Made by a program: the position numbers and the translations under genes
From: Bacteroidales bacterium
GTDB lineage: Bacteria > Bacteroidota > Bacteroidia > Bacteroidales > JAEINX01
Length of the DNA stretch: 42,615 nt
Direction: 5' to 3'
NCBI GenBank assembly: GCA_016342645.1
Contig: JAEINX010000025.1
Span: forward strand, 1-42,615
Part shown: positions 1-42,615 of the stretch, in pieces
Numbering within the stretch: the first letter of the stretch is position 1
How the letters are laid out: every line of letters begins with the position of its first letter
The notes under the pieces: model-generated
Told to the model about the DNA's origin: nothing
The model's database searches: none
The model's input: only the letters and a program-made list of their open reading frames with translations

Positions 1-186
1 TTTGGAGATTGCAAACCTGTAGGAGATAATATTCGTGAATTAAAAATAAATTGTGCTATGGGCTATAGAGTTTATTTTAATGAAAAAAATGGAAAAATAG
101 TTCTTCTGCTAATTGGTGGTAACAAATCTACTCAAAAGAAAGACATTGAAAAGGCAAAAGAGATTTTGAAAAAAAATAAAAAATAG
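1..186 (+). CDS. RelE/HigB-type toxin, 3' part
   Basis: Open reading frame entering from the left edge and ending at the TAG at 184-186; 61 residues are visible and the N-terminus is missing. Visible motifs are GDCKPVGDNIRELKI, GYRVYF, and LLIGGNKSTQKKDIEKAKE, which match the conserved C-terminal half of the 'addiction module killer protein' subgroup of RelE/HigB toxins. Members of this family act as ribosome-dependent mRNA endonucleases or are closely related to them. The next gene starts 5 bases downstream and encodes the matching antitoxin, so the toxin-first order typical of this subgroup is present. Activity cannot be judged because the beginning is outside the window. Confidence 0.85.
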   Translation, partial: FGDCKPVGDNIRELKINCAMGYRVYFNEKNGKIVLLLIGGNKSTQKKDIEKAKEILKKNKK

Positions 187-190
187 AGAT

Positions 191-475
191 ATGAAAACTT
201 CAAAATTTGACATCGCAGATTATTTAGATAGTAATGAAATGATTGTAGAATATCTTAATGCTGTATTAGAAGAAGGGGATAATTCAGATGTTGTTGCAGC
301 AATTGGTTATATTGCAAAATCAATTGGAATGACAAAAATTGCAGATGAAACTGGACTAAGTAGACCAAGTTTATACAAAGCTTTATCAGATGGAGCAAAA
401 CCTCAATTTGGAACTATAATGAAAGTGTTAAGAGCAATCGGAGGACATATAAGAATAAATCCATTACCTACTTAA
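191..475 (+). CDS. HigA-like addiction module antidote protein
   Basis: A 94-residue protein with the family pattern FDIADYLDSNEMIVEYLNAV at the N-terminus and a helix-turn-helix around residues 45-75 (GMTKIADETGLSRPSLYKAL, then a segment resembling PQFGTIMKVLRAIG). This matches the putative addiction-module antidote family, a HigA/Xre-like DNA-binding group. It should neutralise the toxin encoded immediately upstream and repress their shared promoter, which lies outside the window. The start at 191 is 5 bases after the toxin stop, consistent with one transcript. The assignment is by motif recognition and gene pairing. Confidence 0.85.
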   Translation: MKTSKFDIADYLDSNEMIVEYLNAVLEEGDNSDVVAAIGYIAKSIGMTKIADETGLSRPSLYKALSDGAKPQFGTIMKVLRAIGGHIRINPLPT

Positions 476-486
476 AAAAACCCTGC

Positions 487-577
487 TACCGCACGATAAT
501 ATCTTGTAATGGAGAAGAAGGAATTTTAAAAAATGTATTTGTTGTTAAATAAAACCACACGATACAATCGTGCGGTA
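487..577. repeat. REP-like inverted repeat TACCGCACGAT / ATCGTGCGGTA
   Basis: Between the antitoxin and the sdhB end there is an 11-bp perfect inverted repeat, 487-497 and 567-577. The right copy is also half of a local hairpin at 556-575 in which CCACACGAT pairs with ATCGTGCGG across a 3-base loop with one mismatch. Both copies are followed by TAATGG. This is the layout of an extragenic palindromic repeat in a convergent intergenic region; it could also work as a bidirectional terminator since T-rich sequence follows at 584-589. No associated transposase is visible. Confidence 0.5.
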
Positions 578-644
578 ATGGGGCTTTTTCGGTTAATAAA
601 GTTTGAATGATTTTTAATCACTTGGATTTCACTCAAAAATCTTA

Positions 645-1400
645 TTAATCTTGTTTCTGGCTTCCAACTTTTGCTGCAATGAATTGCCTGTTCATTCTTG
701 CAATGTTTGTAACCTTAATTCCTTTTGGGCATTCGGCTTCACAAGCATAAGTGTTAGTGCAATTACCAAAACCAAGCTCGTCCATTTTTGAGACCATTTT
801 TTGAACTCTTTGCATTCCTTCAATTTTTCCTTGTTCGAGTAATGCAAACTGAGAAATTTTTGCCGAAACAAATAACATGGCAGAAGCATTTTTACAAGCA
901 GCAACACAAGCACCGCATCCAATACAAGAAGCTGAATCAAAGGCTTCGTCGGCATGTTCTTTATTAACCAAAATAGCATTCGAGTCTTGTGCCGATCCTG
1001 TATTTACCGAAATAAATCCTCCGGCAGCCATAATTTTATCAAAAGCATTTCTATCAACAATTAAGTCTTTAATAACCGGAAAAGCTTTAGCACGCCAGGG
1101 TTCTACAACTATGGTTTCTCCATCGGTAAACGATCGCATGTGTAGTTCACAAGTGGTTGTCCTTTCACCCTTTCCGTGTGGATGTCCATTAATATACAAA
1201 CTGCAACATCCGCAAATACCTTCACGACAATCATGCTCGTAAGCCACCGGATTATCACCATTAATGATTAGTTTTGTATTTAAAGCATCAAGCATTTCAA
1301 GAAACGACATTTCGGGCGAGACATCCTCAAGTGAATAGTCCATAAATTTACCCTTTGCTTTTGGATTTTCTTGTCGCCAGATTTTGAGTTTTATATTCAT
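645..1400 (-). CDS. sdhB: Succinate dehydrogenase / fumarate reductase iron-sulfur subunit
   Basis: A 251-residue iron-sulfur subunit that passes electrons between the flavoprotein SdhA and the quinone site of SdhC. Cysteines C58, C63, C66 and C84 fit the N-terminal [2Fe-2S] ferredoxin domain (CREGICGCC). C159, C162, C165 and C169 ([12 protein letters not shown]), with C214, C220 and C224 ([14 protein letters not shown]), fit the C-terminal [4Fe-4S] and [3Fe-4S] clusters. Length and motifs match the Bacteroidota-type enzyme, which can run as fumarate reductase in anaerobes. It is the last gene of sdhC-sdhA-sdhB, but it is separated from sdhA by 477 bases holding an unrelated gene, instead of the usual short spacer. 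Direction of the reaction in vivo cannot be told from sequence. Confidence 0.95.
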
Positions 1401-1421
1401 GATTTATTATTTTATGGTTCT

Positions 1422-1435
1422 ATGGTTTTATGGTT
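1422..1435 (+). repeat. Left arm of inverted repeat around the four-helix-bundle gene
   Basis: ATGGTTTTATGGTT at 1422-1435 is the exact reverse complement of 1841-1854. It belongs to an 8-base tandem pattern ATGGTTNT repeated three times (1414, 1422, 1430). Its last two bases overlap the stop codon of the four-helix-bundle gene. Outside the perfect 14 bp the arms continue with about 10 of 15 positions complementary, so a longer imperfect stem could form in the minus-strand RNA with the whole gene in the loop. Confidence 0.8.
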
Positions 1436-1811
1436 ATATTGATAATTTTAAATTCGTTATTTTTATTTGACTATTAATTTCTTTTGGTAATTTTGTTAAT
1501 TCTTTTAAAATGTGATCATACACTTCTTTTGTTAATAGCTTTCGCACTTTCCCTTTTTCGTTCCAATCAAATGATTCCTTAGCAGAACCAGAACTTATAT
1601 GATAAAATCTAATTTTGTCTTTCTTATGATATCTCCCAAATCCTTCAGCAATATTTGCTGAAATTGAATCAACCGCATCAACAAACTGAGCACCTATTGT
1701 CTTTTTTGCAAAGTAATCCCATTTAATTACAATGTTCCAAACATAATTACTTAAATTAAACGCAATTTTATAAGCAGTTACATCATTTAACAATAAATAT
1801 TTATCTTTCAT
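1434..1811 (-). CDS. Four helix bundle protein (S23 / 23S rRNA intervening sequence protein family)
   Basis: A 125-residue protein. The stretch YKIAFNLSNYVWNIVIKW, then DAVDSISANIAEGFGRY and FYHISSGSAKES, is the hallmark of the four-helix-bundle family first described as proteins encoded by intervening sequences in 23S rRNA genes; accessory proteins of diversity-generating retroelements share the fold. Molecular function is unknown, though RNA binding is suspected for the fold. The gene sits between sdhA and sdhB on the same strand, so it should be carried on the sdh transcript. A perfect 14-bp inverted repeat brackets it: one arm overlaps its stop codon and the other lies 30 bases before its start. 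This resembles an intervening-sequence element placed inside a protein-coding operon. No reverse transcriptase or variable repeat is nearby. Confidence 0.85.
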   Translation of the reverse strand: MKDKYLLLNDVTAYKIAFNLSNYVWNIVIKWDYFAKKTIGAQFVDAVDSISANIAEGFGRYHKKDKIRFYHISSGSAKESFDWNEKGKVRKLLTKEVYDHILKELTKLPKEINSQIKITNLKLSI

Positions 1812-1840
1812 ACAATTTCATTCTATCTAAGTAACAGGTC

Positions 1841-1854
1841 AACCATAAAACCAT
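1841..1854 (+). repeat. Right arm of inverted repeat around the four-helix-bundle gene
   Basis: AACCATAAAACCAT at 1841-1854, exact reverse complement of 1422-1435. It lies 24 bases downstream of the sdhA stop codon in transcription order and 30 bases before the four-helix-bundle start codon. The two arms enclose 405 bases. Confidence 0.8.
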
Positions 1855-1877
1855 TCAGCAATAAAACAATTTACAAA

Positions 1878-3797
1878 TTACTTATAATCCCTAACTTTAA
1901 CCTCAACATATTTATATTTAAGATCTTCTTTATGTAATTCTGGCTTTTGGTCAGAGCCTTTATATTCCCATGCAGCAACATAAGAGTATTTTTCATCGTT
2001 ACGTTTGGCTTCGCCACCTTCGGTTTGGCTTTCTTCTCTGAAATGTGCACCACATGATTCATTTCTGTTTAAAGCATCGATTATCATCAGTTTCCCGATT
2101 TCAAAGAAATCGGCAACCCTAACTGCTTTTTCCAGTTCCTGATTTAGTTCATCAGCAATTCCCGGAACTTTTACATCATTCCAAAATTCTTTTTCCAATT
2201 CATCAATTAATTTCATTCCCTTTTTCAAGCCTTCTTCATTACGAGCCATACCACAATAATCCCATAAAATCAGGCCAAGTCGTTTATGAAACGATTTAAC
2301 GGTTTGTTTTCCATTAACAGAAAGCAATTTGTCTATCCTTTCTTTAGCTGCTTTTTCTGCTTTTTCAAAATCTTCAGTATTAGTATCAAATCTTGGAATC
2401 CTGATTTGATCGGCAAGATAATTTGTAATTGTATTTGGAATAATGAAGTAACCATCTCCAGAACATTGCATCAACGAACTTGCACCAAGACGGTTTGCCC
2501 CGTGATCGGAAAAGTTTGCCTCGCCAATAGCGAATAAGCCGGGAATTGTTGTCATCAAATTATAATCGACCCAAAGTCCGCCCATTGTATAATGTCCGGC
2601 CGGATAAATTCTCATAGGCTCTTTATATGGATTAATTCCGGTAATTTTTTCATACATTTCGAAAAGATTACCATATTTATTTTCAATAGCTTTTTCACCT
2701 TGTTTTGCAATAGCATCTTTAAAATCAAGATTTACCGATAAACCTGTATCACCGACTCCATAACCGGCATCACATCTTTCTTTAGCTGCTCGTGAACCTA
2801 CATCTCTCGGCACAAGATTTCCGTAGGCAGGGTATCTTCTTTCCAAATAATAATCTCTTTCTTCTTCGGGAATATCATTAGCAGGCCTTTTGTCTCCCTT
2901 TTTTTTCGGAACCCAAACTCTGCCGTCATTTCTTAAGGATTCTGACATTAGAGTTAATTTTGACTGATAATCGTTTAATACAGGGACACTCGAAGGGTGT
3001 ATTTGAATAAAACTCGGATTTCCCCAGAATGCACCTTTTTTATAAGCTGCCCAGGCAGCAGACCCGTTTGAATTAACAGCGAGGGTTGAAAGATAGTAAA
3101 CCGTTCCGTATCCTCCGGTAGCAAGAATTACAGCATGAGCCGAATGTCTTTCAATTTCTCCCGTAACTAAATTTCTTGCAATAATTCCTCTCGCTTTTCC
3201 GTCAACAAGAACAAGGTCTAACATTTCTCTCCGACTATACATTTTTACAGTTCCTTTGTTGATTTGTCGGCATAATCCCGAGTAAGCACCTAATAAGCAT
3301 TGCTGTCCTGTTTGTCCTTTTGCATAAAAAGTTCTTGAAACCTGAACTCCACCAAATGAACGGTTATCAAGTGTTCCTCCATAATCACGTGCAAATGGAA
3401 CACCCTGAGCAGTAAGCTGGTCAATTGTTTCATTACTTACTTCTGCAGCTCTGTAAACATTTGCTTCCCTGGCTCTGTAATCCCCACCTTTTATCATATC
3501 ATAAAACAAACGATATGTGCTGTCGCCGTCGTTTTTATAATTTTTTGCTGCATTTATTCCACCTTGAGCTGCAACCGAGTGTGCTCTTCGCGGAGTGTCC
3601 TGAAAACAAAAAACTTTTACATTATATCCTAATTCACCGAGTGATGCAGCTGCCGCAGAGCCTGCAAGGCCTGTTCCAACTAAAATTATATCCAGTTTCT
3701 TTTTGTTTGCCGGATTTACTAAATTCATAGAGGCTTTATATTTCGACCACTTTTCTGCTAATGGTCCCTCCGGTATTTTTGCGTCAAGTTTTGTCAT
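1878..3797 (-). CDS. sdhA: Succinate dehydrogenase / fumarate reductase flavoprotein subunit
   Basis: A 639-residue catalytic flavoprotein interconverting succinate and fumarate. The dinucleotide-binding motif GTGLAG is at 41-46. H73 in [10 protein letters not shown] is the expected site of covalent FAD attachment. The FAD/substrate region [20 protein letters not shown] and the C-terminal [12 protein letters not shown] are typical of SdhA/FrdA. Length fits the Bacteroidota type, which lacks the hydrophilic SdhE-dependent features of the proteobacterial enzyme only in detail. It starts 40 bases after sdhC and is probably cotranscribed with it. The following gene in the operon is the inserted four-helix-bundle gene and not sdhB directly. 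Confidence 0.96.
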
Positions 3798-3837
3798 TAT
3801 ATTTTGTATTTTATAATCAAATTAAAAAATCACTTTA

Positions 3838-4524
3838 TTATCCGAAAATCATGAAATAGATTGGGATAATTGAATAACCAATTGCAATAAAAAAAGCATA
3901 AACAGTTCCAAGAGCTTTTATGAATGGGGTATATTTACTGTGGTTCAAACCAAGAGTTTGAAAAGCTGATTGAAATGCATGATTAAGATGGATGCCAAGA
4001 ATAATAAATGCAACGATATACAATATCGAATAAATAAAATCATTAGTAAACAAATACTTTGCTATGCTGTAGAAGTGCTCGTCCTGAGGTAGAGGAATTT
4101 TCGTTACAGGATAACTTACCCATCCTAATTTAATAAAGTAAAACTGATAAAAATGTAATAAGAGAAACAAGAATATCAATAAGCCCGAGTAAATTATATA
4201 CTTTGACAAAAAGGAGGTTTTTGACTTAGTAAATACTTTATAGGCATGTCCCCTTGCTTTCCAGTTTTGAAGTTGTAAAATAATTGCAAATATAATATGA
4301 ACTATAAATGCTGCAAATAATACAATCTCAAAAGCTTTAATAAAAAGATTGGTACCCATAAAATGGGCAGCTTCCGTAAAGATTTCTTCATGGTCTTTGT
4401 GTATCGGTAAAAGAAATAGATTTATTCCGAGATGAACAAGAAGAAAACAAATCAAAAATAAGCCTGCAACCGCAAGAATTATTTTTTTTGTAATAGATGG
4501 AATTGATAAAGTTGAATTAATCAT
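3838..4524 (-). CDS. sdhC: Succinate dehydrogenase cytochrome b subunit
   Basis: A 228-residue integral membrane protein with about five hydrophobic spans, at roughly residues 13-37, 60-84, 107-127, 160-178 and 204-226. Histidines within or next to the helices (for example in LLVHLGINL, AFIVHIIFA, LLLHFYQF and LGIHLNHAF) are candidate axial ligands for the haem groups of a Wolinella/Bacteroides-type dihaem subunit. It anchors SdhA and SdhB and handles the quinone. First gene of the operon; a candidate promoter lies about 90 bases upstream. Confidence 0.92.
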   Translation of the reverse strand: MINSTLSIPSITKKIILAVAGLFLICFLLVHLGINLFLLPIHKDHEEIFTEAAHFMGTNLFIKAFEIVLFAAFIVHIIFAIILQLQNWKARGHAYKVFTKSKTSFLSKYIIYSGLLIFLFLLLHFYQFYFIKLGWVSYPVTKIPLPQDEHFYSIAKYLFTNDFIYSILYIVAFIILGIHLNHAFQSAFQTLGLNHSKYTPFIKALGTVYAFFIAIGYSIIPIYFMIFG

Positions 4525-4613
4525 AAGAATTTTATTTATTCAAAAAAAACATACAAACTCTCAATTTTTACAAACAATTATTATATATTTCATACAATTT
4601 GTAAAAATAATGG

Positions 4614-4621
4614 CAAAAATA
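4614..4621 (-). promoter_or_regulatory. Candidate -7 box for the sdh operon
   Basis: Read on the minus strand, 4621-4614 is TATTTTTG, an exact match to the Bacteroidota -7 consensus TAnnTTTG. It would start transcription near 4607 and leave a leader of about 83 bases before sdhC. No clear -33 TTG element is seen, so this is a weak call in an AT-rich spacer. The rest of the 293-base spacer 4525-4817 shows no gene. Confidence 0.35.
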
Positions 4622-4817
4622 GGATATAATTATTAATATGTCTAATTAATATTAATACTATCGTTAATTTTTAAACGTTTTAAATAATGTTTCAATGAGA
4701 ATTATAAACTCACACAAAAAAAATGCTTTTCCTGATAATGTTATCTATGGGTTTTGGTTTTAAATCTCAGGCAATTAACACCTTTCGTGTGTTTTACGGC
4801 ATTAAGTTTTGCCTAGA

Positions 4818-5639
4818 CTAATTGCCTTCCACCAAATATTCCTTCATTTGTGATGTTTGTGGATATGAAAAAAGCTCATCAGGCCTACCTTGCTCGATTA
4901 TTTCGCCGTAATTCATAAAAACCACATTATCAGCTAAGCGTTGAGCTTGTCGCAAAACGTGAGTTACTAAAATTAAAGTGTAATGTTCTTTTAATTTTCT
5001 GAAAAGGTTTTCAATAATTTTGCTTGAAACAGGGTCTAAAGCCGAAGTTGGTTCATCAGCCAGAATAATGTGAGGTTTTACAGCTAAGCCTCGGGCGAGA
5101 CATAATCGTTGTTGCTGTCCGATTGAGAGACTGTCGGCGGAACTATTCAAGCGATCTTTTACTTCGTTCCATAAACCAACTTCTCTTAATTTTGTTTCTA
5201 CATTAAAATCAATTAGTTTCTTGTTTTTAATGCCTTTTAACTTTATTCCATATGCAACATTTTTGTAAATAGAAACTGGCAAAGGATAAGGTTTTTGAGA
5301 TAATAATCCCATTTTTTGTCTTATAAGAGGAACGTTTCTTTGGGTATTTAAAATGTCATCTTTTTCTATATAAATATTCCCACTAACTTTAAGTTCTTTA
5401 TAAAGATCGGTAAGTTTATTAATTGATTTTAATAAAGTTGTTTTTCCACAACCTGAAGGCCCCAGTAAAACCGTTATCTTGTTTTTAGGTATCTCAAGAT
5501 TAATATTTTTTAAAATATGATGATTTTTTGCGTGAACATTTAAATCTTTAATCTGTAATATTGATTCTTGCCTTTTTAATTTAATTATCGGAGTTCTGGC
5601 AAACGTCTTAGTAAATGTTTCTGAAATTACAGCATTCAT
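4818..5639 (-). CDS. pstB: Phosphate ABC transporter ATP-binding protein PstB
   Basis: A 273-residue ABC ATPase that powers high-affinity phosphate import. Walker A GPSGCGKTT is at 60-68, the signature LSIGQQQR at 171-178, Walker B IILADEP at 191-197 and the H-loop histidine at 227. GLLSQKPYPLPVSIYKNVAYG corresponds to the PstB-specific segment after the Q-loop. The first about 25 residues precede the conserved core and look like a variable extension. It is the last gene of porin-pstS-pstC-pstA-pstB, 8 bases after pstA. No phoU follows, which is unusual because phoU often ends pst operons. Confidence 0.93.
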   Translation of the reverse strand: MNAVISETFTKTFARTPIIKLKRQESILQIKDLNVHAKNHHILKNINLEIPKNKITVLLGPSGCGKTTLLKSINKLTDLYKELKVSGNIYIEKDDILNTQRNVPLIRQKMGLLSQKPYPLPVSIYKNVAYGIKLKGIKNKKLIDFNVETKLREVGLWNEVKDRLNSSADSLSIGQQQRLCLARGLAVKPHIILADEPTSALDPVSSKIIENLFRKLKEHYTLILVTHVLRQAQRLADNVVFMNYGEIIEQGRPDELFSYPQTSQMKEYLVEGN

Positions 5640-5647
5640 AATGATTA

Positions 5648-6502
5648 TTATTTAAGGTTTGATTTAGAATATTTTTTTGAAAAGCCCCTCGCTGTTAAAC
5701 TGATAATTAAAATAATTATAGTTAGAATAGCAGCTGCCGCATAGGCACGTTCTCGCACTTCCGGAATCGGCGAACTAAGTTGAAAAAAAATTGCAAGAGG
5801 CAGTGTTGCTGCGGGTTCATCGAGATGTGTAGGGATTAGGTCAGTGTATCCGGCTGTAAATAATATTGAAGCAGCATCACCAATGCCACGCCCGAATGCA
5901 AGCAAAACTGCTGTGATGAAGCCTGAAAAGCCTTGTTTAAACATAACTTTAAAAGCCATTTCGGTTCGTGTTGAACCAAGTGCCAGCGATGCTTCATGTA
6001 AACCTTTGGGAATAGTACTTAATACTTCATCAAATGTGCGTATTATTATTGGAGTAATTAGAAAAGCTACTGTAATTATACCAGCCAGTAATGAAGCATT
6101 CATACCTAAAAAAAGCATTAGGGTAAAACCAAAAGCACCGTAAACAATCGAAGGTATTCCCCAAAGAGCATCAAGAAAATATCGAATAGTATTTTGTATG
6201 CGCTTGTATCTTACCAAGTGCACATTTATATATAATGCAGCCGGGATGCCAATTAAAATAGCAATGAATGTAGCCCCAAAAGCAATATATAATGAACCGA
6301 CAATTGCATTTAATACACCACCTTCGCCACCGTAATAGTAACCCCCTTTAGGAGTTTTAATTATCATATCAAGAGATAAAGCACCAAAGCCCTTAACGAA
6401 AATTATTATAATTATGAATCCAAGAATTGCAATGAGCGAATAAGTAGCAAATCCTGAAAGAAATTTAAAAAATAATTCTTCTATTTCTTTTTGTTTATTC
6501 AT
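5648..6502 (-). CDS. pstA: Phosphate ABC transporter permease PstA
   Basis: A 284-residue inner-membrane permease with about six hydrophobic spans. The EAA-loop type segment is at LHEASLALGSTRTEMAFKVM, preceded by DALWGIPSIVYGAFGF, the region shared by PstA and PstC families. It forms the channel with PstC. Its start overlaps the pstC stop by 4 bases, which indicates translational coupling and one transcript. Confidence 0.93.
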   Translation of the reverse strand: MNKQKEIEELFFKFLSGFATYSLIAILGFIIIIIFVKGFGALSLDMIIKTPKGGYYYGGEGGVLNAIVGSLYIAFGATFIAILIGIPAALYINVHLVRYKRIQNTIRYFLDALWGIPSIVYGAFGFTLMLFLGMNASLLAGIITVAFLITPIIIRTFDEVLSTIPKGLHEASLALGSTRTEMAFKVMFKQGFSGFITAVLLAFGRGIGDAASILFTAGYTDLIPTHLDEPAATLPLAIFFQLSSPIPEVRERAYAAAAILTIIILIISLTARGFSKKYSKSNLK

Positions 6503-7386
6503 TGACTTTGGGTTTTATGAATAAAATATCTGAAAACGAGATTAATCACCAATACTACTACTAATAAAATGAATGCAGCAAACATCAAAGCTGAGTCATA
6601 CATGGGAATAGAAAGCATTTCACCGTAATTGTTTGCAATTAGTGCAGGTAGCGGGTATCCGGCTTCAAACGGATTAAATGATAATTGAACCATATTTCCA
6701 ACCACCATCATTACAGCCAAAGTTTCTCCAAATGCTTTTGCAATACCAAGCCCAAAGGATGATATTATTCCGGGATAACTTTTTTTTATAACAACATGTT
6801 TTACCGATTCCCAGCTTGTTGCACCAAGAGATAATGATGCTTCTTTTAATCCGATAGGTACGGTGTTAAAAGTTTCTATCAGCATATTAAGCATATAAGG
6901 AATGCACATTACGGCTAAAACAATTCCTCCGGCCAAAATTGAATAGCCCGATGATTTTATATTTATTAAAGGAGCCAAAACATCACTTACAAAAGGAACG
7001 ATTATTATAATTCCCCACATTCCATAAATTACAGATGGGATTCCGGCTAATATATCAATTACCGGATGCATTAATTGTATCAATCGTTTGGATGAAAATT
7101 GTGTTAAATAAATAGCGGCAAATAAACAAATCGGAGCTGCAAAAAGAAAAGATAAAACAGTAACATACAGGGAACTAAAAATAAAAGGCCAAAAACCAAA
7201 ATTACCATTACAAGGTGACCAATCAGTAGAAACAATTAATTGATATAATGATTGTGATTCAAAAATCGGGCTTGCTTTCAGATATAAAGCTATTCCAATA
7301 ACTAAGGGCAGAGAAAGAATGATTACTAATGTAATTAGCATCCATGTCCCCGACAGCCGATTTAAAAAAACACGTTTTAATATCAT
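6499..7386 (-). CDS. pstC: Phosphate ABC transporter permease PstC
   Basis: A 295-residue permease with about six transmembrane segments. DILAGIPSVIYGMWG and the EAA-like loop GLKEASLSLGATSWESVKHV followed by GIAKAFGETLAVMMVVGN are typical of PstC. It pairs with PstA in the inner membrane. The start is only 3 bases after the pstS stop on the minus strand, and it overlaps pstA by 4 bases, so it lies in the centre of a tight operon. Confidence 0.93.
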   Translation of the reverse strand: MILKRVFLNRLSGTWMLITLVIILSLPLVIGIALYLKASPIFESQSLYQLIVSTDWSPCNGNFGFWPFIFSSLYVTVLSFLFAAPICLFAAIYLTQFSSKRLIQLMHPVIDILAGIPSVIYGMWGIIIIVPFVSDVLAPLINIKSSGYSILAGGIVLAVMCIPYMLNMLIETFNTVPIGLKEASLSLGATSWESVKHVVIKKSYPGIISSFGLGIAKAFGETLAVMMVVGNMVQLSFNPFEAGYPLPALIANNYGEMLSIPMYDSALMFAAFILLVVVLVINLVFRYFIHKTQSQ

Positions 7387-7389
7387 TTA

Positions 7390-8331
7390 TTATTTTAACT
7401 TTTTTAAATATTGATTAATTTTATCTTGTGTAATTGGCACATATCCTGCTTCTTTAACAAATTTTTGTCCGGCAGTGAGCGTCCATTTTATAAAAGCAAG
7501 AATTTCTTGCTTTTGAGGTTTACCTTTTGCTACAAAATAAAGCTCACGAGCGGGGGGTGAAGGATAACTGCCATCTGCTATTGCTTTTAAAATAGAATCG
7601 AATGAATTATAAAAATCTTCCTCGGGGTCAATTTTACCATTCCCATTAAGGTCGATGGGGATAATTTCAATCCCGGGACGTTTTTTTCCGGTTTTAATAT
7701 CATAGATATAAGCAGTATTATTATAAGCTATTCCAAGCGGATTTTTGCTAACTACATCTGCTAAAGCGGGGTCTCCGTGAATGCCAATGCCTTTTAAATC
7801 TTCTTGTTTTGCCGAAAAATATTTTGCCCATGTACCTGCAGCACCGCATGCATCCGAACGGGTGAAGACCATAATTTCTTTTGAATCACCACTTACATTT
7901 AGCAACTCACCCCAATCTGTAATTGTACCTTTGATATAAATTTCAATGAATTCCTCTTTTTTTAACCCGCGTTTTTTTAATGTTTCCAAAAACGGATTAT
8001 CAGCACTAATGGTGGGTAAAACAGCATCCTTACACAAACCTATCCACCATACGCCTTTATTTTTTTCCTCTTGCCTGATTTCACGTGAAAACATCCCCAA
8101 ATCAACAGTACCCGCCAATGCATCGGCCATTCCTTTTCCTGCTCCACCGGCTGAAATATTAAACCTTACATCTTTGTTTTCTTTTTTATATTCTTCCGAC
8201 CACTTTATTACCTGTGGATAAAGAGCAAATGCTCCGGAAAAATTAAGCGTTCTTTCTTTTTGTTTTTTTGATACACATGACGACATTAAAACGATTGCCA
8301 ATAATACATACATATAATTTATTTTTTTCAT
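7390..8331 (-). CDS. pstS: Phosphate-binding lipoprotein PstS
   Basis: A 313-residue substrate-binding protein of the PstS-like family. The N-terminus MKKINYMYVLLAIVLMSSC is a lipoprotein signal, with C19 the likely lipidated cysteine. Phosphate-binding loops are visible as NFSGAFALYP, SAGGAGKGM, FSREI and RSDACGAAGTW. An EF-hand-like loop DLNGNGKIDPEEDF occurs near residues 240-253 and could bind calcium; this is not a usual PstS feature. It delivers phosphate to PstCA. It sits between the outer-membrane porin gene (21 bases upstream) and pstC. Confidence 0.9.
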   Translation of the reverse strand: MKKINYMYVLLAIVLMSSCVSKKQKERTLNFSGAFALYPQVIKWSEEYKKENKDVRFNISAGGAGKGMADALAGTVDLGMFSREIRQEEKNKGVWWIGLCKDAVLPTISADNPFLETLKKRGLKKEEFIEIYIKGTITDWGELLNVSGDSKEIMVFTRSDACGAAGTWAKYFSAKQEDLKGIGIHGDPALADVVSKNPLGIAYNNTAYIYDIKTGKKRPGIEIIPIDLNGNGKIDPEEDFYNSFDSILKAIADGSYPSPPARELYFVAKGKPQKQEILAFIKWTLTAGQKFVKEAGYVPITQDKINQYLKKLK

Positions 8332-8352
8332 ACTTCTATTTTTATAAATTGT

Positions 8353-9621
8353 TTACAAATGTTTAAATAAAGTAGGTATTATTGTTAGCTCAAGATAAAA
8401 GAACTGTGAAAATCTGTCGCCGGAAACATTTTGAAGTTTTTTAAAAGATTCGGTAGGTAAAAAGAAGACGTATCCGCTTTTTATTGATGTAAAATCATTT
8501 ATTTTATATTTTAACATCACTTCATTTTCATAACCAAGATTTTTATTGTTGCCGGTAAGTGGGTTTAATTGTGCAAGTTTAAAATAATGTCCAATATTTG
8601 TTAAGCTAATGGATCTGTCAAATTTATACTCAAGAAAAAAGTTAAAGTCAGATAAACCGCCCTCATTAGTATTTTTTACAAAGTCCCTAAAATAATCCAT
8701 ATGACCGAAAAATCTATGTCTCGCCCCATATAAAACATCAAATAAATTATCGGTTTTCCCTTCAGGATTTTTATTGCCTGATAAATAACTTATGCCCAAA
8801 CCAGGTATTATTTTACCAAATTTTAAAGATACGTTTGCGTCGATAAGAAAAGCACTAATATTTTTTCCGGTTTTATTTTTTCCATATTGATAATATATAT
8901 CTCCATTAAAGTTTAGAATTTTTCTTTTATAATTTAAATAAACGCCTGTTGTTTGTCTGAAATGTAATGTGTTGGTGGTATCGGTTTCAGTTACTCCCGA
9001 AGCTATTTGTGATAATGATAATTTCAGTTTGTCGTTAATATTTCTATTGATCCATAAAAAATTTAATGATTTTATTCGATTTGATAAATAATAATTGTTT
9101 TCTAAAGTTGCTTCAAGTGAATTCCAGCTAAATCCGGCATGAATATTCCACTTATTTTTTCCAAATTTAAAAACGAATGCATCGTAAGCAATACCGTTTT
9201 GATTCCAGTTTCGTGCTGAGAGTAATCTTTCATTGTCATAAACTAATTGTTGCCTTCCGAGCGAAATCCAGATAGAATTTCCAACTTTCATTTCAACAAA
9301 AGCCTCAAACAAATCCAATGAAGCTTTGTCGCCATATACACCGCTTGAACTTGCCAATTGTTCATCACCCCAAATTCTTACATCTTGGGGAGTTAATTTA
9401 ATCTTGAAGTTTTCAGATTCAAAAATAAAAGAAATCCTAGTGCGCTGAGACATCAAAAACGCTGGAACAGAATTGCTTTTAGCAAGTTTTTGGTATCCGT
9501 CTCGTACTTCGAGCCTGGGACGATATTGGGCATCAATTTTAAATTGAGAATATGTCTCAAGGGTTGAAAATAAACCAATTATTAATGCAATTAGGTGTAA
9601 TTTGAAATACTTTTTTTTCAT
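8353..9621 (-). CDS. Outer-membrane beta-barrel porin (alginate-export-like) of the pst operon
   Basis: The reading frame opens at 9651, but I prefer the ATG at 9621 because it gives a clean signal peptide (MKKKYFKLHLIALIIGLFSTLETYSQ) and because a -7 promoter box overlaps the upstream ATG. This yields about 422 residues. FKIDAQYRPRLEVRDGY, MSQRTRISFIFESENFKIKL and IWISLGRQQLVYDNERLLSARNWNQNG resemble the alginate-export-type porin family; the remainder is a run of alternating beta strands ending in an aromatic-rich C-terminus. As first gene before pstS it probably admits phosphate or phosphorylated compounds across the outer membrane. That substrate is inferred from location only. Confidence 0.75.
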   Translation of the reverse strand: MKKKYFKLHLIALIIGLFSTLETYSQFKIDAQYRPRLEVRDGYQKLAKSNSVPAFLMSQRTRISFIFESENFKIKLTPQDVRIWGDEQLASSSGVYGDKASLDLFEAFVEMKVGNSIWISLGRQQLVYDNERLLSARNWNQNGIAYDAFVFKFGKNKWNIHAGFSWNSLEATLENNYYLSNRIKSLNFLWINRNINDKLKLSLSQIASGVTETDTTNTLHFRQTTGVYLNYKRKILNFNGDIYYQYGKNKTGKNISAFLIDANVSLKFGKIIPGLGISYLSGNKNPEGKTDNLFDVLYGARHRFFGHMDYFRDFVKNTNEGGLSDFNFFLEYKFDRSISLTNIGHYFKLAQLNPLTGNNKNLGYENEVMLKYKINDFTSIKSGYVFFLPTESFKKLQNVSGDRFSQFFYLELTIIPTLFKHL

Positions 9622-9648
9622 AAGCTTGTCATTTTTAAAAATAATGAA

Positions 9649-9656
9649 CAAAATTA
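9649..9656 (-). promoter_or_regulatory. Candidate -7 box for the porin-pst operon
   Basis: Reverse complement of 9649-9656 is TAATTTTG, matching TAnnTTTG. Transcription would begin near 9642, before the ATG at 9621 and after the ATG at 9651, which supports the shorter porin start. No convincing -33 element. Confidence 0.4.
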
Positions 9657-9714
9657 TAATAAATGAAATAGTTATGAAATAGCTTTAAAACGTAAATTTG
9701 AAAATAAGAGATTA

Positions 9715-9740
9715 CACGTAATAATACGTTTTTATACGAA
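9715..9740. promoter_or_regulatory. Direct ACG repeats at 10-bp spacing, possible regulator site
   Basis: ACG occurs at 9716-9718, 9726-9728 and 9736-9738, exactly one helical turn apart, in CACGTAATAA / TACGTTTTTA / TACGAATAAT. The first two also form the inverted repeat ACGTA-ATAA-TACGT (9716-9729). The site is about 60 to 90 bases upstream of the proposed porin-pst promoter and just downstream of the response regulator gene. Binding by that NarL-type regulator is a hypothesis. Confidence 0.35.
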
Positions 9741-9807
9741 TAATTTATGTCAGCTTCTAAAATCTAAGCTTTAAGAGAAATGTAGGAACAAATAAATGTA
9801 AAATTTG

Positions 9808-10452
9808 CTATACCTCAAAAATTTCATTTTTTATAGCATAAACTACTAACCCGGCTGTGTTTTTTGCTTGAGTTTTTAATAGAATGTGTTCTCTGTGCTT
9901 GTCAACAGTACGTTTGCTGATGAACAGATAATCGGCTATTTCCTGATTTGATAATCCTTTACAAATATTGTATAGTACTTCTATTTCTCTCTCTGTTAAT
10001 TCGATATTTTTTTTATGGGATTTTTTTTTGTTTAGATTTTTAATAATAGCATTTAAAATTTCCGGCGAGAAGAAATTTTTTCCTTCCATTACATCCAAAA
10101 TTGCTTTTTGAACATCTTCAAATTTTGAATTTTTCAGTAAAAAACCTTTTGCTCCCGCATCAATCATTTCGGAGTAGAAATTTTCGTTTCCGTACATCGA
10201 TAAGGCAATTATTCTTGCTTCTGGAAATATTTTCAAAGTTTCTCTTGTGGCATCAATTCCATTCATTACCGGCATATCAATATCCATTAGAATAATGTCA
10301 GGCTCAACATTCAATACAGTTTTTAATAATTCTTTACCATTTTCTGCTTCATAAATTTCTGAAATCAATTCATGCCCTGAAAGCAAAAACCTCAGTCCTT
10401 CCCTAAATAAACTATGGTCATCTACCAGAAATATTTTTATTTGATTTCTCAT
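9808..10452 (-). CDS. NarL/LuxR-family response regulator
   Basis: A 214-residue two-domain regulator. The receiver has acidic residues D11 and D12, phosphoacceptor D57 (ILMDIDMP) and K107 (FLLKN). A LuxR-type helix-turn-helix follows from about residue 150 (LTEREIEVLYNICKGLSNQEIA, here split: LTEREIEVL then GLSNQEIADYL and SKRTVDKHREHI). The kinase gene ends 4 bases inside its start, so the two form a cotranscribed pair. The pst operon begins about 190 bases downstream on the same strand, so local control of phosphate uptake is possible, although PhoBR is the usual pst regulator. Confidence 0.92.
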   Translation of the reverse strand: MRNQIKIFLVDDHSLFREGLRFLLSGHELISEIYEAENGKELLKTVLNVEPDIILMDIDMPVMNGIDATRETLKIFPEARIIALSMYGNENFYSEMIDAGAKGFLLKNSKFEDVQKAILDVMEGKNFFSPEILNAIIKNLNKKKSHKKNIELTEREIEVLYNICKGLSNQEIADYLFISKRTVDKHREHILLKTQAKNTAGLVVYAIKNEIFEV

Positions 10453-11387
10453 AAAGTTAAAGATATTTTAATAAAAACACCTTGGTTGTTCATGCTATTT
10501 ATTTCCATTTCACCGTCTAAAGATTTCACTCTTGAATTAATATTTGATAAACCCATACCATTGGTTTTGATTTTTTTAGTTTCAAAACCGATTCCATTAT
10601 CCGAATAAAAAAGTTCTATTTTCCCCGCATAATTATATAATGAAATTTCCACTTTTGAAGCTGAAGCATGTCGTAGCGTATTTGTAATTAATTCTCCAAT
10701 TATTCGATATAAAATAACTTCAATATTAAAATCAAAACGTTTTCCATTAAGATTTGAATTAATAATAATTTCAAGATTTTCACTTGTAATAATCGTATCT
10801 GTAAAGGTTTTAATAGCTTTTTCTAACCCAAAACGTATTAATATGTGAGGACTTAAATTGTTTGAAATTTCTTTAATTGCAATAATTGCATTATCAACTG
10901 AATTTTCTGTGTTTTCGATAATTTGCTCGTTTGTTTTACCAACAATGGATTTATTTATGGCAGATATTGCCATTTTAATTGAAGATAAAATTGGGCCTAA
11001 TCCATCATGCAATTCTTTTGCAAATTTCTGACGTTCTTTTTCTTCTGTTTTTATTATCGCCGAAAGAACTTTTGCCTCATTTTCTTTACGAAGTTTGTTA
11101 ATTCTGCCTTGCAGATTAAATATCTGTCGGATATAAAAAGAAGCAATAAACATTAATAATGAAATCAAAACTGCAATCCAACTGTTAATATTTGATTGAA
11201 GTCCGCTTTGGCTATTATTGATAATATCAATGAGTTCGCCCAATCTTCGTAATGCCATTAGGAAAAAACCAATTGAAATAGTTATCCACGAAACATTGAA
11301 TTTTGTTTTTGGTATTAAACTAATTGTGATGAAAAATGCTCCAAATTGTAACAATACCGATAATATTAAAGCAAGCTGTATAAACAT
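10449..11387 (-). CDS. Membrane histidine kinase of the HisKA_3 (NarX/DesK-like) type
   Basis: A 312-residue sensor kinase. Three hydrophobic segments (about 3-25, 34-47 and 70-88) lead into a coiled segment and the dimerisation domain with phospho-accepting H127 in KFAKELHDGLGPIL. The ATPase domain shows N236 (GELITNTLRHA), the G1 box DNGIGF at 263-268 and G2 GMGL at 277-280. There is no large periplasmic sensor domain, so the signal may be sensed in or near the membrane or by a partner. It overlaps the response regulator start by 4 bases. Cognate ligand unknown. Confidence 0.9.
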   Translation of the reverse strand: MFIQLALILSVLLQFGAFFITISLIPKTKFNVSWITISIGFFLMALRRLGELIDIINNSQSGLQSNINSWIAVLISLLMFIASFYIRQIFNLQGRINKLRKENEAKVLSAIIKTEEKERQKFAKELHDGLGPILSSIKMAISAINKSIVGKTNEQIIENTENSVDNAIIAIKEISNNLSPHILIRFGLEKAIKTFTDTIITSENLEIIINSNLNGKRFDFNIEVILYRIIGELITNTLRHASASKVEISLYNYAGKIELFYSDNGIGFETKKIKTNGMGLSNINSRVKSLDGEMEINSMNNQGVFIKISLTL

Positions 11388-11536
11388 GAGTACAATATTA
11401 AAGAATTTTATTTATTCCAATATACGTTTTAAATCGTATTTTCGGATTAATTATAATAATATAAGAACTAAACTAATTATTAATCAGAAAATCAAATTTT
11501 GATTGTTATTGTAAAGTAGCGTTTTTAATAAAAATT

Positions 11537-11544
11537 TAAATTTG
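11537..11544 (+). promoter_or_regulatory. Candidate -7 box for the first aminopeptidase P gene
   Basis: TAAATTTG matches TAnnTTTG and lies 45 bases before the ATG at 11590. A TTG at 11509-11511 is slightly too far away for an ideal -33 element. Confidence 0.4.
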
Positions 11545-11589
11545 TAAAAAAAACAGGAAAATATTATAAAATAAAAAAAAAATTAAGAG

Positions 11590-12879
11590 ATGAAATATTT
11601 CCCAATTGCAAATTCTTTTTTTACAGAAAATCGTAAATCATTTTCCGATAAACTTAAACCGAATTCCGTTGCAATAATTAACTCAAACGATGAACAATAT
11701 AGAAATGGTGATCAGTTTTATAAATTCAGGCAAAACTCCGATTTTTTTTATTTAACGGGTATTAATCAAGAGAAAAGTGTTTTGATTATTGCACCGGATT
11801 GTCCAAATCCAAATTTGCGTGAAGTTTTATTTATTGCAAAAAGCAATGAAAAAATGGAAACATGGTACGGGCATAAATATTCAATAGCTGAAGCTAAAGA
11901 AGTTTCGGGTATTAAAACAATATTTTGGTTAGTTAGTTTTGAATCAATGCTTAGTGAAATAATGGGCCTATCCGAAAATGTTTTTCTAAATCTTAATGAA
12001 TATCCAAAACTTTCAACCGATACCGAATCACGTGATTTGCGTTTTGTTATAAAAATAAAAAATAATTATCCTTTGCATAATTATCATCGTGCAGCACCGA
12101 TTCTTTGGAAACAACGAATAATAAAATCAAAAACCGAAATCGAATTAATAAAAAAATCATGTGAAATAACCGAGAACACCTTTAGACAAATTCTTAAATT
12201 TATTAAGCCCGGTATCATGGAATTTGAAATTGAAGCTAAAATTGCGCATGATTTCTTAAGGAATAGAGCAAACGGAAGTGCATACCATTCAATAATTGCA
12301 AGTGGTGAAAATGCATGTATTTTACATTATACCGATAATGATAAAGAATGCAAAGACGGCGATATGCTTTTGATGGATTTTGGTGCAGAATATGCAAACT
12401 ACGCTGCTGATTTAACGCGTACAATTCCCGTCAACGGAAAATTTACAGAGAGACAAAAACAAGTTTATGAAGCAGTTTTGAGAGTGCAAAAAAAAGCTGT
12501 CAGCCTGATGACTCCTGGAAACACCATAGAAAAACTTAATAAAAAAGTCGATGAAACCATGGAAACAGAATTGATTGAACTAAATCTTTGTACAAAAAAC
12601 GATTTTCGTGATAAGGTTAATGCAAAAAAAGCCCGCTCAAAATATTATATGCACGGAGTTTCACATTTTATTGGACTTGATGTTCACGATGTAGGATCAA
12701 AATATGAAACTTTCAAACCAGGCATGATATTAAGTTGTGAACCCGCAATTTATATAAAGGAAGAAAAACTCGGAATTAGAATCGAAAACGATATCTTGAT
12801 TACCGAAAATGAAGCTGTTGATTTAATGAAAAATATTCCGCGAGAGGTTGACGAAATTGAGAAATTAATGGCAGAATGA
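11590..12879 (+). CDS. pepP: Xaa-Pro aminopeptidase (M24B)
   Basis: A 429-residue aminopeptidase P, which removes an N-terminal residue followed by proline; cytosolic and dimetal-dependent. The N-terminal domain (about 1-165) has the creatinase-like motif YKFRQNSDFFYLTG. The pita-bread catalytic domain carries the five metal ligands D263 (LMDFGAE), D274 (AADLTRT), H359 (HGVSHFIG), E384 (SCEPA) and E399 (IRIEND). All are present, so it should be active. A second M24B gene follows 325 bases downstream; the two share family and motifs but differ in spacing, so they are old paralogs and not a recent duplication. Confidence 0.93.
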   Translation: MKYFPIANSFFTENRKSFSDKLKPNSVAIINSNDEQYRNGDQFYKFRQNSDFFYLTGINQEKSVLIIAPDCPNPNLREVLFIAKSNEKMETWYGHKYSIAEAKEVSGIKTIFWLVSFESMLSEIMGLSENVFLNLNEYPKLSTDTESRDLRFVIKIKNNYPLHNYHRAAPILWKQRIIKSKTEIELIKKSCEITENTFRQILKFIKPGIMEFEIEAKIAHDFLRNRANGSAYHSIIASGENACILHYTDNDKECKDGDMLLMDFGAEYANYAADLTRTIPVNGKFTERQKQVYEAVLRVQKKAVSLMTPGNTIEKLNKKVDETMETELIELNLCTKNDFRDKVNAKKARSKYYMHGVSHFIGLDVHDVGSKYETFKPGMILSCEPAIYIKEEKLGIRIENDILITENEAVDLMKNIPREVDEIEKLMAE

Positions 12880-12880
12880 A

Positions 12881-13071
12881 GATATTCCGCTCCTATGGAG
12901 CTAAATTTTCATTGGGTCTTTCTCTCTACAAATCTTTCACCTCTAACGAGGCATTTTCGTAATAATTCATAATATTGTCATCCTATAATATATGTTACAA
13001 GCTCCATAGGAGCATAAAATTTGTAGAGAAAACAGATTGGGTAATTAAAGCTCCGTAGGAGCGAAATATTG
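12881..13071. repeat. Roughly 190-bp element with imperfect terminal inverted repeats and REP hairpins
   Basis: The spacer between the two aminopeptidase genes contains three copies of a GCTCC-NNN-GGAGC hairpin at 12889-12901, 13001-13013 and 13050-13062, and a related palindrome CCTCTAACGAGG at 12940-12951. The left end (12881 to about 12935) and the reverse complement of the right end (about 13016-13071) align over some 55 bases: CCGCTCCTATGGAGCT, then ATTGGGT, then TCTCTACAAAT on the left face TCGCTCCTACGGAGCT, ACCCAAT and TCTCTACAAAT on the right. It encodes nothing visible. This looks like a non-autonomous MITE or paired REP element; no transposase is in the window. The rest of the spacer, 13072-13204, is AT-rich leader for the next gene. 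Confidence 0.7.
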
Positions 13072-13204
13072 TTTTAAATATTGAAGCAATTTGAGCAATT
13101 ATTAAAGTTAACAAATCTGTGGTGTTTTATTTACGGTCTAAATAATTTTATTAATTTCGATGCAAAATTAAAATTCATAAATAAAAATTTAAATATAAAA
13201 AATT

Positions 13205-14593
13205 ATGTTCGATAAAAATGTTTATATAGAGAGAAGAAACAAATTAAGAAAAGACATGAAATCAGGCATTGCTTTGATTTTGGGAAACGCTGAAGCTCCA
13301 TATAATTATCCTGCAAATACTTATCATTTTAGGCAAGACAGTAATTTTCTGTACTTTTTTGGCTTGGATCATCCCGATTTGGCCGGTGTTTTCGATATTG
13401 ACGAAAACAAAGATTATATTTTTGGTAGTGATGTTGATTTGGATGATATAATTTGGATGGGGCCCCAACCTTCAATTAAAGACAGGGCTGCTGAAGTTGG
13501 TGTTGAAAATACTTTGCCAATGAATGAATTAAGCTGTTTTTTAAATAAGGCCATCAAAGCCGGAAAGAAAATTCATTTCCCTCCAACATATCGGGGCGAA
13601 CAAGTAATACAAATCAAACAACTTCTCGGAATTCTGACAGCAAGAGTTGATGATTATGTTTCAGTTGAATTGATTAAAGCAATCGTAAAACTTCGTTCAA
13701 TAAAAGATGAAAAAGAAATAGCAGAAATTGAAAAAGCTGTTGATATTGCCTACGAAATGCACACAACTGCAATGAAAATGGCAATGCCAGGAGTCGTTGA
13801 AAGAGAAATTGCAGGAACTATTGAAGGTATTTCGCTTGCTAAAGGAAATCCTGTTTCATTCCCGATAATTTTGAGTATCAACGGACAAACTTTGCATAAT
13901 CATTATCATGGAAACACTTTGGTAGAAGGTAGAATGATGGTAACCGATGCCGGTGCTGAAACCACGATGAATTATTCAAGTGACATAACACGTACGGTTC
14001 CAGTAGGTGGAAAATTCAACCAACGACAAAAAGAAATTTACGAAATTGTACTTGCTGCAAACATGAAAGCCATTGAAGCAATTAAACCGGGTATTTTATA
14101 TAAAGAAATTCATTTGCTTGCATGCAAGGTAATTGCTTCAGGATTAAAGGAACTCGGATTAATGAAAGGCGACATTGATAAAGCCGTCGAACAGGGAGCA
14201 CATGCACTGTTTATGCCACACGGACTTGGCCATATGATGGGATTCGATGTTCACGATATGGAAGGTTTGGGTGAAAATTATGTCGGTTATGATGAAACAA
14301 TTAAAAGAAGCGATCAGTTTGGTTTGGCTTTCCTTCGTCTCGGACGTGAACTTCAACCGGGCTTTGTCTTGACTGTTGAGCCGGGCTGTTACTTTATTCC
14401 CGAATTAATCGACCGGTGGAAAGCTGAAGGGAAATTCACGGAGTTTATTAATTACGAAAAAGTTGAAACCTATAAAGATTTTGGCGGAATAAGAATTGAA
14501 GATGATATTCTTGTTACGGAAAATAGTTATCGCGTTCTCGGTAAACCAATTCCGAAAACAGTTGAAGAAATTGAGGGTATAATGGGGAAATGA
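13205..14593 (+). CDS. Second aminopeptidase P family protein (M24B)
   Basis: A 462-residue M24 peptidase. The N-terminal domain contains YHFRQDSNFLYFFGLDHPD. The metal ligands are all present: D248 (VTDAGAE), D260 (YSSDITRT), H343 (GLGHMMG), E392 (TVEPG) and E432 (IRIEDD). Compared with the upstream paralog it has an insertion after the EPGCYF motif (IPELIDRWKAEGKFTEF), a pattern seen in long Bacteroidota Xaa-Pro aminopeptidases. Proline-peptide cleavage in the cytoplasm is the likely role. Its precise substrate difference from the first copy is unknown. Confidence 0.92.
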   Translation: MFDKNVYIERRNKLRKDMKSGIALILGNAEAPYNYPANTYHFRQDSNFLYFFGLDHPDLAGVFDIDENKDYIFGSDVDLDDIIWMGPQPSIKDRAAEVGVENTLPMNELSCFLNKAIKAGKKIHFPPTYRGEQVIQIKQLLGILTARVDDYVSVELIKAIVKLRSIKDEKEIAEIEKAVDIAYEMHTTAMKMAMPGVVEREIAGTIEGISLAKGNPVSFPIILSINGQTLHNHYHGNTLVEGRMMVTDAGAETTMNYSSDITRTVPVGGKFNQRQKEIYEIVLAANMKAIEAIKPGILYKEIHLLACKVIASGLKELGLMKGDIDKAVEQGAHALFMPHGLGHMMGFDVHDMEGLGENYVGYDETIKRSDQFGLAFLRLGRELQPGFVLTVEPGCYFIPELIDRWKAEGKFTEFINYEKVETYKDFGGIRIEDDILVTENSYRVLGKPIPKTVEEIEGIMGK

Positions 14594-15128
14594 GAAATTA
14601 AGAAATTAAAAATATAATTAATAAAAGGAAACAGTTTATACTATTGTTTTTCAATGATTTTGCGGTATAATCAAAGCTTGATTATCCCAATTACCTTCTT
14701 CTTTCATTGTTTTCAAATAATTAGTTCCTGATTTGCTTTTTTTTAGATTATTATGAATCCTTCAGAATAAATTATTCTAAAAATTGTGTTTATAAACACA
14801 ACCGCTTATAGTTTTGAATGTCTTCCAATAACGTTTGAAAAACAAGGGTTATTTACCCTTTTGTACTTAAATTTTATTGCAAAGAATTTGTAGCATTAAC
14901 AAAAGAATTTCAGATAAAAATCAGTAATGAGTGAAACTGCCTATGAGAATTCTCATGCAATGAGAATTAATGGCATAATAAAAAATTAAAAATGATTTCC
15001 ATTAATTCATTACTCCACGACTCCTATACACCTTAAAAAAATTTTAATCATTAGCCCAATCATTTATTTTAGGGTTCTTTCATTTAAAGTATATTTGCAG
15101 CGCCTATAATTTAAACCTAATTGGAATT
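14594..15128. other. 535-base spacer rich in palindromes upstream of purL
   Basis: No convincing gene. Three palindromes stand out: AGAATAA-A-TTATTCT at 14764-14778, a perfect 18-bp palindrome TTGTGTTTATAAACACAA at 14784-14801, and ATGAGAATTCTCAT at 14943-14956 followed by a third ATGAGAATT half at 14960-14968. A short minus-strand open stretch (about 14651-14758, with KSGTNYLKTMKEEGNWDNQA) looks somewhat protein-like but has no plausible start and may be a gene remnant. The purL promoter candidate is at the right end. Confidence 0.5.
15090..15097 (+). promoter_or_regulatory. Candidate -7 box for purL
   Basis: TATATTTG matches TAnnTTTG; transcription would begin near 15104, leaving a leader of about 25 bases. 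The match is exact and the distance natural, but no clear -33 TTG is present. Confidence 0.5.
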
Positions 15129-18100
15129 ATGATTCTTTTTTATAGAGGTTCTGAAAATGAAGTTTATGCCGTTCATCTTTCGCATGAAATTGTGGACGCT
15201 GATAAGAAAAAACTTAGCTGGCTTTTTGGTGAAGCCGCTTTAATTGACAGCGATATTTTAGAAGGTGTTTTCGTCGGCCCCCGAAAAGAAATGATAACTC
15301 CCTGGAGCACTAATGCTGTTGAGATTACTCAAAATATGGGTATTGCCGGTATTTCAAGAATTGAAATGTTCACAGAACCGGCAAGTGAAGTACCGGAATT
15401 TGATCCTATGCTTCAATCAAAATATGATGGGCTTTGTCAGAATTTATTTACCATTGATAAAACTCCCGATCCGATAATTTATATTGATAATATTGAAGAA
15501 TATAATAAGCAGGAAGGGCTGGCTTTGAGCGATGATGAAATTTCGTATTTAAAAGAAGTTCAGACAAAGATAAACAGAAAGCTTACCGACAGCGAAGTTT
15601 ATGGTTTTGCACAGGTTAATTCCGAGCATTGCAGGCATAAAATTTTTAACGGAACTTTTATAATTGACGGAAAGGAAAAAAAGGATTCATTATTTGCATT
15701 AATAAAAAAGACATCGAAACTAAATCCAAATACTTTGGTTTCGGCTTATAAAGATAATGTTGCTTTTGTTCTCGGCCCGAGAGTTGAGCAATTTGCCCCC
15801 GAAACCCAGGACAAGGCCGATTATTTCAAAATAAAAGATATCGATACCGTAATTTCCCTGAAAGCCGAAACACATAATTTCCCAACAACAGTCGAGCCTT
15901 TCAACGGTGCCTCAACTGGGACAGGAGGTGAAATTCGTGATCGAATGGCAGGTGGAAAAGGTAGTTTGCCACTTGCCGGAACAGCGGTTTATATGACTTC
16001 TTATCCCCGAATTGAAGGAAACAGAAAATGGGAAGATAAAACCCAAGCAAGAAAATGGCTTTACCAAACTCCTGAAGAAATACTTATAAAAGCTTCAAAC
16101 GGAGCAAGTGATTTTGGAAATAAATTCGGACAGCCGTTGATTAACGGCAGCCTTCTGACTTTCGAGCATTTCGAAAACAACAAAAAGTTTGCCTACGATA
16201 AAGTTATTATGCTTGCGGGAGGTGTTGGTTTTGCTAAAAAGGAGGATAGTTTGAAAGATATTCCCGAAGCGGGTGATACCATCGTGGTTCTTGGTGGCGA
16301 TAATTACCGTATCGGTATGGGTGGAGGTGCTGTTTCGTCTGTGGCAACCGGTGAATATGGCAATTCAATTGAGTTGAACGCCGTACAAAGAGCTAATCCC
16401 GAAATGCAAAAACGTGTTATGAATGCCATCAGGGCTTTAGTCGAATCCGATAAAAACAGCATCGTTTCAATTCACGATCATGGTGCTGGCGGCCACCTTA
16501 ACAGTCTTTCGGAACTTGTTGAAGAAACAGGCGGAACTATTGATATTGACAAACTACCGGTCGGTGACCCTACTTTATCCGATAAAGAAATTATTGGAAA
16601 CGAATCGCAGGAAAGAATGGGTTTGATTATTAAAGAAAAAGACTTCGATAATTTAAAAAAAATTAGCGAAAGAGAAAGGTCGCCAATTTATAATGTTGGT
16701 GAAACAAGCGGAGACGATCATTTTAAATTCAAAAAAGGCGATAAATCTCCGATTGACCTCGATCTTGAATATCTTTTTGGTAAACCTCCAAAAACCATTC
16801 TGAAAGATGAAACAATTAAAACAAATTACGAAAACATTGATTATAATGTAGATAAAATCAATGAATACCTCGAAAATGTATTGCAATTGGAGGCTGTTGC
16901 CTGTAAAGATTGGTTGACCAATAAAGTCGATCGTTCGGTAACGGGTAAAGTTGCAATGCAGCAATGTGCCGGAAAAATTCAATTGCCGCTGAATAATCTT
17001 GGTGTTGTGGCAATTGATTATAAAGGCGAAAAAGGAATTGCTACAGCAATAGGCCACGCTCCCGTAAATGCTTTGGTTGATCCGGCAAGCGGCTCGGTTA
17101 TTTCGATTGCCGAGGCATTGACAAATATTATTTGGGCACCGATTGAAAGCGGTTTGAAAGGAGTTTCGCTGAGTGCAAACTGGATGTGGCCGGCTAAAAA
17201 CAAAGGTGAGGATGCGAGGCTTTATAAAGCAGTGCAGGCAGTCAGTGATTTTGCCTGCGAACTTGGTATAAATATTCCAACCGGAAAAGATTCGCTTTCG
17301 ATGACTCAAAAATATCCCGATGGTGATGTTGTTTATTCCCCGGGAACCGTAATAATTTCGGCGGTTGGCGAGGTTAGCGATATTAAAAAAGTTGTTTCAC
17401 CTGTTCTGAAAAACAATAAAAACACTTCATTAATTTATATTGATTTCTCAAACGATGAATATAAATTAGGCGGAAGCAGTTTTGCACAATCATTGAATAA
17501 ATTAGGAAATTCTTCGCCCACAGTTGCTGATACCGCTTATTTTGCGAAAGCATTTAATTCAATTCAACAATTAATTTCTGATGAGAAAATTCTATCCGGC
17601 CATGATATTTCTGCCGGAGGAATAATAACAACTTTGCTTGAAATGAATTTTGGTAATTCAGAAATGGGTTTGAATATTGATTTGACTGCAATTGAAGAAA
17701 AGGACAGCGTAAAACTCCTTTTTAGTGAGAATCCTGGAATTTTAATTCAGGTTTCCGATGATGAAAATATCCCTGAGTTCCTTGAAAAAAAACAAATTAA
17801 GTTTTTTGAGATTGGAAAATTAAATAATAAAAGAGAGCTAAAAATAAAGAACCAAAACGATGAATTTAGTTTTGATATTGATCGATTAAGAGATAAATGG
17901 TTTAAAACATCTTACTTGCTTGACCGCAAACAATGTGGCGAAGCTTTAGCTTTGGAAAGATTTAACAATTATAAGAATCATGAATTAAGTTTTAAATTTA
18001 GTAATGATTTCAGCGGAAAACTTTCTCAATATGGAATTGATAAAAACAGAAGAGGAAAGACTGGAATAAGAGCAGCAATCATACGTGAAAAAGGTGTGAA

Positions 18101-18818
18101 CGGCGATCGTGAAATGGCTTATATGATGTATCTTGCAGGCTTCGATGTTAAAGATGTTCATATGACCGATTTGATTTCGGGCCGTGAAAATCTTGAAGAT
18201 ATTAAATTGATTGTCTTTGTCGGTGGTTTTTCAAATTCCGATGTTCTCGGTTCGGCAAAAGGTTGGGCAGGAGCTTTTATTTATAATACAAAAGCGAGAG
18301 AAGTTCTCGAAAATTTCTATTCGCGAACCGATACTTTAAGCCTTGGAGTTTGTAACGGGTGCCAGTTGATGCTTGAGCTGAATTTATTAAATCCAAATCA
18401 TAAAGAGAGGCCGAAAATGTTGCATAACGAATCCGGCAAATTTGAATCGGGTTTTATAAATGTAAATATTTTGGAGAATAATTCGATTATGTTAAAAAGT
18501 TTGGTTGGCTCAAGATTGGGAATCTTTGTGGCTCACGGTGAAGGAAAATTATCGCTTCCTTACGACCAAAACAAATATATTATTCCTATCAAATATTCTT
18601 ATGATTCATATCCGGGCAATCCAAACGGTTCGGATTATTCGGTTGCGGCTTTATGCTCGAAAGATGGCCGTCATCTTGTTATGATGCCTCATTTGGAAAG
18701 AGCTATTTTCCCATGGAACTGGGCAAATTATCCCGAAGAAAGAAAAAACGATGAGGTCACACCTTGGATTGAAGCTTTTGTGAATGCAAGGGAGTGGATT
18801 AAAAAGATTAAGAAATAG
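15129..18818 (+). CDS. purL: Phosphoribosylformylglycinamidine synthase, single-chain form
   Basis: A 1229-residue large PurL performing the fourth step of purine synthesis: FGAR + glutamine + ATP to FGAM. An N-terminal domain is followed by the linker containing [18 protein letters not shown], the two AIRS-like synthase halves (for example [20 protein letters not shown] and [17 protein letters not shown], later PTGKDSLSM) and a C-terminal class I glutaminase with the nucleophile in [11 protein letters not shown] and the histidine of VAHGEGK. Length fits the long form, so no separate PurQ and PurS are needed. It stands alone, with its own predicted promoter; no other pur genes are near. Confidence 0.96.
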
Positions 18819-18846
18819 AGGAATTATATGGAAAACGCTCTTTCTC

Positions 18847-18886
18847 CCTTATTCCTTTATACTTATATACCTTACTACCTTATTTA
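18847..18886. repeat. Degenerate octamer array in a convergent spacer
   Basis: CCTTATTC, CTTTATAC, TTATATAC, CTTACTAC, CTTATTTA: five pyrimidine-rich units at an exact 8-base period between the purL stop and the end of the converging gene. Similar octamer patterns occur near 1414-1435 and 25756-25853. Confidence 0.5.
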
Positions 18887-21727
18887 TTAAAATGATGTGA
18901 AATCCATCAAAAACATAAATTCAAAGTTGAACGAATTATTATCGGGTTTGTAAATTGTTCGTAAACCCAAGTCGAAAGGAACAATCATTCTGAGAAAATG
19001 ACAATCGAAAGTAGTTTCAAGGCCTGTTGAGCGATAAATAGATTTATCATCTTTCAACTTACTGTCGGCATAATCAAAGAAAAGATTAAGTTTTATTCTC
19101 TTTAAATAAATTAAAGATGAAATACTTAAATCAGGGCAAACAAGCGGGAATTTATAATTAAATGAAATTGAAAATAACTCATCGCTTGAAAGGCCCGAAA
19201 AGCCTCGCGGATAATCAACAATATCTGAAAACCTATAATGTTCATTTTTCTTTTTTTGAATTCCGCTATAGATTTTAATCCCCTGATGCTTGAGTATTCC
19301 CGGGAAAAACAAAACTGTTTCAACGGCTTTTATTGATCCGAGATCATTATCCCCGAAAGGAGTATTTCGATAATTCAAACCGATTGATTGTCCCCACTTT
19401 GGATAAATATCACGATATGATTGTTTTAAAATATTATTAATCGATAGCTTATAATCAAGAGTTTGAATTGTGCCTTTTATGAAGTTGTCGGGAGTTGAAT
19501 TTTTATGGGCAATGTTTTTGAAAGTTGTTCCGATTTTTGGGATTATTGATCGAATATATTTGTTAGTCGTAAGATTAAGAGGAAGACTGATTTCTAATTC
19601 TAAGTTTGTTTCCAACCATGAAGAATCATATGAATTTTTCATATCATCATAATACTTTCCTTTTCTTTTTCCATGATCGAAAGTAAGATCAAAAACAGGA
19701 TAGAAGCCTTTGTAAGTATAATTTGCGTAATATTTCCCACTTCTTTCGTTTAAATTATAATCGTAGCCGAGAGTGGTGATGGAAGTCCCAAGTTTGTTTT
19801 GCGACATAATTGAAAATCCGGGATTAATTTCCGTATTATTTACATCAATGAAAAGTGGTGCCCAACTGTGAAAATTAAACAGATGTTTCCATTTGCTATA
19901 CTTTTTTGTTTCAAATTGTTTATTCGGAATATTTGAAACCTCAATTATCCCTTCTTCCTGTTTGGCAATACTTTCATATAGTTTTATCGAAAGATCACTA
20001 ACCTCCGGTAAGTCTATCAGAGTTTTGTTGCTTATTTTGGTTTTAACTATTTCAAATCCGTTTTTAGAATAATTTGAATAAATAATTTCGTTTTTATTTT
20101 TTGAACGACAAGGATCGGCAACACCAAAACGGGCTGAAGTTAGCTGCGAAATTTTCTTTGTTTCGGTATTTAAAACATAAATATTATCAATCCCCGAATA
20201 AGCCCCGACAAAATAAACCAAATTGCCTGAATTGATCGGTTTTGATATTTCAATGAATGAAAAATCTGTTAGATGCCTGATTTTACCGGTTTGAAAATTA
20301 ATTGAAGCGAGGCATTTTCCTGAATCAGAAAGCAGAACACAAACAATAGTTTTATTATCATCCGACCAGCTTGGTGTAATAAAAAAATCATTTTCGGGCG
20401 TAGAAAGCGAATTAATTATTTCACCGGTATTTGCATTCAGAATATCAAGAAAATACTTATCGACTGTTGTAATTCTTACGGCAGCAATTTTTTTTGAATC
20501 CGGCGAAATTGCAGGAGCAAAATATCTTGTATGCGATGTTAATTTCTTAACTTTTTTTGTTTTTAGGTTTAATGTTTTAATGATTGCATAGTTGCGGTTT
20601 TGCCAACGCAAATCGTATTGCTTTTCGGCCCAAACCAATAGGTTTTCATTACCCGAAAGTGTTTCGGTGAAAATAAACCCCGGAGTATAAATTGTTTCTT
20701 CTTTTCCGTTTTTATCGATTTCCACAAAACGAATAATGTCGTCAAGCCCTGATTTTTCGGAAATTATTATTGAATCATTAATAAATACCGGATTTGTATA
20801 ATTTGTATATAATTTTGGTTTCTCTTTTTTTAAAACTTTATAATTAGAAAAATTAATTTGTTCATCTTGTTTCGACCAAAGACTATCTAATTCGTTAATA
20901 GTATTATTATAAAATTGAATTTTATTTAACCTACTTGAAGATTTTATTGAATTTGAAAAAGGAGTGATTTGAAATGATTTTTTCGCAACATTATCAAAAG
21001 CGTTTTTCCAAATTTCGATTCCATATTTTTTACGAGCTTGTGCAGTAAGAAAATAACCGAGATGATATCTGTCGGGAACATACTCTTTGTAAGAACCGAG
21101 AACAGCTTTATCGTAGTCTAAGTTTATTTTCGAAAGTGCTTGTGTTCTGAGTTTCATTTCAAAAGATGGCAACCTTCCCCTTCCCGAATTACTTAAAGCC
21201 GTTTCGGTACAAACGGCATCACCTTCGATTAGCCAAAGAGGCATGAACAAACCCAAAATTGCTCCGGTAGCTTGTTCACCAAACACATAAGTTAACACTT
21301 TTGTCATTCCCTGATTTAGTTTGTCAATTTGTACAACATGCCTGTATTCGTGAACTGCAAGTTGTTGCAACCAGTTTTCTGCATAGGAATCTTGTGGCGG
21401 ACAGGTGAATATTTCCATGCGTTTTGGTGCCCAAAGAACCATAGCATTGGATGTAACGCTTTGCGTATGTAGAATGATAGAGATTTTTTTGGGTTTATGA
21501 TAGAGAGTTTGTATATCGAATTTATAAACATAATTGAGAGTGTTGGCAAAATATTGTGCCTCTTCTTCAAAGTTTTCAGGATAGATGATTTGGAAGTTTT
21601 CAGAATTTATTTGCTTCCAAGAAATCGAAGCTGGATCTTGCCCCAAAATATAATATTGAGCCGAACAAGGCGATTTTAGTATTATAACAAAACCAAAAAG
21701 CAAGATAAAAAATATTCTAAAATTCAT
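18887..21727 (-). CDS. Exported HExxH peptidase-like / beta-propeller / outer-membrane beta-barrel protein
   Basis: The frame extends upstream to 21877, but the start at 21727 gives a clear signal peptide (MNFRIFFILLFGFVIILKSPCSAQ) and 946 residues. Residues about 25-290 contain HEYRH at 126-130 with a glutamate at E168 in PLWLIEGDA, the layout of gluzincin-type zinc peptidases (peptidase MA-like). Residues about 300-590 are repeated strands such as SPDSKKIAAVR and SWSDDNKTIVCV, typical of TolB/WD40-like propeller blades. From about 600 on, alternating strands with YDYNLNERSGKYYANYTYKG and a C-terminal FMLFDFTSF-like end (ending in Phe) suggest an Omp85/surface-antigen-like barrel. It probably sits in the outer membrane. 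Substrate unknown; peptidase activity is inferred. Confidence 0.75.
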   Translation of the reverse strand: MNFRIFFILLFGFVIILKSPCSAQYYILGQDPASISWKQINSENFQIIYPENFEEEAQYFANTLNYVYKFDIQTLYHKPKKISIILHTQSVTSNAMVLWAPKRMEIFTCPPQDSYAENWLQQLAVHEYRHVVQIDKLNQGMTKVLTYVFGEQATGAILGLFMPLWLIEGDAVCTETALSNSGRGRLPSFEMKLRTQALSKINLDYDKAVLGSYKEYVPDRYHLGYFLTAQARKKYGIEIWKNAFDNVAKKSFQITPFSNSIKSSSRLNKIQFYNNTINELDSLWSKQDEQINFSNYKVLKKEKPKLYTNYTNPVFINDSIIISEKSGLDDIIRFVEIDKNGKEETIYTPGFIFTETLSGNENLLVWAEKQYDLRWQNRNYAIIKTLNLKTKKVKKLTSHTRYFAPAISPDSKKIAAVRITTVDKYFLDILNANTGEIINSLSTPENDFFITPSWSDDNKTIVCVLLSDSGKCLASINFQTGKIRHLTDFSFIEISKPINSGNLVYFVGAYSGIDNIYVLNTETKKISQLTSARFGVADPCRSKNKNEIIYSNYSKNGFEIVKTKISNKTLIDLPEVSDLSIKLYESIAKQEEGIIEVSNIPNKQFETKKYSKWKHLFNFHSWAPLFIDVNNTEINPGFSIMSQNKLGTSITTLGYDYNLNERSGKYYANYTYKGFYPVFDLTFDHGKRKGKYYDDMKNSYDSSWLETNLELEISLPLNLTTNKYIRSIIPKIGTTFKNIAHKNSTPDNFIKGTIQTLDYKLSINNILKQSYRDIYPKWGQSIGLNYRNTPFGDNDLGSIKAVETVLFFPGILKHQGIKIYSGIQKKKNEHYRFSDIVDYPRGFSGLSSDELFSISFNYKFPLVCPDLSISSLIYLKRIKLNLFFDYADSKLKDDKSIYRSTGLETTFDCHFLRMIVPFDLGLRTIYKPDNNSFNFEFMFLMDFTSF

Positions 21728-22029
21728 CGGGCATAAAGTACAAAAAAAGATTTCGATATAGTATTTTGAATGAAAAAAAACGCAGCAGGTTCTCAGATTA
21801 TATAATTGATGTTTCTTCGAATTTAGTAGAAAATAGGCAAATGATTGAAAATCAAAATTGAGAAAAGAACTACACAAAATTAATCATTCTGAAAATCTGT
21901 AACCCATAATTTTGTTTTCCTAAAATTGAATTAATTTTGAGCAATAAAAAAGAGGAATTGCATAATGCTTTTCCTCTTTTTTAACTTTAAGGCAATTTAA
22001 CTTAAGTTCGTTTTAAGTATTTTGTTGCC

Positions 22030-22494
22030 TTATTTATATACTTTTTTTCGAGTGGAGTAGTTTATTTTAAACGCTCCTACTTTTCTAAGTTCTTGTTTAA
22101 CGTCAGTAACAACACCCATTTTAGTTGCTTCATCAACTTTTAAGGAGGTAGTTAGGAATTTTCTGTCAACTTCATCTCTCGCTTCTCTTTCGCTATAGAT
22201 AAATTCAGGGATTTCGTTAACTGCCGAAAACTGATCATTTAATTGAATTCGCGATTCGGTACCGTAAAGGCTTACGTTTCGTGGTTCACCAATATAAATA
22301 TAGCTTACAAGAGATTTTTTCTCAAGTTTTTGGACTTCACTAGCTTGTGGCAATCGGGTTTTTACAATAGTAGTGTTTTCCCGCATAACTGTTGTTACCA
22401 TAAAAAAGAATAACAACATAAAAATAATATCCGGTAATGAGGAGGTACTGATTGCAGGCAAACCCGAATCTTTTTTCTTTTTAAACCTTGACAT
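22030..22494 (-). CDS. exbD: ExbD/TolR family biopolymer transport protein
   Basis: A 154-residue inner-membrane protein with a single N-terminal anchor (SLPDIIFMLLFFFMVTTVM) holding the proton-path aspartate D22, followed by a periplasmic domain. It works with ExbB to energise TonB-like transport. Its start codon is 1 base after the stop of the other exbD. It ends the four-gene unit exbB - membrane protein - exbD - exbD. The C-terminal domain is longer than in classical ExbD only by a few residues and shares little with the neighbour, so the two copies probably form a heteromeric pair. Confidence 0.88.
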   Translation of the reverse strand: MSRFKKKKDSGLPAISTSSLPDIIFMLLFFFMVTTVMRENTTIVKTRLPQASEVQKLEKKSLVSYIYIGEPRNVSLYGTESRIQLNDQFSAVNEIPEFIYSEREARDEVDRKFLTTSLKVDEATKMGVVTDVKQELRKVGAFKINYSTRKKVYK

Positions 22495-22495
22495 A

Positions 22496-23068
22496 TTAAT
22501 TTCCTCCTATATTTTGAGGTTCAGCTTCTGAAATTCTCATTGGAATGGCCTCATCTATCGCATTTATTTGATCTTCCTTAACCAGCTTATCATACTTTTT
22601 ACCAAACTTTTCCATCGATAATTCGTCTTTAAGTTCTTTAAAAGCCCTGGCGAGTTCATTTTGAACCTGTATATACATTTTATACGAAGTTCCTCTGTCG
22701 TTTTTAAGAGATACAAGCCCTTTGGAGGTTGGAACATCGCCTAATAATTCAATGTTTTTTATAGTAATGTCCGGATAAGATAAATTGTCGGGATGTATGC
22801 TCATAAAATCTTTAACCTCATCCTTAAGCGTGTAAAGACTACCTTCTTTATTATTTACGAGTAATCTGTCGCGGCTGTTAACAAGAATGTTCATAATGTT
22901 TCTTTCCTTGATATCGGGAGGTTTCTGGTTAGGGTCAACCGGTGGTGGCAGCTTTCTTATCAAACCTGTATCTACATCCATTGTTGTTGTTACAAGGAAA
23001 AATACAAGCAGGAGGAAGGCAATATCAGCCATTGATCCGGCATTAACCTCTGGTAGCTTTCTTGCCAT
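22496..23068 (-). CDS. exbD: ExbD/TolR family biopolymer transport protein, long form
   Basis: A 190-residue ExbD with the anchor ADIAFLLLVFFLVTTTM and conserved D15. The periplasmic part is longer than in classical ExbD (about 140 residues) and has a charged C-terminal extension from about residue 140 on. It follows the 139-residue membrane protein by 9 bases and precedes the second exbD by 1 base. Likely in the same complex as the upstream ExbB. Confidence 0.88.
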   Translation of the reverse strand: MARKLPEVNAGSMADIAFLLLVFFLVTTTMDVDTGLIRKLPPPVDPNQKPPDIKERNIMNILVNSRDRLLVNNKEGSLYTLKDEVKDFMSIHPDNLSYPDITIKNIELLGDVPTSKGLVSLKNDRGTSYKMYIQVQNELARAFKELKDELSMEKFGKKYDKLVKEDQINAIDEAIPMRISEAEPQNIGGN

Positions 23069-23077
23069 ATTTTTATA

Positions 23078-23497
23078 TTATTTAAATACGTTAATAATTC
23101 CAAAAACAATAATTGACAATATTGCTAATCCGGCAAAAATATAAGTGGTTATAATACAACTACCGATAAATCGTGAAATGCCTTCAGTAATATCGAATTT
23201 TTCATAAACATTACCTTCGATAGAACCGCTGGCAAACATGTATGAAATACCGTATAAAATTGCAAAAATCAAAATAACACCGAGAAATTGAAGAGCACTT
23301 CTGGGATTTCTTATGAAATACACAATCGGGAAGAGGATAATTAACAGAATTGCAATGCCAAGAAGAATATATGACCAATAAGCAACAGTATCTGTCATTG
23401 ATTCTCCTTTAATATAAAAGATCACAAAAAGAACTGTTGAGATGGCCAAAATGACATACAATGTAAATTGTAATATTTTGTTTATTTTATCATCCAT
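23078..23497 (-). CDS. Four-helix membrane protein of the exb cluster, function unknown
   Basis: A 139-residue hydrophobic protein with four predicted spans (about 8-27, 37-60, 67-89 and 110-137) and little loop sequence. I do not recognise a named family. It lies between exbB (5 bases upstream) and the long exbD (9 bases downstream), so it is likely cotranscribed and may be an accessory component of the energising complex. Confidence 0.75.
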   Translation of the reverse strand: MDDKINKILQFTLYVILAISTVLFVIFYIKGESMTDTVAYWSYILLGIAILLIILFPIVYFIRNPRSALQFLGVILIFAILYGISYMFASGSIEGNVYEKFDITEGISRFIGSCIITTYIFAGLAILSIIVFGIINVFK

Positions 23498-23502
23498 GAT
23501 AA

Positions 23503-24345
23503 TTATTTTTTTGCTAATTTATGTCTAGTTAAAATATCAATAAAAGATATTGTGCTATCTTCCATGTCGTTGACTATTGAATCAACTTTTGAGATAAGGT
23601 AATTGTAGAAAATTTGAAGAATAATAGCCACAATCAAACCAAAAACGGTTGTTAAAAGGGCAACTTTAATACCACTGGCAACAATAGTAGCAGAAATATC
23701 ACCAGCAGCTTCAATATTCGCAAAAGCACTGATCATACCTATTACAGTCCCCATGAAACCAAGCATAGGAGCAATTGCAATAAATAATGAAATCCACGAT
23801 AATCCTTTTTCCAAACGCCCCATTAAAACACTACCGTATGAAACAATAGATTTCTCAACTATATCGATACCTTCATTATATCGTTCTAAGCCTTGAAAGA
23901 AAATACTTGCAATCGGGCCTCTTGTGTTTTTGCAAATTTCTTTTGCAGAGTCAACTCCACCGCTTTCGAGGGCAGATTCAACTTTGTTTAAAAGTTTTTG
24001 ATTGTTAGTTGTTGAGAGATTTAGATAGATGATCCTTTCAATACACATTGCTAAACCAAGCACTAATGTTAATAATACAATACCCATAAATTCCCAACCA
24101 CCGGAAATAAAGTTTTCTTTCAATACTTGCTGGAAAGATTGATTTTCAGCCGCTACAGGATCAGATATTGCATCTACAATCAATTCCTCTCCGGCATTTA
24201 GAGTTGAAACGGTATCAGATTCAGCCATTGTTGTATCTGTTGTAATTTCGGTTTCGGTTACTGTTTCGTCTTGAGCAGCAACATAGTTTGAAACTCCAAA
24301 AGTTAGCATTCCTGCTATCGTTAAAAAAGCAATTATTTTTTTCAT
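23503..24345 (-). CDS. exbB: MotA/TolQ/ExbB proton channel family protein
   Basis: A 280-residue proton-channel protein. The N-terminus (MKKIIAFLTIAGMLTFGVSN, then YVAAQ) looks like a cleaved signal, followed by a Thr/Glu-rich periplasmic segment (about 25-75) and three membrane helices (about 83-103, 184-206, 222-250). LSWISLFIAIAPMLGFMGTV followed by IGMISAF is the conserved ExbB/TolQ core. With the two ExbD proteins it converts proton motive force into work for TonB-dependent outer-membrane uptake. It is the first gene of its cluster; no tonB is present here. Confidence 0.9.
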   Translation of the reverse strand: MKKIIAFLTIAGMLTFGVSNYVAAQDETVTETEITTDTTMAESDTVSTLNAGEELIVDAISDPVAAENQSFQQVLKENFISGGWEFMGIVLLTLVLGLAMCIERIIYLNLSTTNNQKLLNKVESALESGGVDSAKEICKNTRGPIASIFFQGLERYNEGIDIVEKSIVSYGSVLMGRLEKGLSWISLFIAIAPMLGFMGTVIGMISAFANIEAAGDISATIVASGIKVALLTTVFGLIVAIILQIFYNYLISKVDSIVNDMEDSTISFIDILTRHKLAKK

Positions 24346-24417
24346 TTTATTATTTATTGATTTTTATTAATTTTTTAACTTATTTTCTATTTATTTATTG
24401 TTCATTTACTTTTTTTG

Positions 24418-24507
24418 CGGAGAGGAAGGGATTCGAACCCCCGATTCCGTTTCACACAGAATACACACTTTCCAGGCGTGCGCCTTAAACCACTCGGCCA
24501 CCTCTCC
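24418..24507 (-). tRNA. tRNA-Ser (GGA)
   Basis: On the minus strand this 90-base sequence has the acceptor arm GGAGAGG / CCTCTCC with discriminator G, a D-arm containing GGCCGAGTGGTTTAAGGC, the anticodon loop CTGGAAA (anticodon GGA, reading UCC/UCU), a long class II variable arm, and the T-arm GGGGGTTCGAATCCC. CCA is not encoded. It lies 72 bases upstream of exbB on the same strand. Confidence 0.95.
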
Positions 24508-24685
24508 TGTTTCAAAATAGCGAACCCTATCTCTCAATATCAGTCAGCTAAAATAATAAAAAATCATTTTACAAATAAAATATTTAGGTTAATTTTTTTA
24601 AAAAGCATAGAGTTTTGTAAATAAGTTATTTATTAATGGTATATCCCTTGTCATTTTTTAAAAATATATGATAAATATAGTTATA

Positions 24686-25714
24686 CTATAAGGTAATTTC
24701 TCCTCTTATTGAAATTTCAAGTAATTTTCTTAACTTTTGCTCAGAAAAATTGCTTCCTAAAAGCAACATGGTTTTCACAATTGCTGACTCGGATGTGATG
24801 TCATGCCCACTAATAATTCCAATTTTATTTAAGTCAAGGCTAGTTTGATATTTTCCCAATTCTACGGCTCCTCCTTTGCATTGGGTTACATTTACAATTA
24901 TTATTCCTTTTTTAATAGCTTCGCTTAATGCTTCAATAAACCATTGATCGGTAGGAGCATTTCCCGAACCATAAGTTTCAAGAATTACAGCACGAAGCCC
25001 TTTGATATTTAATATTGAATTAACTGTATTTTCCTGAATTCCGGGAAATAGTTTAAGAATTGCAATATTTGTATCAAAAATTTTATGGACAAGCAATTTT
25101 TTGAAATTTGGTTTGTGAATTGCTGTTTTATTATATTTAATATATACTCCTGCTTCAGCTAACACCGGATAATTCAATGAGCTAAAAGCTTTGAAATTTA
25201 CAGCATTATATTTATGAGTTCGATTTGCCCTGTAAAGCTGGTTTTCAAAATATATGCAAACTTCGGGAACTATTGGGAGATCATTATCTTTAGCGGCAGC
25301 TATTTCAATAGATGTGATAAAATTTTCTTTTCCATCAGTGCGAATAATTCCTATTGGCAGTTGAGAACCCGTAAAAATCACAGGCTTATTTAAATTCTCT
25401 AACATAAAACTCAATGCTGAAGCTGTAAAAGCCATAGTGTCGGAGCCATGCAAAACCACAAAACCATCATAGTTTTCATAGTTGTCTTCGATAACTGTAG
25501 CAAGTTTAACACATAGGTCAGGTTTCATATTTGAAGAATCTATTGGCGGATCGAAAGAATATGAGTCAATATCGTAGTCAAAATTATTGATTTCAGGAAT
25601 ATGTTTTGATATTAATTCAAAATCATAAGGGAGTAACATCCCTGTTTCGAGATCGTTTATCATTCCGATAGTTCCTCCGGTATAAATAACAAGAATTGAG
25701 GTTTTTGATTCCAT
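24686..25714 (-). CDS. ansA: Type I (cytoplasmic) L-asparaginase
   Basis: A 342-residue asparaginase converting L-asparagine to aspartate and ammonia. The N-terminal active-site segment VIYTGGTIGM places the nucleophilic threonine at T15, and HGSDTMAFTASALSFML holds the second active-site threonine T93 and D92. HGSDT differs from the common HGTDT by one residue, a conservative change. There is no signal peptide, consistent with the low-affinity cytoplasmic class. It is transcribed alone or with weak coupling to its neighbours. Confidence 0.9.
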   Translation of the reverse strand: MESKTSILVIYTGGTIGMINDLETGMLLPYDFELISKHIPEINNFDYDIDSYSFDPPIDSSNMKPDLCVKLATVIEDNYENYDGFVVLHGSDTMAFTASALSFMLENLNKPVIFTGSQLPIGIIRTDGKENFITSIEIAAAKDNDLPIVPEVCIYFENQLYRANRTHKYNAVNFKAFSSLNYPVLAEAGVYIKYNKTAIHKPNFKKLLVHKIFDTNIAILKLFPGIQENTVNSILNIKGLRAVILETYGSGNAPTDQWFIEALSEAIKKGIIIVNVTQCKGGAVELGKYQTSLDLNKIGIISGHDITSESAIVKTMLLLGSNFSEQKLRKLLEISIRGEITL

Positions 25715-25755
25715 ATTTGCTTTTAATTAGTTGTGAAATTCTGTACTGAAAATTT

Positions 25756-25853
25756 GGAATAAAGGGAATAAAGGAAATAGGGAAAATAGAGGAAATGACC
25801 AACGAATGACAATTGAATTATACCTTATACCTGTATTTCCCTTATACCTATAC
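25756..25853. repeat. Imperfect inverted octamer repeat between tatD and ansA
   Basis: A purine arm made of GGAATAAA-like units (25756-25796) faces a pyrimidine arm made of TTATACC-like units (25818-25853). The arms are partly complementary and would form an imperfect stem with a short loop of about 20 bases. Style and unit length recall the arms around the four-helix-bundle gene, but here no gene lies between them. Confidence 0.45.
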
Positions 25854-25875
25854 ACATTCATTTTGTTAATGTTTT

Positions 25876-26658
25876 TTATGATTTATTCTCAAATTTAAAT
25901 AACTCAAGCGCTGTTTTTGTAGTTGTTTCAGCAACTTCTTCAATTGAAATATTTTTTATGGCTGCAATTTTTTCGGCAATTATAATTGTATAGGCACTTT
26001 CGTTTCGTTTTCCGCGAAAAGGCATGGGTGCCAAAAACGGTGAATCGGTTTCCAGAACAATATTTTCCAATGCAATTTCTTTAACAACTTTATCAAGCCC
26101 CGAGTTTTTAAATGTAACTACTCCCCCAATTCCTAATTTGAAACCTAATTCGTCAATGACTTTTCTTGCCTGGTCAACTGAGCCTGAAAAGCAGTGAAAT
26201 ACACCTCGCATTCCAGGGAATTTTGAATCATTTAATATTTTGAAAACCTCATTAAATGAATTACGTGAATGAATTACTATGGGTAGCTCATATTCTCTGG
26301 CCCAAAAAATCTGGAACATCATTGCTTCAACTTGCTCTTTAATAAAAGTTTTATCCCAGTATAAGTCTATTCCAATCTCACCGATTGCATAGAAGGTATT
26401 ATTTGATAAATATTTTTTCAGTTTCTTCAGTTCTTCAATGAAGTTTGATTTAACTGATGTAGGATGAAGGCCAAGCATCGGAAAACAATTATTAGGATAA
26501 TCATTGCAGATTTCAAGCATTTTATTGATTGAATTGCTGTCAATGTTTGGTAAAAGCATATATTTTACACCCTTATCAATTGCATTTTTAATAATCTGAT
26601 TAAAATCTTCATCAAAAGCATTGAGGTATAAATGTGTATGTGTGTCAATAAATATCAT
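25876..26658 (-). CDS. tatD: TatD family metal-dependent hydrolase (DNase)
   Basis: A 260-residue TIM-barrel enzyme of the TatD family, 3'-5' DNA exonuclease or related metal-dependent hydrolases. Metal ligands are visible: H7 and H9 in DTHTHL, E94 in AIGEIGIDLYWD, H130 in VIHSRNS, H155 in VFHCFSGS and D205 in LETDSPFLAP. Length and motifs are full. It is divergent from the cysteine peptidase gene upstream and followed by ansA. Confidence 0.92.
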   Translation of the reverse strand: MIFIDTHTHLYLNAFDEDFNQIIKNAIDKGVKYMLLPNIDSNSINKMLEICNDYPNNCFPMLGLHPTSVKSNFIEELKKLKKYLSNNTFYAIGEIGIDLYWDKTFIKEQVEAMMFQIFWAREYELPIVIHSRNSFNEVFKILNDSKFPGMRGVFHCFSGSVDQARKVIDELGFKLGIGGVVTFKNSGLDKVVKEIALENIVLETDSPFLAPMPFRGKRNESAYTIIIAEKIAAIKNISIEEVAETTTKTALELFKFENKS

Positions 26659-26819
26659 GCGGCAAAATTAGCAGAATGTTCGAAATACATTTGAATTTGG
26701 GATTTAAAATTTCTGAGATTTTTTTTATTTATAATAACTCAAACAAAAGAAGGAATATCTGTGGATAAATAATTTTCAAATTATTTTTAAAAAAAAGTAA
26801 ATTTTTTTTAAAAAATCAT

Positions 26820-26827
26820 TATATTTG
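26820..26827 (+). promoter_or_regulatory. Candidate -7 box for the cysteine peptidase operon
   Basis: TATATTTG matches TAnnTTTG, 48 bases before the ATG at 26876; transcription would begin near 26834. Upstream are A- and T-runs (26788-26815) but no definite -33 element. Confidence 0.5.
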
Positions 26828-26875
26828 ATAATTATTAACTATATAAATTAATAATTATCAACAAGAAGAAATGTT

Positions 26876-29800
26876 ATGAAAGCAAAATTTCCCTTTTTCG
26901 CATTGATAGGAATTTTTGTATTCCTATCTTTTCCGGCCAATGCTCAAATAACAAGAGAGGAAGCAATTGACACGGTATTAAACCATATTTTAACAAATGA
27001 AGAAATAGAAAAATCGAACATCTATTTATGTGATAGTATTGTTGTTTTGGACAGCCTGACATTTTATGATAATTATAAAATTCACATACCGTATGATTCA
27101 AACTATGTGTTTTTTATTGATAGTTTACCATTAGCTAATTGGAACCATGAATGCTTTTACCTTTTTATGAATTCTGAAAATGGAAACTATCAAACAGAAG
27201 GTGAACTCAAGTTTCCAGGAAATTTATATGAAGAATATGAAGAAATTTCAATGGCATACCCGGAAACAGAAGTAGTAGCAGATACAATACCCTACGTTTA
27301 TGATAATTTATATGAAGATTGTCTTGCTCCGAATGATAATTATTATGCAGTGTTATTAGGTGGAGGTTCTGAACCTAGGTTTAAAAGAAATTTATCACAC
27401 ATTTTCTGTGCCTTAACAAGAAGATACGGATTTAAAAAAGAGAATATATTTGTTCACGTTAAGGGTAATGAACCGACATTTAATGTTGATCTTGATGGAG
27501 ATGAAATCAGTGATTTTGACTTTTTGTCATCTAAAGTAGAAATAGAAAGAACATTTAAGAATTTAGCGGGATTAGAAAATACAGTGCCATCAATACCTGT
27601 ATTAGAACCTAAAGACCTATTATTTATTTTTTCAACAGGTCATGGAGGGTTCGAACTGAATACATCTCCCGTTTATATAGCAAAACTTTATTATGTAAAT
27701 AATACTCCTCCATATCATTTAGAATTTATTTATGATTATGAATTTGCTCAATATTTGGAAGATATTAATTGTTCAAGTATTTCAGTTGTAATGCAGGAGT
27801 GTTTTTCCGGAGGTTTTATTGATGATTTCATGGATGTTTCGAATTCAATATGCAAGAACAGAACAATTCATACAGCGTGTAAGCAAGCTGAAAAATCATG
27901 GGAAGAAAGATGGGTAACTGATTGGAAATATAATGAGTTTACTTTTTATTGGACCGCAGCAGCAAGAGAAATATATCCTGATCCATATTATACAAATTCA
28001 GGATCATGGGTTGAATACTGTTCAACCGGAGAATTCCCATTTGATGAATTTTTTCTTACAGTGTATCACCCTGATGACTATGTACCGGATTTAAACGGTG
28101 ATGGCTTGATTCAATTTGGAGAGGCCTTTCAATATTCAAATGATTTTGATACGAGGAGCCCTTATGGATTTTTTTGGTGTCCATCAGATAAAATAGAAAC
28201 CCCTCAATATTCAACTAATATAAGTTTTCAGGAAGATTTATTGACATTAGCCGGTTTTGCCGGAACTATTGAAAACTCTCAAACTATCGAAAACAGAAGT
28301 TATTCAGTTGGCGGTGAATTAGTAATTAGACAAGGAGTTGAACTTACAATAAGTGAAAATGCTTCATTTTATTTTATAAACGAAAATGCAGAAATAATTG
28401 TAGAACCTGGAGCAAGGTTAATTTTAGGAGATAATGTTTCTTTTTATGGCAATCCCGGGAATAGAATTACGGTTAACGGGATCATTGAATTTGGTGATGA
28501 TAACAAGTTTATACGGCTTGATGATGGAGATATCGGACAATTCGACGGATTGCATTTAATGAATAATTCTGCAGTAACTTCAATTAACAATGCATATTTT
28601 GAACATTCTAATCTAAATCATAATGGAATGAATCTGATTATTGATCATACTGATTTCATTGATTGTTACAGTCTAAGTTCATATAACGGAGATGTAACGG
28701 TAACAAATAGTACTTTTATTGATACAAGGATATATCTTAAAACTGATAACCAAAACACTAATAAAACAGCAATAATCCAAGACAATGATTTTGAAGCCAT
28801 ATATTCAAATGATATTAATGCTATTGAACTTAATGATTATGATAATTTCTTTATTGAGAACAATAAAATTTCAGGATATTATAATGGAATACAGGTGATA
28901 AAAGCCGGAGGAGGAAATGCCGGAACGCAGAATATTAGCGAAAATACTATTTCAGGTAGTACTAATAACGGAATTTTAGTTTATGGATCAACAGCTTCAG
29001 TTGTAAATAATAATATAAGTGATTGTGAATACGGTATTAGATTCAATAATAGAAGTAGTGTTGATTTTTATGGTGATGATAATGCGGAAACTTTTTTAGA
29101 AACACAGTATATACATGATAATAACAGTTATGAAATTTTTGCAACACAGTATAGTTTTCCAAGAACATTTGAATATAATGTTATTATTGATGAAAATAAC
29201 TCCGGTAATCCTGATGATCCTTTGCTGTATTACATTTCAGGTGAAAATCCTGTTTCCCAAAATATTGAATATAATTGTTGGGGTGAAAATTTCGATTATT
29301 GGGATGACCTTTACCCTCAGGTTGAAGGATTTTATGACTATGAACCTATCTGGTGTCCCTCAGGTTCCGGTGAAAAAAGTGCTGAGCAATCTTTATTTGA
29401 CGATGCTTTAAATCAATTTGAGCTTGGGAATTATTCTTCAGCTGAAAACAAATTTCTTCAGCTTGTGAATGAATATCCTGAAACATTATTGGCACAGGAA
29501 TCATTGAAGGAACTTTTCCGTTTGGAAAAATTTGTTGGTAATGATTACCTGGGTCTAAAACAATATTTTATTAATGATCCTATAATTCAAGGGAATAGTT
29601 CCCTGCAGAGTGTTGGTGAATTTTACGCAAATAATTGTGATATAGAACTTGGGAATTGGCAACAGGCAATTGAATGGTATGAATACCATATTCAACATCC
29701 TGAGTCATTTGAGGATAGCATATTCTCAATAATTGATCTCGGATATTTATACCTGCTTATGGGAAACAATGGTGAAAAATCTATTACAGGAAATATGCCT

Positions 29801-30181
29801 GAACATATTCCATACTCAAAATACCAATTCTTTGCCAAAAGGGATTATCTGTTATCACTATTACCAGGGGAATTACAAGCTTATGATCCGTCAACAGATA
29901 ATTTAAACGGATTACGAGCAGGTGAGCTTTTACAAAACCAACCGAATCCTTTCTCCCGGGAATCAAGCATTTATTTTAAACTAAAAAAAGCGGGTTCTGT
30001 ATCAGTTAAAGGTTTAAATAACTTAGGTGTTATTAAATATCAATTCAATAACTCTTATATGCCTGAAGGAACATACAATTTAAGTATTAAATCTGATGAT
30101 TACCTATCCGGTGTTTATTTTTATACTCTTGAAATAAACGGAAAAAAAGTTGATGTTAAGAAGATGGTAATATTAAAATAA
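26876..30181 (+). CDS. T9SS-exported clan CD cysteine peptidase with beta-helix region
   Basis: A 1101-residue secreted protein. Residues 1-23 are a signal peptide. Residues about 155-440 form a C13/caspase-like peptidase domain: YAVLLGGG, then H256 in FSTGHGG and C309 in VMQECFSGGF, the expected catalytic dyad. Two calcium-binding-type loops, DLDGDEISDFD (205-215) and DLNGDGLIQFGE (405-416), lie within it. Residues about 480-800 are short repeats with NGI and NNI turns, fitting a right-handed parallel beta-helix. A TPR-like stretch follows (about 805-870). The end, from QNQPNPF near 1020 to the final MVILK, is a type A T9SS sorting domain, so the protein is exported and probably surface-attached. 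The target is unknown. It is followed 27 bases later by the FISUMP genes. Confidence 0.85.
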   Translation: MKAKFPFFALIGIFVFLSFPANAQITREEAIDTVLNHILTNEEIEKSNIYLCDSIVVLDSLTFYDNYKIHIPYDSNYVFFIDSLPLANWNHECFYLFMNSENGNYQTEGELKFPGNLYEEYEEISMAYPETEVVADTIPYVYDNLYEDCLAPNDNYYAVLLGGGSEPRFKRNLSHIFCALTRRYGFKKENIFVHVKGNEPTFNVDLDGDEISDFDFLSSKVEIERTFKNLAGLENTVPSIPVLEPKDLLFIFSTGHGGFELNTSPVYIAKLYYVNNTPPYHLEFIYDYEFAQYLEDINCSSISVVMQECFSGGFIDDFMDVSNSICKNRTIHTACKQAEKSWEERWVTDWKYNEFTFYWTAAAREIYPDPYYTNSGSWVEYCSTGEFPFDEFFLTVYHPDDYVPDLNGDGLIQFGEAFQYSNDFDTRSPYGFFWCPSDKIETPQYSTNISFQEDLLTLAGFAGTIENSQTIENRSYSVGGELVIRQGVELTISENASFYFINENAEIIVEPGARLILGDNVSFYGNPGNRITVNGIIEFGDDNKFIRLDDGDIGQFDGLHLMNNSAVTSINNAYFEHSNLNHNGMNLIIDHTDFIDCYSLSSYNGDVTVTNSTFIDTRIYLKTDNQNTNKTAIIQDNDFEAIYSNDINAIELNDYDNFFIENNKISGYYNGIQVIKAGGGNAGTQNISENTISGSTNNGILVYGSTASVVNNNISDCEYGIRFNNRSSVDFYGDDNAETFLETQYIHDNNSYEIFATQYSFPRTFEYNVIIDENNSGNPDDPLLYYISGENPVSQNIEYNCWGENFDYWDDLYPQVEGFYDYEPIWCPSGSGEKSAEQSLFDDALNQFELGNYSSAENKFLQLVNEYPETLLAQESLKELFRLEKFVGNDYLGLKQYFINDPIIQGNSSLQSVGEFYANNCDIELGNWQQAIEWYEYHIQHPESFEDSIFSIIDLGYLYLLMGNNGEKSITGNMPEHIPYSKYQFFAKRDYLLSLLPGELQAYDPSTDNLNGLRAGELLQNQPNPFSRESSIYFKLKKAGSVSVKGLNNLGVIKYQFNNSYMPEGTYNLSIKSDDYLSGVYFYTLEINGKKVDVKKMVILK

Positions 30182-30208
30182 TTTTAAAATTTATTAAAAA
30201 ATATAATT

Positions 30209-31456
30209 ATGAAAACTTTATCAATTACTTATCTGACTATTTTTATCTTATTAGTTAATAATGTTAAAGCCCAACAACCTCAGGCCATTCATAATATTCA
30301 ATTACAGGAGGGTTATAGTTTGGTATCAACTTATGTTTCACCCGCTGATCCCGACCTGATGGTATTGCTTGATGATTTGCTTGATGACGGAAGCCTTGAA
30401 TTTGTCCGTAACTCCTCAGGACAAATGTTTCATAAGGTAGGATCGGTATGGATTAATAGCATAGGAAACTGGAATACTCAGGAAGGCTACCTGTTTTTTA
30501 TGAACAACACTGCCGGAATTCCAATTGAAGGTGAGCTGTTTGATCCTGTCACACCATTAAGCCTAAATGAAGGCTATCAATTTGCTTCATATTATTATAC
30601 CGAATATATTGATGCATTACAGGCCTGTTCAGGGATACTTGATATTATTGATTTTATCAGAAACAGCGAAGGACAGGTGCTGCGAAAAATCGGCCCGTAC
30701 TGGGTTAATAATATCGGTGATCTCCGATATGGGGAAGGATATCTTATTAAAATGAACGAAGCAGGCGAATTAATTTATTTTAATGATACGATTTTCAATT
30801 GCCCTGCGGCATTTATTGACCCGCGTGACGGGCAGGAATACAATGCCGTTATGATAGGCAGCCAATGCTGGATGGCTGAAAACATTAATACAGGGCAAAA
30901 GATAAACGGTAGCCAAAGCCAGGGCAATAACGGGATAATTGAAAAATTTTGTTATGATAACGATTCCGTGAATTGTGAAATTTACGGAGGTTTGTATCAA
31001 TGGGAAGAAATGATGGATTATACCACAATTGAAGGTTCTCAGGGTATTTGTTTAACAGGATGGCATATAGCGACCGATGAAGAATGGAAACAATTGGAAG
31101 GTGAAGTTGACAGCCAGTACGGATATCCTGATCCCGAATGGGATGAAGGTGGTGACCGAGGTTATGATGCAGGATTGAATTTAAGGTCGGATACCGGATG
31201 GATATTTTATAACGGTACTGACCCTTATGGGTTTGCTGCATTACCGGGTGGAAATTATTCAACATGGAATAACGGAAGTTATTATAATTTAACTCACGGG
31301 GCAATATGGTGGACATCTACTACCCATTATGTCCAATCAACTGCCAAGTACAGGGAATTGTATTGGCCCTTATTTACAGTTTTTCGTTCATCCTCAAATT
31401 TTAATGGCGGATTTTATGCCCGTTGCATTAAGGATCATACTGTGGGATATCACTAA
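30209..31456 (+). CDS. FISUMP-domain secreted protein, first copy
   Basis: A 415-residue protein with a signal peptide ending near VKAQQ. The C-terminal half, from GQEYNAVMIGSQCWMAENI through GGLYQWEEMMDY, GICLTGWHIATDEEWKQLE and FYARCIKD, is the Fibrobacter succinogenes major paralogous (FISUMP) domain, a C-type-lectin-like surface module. The N-terminal half has two copies of a repeat of about 75 residues, at about 30-110 and 112-190, each ending GEGYL or QEGYL after a W-N-IGN/D segment. No T9SS sorting domain is present. Function unknown; it is probably cotranscribed with the peptidase upstream. Confidence 0.85.
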   Translation: MKTLSITYLTIFILLVNNVKAQQPQAIHNIQLQEGYSLVSTYVSPADPDLMVLLDDLLDDGSLEFVRNSSGQMFHKVGSVWINSIGNWNTQEGYLFFMNNTAGIPIEGELFDPVTPLSLNEGYQFASYYYTEYIDALQACSGILDIIDFIRNSEGQVLRKIGPYWVNNIGDLRYGEGYLIKMNEAGELIYFNDTIFNCPAAFIDPRDGQEYNAVMIGSQCWMAENINTGQKINGSQSQGNNGIIEKFCYDNDSVNCEIYGGLYQWEEMMDYTTIEGSQGICLTGWHIATDEEWKQLEGEVDSQYGYPDPEWDEGGDRGYDAGLNLRSDTGWIFYNGTDPYGFAALPGGNYSTWNNGSYYNLTHGAIWWTSTTHYVQSTAKYRELYWPLFTVFRSSSNFNGGFYARCIKDHTVGYH

Positions 31457-31551
31457 TAAATATAGAATGCAATATTATTTTTATAAATATAATTTGTTCA
31501 GTAAAAAAGGATTATTAATTAATACAATAAAAATCATCTAAAAAAATATCC

Positions 31552-32784
31552 ATGAGAACTTTCAAAATTATTTGTCTTATGATTTTTAGTATGTTAGTTT
31601 ATCATACTAAAGCACAGCAACCTCCGGCCATTCATAATATTCAATTACAGGAGGGTTACAGCTTTGTATCCACTTATGTTTCACCAGCTGACCCCGGCCT
31701 GATGGTATTGCTTGAGGATCTGCTTGCTGACGGCAGCCTTGAATTTGTCCGAAACTCTGCCGGACAAATGTTTCACAAGGTTGGGCAGGTTTGGGTTAAT
31801 AATATTGGGAACTGGAATACAGATGAAGCTTATTTGTTTTTAATGAACAGTCCTGCCGGGATTACCATTGAAGGTGAATTGTTTGATCCTGCCACACCTT
31901 TAAGCCTAAATGTAGGTTATCAATTTGTTTCGTATTATATTACGGAATATATTGATGCTTTACAGGCCTGTTCCGGGATACTTGATGTTCTTGATTTTAT
32001 CAGAGACAGCGAAGGACAGGTGCTGCGAAAAATCGGCCCATACTGGGTTAATAATATCGGTGATCTCCAATATGGAGAAGGCTATCTAATAAAAATGAAT
32101 GAAGCAGGCGAATTAATTTATTTTGACGATACAACTTTCAATTGCCCAATGGCATTTATTGATCCGCGTGACGGGCAGGAATACAATGCAGTTATGATAG
32201 GCAGCCAATGCTGGATGGCTGAAAACATTAATGCCGGGGAAATTATAAACGGCAGCCAAAGCCAGATCAATAACGGGATAATTGAAAAATTTTGCTATGA
32301 TAACGATTTCGTGAATTGTGAAATTTACGGTGGTTTATATCAATGGAATGAAATGATGGATTATACCACAATTGAAGGTGTTCAGGGCATTTGTTTAACA
32401 GGATGGCATTTACCTACCGATGAGGAATGGAAACAATTAGAAGGAGAAGTTGACAGCCAATACGGATACCCCGACCCTGAATGGGATTATCCGGGAGACA
32501 GAGGTTTTGATGCAGGATTGAATTTAAGGTCGGATACCGGTTGGATATTTTATAATGGTACTGATCCTTATGAGTTTGCTGCATTACCGGGTGGAAATTA
32601 TTCAACATGGAATAACGGAAGCTATTACAATTTGACTCACGGTACAAAATGGTGGACATCTACTATCCATTATGTTCAATCAAGTGCTGGGTATAGGGAA
32701 TTGTATTGGCCTTTATTTACGGTTTTTCGTTCAAATTTAAATTGTGATTATGGATTAAGTGTTCGATGTATTAAGGATCAGTAA
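31552..32784 (+). CDS. FISUMP-domain secreted protein, second copy
   Basis: A 410-residue close paralog of the preceding gene, with near-identical runs such as QEYNAVMIGSQCWMAENIN and LNLRSDTGWIFYNGTDPY. It shares the signal peptide, the two-copy N-terminal repeat and the C-terminal FISUMP domain. Differences cluster in the loop region before the final RCIKD (NLNCDYGLSV replaces NFNGGFYA) and in a few loops. The high nucleotide similarity over most of the gene points to a recent tandem duplication. It converges with the acyltransferase gene, whose end is only 3 bases away. Confidence 0.85.
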   Translation: MRTFKIICLMIFSMLVYHTKAQQPPAIHNIQLQEGYSFVSTYVSPADPGLMVLLEDLLADGSLEFVRNSAGQMFHKVGQVWVNNIGNWNTDEAYLFLMNSPAGITIEGELFDPATPLSLNVGYQFVSYYITEYIDALQACSGILDVLDFIRDSEGQVLRKIGPYWVNNIGDLQYGEGYLIKMNEAGELIYFDDTTFNCPMAFIDPRDGQEYNAVMIGSQCWMAENINAGEIINGSQSQINNGIIEKFCYDNDFVNCEIYGGLYQWNEMMDYTTIEGVQGICLTGWHLPTDEEWKQLEGEVDSQYGYPDPEWDYPGDRGFDAGLNLRSDTGWIFYNGTDPYEFAALPGGNYSTWNNGSYYNLTHGTKWWTSTIHYVQSSAGYRELYWPLFTVFRSNLNCDYGLSVRCIKDQ

Positions 32785-32787
32785 AAT

Positions 32788-33924
32788 TTATTTTGCATTT
32801 ATCTCTTTATTTTCAACCGGTTTTGCATAAATATTAAGGAACATTTCTTCAACAGTTTTTTTATCTTTTTTTATATCACTTAGTCGTTTCGATATATATT
32901 CTTTAAATGCTTCTTTTTCTTCAAAAGAATAAAAATCGATATATTTATTATCATTGTTTAATAAATCAAAAGCAATATAATTAGTTTTCCATAATTTATA
33001 ATTTCCGGAAATTTGCCTGTCGATAATCTCCCTTAGTTTAGCAAATTTATTATTATTTGTTCTATCTTCTATCTCATTCAAAACATCATAAACAGGTTCT
33101 CCAATCGACAAATGTATTCTTCCTTTTTGCTGAGTAATACCTTTAACTACACTATGCAAATCTTCATCGGGTGATTTTTTGTACTCTGAATTTTTAGAAG
33201 CAAGCAATTCTTTAACCTTCATTAGATCGCAGGGCTCATACTCATAAGAAATTGAAACAGGGACAATATTCAATTCGGTGAAATTTTCGGAAAATGATTT
33301 TGAGCCACTCATATTAAGCATTTTCAGTAAACCGGGTTCTGTTTTATCATTTCCGTCTTTTGTCCGGCCATTACGCTGGGCAATCCATAATGATGTATTT
33401 CTTTGGGTAATTGAATGACGAATATAAGCCGATAATTGTTTTGAATTATTTAACATTTCTCTATTTGAACCTTCTCGCATTACGACAAAAGTCCTGTTAA
33501 CCCTAAATGCATTATTTATTAATTCCGACATCAAAAGATTGCTCCCGAACGAGACTTCCGGGATTTGATGATGGTGTTCAAAAAGAAGTAATTGCAAAAT
33601 AGCCGAATCAAGGGTTATATCGCGATGATTTGCTATAAACAAATAAGCTTTATCGGGATCAATATTTTCAAATCCACTACAGCTCAGTCCATCTGAAGTT
33701 TGTTTTAGAGCGGATTGTATGACTTTAATAATAAACTTTTCTTGATATTCTTTTGTAGAAGTAATTTTATTTAGCTCAGAAATTATTTCATCGTTTGGCC
33801 TATCGGGAAAAAAATAATTAAGAACATTGTAGAAAACAGGCTCGGAAGTAATTTTCCTTAAAATTGGATTTATTTCTTGGTCATTACAGGAACGTATATT
33901 TTCAAAATCTAAATAAGTGTCCAT
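32788..33924 (-). CDS. PlsC-like acyltransferase
   Basis: A 378-residue protein of the glycerol-3-phosphate / lysophospholipid acyltransferase fold. ANHRDITLDSA (98-108) replaces the usual NHxxxxD motif; the spacing is H100 to D106, with D102 also near. VVMREGSNREM (148-157) and LWIAQRNGRTKDGND (179-193) correspond to the later substrate-binding blocks. A C-terminal part of about 120 residues is outside the acyltransferase core. Likely membrane-associated and acting on phospholipid or lipid A-type precursors; substrate not identified. No hydrophobic N-terminal anchor is evident. Confidence 0.75.
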   Translation of the reverse strand: MDTYLDFENIRSCNDQEINPILRKITSEPVFYNVLNYFFPDRPNDEIISELNKITSTKEYQEKFIIKVIQSALKQTSDGLSCSGFENIDPDKAYLFIANHRDITLDSAILQLLLFEHHHQIPEVSFGSNLLMSELINNAFRVNRTFVVMREGSNREMLNNSKQLSAYIRHSITQRNTSLWIAQRNGRTKDGNDKTEPGLLKMLNMSGSKSFSENFTELNIVPVSISYEYEPCDLMKVKELLASKNSEYKKSPDEDLHSVVKGITQQKGRIHLSIGEPVYDVLNEIEDRTNNNKFAKLREIIDRQISGNYKLWKTNYIAFDLLNNDNKYIDFYSFEEKEAFKEYISKRLSDIKKDKKTVEEMFLNIYAKPVENKEINAK

Positions 33925-34228
33925 AACGTAAAATGATTGATTTGAATAAAAATTAAACAGATTTTACATTCTTATTGCTTTATTAATAGTGTTTTTCACA
34001 AATTACTTTGTATTATTGTCAAATATTTTCAAGCATAAATGTAAATTCATATTAATAAATTTGCTGCAAACATAATATTTATTACGAAAATCAATTAAGC
34101 TTATTGTATTTTCATTTTTAAAAAACCGGATATTCATAAAATTAAGTGAATACTGAAGCAAAACATGTACTTGTCTTTTCCTGAAATAATTAAGAAATCG
34201 GGCTTAGATTCCTATAAATCAGAAATAT
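33925..34228. other. 304-base AT-rich spacer without a gene
   Basis: No ORF of note on either strand. Reverse complement of 34067-34074 is TATGTTTG, a TAnnTTTG match that could start the acyltransferase transcript with a leader of about 140 bases. Nothing else could be identified. Confidence 0.4.
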
Positions 34229-34924
34229 TTAGCCCAACAATGAAATTTGTTCTAAATTTTTCAGATCAATAATTTCAATAGTTTTTCCGAAGATGTTGAT
34301 GATCTTGTCCTTACGAAATTCAGAAAATGTACGGATTACGTTTTCTGTACTCATATTTATATATTCACCAATTTCTTTTCTGGAAACCGGCAAATCAAAA
34401 ACTAAATTATTATAAATTTCTTTGGCAAAGTAAAGTAAGATAAAAGCAACTCGACCATTTAGATTTCTTTGCTTAAGTTCAAGCGATTGTAATATTATTC
34501 TATCGGTATTTTTGCTCATTTTTTGAATTAGGTCTAAGGCAAATTTTCCATTTTCCAAAATGAGTTTTCTTATTTCACTAAGCTTTATATTACAAGTTAC
34601 CGAATCCTCAATGGCTGAAACTGAATAATTATATTTGGTTTCAGAAAAAACGCTAAATAAGCTTATAAAATCAAAGAGCTTGGTGATATTAATTATTTGG
34701 TCTTTTTTGGTAGATAGGTTACGGTGCAATTTAACCATGCCACTTTTTAAGTAAATAAAATTCGTAATTTCATCTCCTTCTTTTAATATTATTTCTCCCT
34801 TTTTAAAAGACTTTTCAATTTTAATTCTACAAATTCTTTCAATTTCATAAGCTTCAATATTTGAAAAAAACAATGATTTTAATTCACAGCCTTCACAATT
34901 ACATTTTTCATCAGTTTCTTTCAT
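34229..34924 (-). CDS. Crp/Fnr family transcriptional regulator, FNR-like
   Basis: A 231-residue regulator with a cyclic-nucleotide-binding-type sensor domain (about 25-140) and a C-terminal winged helix (about 150-215). The N-terminus has clustered cysteines C8, C10 and C13; a further C111 lies in the effector domain. Three N-terminal cysteines plus one central cysteine is the layout of the oxygen-sensing [4Fe-4S] cluster of FNR, although spacing here is tighter. In the recognition helix (STENVIRTFSEF) E194 and R198 are four apart as in CRP E181/R185, which read a TGA...TCA core. Matching near-palindromes lie upstream. It is transcribed away from the sulfide oxidation operon and is its likely regulator. 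Confidence 0.88.
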   Translation of the reverse strand: MKETDEKCNCEGCELKSLFFSNIEAYEIERICRIKIEKSFKKGEIILKEGDEITNFIYLKSGMVKLHRNLSTKKDQIINITKLFDFISLFSVFSETKYNYSVSAIEDSVTCNIKLSEIRKLILENGKFALDLIQKMSKNTDRIILQSLELKQRNLNGRVAFILLYFAKEIYNNLVFDLPVSRKEIGEYINMSTENVIRTFSEFRKDKIINIFGKTIEIIDLKNLEQISLLG

Positions 34925-34971
34925 TCCCAGCTAATTATTTTTTTAATAAATTACCAAATTAAGGTAATACA

Positions 34972-34979
34972 CAAAAATA
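34972..34979 (-). promoter_or_regulatory. Candidate -7 box for the fnr-like gene
   Basis: Reverse complement of this octamer is TATTTTTG, a TAnnTTTG match, 48 bases upstream of the start codon. The nearest palindrome is about 85 bases further upstream. Confidence 0.4.
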
Positions 34980-35055
34980 CAGATTATTTATTAATAAATG
35001 CGAAAATGATTGAATGAAAATTCTAAATAAATAATTTTCGATATTGTAAAAGGGG

Positions 35056-35071
35056 TATGACAATTATCATA
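35056..35071. promoter_or_regulatory. CRP/FNR-type operator, copy 1
   Basis: TATGACAATTATCATA. It is palindromic except for one mismatched pair (positions 6 and 11) and is the exact reverse complement of copy 2. The core TGA-N6-TCA matches CRP/FNR-family sites. Binding by the adjacent regulator is inferred. Confidence 0.6.
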
Positions 35072-35126
35072 TTATATGATTAATTTGCAAAAATTTGCAA
35101 TGTTTTATTTAAAATATTGCTTATAA

Positions 35127-35136
35127 ATGACAATTA
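35127..35136 (+). promoter_or_regulatory. Extra half site
   Basis: ATGACAATTA, identical to the left ten bases of copy 1 after its first T, without a right half. Confidence 0.35.
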
Positions 35137-35160
35137 ATAAGGACTTTAAATAAAATAATT

Positions 35161-35169
35161 ATAATTGTC
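35161..35169 (-). promoter_or_regulatory. Extra half site, opposite strand
   Basis: ATAATTGTC, identical to the right part of copy 2; the sequence continues TCATC, not CATA, so only half a palindrome is present. Confidence 0.3.
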
Positions 35170-35211
35170 TCATCAATACTTTTCTTCTTATTCATTCTTA
35201 ACTTTTGATCT

Positions 35212-35227
35212 TATGATAATTGTCATA
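35212..35227. promoter_or_regulatory. CRP/FNR-type operator, copy 2
   Basis: TATGATAATTGTCATA, the exact reverse complement of 35056-35071. It is centred about 55 bases before the presumed transcription start of the sqr operon, a position typical of activator sites. No -33 element is visible, consistent with a promoter that needs an activator. Confidence 0.65.
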
Positions 35228-35260
35228 TGACACATATACACATAAAAGGATTTATGGATG

Positions 35261-35268
35261 TATTTTTG
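35261..35268 (+). promoter_or_regulatory. Candidate -7 box for the sqr operon
   Basis: TATTTTTG matches TAnnTTTG, 48 bases before the ATG at 35317; transcription would begin near 35275. Confidence 0.5.
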
Positions 35269-35316
35269 CAGAAAAATAATTAGAAAAAATAATTAGAAAA
35301 TAGAATAAAAAAAAAT

Positions 35317-36558
35317 ATGAAAAGATTATTAATAATTGGAGGTGGAACTGCCGGAACAATGATGGCAAACAAATTAAGAAAAGCTTTAGATAAAAACGAA
35401 TGGGAAATTACTATTGTTGATAAACATAAAACGCATTATTATCAACCCGGGTTTTTGTTTATTCCTTTTGGAATTTACTCAAAAGATGATGTTCAAAAAC
35501 CAAAAAGTGATTTTTTCCCAACCGGAGTAAAAGTTATTTATTCGGATGTTGACAAAATTGATGGTGAAAACAACAAAGTCCTTCTTCAGGGTGGGCAAGT
35601 TCTTAAATATGATTTTCTGATAATTGCAAGCGGAGCTAAAACCAATATTGATGAAACTCCCGGACTAAATGGTAAATTGTGGAAAAAAAGCATTTTCGAT
35701 TTTTATACAATTGAAGGAGCAGTTGCCTTAAGTAATTTCTTTAAAACATGGGAAGGAGGCAAGCTGGTTATGGCAATTTCCGAAATTCCTTTTAAATGCC
35801 CTGTTGCTCCAATTGAATTTATTTGTTTGGCTGATGCATATTTTACGAAAAAAGGAATTCGTGATAAAGTTGAACTTAGTCTTGTAACTCCAATGTCGGG
35901 AGCTTTTACAAAACCAATTGCAACCAAAATGTTAAGTGAACTTCTTTCTGAAAAGAATATTAAAGTTATTCCTGATTTTTATATTGAACGCATTGATAAT
36001 GAAAACAAAACTCTTGTTTCTTATGATGAAATGGAAGTACCTTTCGATGTTTTAACAATTGTTCCTGTCAACACCGGCGATGAAATGATTGCCCGAAGTG
36101 GGTTGGGAGACGATATGAATTTCATCCCAACAAATATGCACACCTTGCAATCTGACAAATTTGAAAACATTTTTGTTATTGGAGATGCTGCCAACATTCC
36201 AACTTCAAAAGCCGGTTCGGTTGCACATTTTGCAGCCGATGTTTTATATGAAAATTTGTTGAATGCCATCGAAGGGAGGCCATTAACTGCAAAATTTGAC
36301 GGGCATGCAAATTGCTATATCGAAACCGGTTTCGGAAAAGGTGCTTTAATTGATTTTAATTATGAAACCGAACCTTTGCCCGGAACATATCCTTTGCCCG
36401 GAATCGGGCCTTTTGGTTTGTTGAAAAACACTAAGATGAATCATTACGGAAAAATACTTTTTCGATGGATTTATTGGCATATTCTTTTGAAGGGAAAGGA
36501 ATTGCCTATTGAGGCCGAAATGACAATGGCCGGAAAGAAAAAAGAATATTTACAATAA
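35317..36558 (+). CDS. sqr: Sulfide:quinone oxidoreductase-like flavoprotein
   Basis: A 413-residue FAD protein of the SQR/NDH-2 superfamily that should oxidise sulfide to sulfane sulfur and reduce quinone at the inner membrane. FAD-binding GGGTAG is at 8-13 and the second motif IFVIGDAANIPTSKAGS at about 285-301. C161 (FKCPVAP) and C333 (ANCYIE) sit where the two redox-active cysteines of SQRs occur; C170 is a third. The C-terminal part NHYGKILFRWIYWHILLKG (375-393) is an amphipathic/hydrophobic helix fitting membrane attachment. It begins a five-gene operon with sulfur-carrier genes, which supports a sulfide role over NADH dehydrogenase. Confidence 0.85.
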   Translation: MKRLLIIGGGTAGTMMANKLRKALDKNEWEITIVDKHKTHYYQPGFLFIPFGIYSKDDVQKPKSDFFPTGVKVIYSDVDKIDGENNKVLLQGGQVLKYDFLIIASGAKTNIDETPGLNGKLWKKSIFDFYTIEGAVALSNFFKTWEGGKLVMAISEIPFKCPVAPIEFICLADAYFTKKGIRDKVELSLVTPMSGAFTKPIATKMLSELLSEKNIKVIPDFYIERIDNENKTLVSYDEMEVPFDVLTIVPVNTGDEMIARSGLGDDMNFIPTNMHTLQSDKFENIFVIGDAANIPTSKAGSVAHFAADVLYENLLNAIEGRPLTAKFDGHANCYIETGFGKGALIDFNYETEPLPGTYPLPGIGPFGLLKNTKMNHYGKILFRWIYWHILLKGKELPIEAEMTMAGKKKEYLQ

Positions 36559-36570
36559 AACAAAACCAAA

Positions 36571-37248
36571 ATGGACGAAAAAAATATTCAAACCCAAATA
36601 AACGAATTAAACAATAAAGTTGATTTAATTTTAGATTATGTTAATCAACAACGGCTTAAATCCGGAGCCGTTGATGATTTAATTTCTGATGTTTCAATCA
36701 TCGGAAAAGATTTATACGATAGCGTAGTTTCTGAACTCGACAACCAATCAGTGGAAATCGACCCCGAGGAACTTCAAATGTTAGGCATAAAGCTTATTAA
36801 AAACATTAAAAATTTTAATACTTTATTAGATTTACTGGAAAGCATTACTGATTTTGCTAAAGATGCTTCACCTATCGTAAATGAAATAATAATTGATTTT
36901 ACAAAGAAAATACATGTCTTCGAGCAAAAAGGATACTTTGAATTTTTTGTTGAAATAAGTAAAGTTTTAGATAATATTATTACAAAACTTTCACCCAAAG
37001 ACATTAAACAACTCTCTGATAATGTTGGTGTAATCTTAGAAATTGTTAAAAACTTTTCTCAACCCGAAATTCTAAATTTAATTAACAACTCTTTAGTAAC
37101 TTTCAATAATGTAGCTAAAGATGACATCCCAAAATATTCGATGTGGAAGTTGTTTAAAGAAATGAGAAGTTCGGAAATGAAGAAAACTTTAGGTTTTGCA
37201 CTCACATTTATTAAGAACTTTTCAAATACAGATAATATAAAAAAATAA
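36571..37248 (+). CDS. DUF1641 domain protein
   Basis: A 225-residue, strongly helical, soluble protein recognised as DUF1641-like, a family of unknown role that often lies next to flavoprotein oxidoreductases of the SQR type. The N-terminus (MDEKNIQTQINELNNKVDLI) is a likely coiled coil, and the conserved core with LLDLLESITDFAKDASPI spans about 85-150. Cysteine is absent, so it cannot carry persulfide; a scaffold or partner role for SQR is more plausible. It starts 12 bases after sqr. Confidence 0.75.
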   Translation: MDEKNIQTQINELNNKVDLILDYVNQQRLKSGAVDDLISDVSIIGKDLYDSVVSELDNQSVEIDPEELQMLGIKLIKNIKNFNTLLDLLESITDFAKDASPIVNEIIIDFTKKIHVFEQKGYFEFFVEISKVLDNIITKLSPKDIKQLSDNVGVILEIVKNFSQPEILNLINNSLVTFNNVAKDDIPKYSMWKLFKEMRSSEMKKTLGFALTFIKNFSNTDNIKK

Positions 37249-37278
37249 ATAATAAAAATCATTAAATAAATTAAAGTC

Positions 37279-37590
37279 ATGGAAGAAAAAACAATAGCTA
37301 ATCAAAACGTAAAATTAACATCCGAAGGATATTTAGTTGACCCTTCGCAATGGAATAAAGAAATTGCAATTGAAATTGCAAAAGAAGAAGGAATTGATCT
37401 AAGTGATCTACATTTTGAAGTCCTTGAGTTTTTAAGAAAAACTCACGAATCGGGAAATACACTTACTATTAGAAAAGTAGGGAAATCAGGAATTGTTGAT
37501 ATTAAAGGATTATATAAATTATTCCCGGGTGGCCCTCTAAAATATTCCTCAAAAATTGCAGGAATTCCTAAACCAAGCAGTTGTGTGTAA
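37279..37590 (+). CDS. tusE: TusE/DsrC-family sulfur carrier
   Basis: A 103-residue DsrC/TusE fold protein: GYLVDPSQWNKEIAIEIAKE at 18-36, then DLHFEVLEFLRKTHES and LFPGGPLKYSSKIAGIPKPS before SCV. The penultimate residue C102 is the carrier cysteine (CysA). The position eleven residues earlier, where DsrC proper has CysB, is S91. It is therefore a single-cysteine TusE/RspA-like version and cannot make the DsrC intramolecular trisulfide. It probably accepts persulfide from SQR or the DsrE2-like neighbour. 30 bases after the DUF1641 gene, 21 bases before dsrE2. Confidence 0.88.
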   Translation: MEEKTIANQNVKLTSEGYLVDPSQWNKEIAIEIAKEEGIDLSDLHFEVLEFLRKTHESGNTLTIRKVGKSGIVDIKGLYKLFPGGPLKYSSKIAGIPKPSSCV

Positions 37591-37611
37591 ATAATTTAAA
37601 AAAATAAAAAA

Positions 37612-38118
37612 ATGAGTACGAATAAAAACGAAAAACCACTAAAAAAAGTGTGCATGATATGTGCAAAAGGTAGCATAGAAGATGTTTATGCCACACTTGT
37701 CATGGGTAATGGGGCTGTTATGGAAGGCATAGAAACTAAATTATTTTTCACATTTTTTGGCCTTGATGCAATCACTAAAAAACAAATGAACAAGCTTCAT
37801 ACAAGCACGGTAGGTAATCCGGCGATGAGAATGCCAGGAGGTTTACCTTTTCCAAGCCTTCTTGGAATATTACCGGGAGTTGAAGCGGGTGTTTCAGCTA
37901 TGATGAAAAAGCAAATGGAGAAATTAGATATGCCTTCGGTAGATGAATTTCTCGAAATGATCACGGCCGGTGGAGGTGAAATATATGCTTGCAAACTTGC
38001 CATGGATATGTTTAAACTAAAAAAAGAAGACCTTCACGAAGAAGTTAAGGCTGTTCTCACTATAGGTGAATTTTATGAAATGGCCGGTGGTGATGGAACA
38101 CAAATTATTTTCACATAA
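37612..38118 (+). CDS. DsrE2-like (DsrE/DsrF/DrsH family) sulfurtransferase
   Basis: A 168-residue protein of the DsrE family. KKVCMICAKGSIEDVYATLV at the N-terminus, FFTFFGLDAI around 45-54 and GGEIYACKLAMDMF around 121-134 match the DsrE2-type group. Cysteines C14, C17 and C127 are present; C127 corresponds to the conserved persulfide-carrying cysteine. A central hydrophobic Gly/Pro/Met-rich stretch (about 70-98) may associate with the membrane. In sulfur oxidisers such proteins pass sulfane sulfur to TusA or DsrC/TusE; the gene order supports transfer between SQR and the TusE-like protein. Confidence 0.85.
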   Translation: MSTNKNEKPLKKVCMICAKGSIEDVYATLVMGNGAVMEGIETKLFFTFFGLDAITKKQMNKLHTSTVGNPAMRMPGGLPFPSLLGILPGVEAGVSAMMKKQMEKLDMPSVDEFLEMITAGGGEIYACKLAMDMFKLKKEDLHEEVKAVLTIGEFYEMAGGDGTQIIFT

Positions 38119-38133
38119 AATTTAATAATAATT

Positions 38134-39603
38134 ATGAAAAAAAAAATCACTTATTACATATCATTAACATTTTTGTTTTTGATATTTTTTCAATTTGCTG
38201 GTGCAACCGATGGATATTTCAGTAATGGTTATGGCACAAAAAACAAAGGATTCGCAGGAGCAGGAATAGCTTACTTGCATTCACCTTTTTCGGCTGCTAT
38301 CAATCCGGCAGGACTGGGATTTCTTAGTAAAAAAATGAGCTTTGAAATAAGCGTCGGTTTATTCAACCCAAACCGGAAATATTCAATTGTTGGCGCCCCC
38401 ACGCCACCCGATCAATGGGGATATATGGGCCCAAACGGATTTGTACATGATCCGAGATTTATGGCATTCGGCTTAACTGAAGGAACTGTCGAAAGCGGAA
38501 GTAAAGTATTTATTATTCCGGCTATAGCTTTTGCTTATAAACTTGATGAGAAAAATACACTTGGCTTAAATTTTTTCGGAAATGGTGGTATGAATACCGA
38601 TTATGATGCCAAATCATATTATAGTTCCATAATTGATGCTTTTGGAAACCCTATGCCTGATGGAAGGCATAATCCGATGGCAAACGTAAGTAAGCCAACC
38701 GGAGTAAATCTTGCACAGATGTTTTTATCATTAACTTATGCACGAAAATTCGGAGAAAATCATAGTTTAGGTATTTCACCTGTTTTTGTATATCAAACTT
38801 TCGAAGCAAAAGGACTTGAAGCATTTCGCGATATGGGAATGGCCGGAAACGCCTTTTTGACTCAAATGATGGGTTGGCCCGATCGTTCTGATTGTGTAAC
38901 AAATAATGGAAAAACCAGTTCAACCGGCTTTGGTTTTCGAATAGGATATCAGGGCGAATTGTTTGATGGTTTCAGGCTTGGTGCTACATTCCAACCACAA
39001 ATTAAAATGAGTAAATTTGATAAATATCAAGGATTATTTGCTGAAGAAGGACGTTTCGATATTCCGGCAAACTGGACAGCAGGAATTTCTTATGAGGTAA
39101 CACCCGATTTAACGGTTTTGTTTGATGTTAAAAGTATTATGTATAGTAAAGTTAAATCAGTCGGTAATACAATGATTGCTTCAGAAATGATGCCGATGAT
39201 ACCGAATTTGAATTCTACTTCACCACAGGATGCTTTTATTCCTAATCCTGATTTTGTACCACTCGGAAACGATGATGCAGCCGGTTTTGGTTGGGAAGAT
39301 ATGATGATTTTTAAATTAGCTGCCGAATACCGTCAGGTAGAGAACTGGCAGTTTCGACTTGGATACTCTTATGGCAAACAACCAATTCCCGAATCGGAAG
39401 TTATGTTTAATATTCTTGCTCCGGCAGTTAACGAAAATCATATTTCTCTTGGTTTAACTCGAATATTGGGCGAACATCAATTGAGTCTTGCAATAACTCA
39501 TGCTTTGTCGAATACAGTTACCGGAACCAATCCATTTGATCCGGCACAACAAATTGAATTAAATATGAACCAATGGGAATTTGACATTGGTTTTACATTT
39601 TAG
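38134..39603 (+). CDS. OmpP1/FadL-family outer-membrane transport protein
   Basis: A 489-residue beta-barrel with a signal peptide (residues 1-24, ending FAGA). ATDGYFSNGYGTKNKGFAGA, AYLHSPFSAAINPAG and the Phe-terminated FDIGFTF end fit the FadL/OmpP1 family of hydrophobic-substrate channels. It is the last gene of the sulfur operon, 15 bases after the DsrE2-like gene and before a strong terminator. It could carry hydrophobic compounds such as elemental sulfur or polysulfide, or quinone-linked lipids. That substrate is speculation from context. Confidence 0.85.
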   Translation: MKKKITYYISLTFLFLIFFQFAGATDGYFSNGYGTKNKGFAGAGIAYLHSPFSAAINPAGLGFLSKKMSFEISVGLFNPNRKYSIVGAPTPPDQWGYMGPNGFVHDPRFMAFGLTEGTVESGSKVFIIPAIAFAYKLDEKNTLGLNFFGNGGMNTDYDAKSYYSSIIDAFGNPMPDGRHNPMANVSKPTGVNLAQMFLSLTYARKFGENHSLGISPVFVYQTFEAKGLEAFRDMGMAGNAFLTQMMGWPDRSDCVTNNGKTSSTGFGFRIGYQGELFDGFRLGATFQPQIKMSKFDKYQGLFAEEGRFDIPANWTAGISYEVTPDLTVLFDVKSIMYSKVKSVGNTMIASEMMPMIPNLNSTSPQDAFIPNPDFVPLGNDDAAGFGWEDMMIFKLAAEYRQVENWQFRLGYSYGKQPIPESEVMFNILAPAVNENHISLGLTRILGEHQLSLAITHALSNTVTGTNPFDPAQQIELNMNQWEFDIGFTF

Positions 39604-39632
39604 TTAATACATTTTTTCAAGCGTTTTTTATG

Positions 39633-39667
39633 GCTGCACTGATCTTTTGATAGTGCAGCTTTTTTTA
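39633..39667 (+). terminator. Rho-independent terminator of the sqr operon
   Basis: GCTGCACT (39633-39640) pairs with AGTGCAGC (39652-39659), with further ATC/GAT pairing in the loop, followed directly by a run of T (39660-39666). It lies 30 bases after the FadL-like stop codon. Confidence 0.85.
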
Positions 39668-39947
39668 TCTGTCTGGTTATTAGGCAATATGGTTTCCAAA
39701 ATAATTACAAAACGAATATAAAAAGGCATATTATTTTGTATAAATTTGCCGGATTAAATTTTTAAAAAAATCATGAACTTATATTAAAATATATTCTGAG
39801 TTTTCCATTTTTGGGGATATAATCAGACTATAAATACTAGATGAATTAAACTTATTGACTTTATCGGAACTCTAATATGAAAAATAAATTTGGGATTACT
39901 ATATTTCAAATGTTATTGATAGAAATACAGAAAAACAAATAAATCGA
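39668..39947. promoter_or_regulatory. Spacer with two promoter candidates for the TonB-receptor gene
   Basis: AT-rich leader without a gene. TAAATTTG occurs at 39741-39748 and 39885-39892, both exact TAnnTTTG matches; the second is 55 bases before the ATG. No operator resembling the FNR-type palindromes was found here. Confidence 0.4.
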
Positions 39948-42395
39948 ATGCACAAAATGACATCATATATTAAATTTTTCTCACTCGTTTTCTTTTTAAC
40001 AATAGTTATAAATTTAATGAGCCAAAACAAACAACTTCAATCTGACAAAAAAGGACAAATAAGTGGAACTGTAATTGATTCAATTAGCGGCAAACCGGTG
40101 GAATATTGCACCGTTGCATTGTTCCGTAAAAATAGTATGGAGTTGGTTAACGGAACCATTACTCAAAAAAACGGGCGTTTTTTCATGGAGAAAATAAGCC
40201 CCGGCCCCTATTTTATCAGAATTTCTTTTATGGGATATGATGATAAAATAATTTCCGATATTTTGTTCACTAAGGATAAACCTATTATCAATCTCCACAA
40301 AATTAAGCTAAAGGGGTCGTTGCAAACTTTAGATGAAGTGGTAGTTGATGGAAGCACTCCACGTATTGACTATAAAATTGATAAAAAAGTTATTAATGTA
40401 AGCAAGCAAATTACTTCAATTTCAGGGACAGCAGTGGATGTTTTGGAAAATGTACCTTCTGTTAAAACCGATATTGAGGGGAATGTTTCTTTGAGGGGAA
40501 GCCAGAGTTTCACTGTATTAATAGATGGACGGCCATCAGTTTTGGATGCTAATGATGCTTTGCAACAAATACCGGCCAGCACAATTGCTAATATTGAAAT
40601 CATTACCAATCCTTCAGCTAAATACGATCCTGACGGGACTGCCGGAATCATCAATGTCATCACAAAAAAGAACAAACTTCAGGGATTCAGTGGTATAGTT
40701 AATTTAAATACCGGATTAAATAAGAAATATGGTGGTGACGTGCTGATCAACTATAAAAAGCGAGATATGAATATATATTTTGGAGTCGATTATAACCTTA
40801 GAAATTTCCCCGGAGAGAGATATAATGAGCGACATACTTATGCCGAAGATACTATTTTTAAAACCATAATGAACGGAACCAACACTCATGAAAGAAAAAG
40901 ATGGGGTTTACGAACCGGCCTTGATTATAGCTTTGGAGAGAATGATATTTTTGGATTGGGACTTAGATATGGTGATCGAAGAATGAATGGAAATACCATG
41001 TCAGAATATGACGAATGGATGGTTCCGGGTGATATTCATAAGCTTTATAAAAACAATGATGAAAGCAAAAGGGGAGGGTCGTTTTATGAAATAAACGGTA
41101 ACTATCAGCATAAATTTAAGAAAAAAGGCCATGAAGTAAAACTTGAGTTATCATATAGTAAGCGTGATTTTGAGGATAACTCAATTAATGAATTAACAAA
41201 TGAGTCGGGTATAGCGGTAGATGGAAAAAAGAATGTGGAAACCGGGCCTTCGAGCCGGTTTAGAGCAAACGTTGATTATACTTTACCAATAGGTGATAAA
41301 GATAAATTTGAAGCAGGATTTCAAACTCGTTTTTCTGAAAGTGAAGACAACACCGAACTTTATATCCTGAATACAAATAGCGGGAAATATGAAATTCAAC
41401 CGGAATATAGTAACACAACATCCTATAAAAGAAATATTCATGCAGTATATTCTTTGTATGCCGGAGAACTTGGAAACTTTGGCTATCAGGGAGGCTTAAG
41501 GGGAGAATACACCTACAGGAATATTAAATCCGGCCACGATTCTAAGGCTTTTGGAATCGACAGATGGGATTTCTTTCCTACTCTGCACCTGTCTTATCAG
41601 TTACCTAAGGACCATCAGTTGATGACCAGCTATACACGCCGAATACAAAGATCACGGGGTTGGTATCTGGAACCTTTTATTACATGGGAGGATGCTTTCA
41701 ATGTCAGAAAGGGAAATCCTGATCTCCTACCCGAATATATCGACTCCTTCGAGTTGGGATATATTAAAAACATAGCAAAAAGTAATATGATCTCTTTGGA
41801 GGGATATTATAGAATCACTAATAATAAGGTGGAAAGAGTAAGAAGTGTATATGAAGAAAATGTAATGCTGAGCACTCCCGAAAATGTGGGAAAAGACTAT
41901 AGTTTAGGCCTCGAATTTATGTTTAGTTATCAATTATACAAGTGGTGGGAAGTTGACTTAATGGCCAATTTTTATAAATATAAGGTAGAAGGTATTTTAT
42001 ACGGTGAAGATTTTTCTAATAATAGCAATAACTGGAGTTCGAGATTTAATAATACTTTTAATATTAAAAAGAATACCAAAATTCAAATCAACAGCATGTA
42101 TAATGGCCCAAGTGTTACAGCTCAAGGTAAAACAGAAGGTTATTATATGGTTAATACAGCCGTACGCCAGGATTTTATGGACAAGAAGGTTTCGGCGGTT
42201 TTTCAAGTCAGTGATATATTTTCTTCTGCAAAACATGAATTTACATCCAGAGGGCCGGATTTCTACAATTATAGTGAATATAAACGAGAGGCTCCAATTG
42301 TAACCTTATCCGTAAGTTACCGCTTCAACAATTACAAACCCGATAGAAAACCAAGTTCCGGCAATGATAATGGTGTGATGGAAGAGTTTGAATGA
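39948..42395 (+). CDS. TonB-dependent receptor-like outer-membrane beta-barrel protein
   Basis: An 815-residue outer-membrane protein. After a signal region (about 1-27; an alternative ATG at 39957 would shorten it by 3 residues) comes a carboxypeptidase-regulatory-like domain (about 37-120: GQISGTVIDSISGKPVEYCT). A plug-like domain follows (about 150-245: VLENVPSVKTDIEGNVSLRG, then NPSAKYDPDGTAGIINVITKK), and then a long barrel to the end. This fits the Bacteroidota 'outer membrane beta-barrel family' close to SusC/TonB receptors. Substrate unknown. It has its own promoter region and is separated from the sulfur operon by a terminator. Confidence 0.88.
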   Translation: MHKMTSYIKFFSLVFFLTIVINLMSQNKQLQSDKKGQISGTVIDSISGKPVEYCTVALFRKNSMELVNGTITQKNGRFFMEKISPGPYFIRISFMGYDDKIISDILFTKDKPIINLHKIKLKGSLQTLDEVVVDGSTPRIDYKIDKKVINVSKQITSISGTAVDVLENVPSVKTDIEGNVSLRGSQSFTVLIDGRPSVLDANDALQQIPASTIANIEIITNPSAKYDPDGTAGIINVITKKNKLQGFSGIVNLNTGLNKKYGGDVLINYKKRDMNIYFGVDYNLRNFPGERYNERHTYAEDTIFKTIMNGTNTHERKRWGLRTGLDYSFGENDIFGLGLRYGDRRMNGNTMSEYDEWMVPGDIHKLYKNNDESKRGGSFYEINGNYQHKFKKKGHEVKLELSYSKRDFEDNSINELTNESGIAVDGKKNVETGPSSRFRANVDYTLPIGDKDKFEAGFQTRFSESEDNTELYILNTNSGKYEIQPEYSNTTSYKRNIHAVYSLYAGELGNFGYQGGLRGEYTYRNIKSGHDSKAFGIDRWDFFPTLHLSYQLPKDHQLMTSYTRRIQRSRGWYLEPFITWEDAFNVRKGNPDLLPEYIDSFELGYIKNIAKSNMISLEGYYRITNNKVERVRSVYEENVMLSTPENVGKDYSLGLEFMFSYQLYKWWEVDLMANFYKYKVEGILYGEDFSNNSNNWSSRFNNTFNIKKNTKIQINSMYNGPSVTAQGKTEGYYMVNTAVRQDFMDKKVSAVFQVSDIFSSAKHEFTSRGPDFYNYSEYKREAPIVTLSVSYRFNNYKPDRKPSSGNDNGVMEEFE

Positions 42396-42447
42396 TTTTA
42401 GATTTAACAATTTAGAATTTTGATTAATTGAAGTATCCTGAAAGGAA

Positions 42448-42615
42448 TCATATCAATAAACGACAACTTAAGAATAGATATAATAATCTTTTTGCAGCAC
42501 ATAAGTACTTTAGGCATTCCAAGTACTCATAACTGTTTTCCTGTTTTGTGCAATGCAGCACCCACTTTTTTAGATTTTCATTTCCAGTAGTTGTTCTTGT
42601 ATTTGGTTTGGCACT
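42448..42615 (-). pseudogene. Edge fragment with faint IS110-transposase resemblance
   Basis: A minus-strand open stretch of 55 codons enters from the right edge and stops at 42448-42450. NTRTTTGNENLKKWV near its beginning recalls the N-terminal PNTxxGxxxLxKWV segment of IS110-type transposases, and the DNA further on could be a frame-shifted EATGVYYE. The rest of the frame does not fit. I read it as a possible decayed insertion sequence remnant; it is truncated by the window edge and could be chance similarity. Confidence 0.3.

Follow-up and report, generated by a model that had tools for sequence, protein, structure and literature searches.

The usual account of sulfide:quinone reductase (SQR) is that it releases polysulfide or gives its sulfur to small molecules. 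According to the available text of PMC13293266, the pathway of cable bacteria combines a type III SQR with YeeE, TusA, DsrEFH type II, DsrC, and DsrAB. The formate dehydrogenase ForCE of Bacillus subtilis contains ForE1, a DUF1641 subunit needed for menadione reduction (available part of PMC8808070), and sulfur disproportionators carry the YTD cluster of YedE, TusA, and DsrE genes (PMC9751629, in the part available). Among the loci compared in this study, family f76, inferred to be Chlorobiaceae-like (green-sulfur-like), possesses an SQR of the same family as that described below, with dsrC approximately 1.7 kb away in three f76 loci.

The window analyzed here, a stretch of 42,615 nucleotides from a Bacteroidales bacterium (referred to as the host), carried five genes on the + strand: sqr (35317-36558; type III SQR, cysteine form), a DUF1641 gene (36571-37248; PF07849), a DsrC/TusE-like gene (37279-37590; PF04358), a DsrE2-like gene (37612-38118; PF13686), and a FadL-family barrel gene as an optional member (38134-39603; PF03349). 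The spacers between them were 12, 30, 21, and 15 bases, in agreement with the five genes and 12 to 30-base spacers of the original prediction. The strong terminator proposed after the operon was also recovered by folding: a terminator-like hairpin at 39632-39660 (+ strand) with a U run to 39667 had an energy of -18.2 kcal/mol and a z-score of -2.67, 3 of 200 shuffles folding as well, and was not listed by a simple consensus terminator scan. This arrangement resembled the pathway of cable bacteria in joining a type III SQR to a relay of the DsrE/DsrC type, but, relative to the available description (PMC13293266), differed in that the carrier genes were inside the SQR operon, the DsrC-type protein was without CysB, no dsrA was found, and the operon contained neither TusA nor DsrEFH. 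Family f76 differed in carrying dsrA and a DsrC with both cysteines, and neither a DsrE2-like nor a DUF1641 match lay beside its SQR.

The gene set is common to many Bacteroidota. DsrC and DsrE2 genes were beside SQR in 44/44 named loci with room (8 additional named loci ended at a contig edge), a DsrE2 gene followed the DsrC-type gene in 26/26 unnamed loci with room, and a DsrC-type gene was located directly 3' of SQR in all 19 SQR-bearing genomes of the phylum sample outside family f76. The core order in named and unnamed loci was SQR-(DUF1641)-DsrC/TusE-DsrE2, with DUF1641 being optional; Lutimonas (L020, L057) is among the named relatives in which the set is complete. The proposed conservation of gene order beyond this strain was, therefore, borne out for four genes and not for FadL (0/52 named loci), and the proposed survey of Bacteroidota for all five genes returned a common core order in which DUF1641 was optional and FadL no fixed member. 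No published report of this gene set was found, most subscription journals being outside the coverage of the search; within the same coverage, no literature was found for DUF1641 with sulfide quinone oxidoreductase, or for type III sulfide quinone with Bacteroidetes. DUF1641 jointly with DsrE or DsrC was absent among the literature matches listed, and no literature was found for sulfide quinone, DsrE, DsrC, Bacteroidetes, and operon jointly.

A CRP/FNR-family regulator gene, detected by a profile search, was divergent from the operon (34229-34924, - strand), and such a gene was adjacent and divergent in 14/52 named loci and in 7/9 unnamed loci of the same order; among the remaining two, none was found in L119, and L120 ended before the regulator gene. 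Residues C10, C13, and C111 of the regulator were present in 15/15 divergent copies (the window and 14 named loci). A motif scan located an operator-like palindrome of the CRP/FNR type, TGA-N6-TCA, at 35058-35069 (TGACAATTATCA) and a second operator-like palindrome at 35214-35225 (TGATAATTGTCA), neither being assigned to a strand. Upstream of 49 named loci, the TGA-N6-TCA pattern occurred at 29 sites in 23 regions (shuffle mean of 0.11) and was missing from the other 26. Neither the regulator gene nor these palindromes featured in the original prediction.

The position of the FadL-family gene was less regular. Its product matched PF03349 (70.7 bits against a cut-off of 29.7) and fell below the cut-off of the fatty-acid transporter equivalog NF007988 (18.3 against 585 bits). 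The prediction of a FadL-like gene in the operon stood for this window, and, being near none of the 52 named loci, FadL was rejected as a fixed fifth member. A FadL-family barrel may pass hydrophobic sulfur or another hydrophobic compound across the outer membrane, and this would be the weakest step of the scheme proposed below. It is quite possible that the gene is instead a passenger of one lineage, unrelated to sulfur: no FadL-family gene was near the operon in any of the 52 named loci or the 9 unnamed loci of the same order (many of these loci being short), FadL-family proteins near other operons were only 21-41% identical and differed in position, and the available parts of the literature on FadL, elemental sulfur, and the outer membrane gave no link between FadL and sulfur transport. 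Against this, the 15-base spacer places the gene of the window inside the operon, and FadL-family genes were located within 5 kb of SQR in 6/28 genomes, the host included, or, with the host left out, in 5/27 against 0.19 expected, where the 5-kb limit was chosen after the hits were seen and two of the genomes (G106 and G247) belong to one family.

The product of sqr, predicted to be an SQR-like flavoprotein, matched the type III SQR model NF049943 with 642 bits (cut-off of 525) over its whole length (positions 1-406 of 406), and its best match among solved structures was human SQOR (residues 4-393, E 4e-41). In the SQOR alignment, KCPVAP faced KCAGAP and HANC faced the second cysteine; the two redox cysteines, C161 and C333, were each conserved in 52/52 of the rows reaching them (alignment of 53 rows). 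In the available table of PMC13188914, the selenocysteine motif listed for NF049943 is HxxU. C333 probably occupies the selenocysteine place, because HANC is the sole HxxC in the protein. No selenocysteine was found in the SQR of the window: the frame was without an internal stop and held Cys at the probable HxxU place. While it resembled type III SQR in its score above the curated cut-off, full length, and two redox cysteines, it differed in being a cysteine form and in being encoded together with its own carrier-family proteins.

The DUF1641 protein (PF07849; 24.0 bits against a cut-off of 21) is, by profile comparison, a distant relative of ForE1: a profile of 33 DUF1641 relatives matched the ForE1 chain 8rqz at E 3.3e-4 (profile positions 104-221). 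Its structure model was all helical, at low confidence (pLDDT of 62 and pTM of 0.20). Because of this distant relationship, the protein likely docks SQR to menaquinone. As in ForCE, a DUF1641 subunit is co-encoded with a quinone-linked oxidoreductase, but the partner here is SQR instead of a molybdenum enzyme, and the relation to ForE1 is distant (PMC8808070, available part). DUF1641 was present in 41/44 named and 14/27 unnamed loci; since it was missing from 13/27 unnamed loci (and 3/44 named loci), it is not essential to the reaction in general.

Strict DsrC is characterized by two C-terminal cysteines, CysA and CysB. The DsrC/TusE-like protein of the window (PF04358 DsrC; 92.8 bits against a cut-off of 24.9) retained a cysteine, C102, as the penultimate residue and had Ser at the CysB position. 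The penultimate cysteine was found in 45/46 named rows, one being without it, and in 27/27 unnamed rows, whereas Cys at the CysB position was found in 4/46 and 0/27, respectively. A tree of 50 rows, with every second operon row taken, separated operon DsrC-type proteins from two-cysteine DsrCs (96/84). The protein differs from strict DsrC in the number of cysteines and also in the link to DsrAB, with dsrA above the cut-off in 0/28 operon genomes. The DsrE2-like protein matched PF13686 DrsE_2 (92.7 bits against a cut-off of 25), and its C127 was invariant (45/45 rows). These family scores upheld the prediction of two genes of persulfide-carrier families, one TusE/DsrC-like and one DsrE2-like. 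Both proteins were under the respective equivalog cut-offs: 65.6 against 191 bits for TusE (NF008562) and 98.5 against 210 bits for DsrE2 (NF047629); their function as carriers is, therefore, assigned at the level of the family only. By eye, no signal-peptide-like start was found in either protein.

The absence of dsr genes, noted for the window by the original prediction, extended to the host genome (93.5% complete) in the case of dsrA, with no match at E <= 1e-3; the search for the sulfite reductase, a frequent partner of such carriers, was made with a model of dsrA. The 28 operon genomes gave weak sub-cut-off matches in G158, G193, and G247, while the positive controls, 3/3 f76 genomes, were above the cut-off. 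On this dsrA search, a canonical Dsr pathway was rejected. Elsewhere in the host genome, outside the window, a qmoA-like gene accompanied aprA, a Qmo/Hdr-like locus included YedE, TusA, DsrE, and rhodanese genes, and a second DsrC, this one with two cysteines, was next to a DsrK/HmcF-like gene. aprA was found, without dsrA, in 3/28 operon genomes, namely the host and one genome from each of two further families of the same order. The other 25 gave no match, so that the end use of sulfur there must differ. The apr contig of the host was only 3,993 bases, with a G+C content of 38.5% against 33% elsewhere in the host. Contamination is less likely, because two further genomes of the order had the aprB-aprA-qmoA arrangement as well, on contigs of 115 and 25 kb and with an AprA identity of 75-79%, and the tetranucleotide distance of the contig was within the range of other host-genome pieces. 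The YedE-TusA-DsrE-rhodanese-Hdr/Qmo-like locus recalls the YTD cluster as given in the available part of PMC9751629, but is outside the operon. As a general partner, a YedE system was rejected: in the phylum sample, YedE-type transporters hardly tracked the operon (12/19 operon genomes and 95/179 other genomes).

On balance, SQR likely oxidizes sulfide and likely passes the electrons on to menaquinone, aided by the ForE-like DUF1641 protein, and its sulfane sulfur would go to the carriers encoded in the operon. Polysulfide would not be released; the sulfur would be handed from C161/C333 to C127 of the DsrE2-like protein and then to C102 of the one-cysteine DsrC/TusE-like protein. The active site of SQR would face the cytoplasm, consistent with the starts of the two carrier proteins. 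Against this reading, the available text of PMC13293266 presumes a periplasm-facing orientation for the type III SQR of cable bacteria, and such an orientation would leave no direct hand-off to cytoplasmic carriers.

An unlikely alternative that nevertheless carries weight is that the operon serves sulfide detoxification or sulfur assimilation and not energy metabolism, SQR clearing toxic sulfide and the carriers feeding tRNA or cofactor thiolation or dumping sulfur. The distribution of aprA and dsrA among the 28 operon genomes agrees with this, as does the resemblance of the carrier to TusE, which serves tRNA thiolation in Escherichia coli; however, the score of the carrier was well under the TusE equivalog cut-off, and some Flavobacteriaceae have rhodaneses, split YedE genes, and a molybdopterin/NrfD oxidoreductase set close to the operon (by a scan for L021 and by clustering for the others), which looks dissimilatory. 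An improbable reading is the reverse pathway, in which menaquinol electrons and carrier-bound sulfane sulfur would yield sulfide, as in the reduction of sulfur or polysulfide. The host may be an anaerobe, since its genome showed no heme-copper oxidase, a result that also weighs against the oxidative reading, and the NrfD-type set was near one scanned copy (L021), but both redox cysteines of SQR are kept and characterized SQRs are known to work oxidatively. A type II NADH dehydrogenase or other disulfide reductase in place of SQR is very improbable, since NADH oxidases and CoA-disulfide reductases gave weaker matches, while the SQR score was far above its cut-off and SQOR was the best solved match, near full length and with both cysteines.

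Returning to carrier-coupled sulfide oxidation, for the host and the other two families with aprA, a putative sulfite-forming enzyme could convert the sulfur to sulfite, from which AprBA-Qmo could make APS. A more complete scheme, which we advance tentatively and regard as unlikely to hold as a whole, would be DsrAB-free sulfide use with a cytoplasm-facing SQR, ForE-type menaquinone coupling, an own carrier pair, and a dedicated FNR-like, cysteine-bearing regulator, in which a putative sulfite-forming step would lead through AprBA-Qmo to sulfate in some Bacteroidota and a FadL-type pore would move hydrophobic sulfur through the outer membrane. If the proposal is true, the occurrence in a large, common phylum of an SQR that has its own persulfide carriers and no accompanying dsrAB would alter which bacteria count as sulfide oxidizers; a DsrC-family gene alone would be no marker of the Dsr pathway; DUF1641 would gain a second respiratory partner; and direct sulfur transfer from SQR to a protein would become testable.

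The original prediction of a compact run of five genes was borne out: all lay on the + strand (window 35317-39603) with spacers of 12, 30, 21, and 15 bases, and profile scores assigned them, in order, to type III sulfide:quinone reductase (SQR), DUF1641, the DsrC/TusE family, a DsrE2-like family, and the FadL family. A divergent gene for a CRP/FNR-family regulator (34229-34924) was located upstream. The proposed strong terminator, a hairpin with a U run 3' of the operon (39632-39667), was supported by folding (-18.2 kcal/mol; z, -2.67) but was absent from the output of a consensus terminator scan. Elsewhere in the window, two tandem proteins of ~410 residues (30209-31456 and 31552-32784) were closely similar by eye, and part of this module seems to be repeated on other host contigs (L006:6677-8980, L006:16824-18068, and L146:714-3539).

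A scan of named genomes, which picks up close relatives only, yielded 52 SQR loci: 50 from Bacteroidota or its subgroups, one from Aminicenantes, and one from Rhodohalobacter (by title). Eight loci ended too early for gene order to be read; in the other 44, the DsrC and DsrE2 genes were always next (44/44), and DUF1641 was present in 41 (missing in L048, L051, and L053). Among 198 sampled genomes of the phylum, 54 contained SQR over the cut-off, and 35 of these, from family f76, were set aside; we take this family to be green sulfur bacteria (dsrA exceeded its cut-off in all three members searched). In each of the remaining 19, a DsrC-family gene was found right downstream of SQR, either directly (13) or across a DUF1641-sized gap (six). 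Outside f76, DsrC-family genes were found in 20 sample genomes: these 19 and G219 (C73:23294-23581), the only one without type III SQR over the cut-off. When nine loci of the host's order and 18 of the sample were combined, DsrE2 followed DsrC in 26/26 loci with room, and DUF1641 was missing in 13/27. The DsrC and DsrE2 part of the predicted five-gene order was conserved, DUF1641 was less constant, and FadL was not a fixed member, with no match in any of the 52 loci from named genomes, many of which were short.

The window SQR scored 642 bits against NF049943 (type III SQR; cut-off, 525), and its best solved relatives were human SQOR chains (residues 4-393; E, 4e-41), the cysteines of which aligned with C161 and C333. 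Each was kept in 52/52 rows reaching the site (alignment of 53 rows). NF049943 is listed with the motif HxxU in a table of selenoprotein families (PMC13188914); since HANC at C333 is the sole HxxC in the window SQR, C333 probably corresponds to the selenocysteine place of other members. The window gene had no internal stop.

In the DsrC/TusE-like protein, the penultimate cysteine was conserved (45/46 rows of the 52-locus set and 27/27 of the 27-locus set), and a cysteine at the CysB place was found in only 4/46 and 0/27. A TusE orthologue was ruled out by score (65.6 of 191 bits). In a tree of 50 rows, which took every second available operon row, the 12 two-cysteine DsrCs all lay beyond one branch supported at 96/84, although the long branch of the host's second DsrC calls for caution. 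The DsrE2-like protein scored 98.5 bits against the DsrE2 equivalog, short of the 210 required, and C127 and C17 were found in 45/45 and 41/45 rows, respectively. A profile built on 33 operon DUF1641 members matched Bacillus ForE1 (8rqz; E, 3.3e-4), and the structure model of the protein was poor. In one study (PMC8808070), formate:menadione activity needs ForE1, which is most likely needed for menaquinone-7 binding of ForC1; from this distant match, we infer that the DUF1641 protein likely docks SQR to menaquinone.

The prediction that the FadL-like gene belongs to the operon did not hold in general. PF03349 stretches were found within 5 kb of SQR in six of the 28 operon genomes (host, G106, G124, G162, G193, and G247). 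In the 27 genomes other than the host, five were seen against 0.19 expected from 59 stretches in 108.7 Mb (P about 1.6e-6), with a limit of 5 kb chosen after hits near SQR were already visible and with G106 and G247 belonging to one family. Since placement also varied (14 bases upstream, divergent, downstream, or downstream past one gene) and these proteins were 21-41% identical to the window copy, the association is recurrent, yet the gene is optional. Within the host's order, FadL adjoined the operon only in the window (0/9 other loci, two of them short). In three of the four papers that combined FadL with sulfur terms, the FadL passages gave no description of sulfur transport.

The operator pattern TGAYA-N2-TRTCA, derived from the two window sites and searched around the start of SQR (positions -250 through +40), was found in 23 of the 49 loci of the 52-locus set with upstream sequence and was absent in its strict form from 26; these loci are related to one another and are not independent trials. 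Its density was 29 sites in 13.9 kb upstream vs nine in 578 kb elsewhere in the same loci, and shuffled upstream regions gave a mean of 0.11 sites (maximum, 2). In the 27-locus set, 10 loci had the pattern within 250 bases. C10, C13, and C111 of the regulator were confined to the divergent copies (15/15 compared, window included, vs 0/12 non-divergent CRP genes), suggesting that it senses redox state or persulfide. On host contig C6, a less strict TGA-N6-TCA site, ATGATTCATATCAT (L007, position 5911), separated a further CRP gene from the TusA-led sulfur genes of a YTD-like locus (L007:5164-15936), hinting that a regulon may be shared. This locus comprised CRP, TusA, YedE, three rhodaneses, DsrE, DsrE2-like, and TusA genes; VhuD-like, two HdrA-like, and QmoC-like genes (the last, 212.5 of 300 bits) were also present. 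In a Marinifilum genome (L033:15001-16414), a second DsrE2-like gene and a second CRP gene, transcribed divergently, were located ~5 kb past the operon.

No dsrA match exceeded the cut-off in the 28 operon genomes, and weaker matches in G158, G193, and G247 were paralleled in 8/14 control genomes. Nevertheless, host contig C178 encoded a DsrC with both cysteines next to TmcC/HmcE-like and DsrK/HmcF/TmcB-like proteins (L006:9367-11805), the latter two each under their own equivalog cut-offs. AprA was found in three of the 28 genomes; the host gene (892.8 bits) was located on contig C169, of 3,993 bases (L145:1-3993), together with the tail of AprB and an adjacent QmoA-like gene. Longer contigs of G007 (L149:4622-11415) and G014 (L150:2-6836), from other families of the host's order, had the order aprB-aprA-qmoA-qmoB-qmoC. 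AprB and QmoC of G007 scored 195.7 of 135.65 and 360.2 of 300 bits, respectively; its qmoA and qmoB were named by their position and their HdrA-like matches, and the genes of G014 were named for their similarity to those of G007. The host, G007, and G014 were without any dsrA match, and such genomes are possibly sulfite oxidisers or have an unusual sulfate pathway. No sulfite-forming step was found, and no heme-copper oxidase was found in the host genome. In some Flavobacteriaceae, genes for molybdopterin oxidoreductase, ferredoxin, and NrfD subunits were located near the operon, as were rhodanese genes and a split YedE transporter (L021:1998-7624, identified by family search; L023:338-4419, by clustering).

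In the pathway described for cable bacteria (PMC13293266), DsrAB serves as the sink, and the type III SQR is believed to be oriented towards the periplasm; the operon as read here differs in both respects. We infer its reaction, partners, and direction from the protein families, and its best reading is that it would encode an SQR with dedicated protein acceptors.
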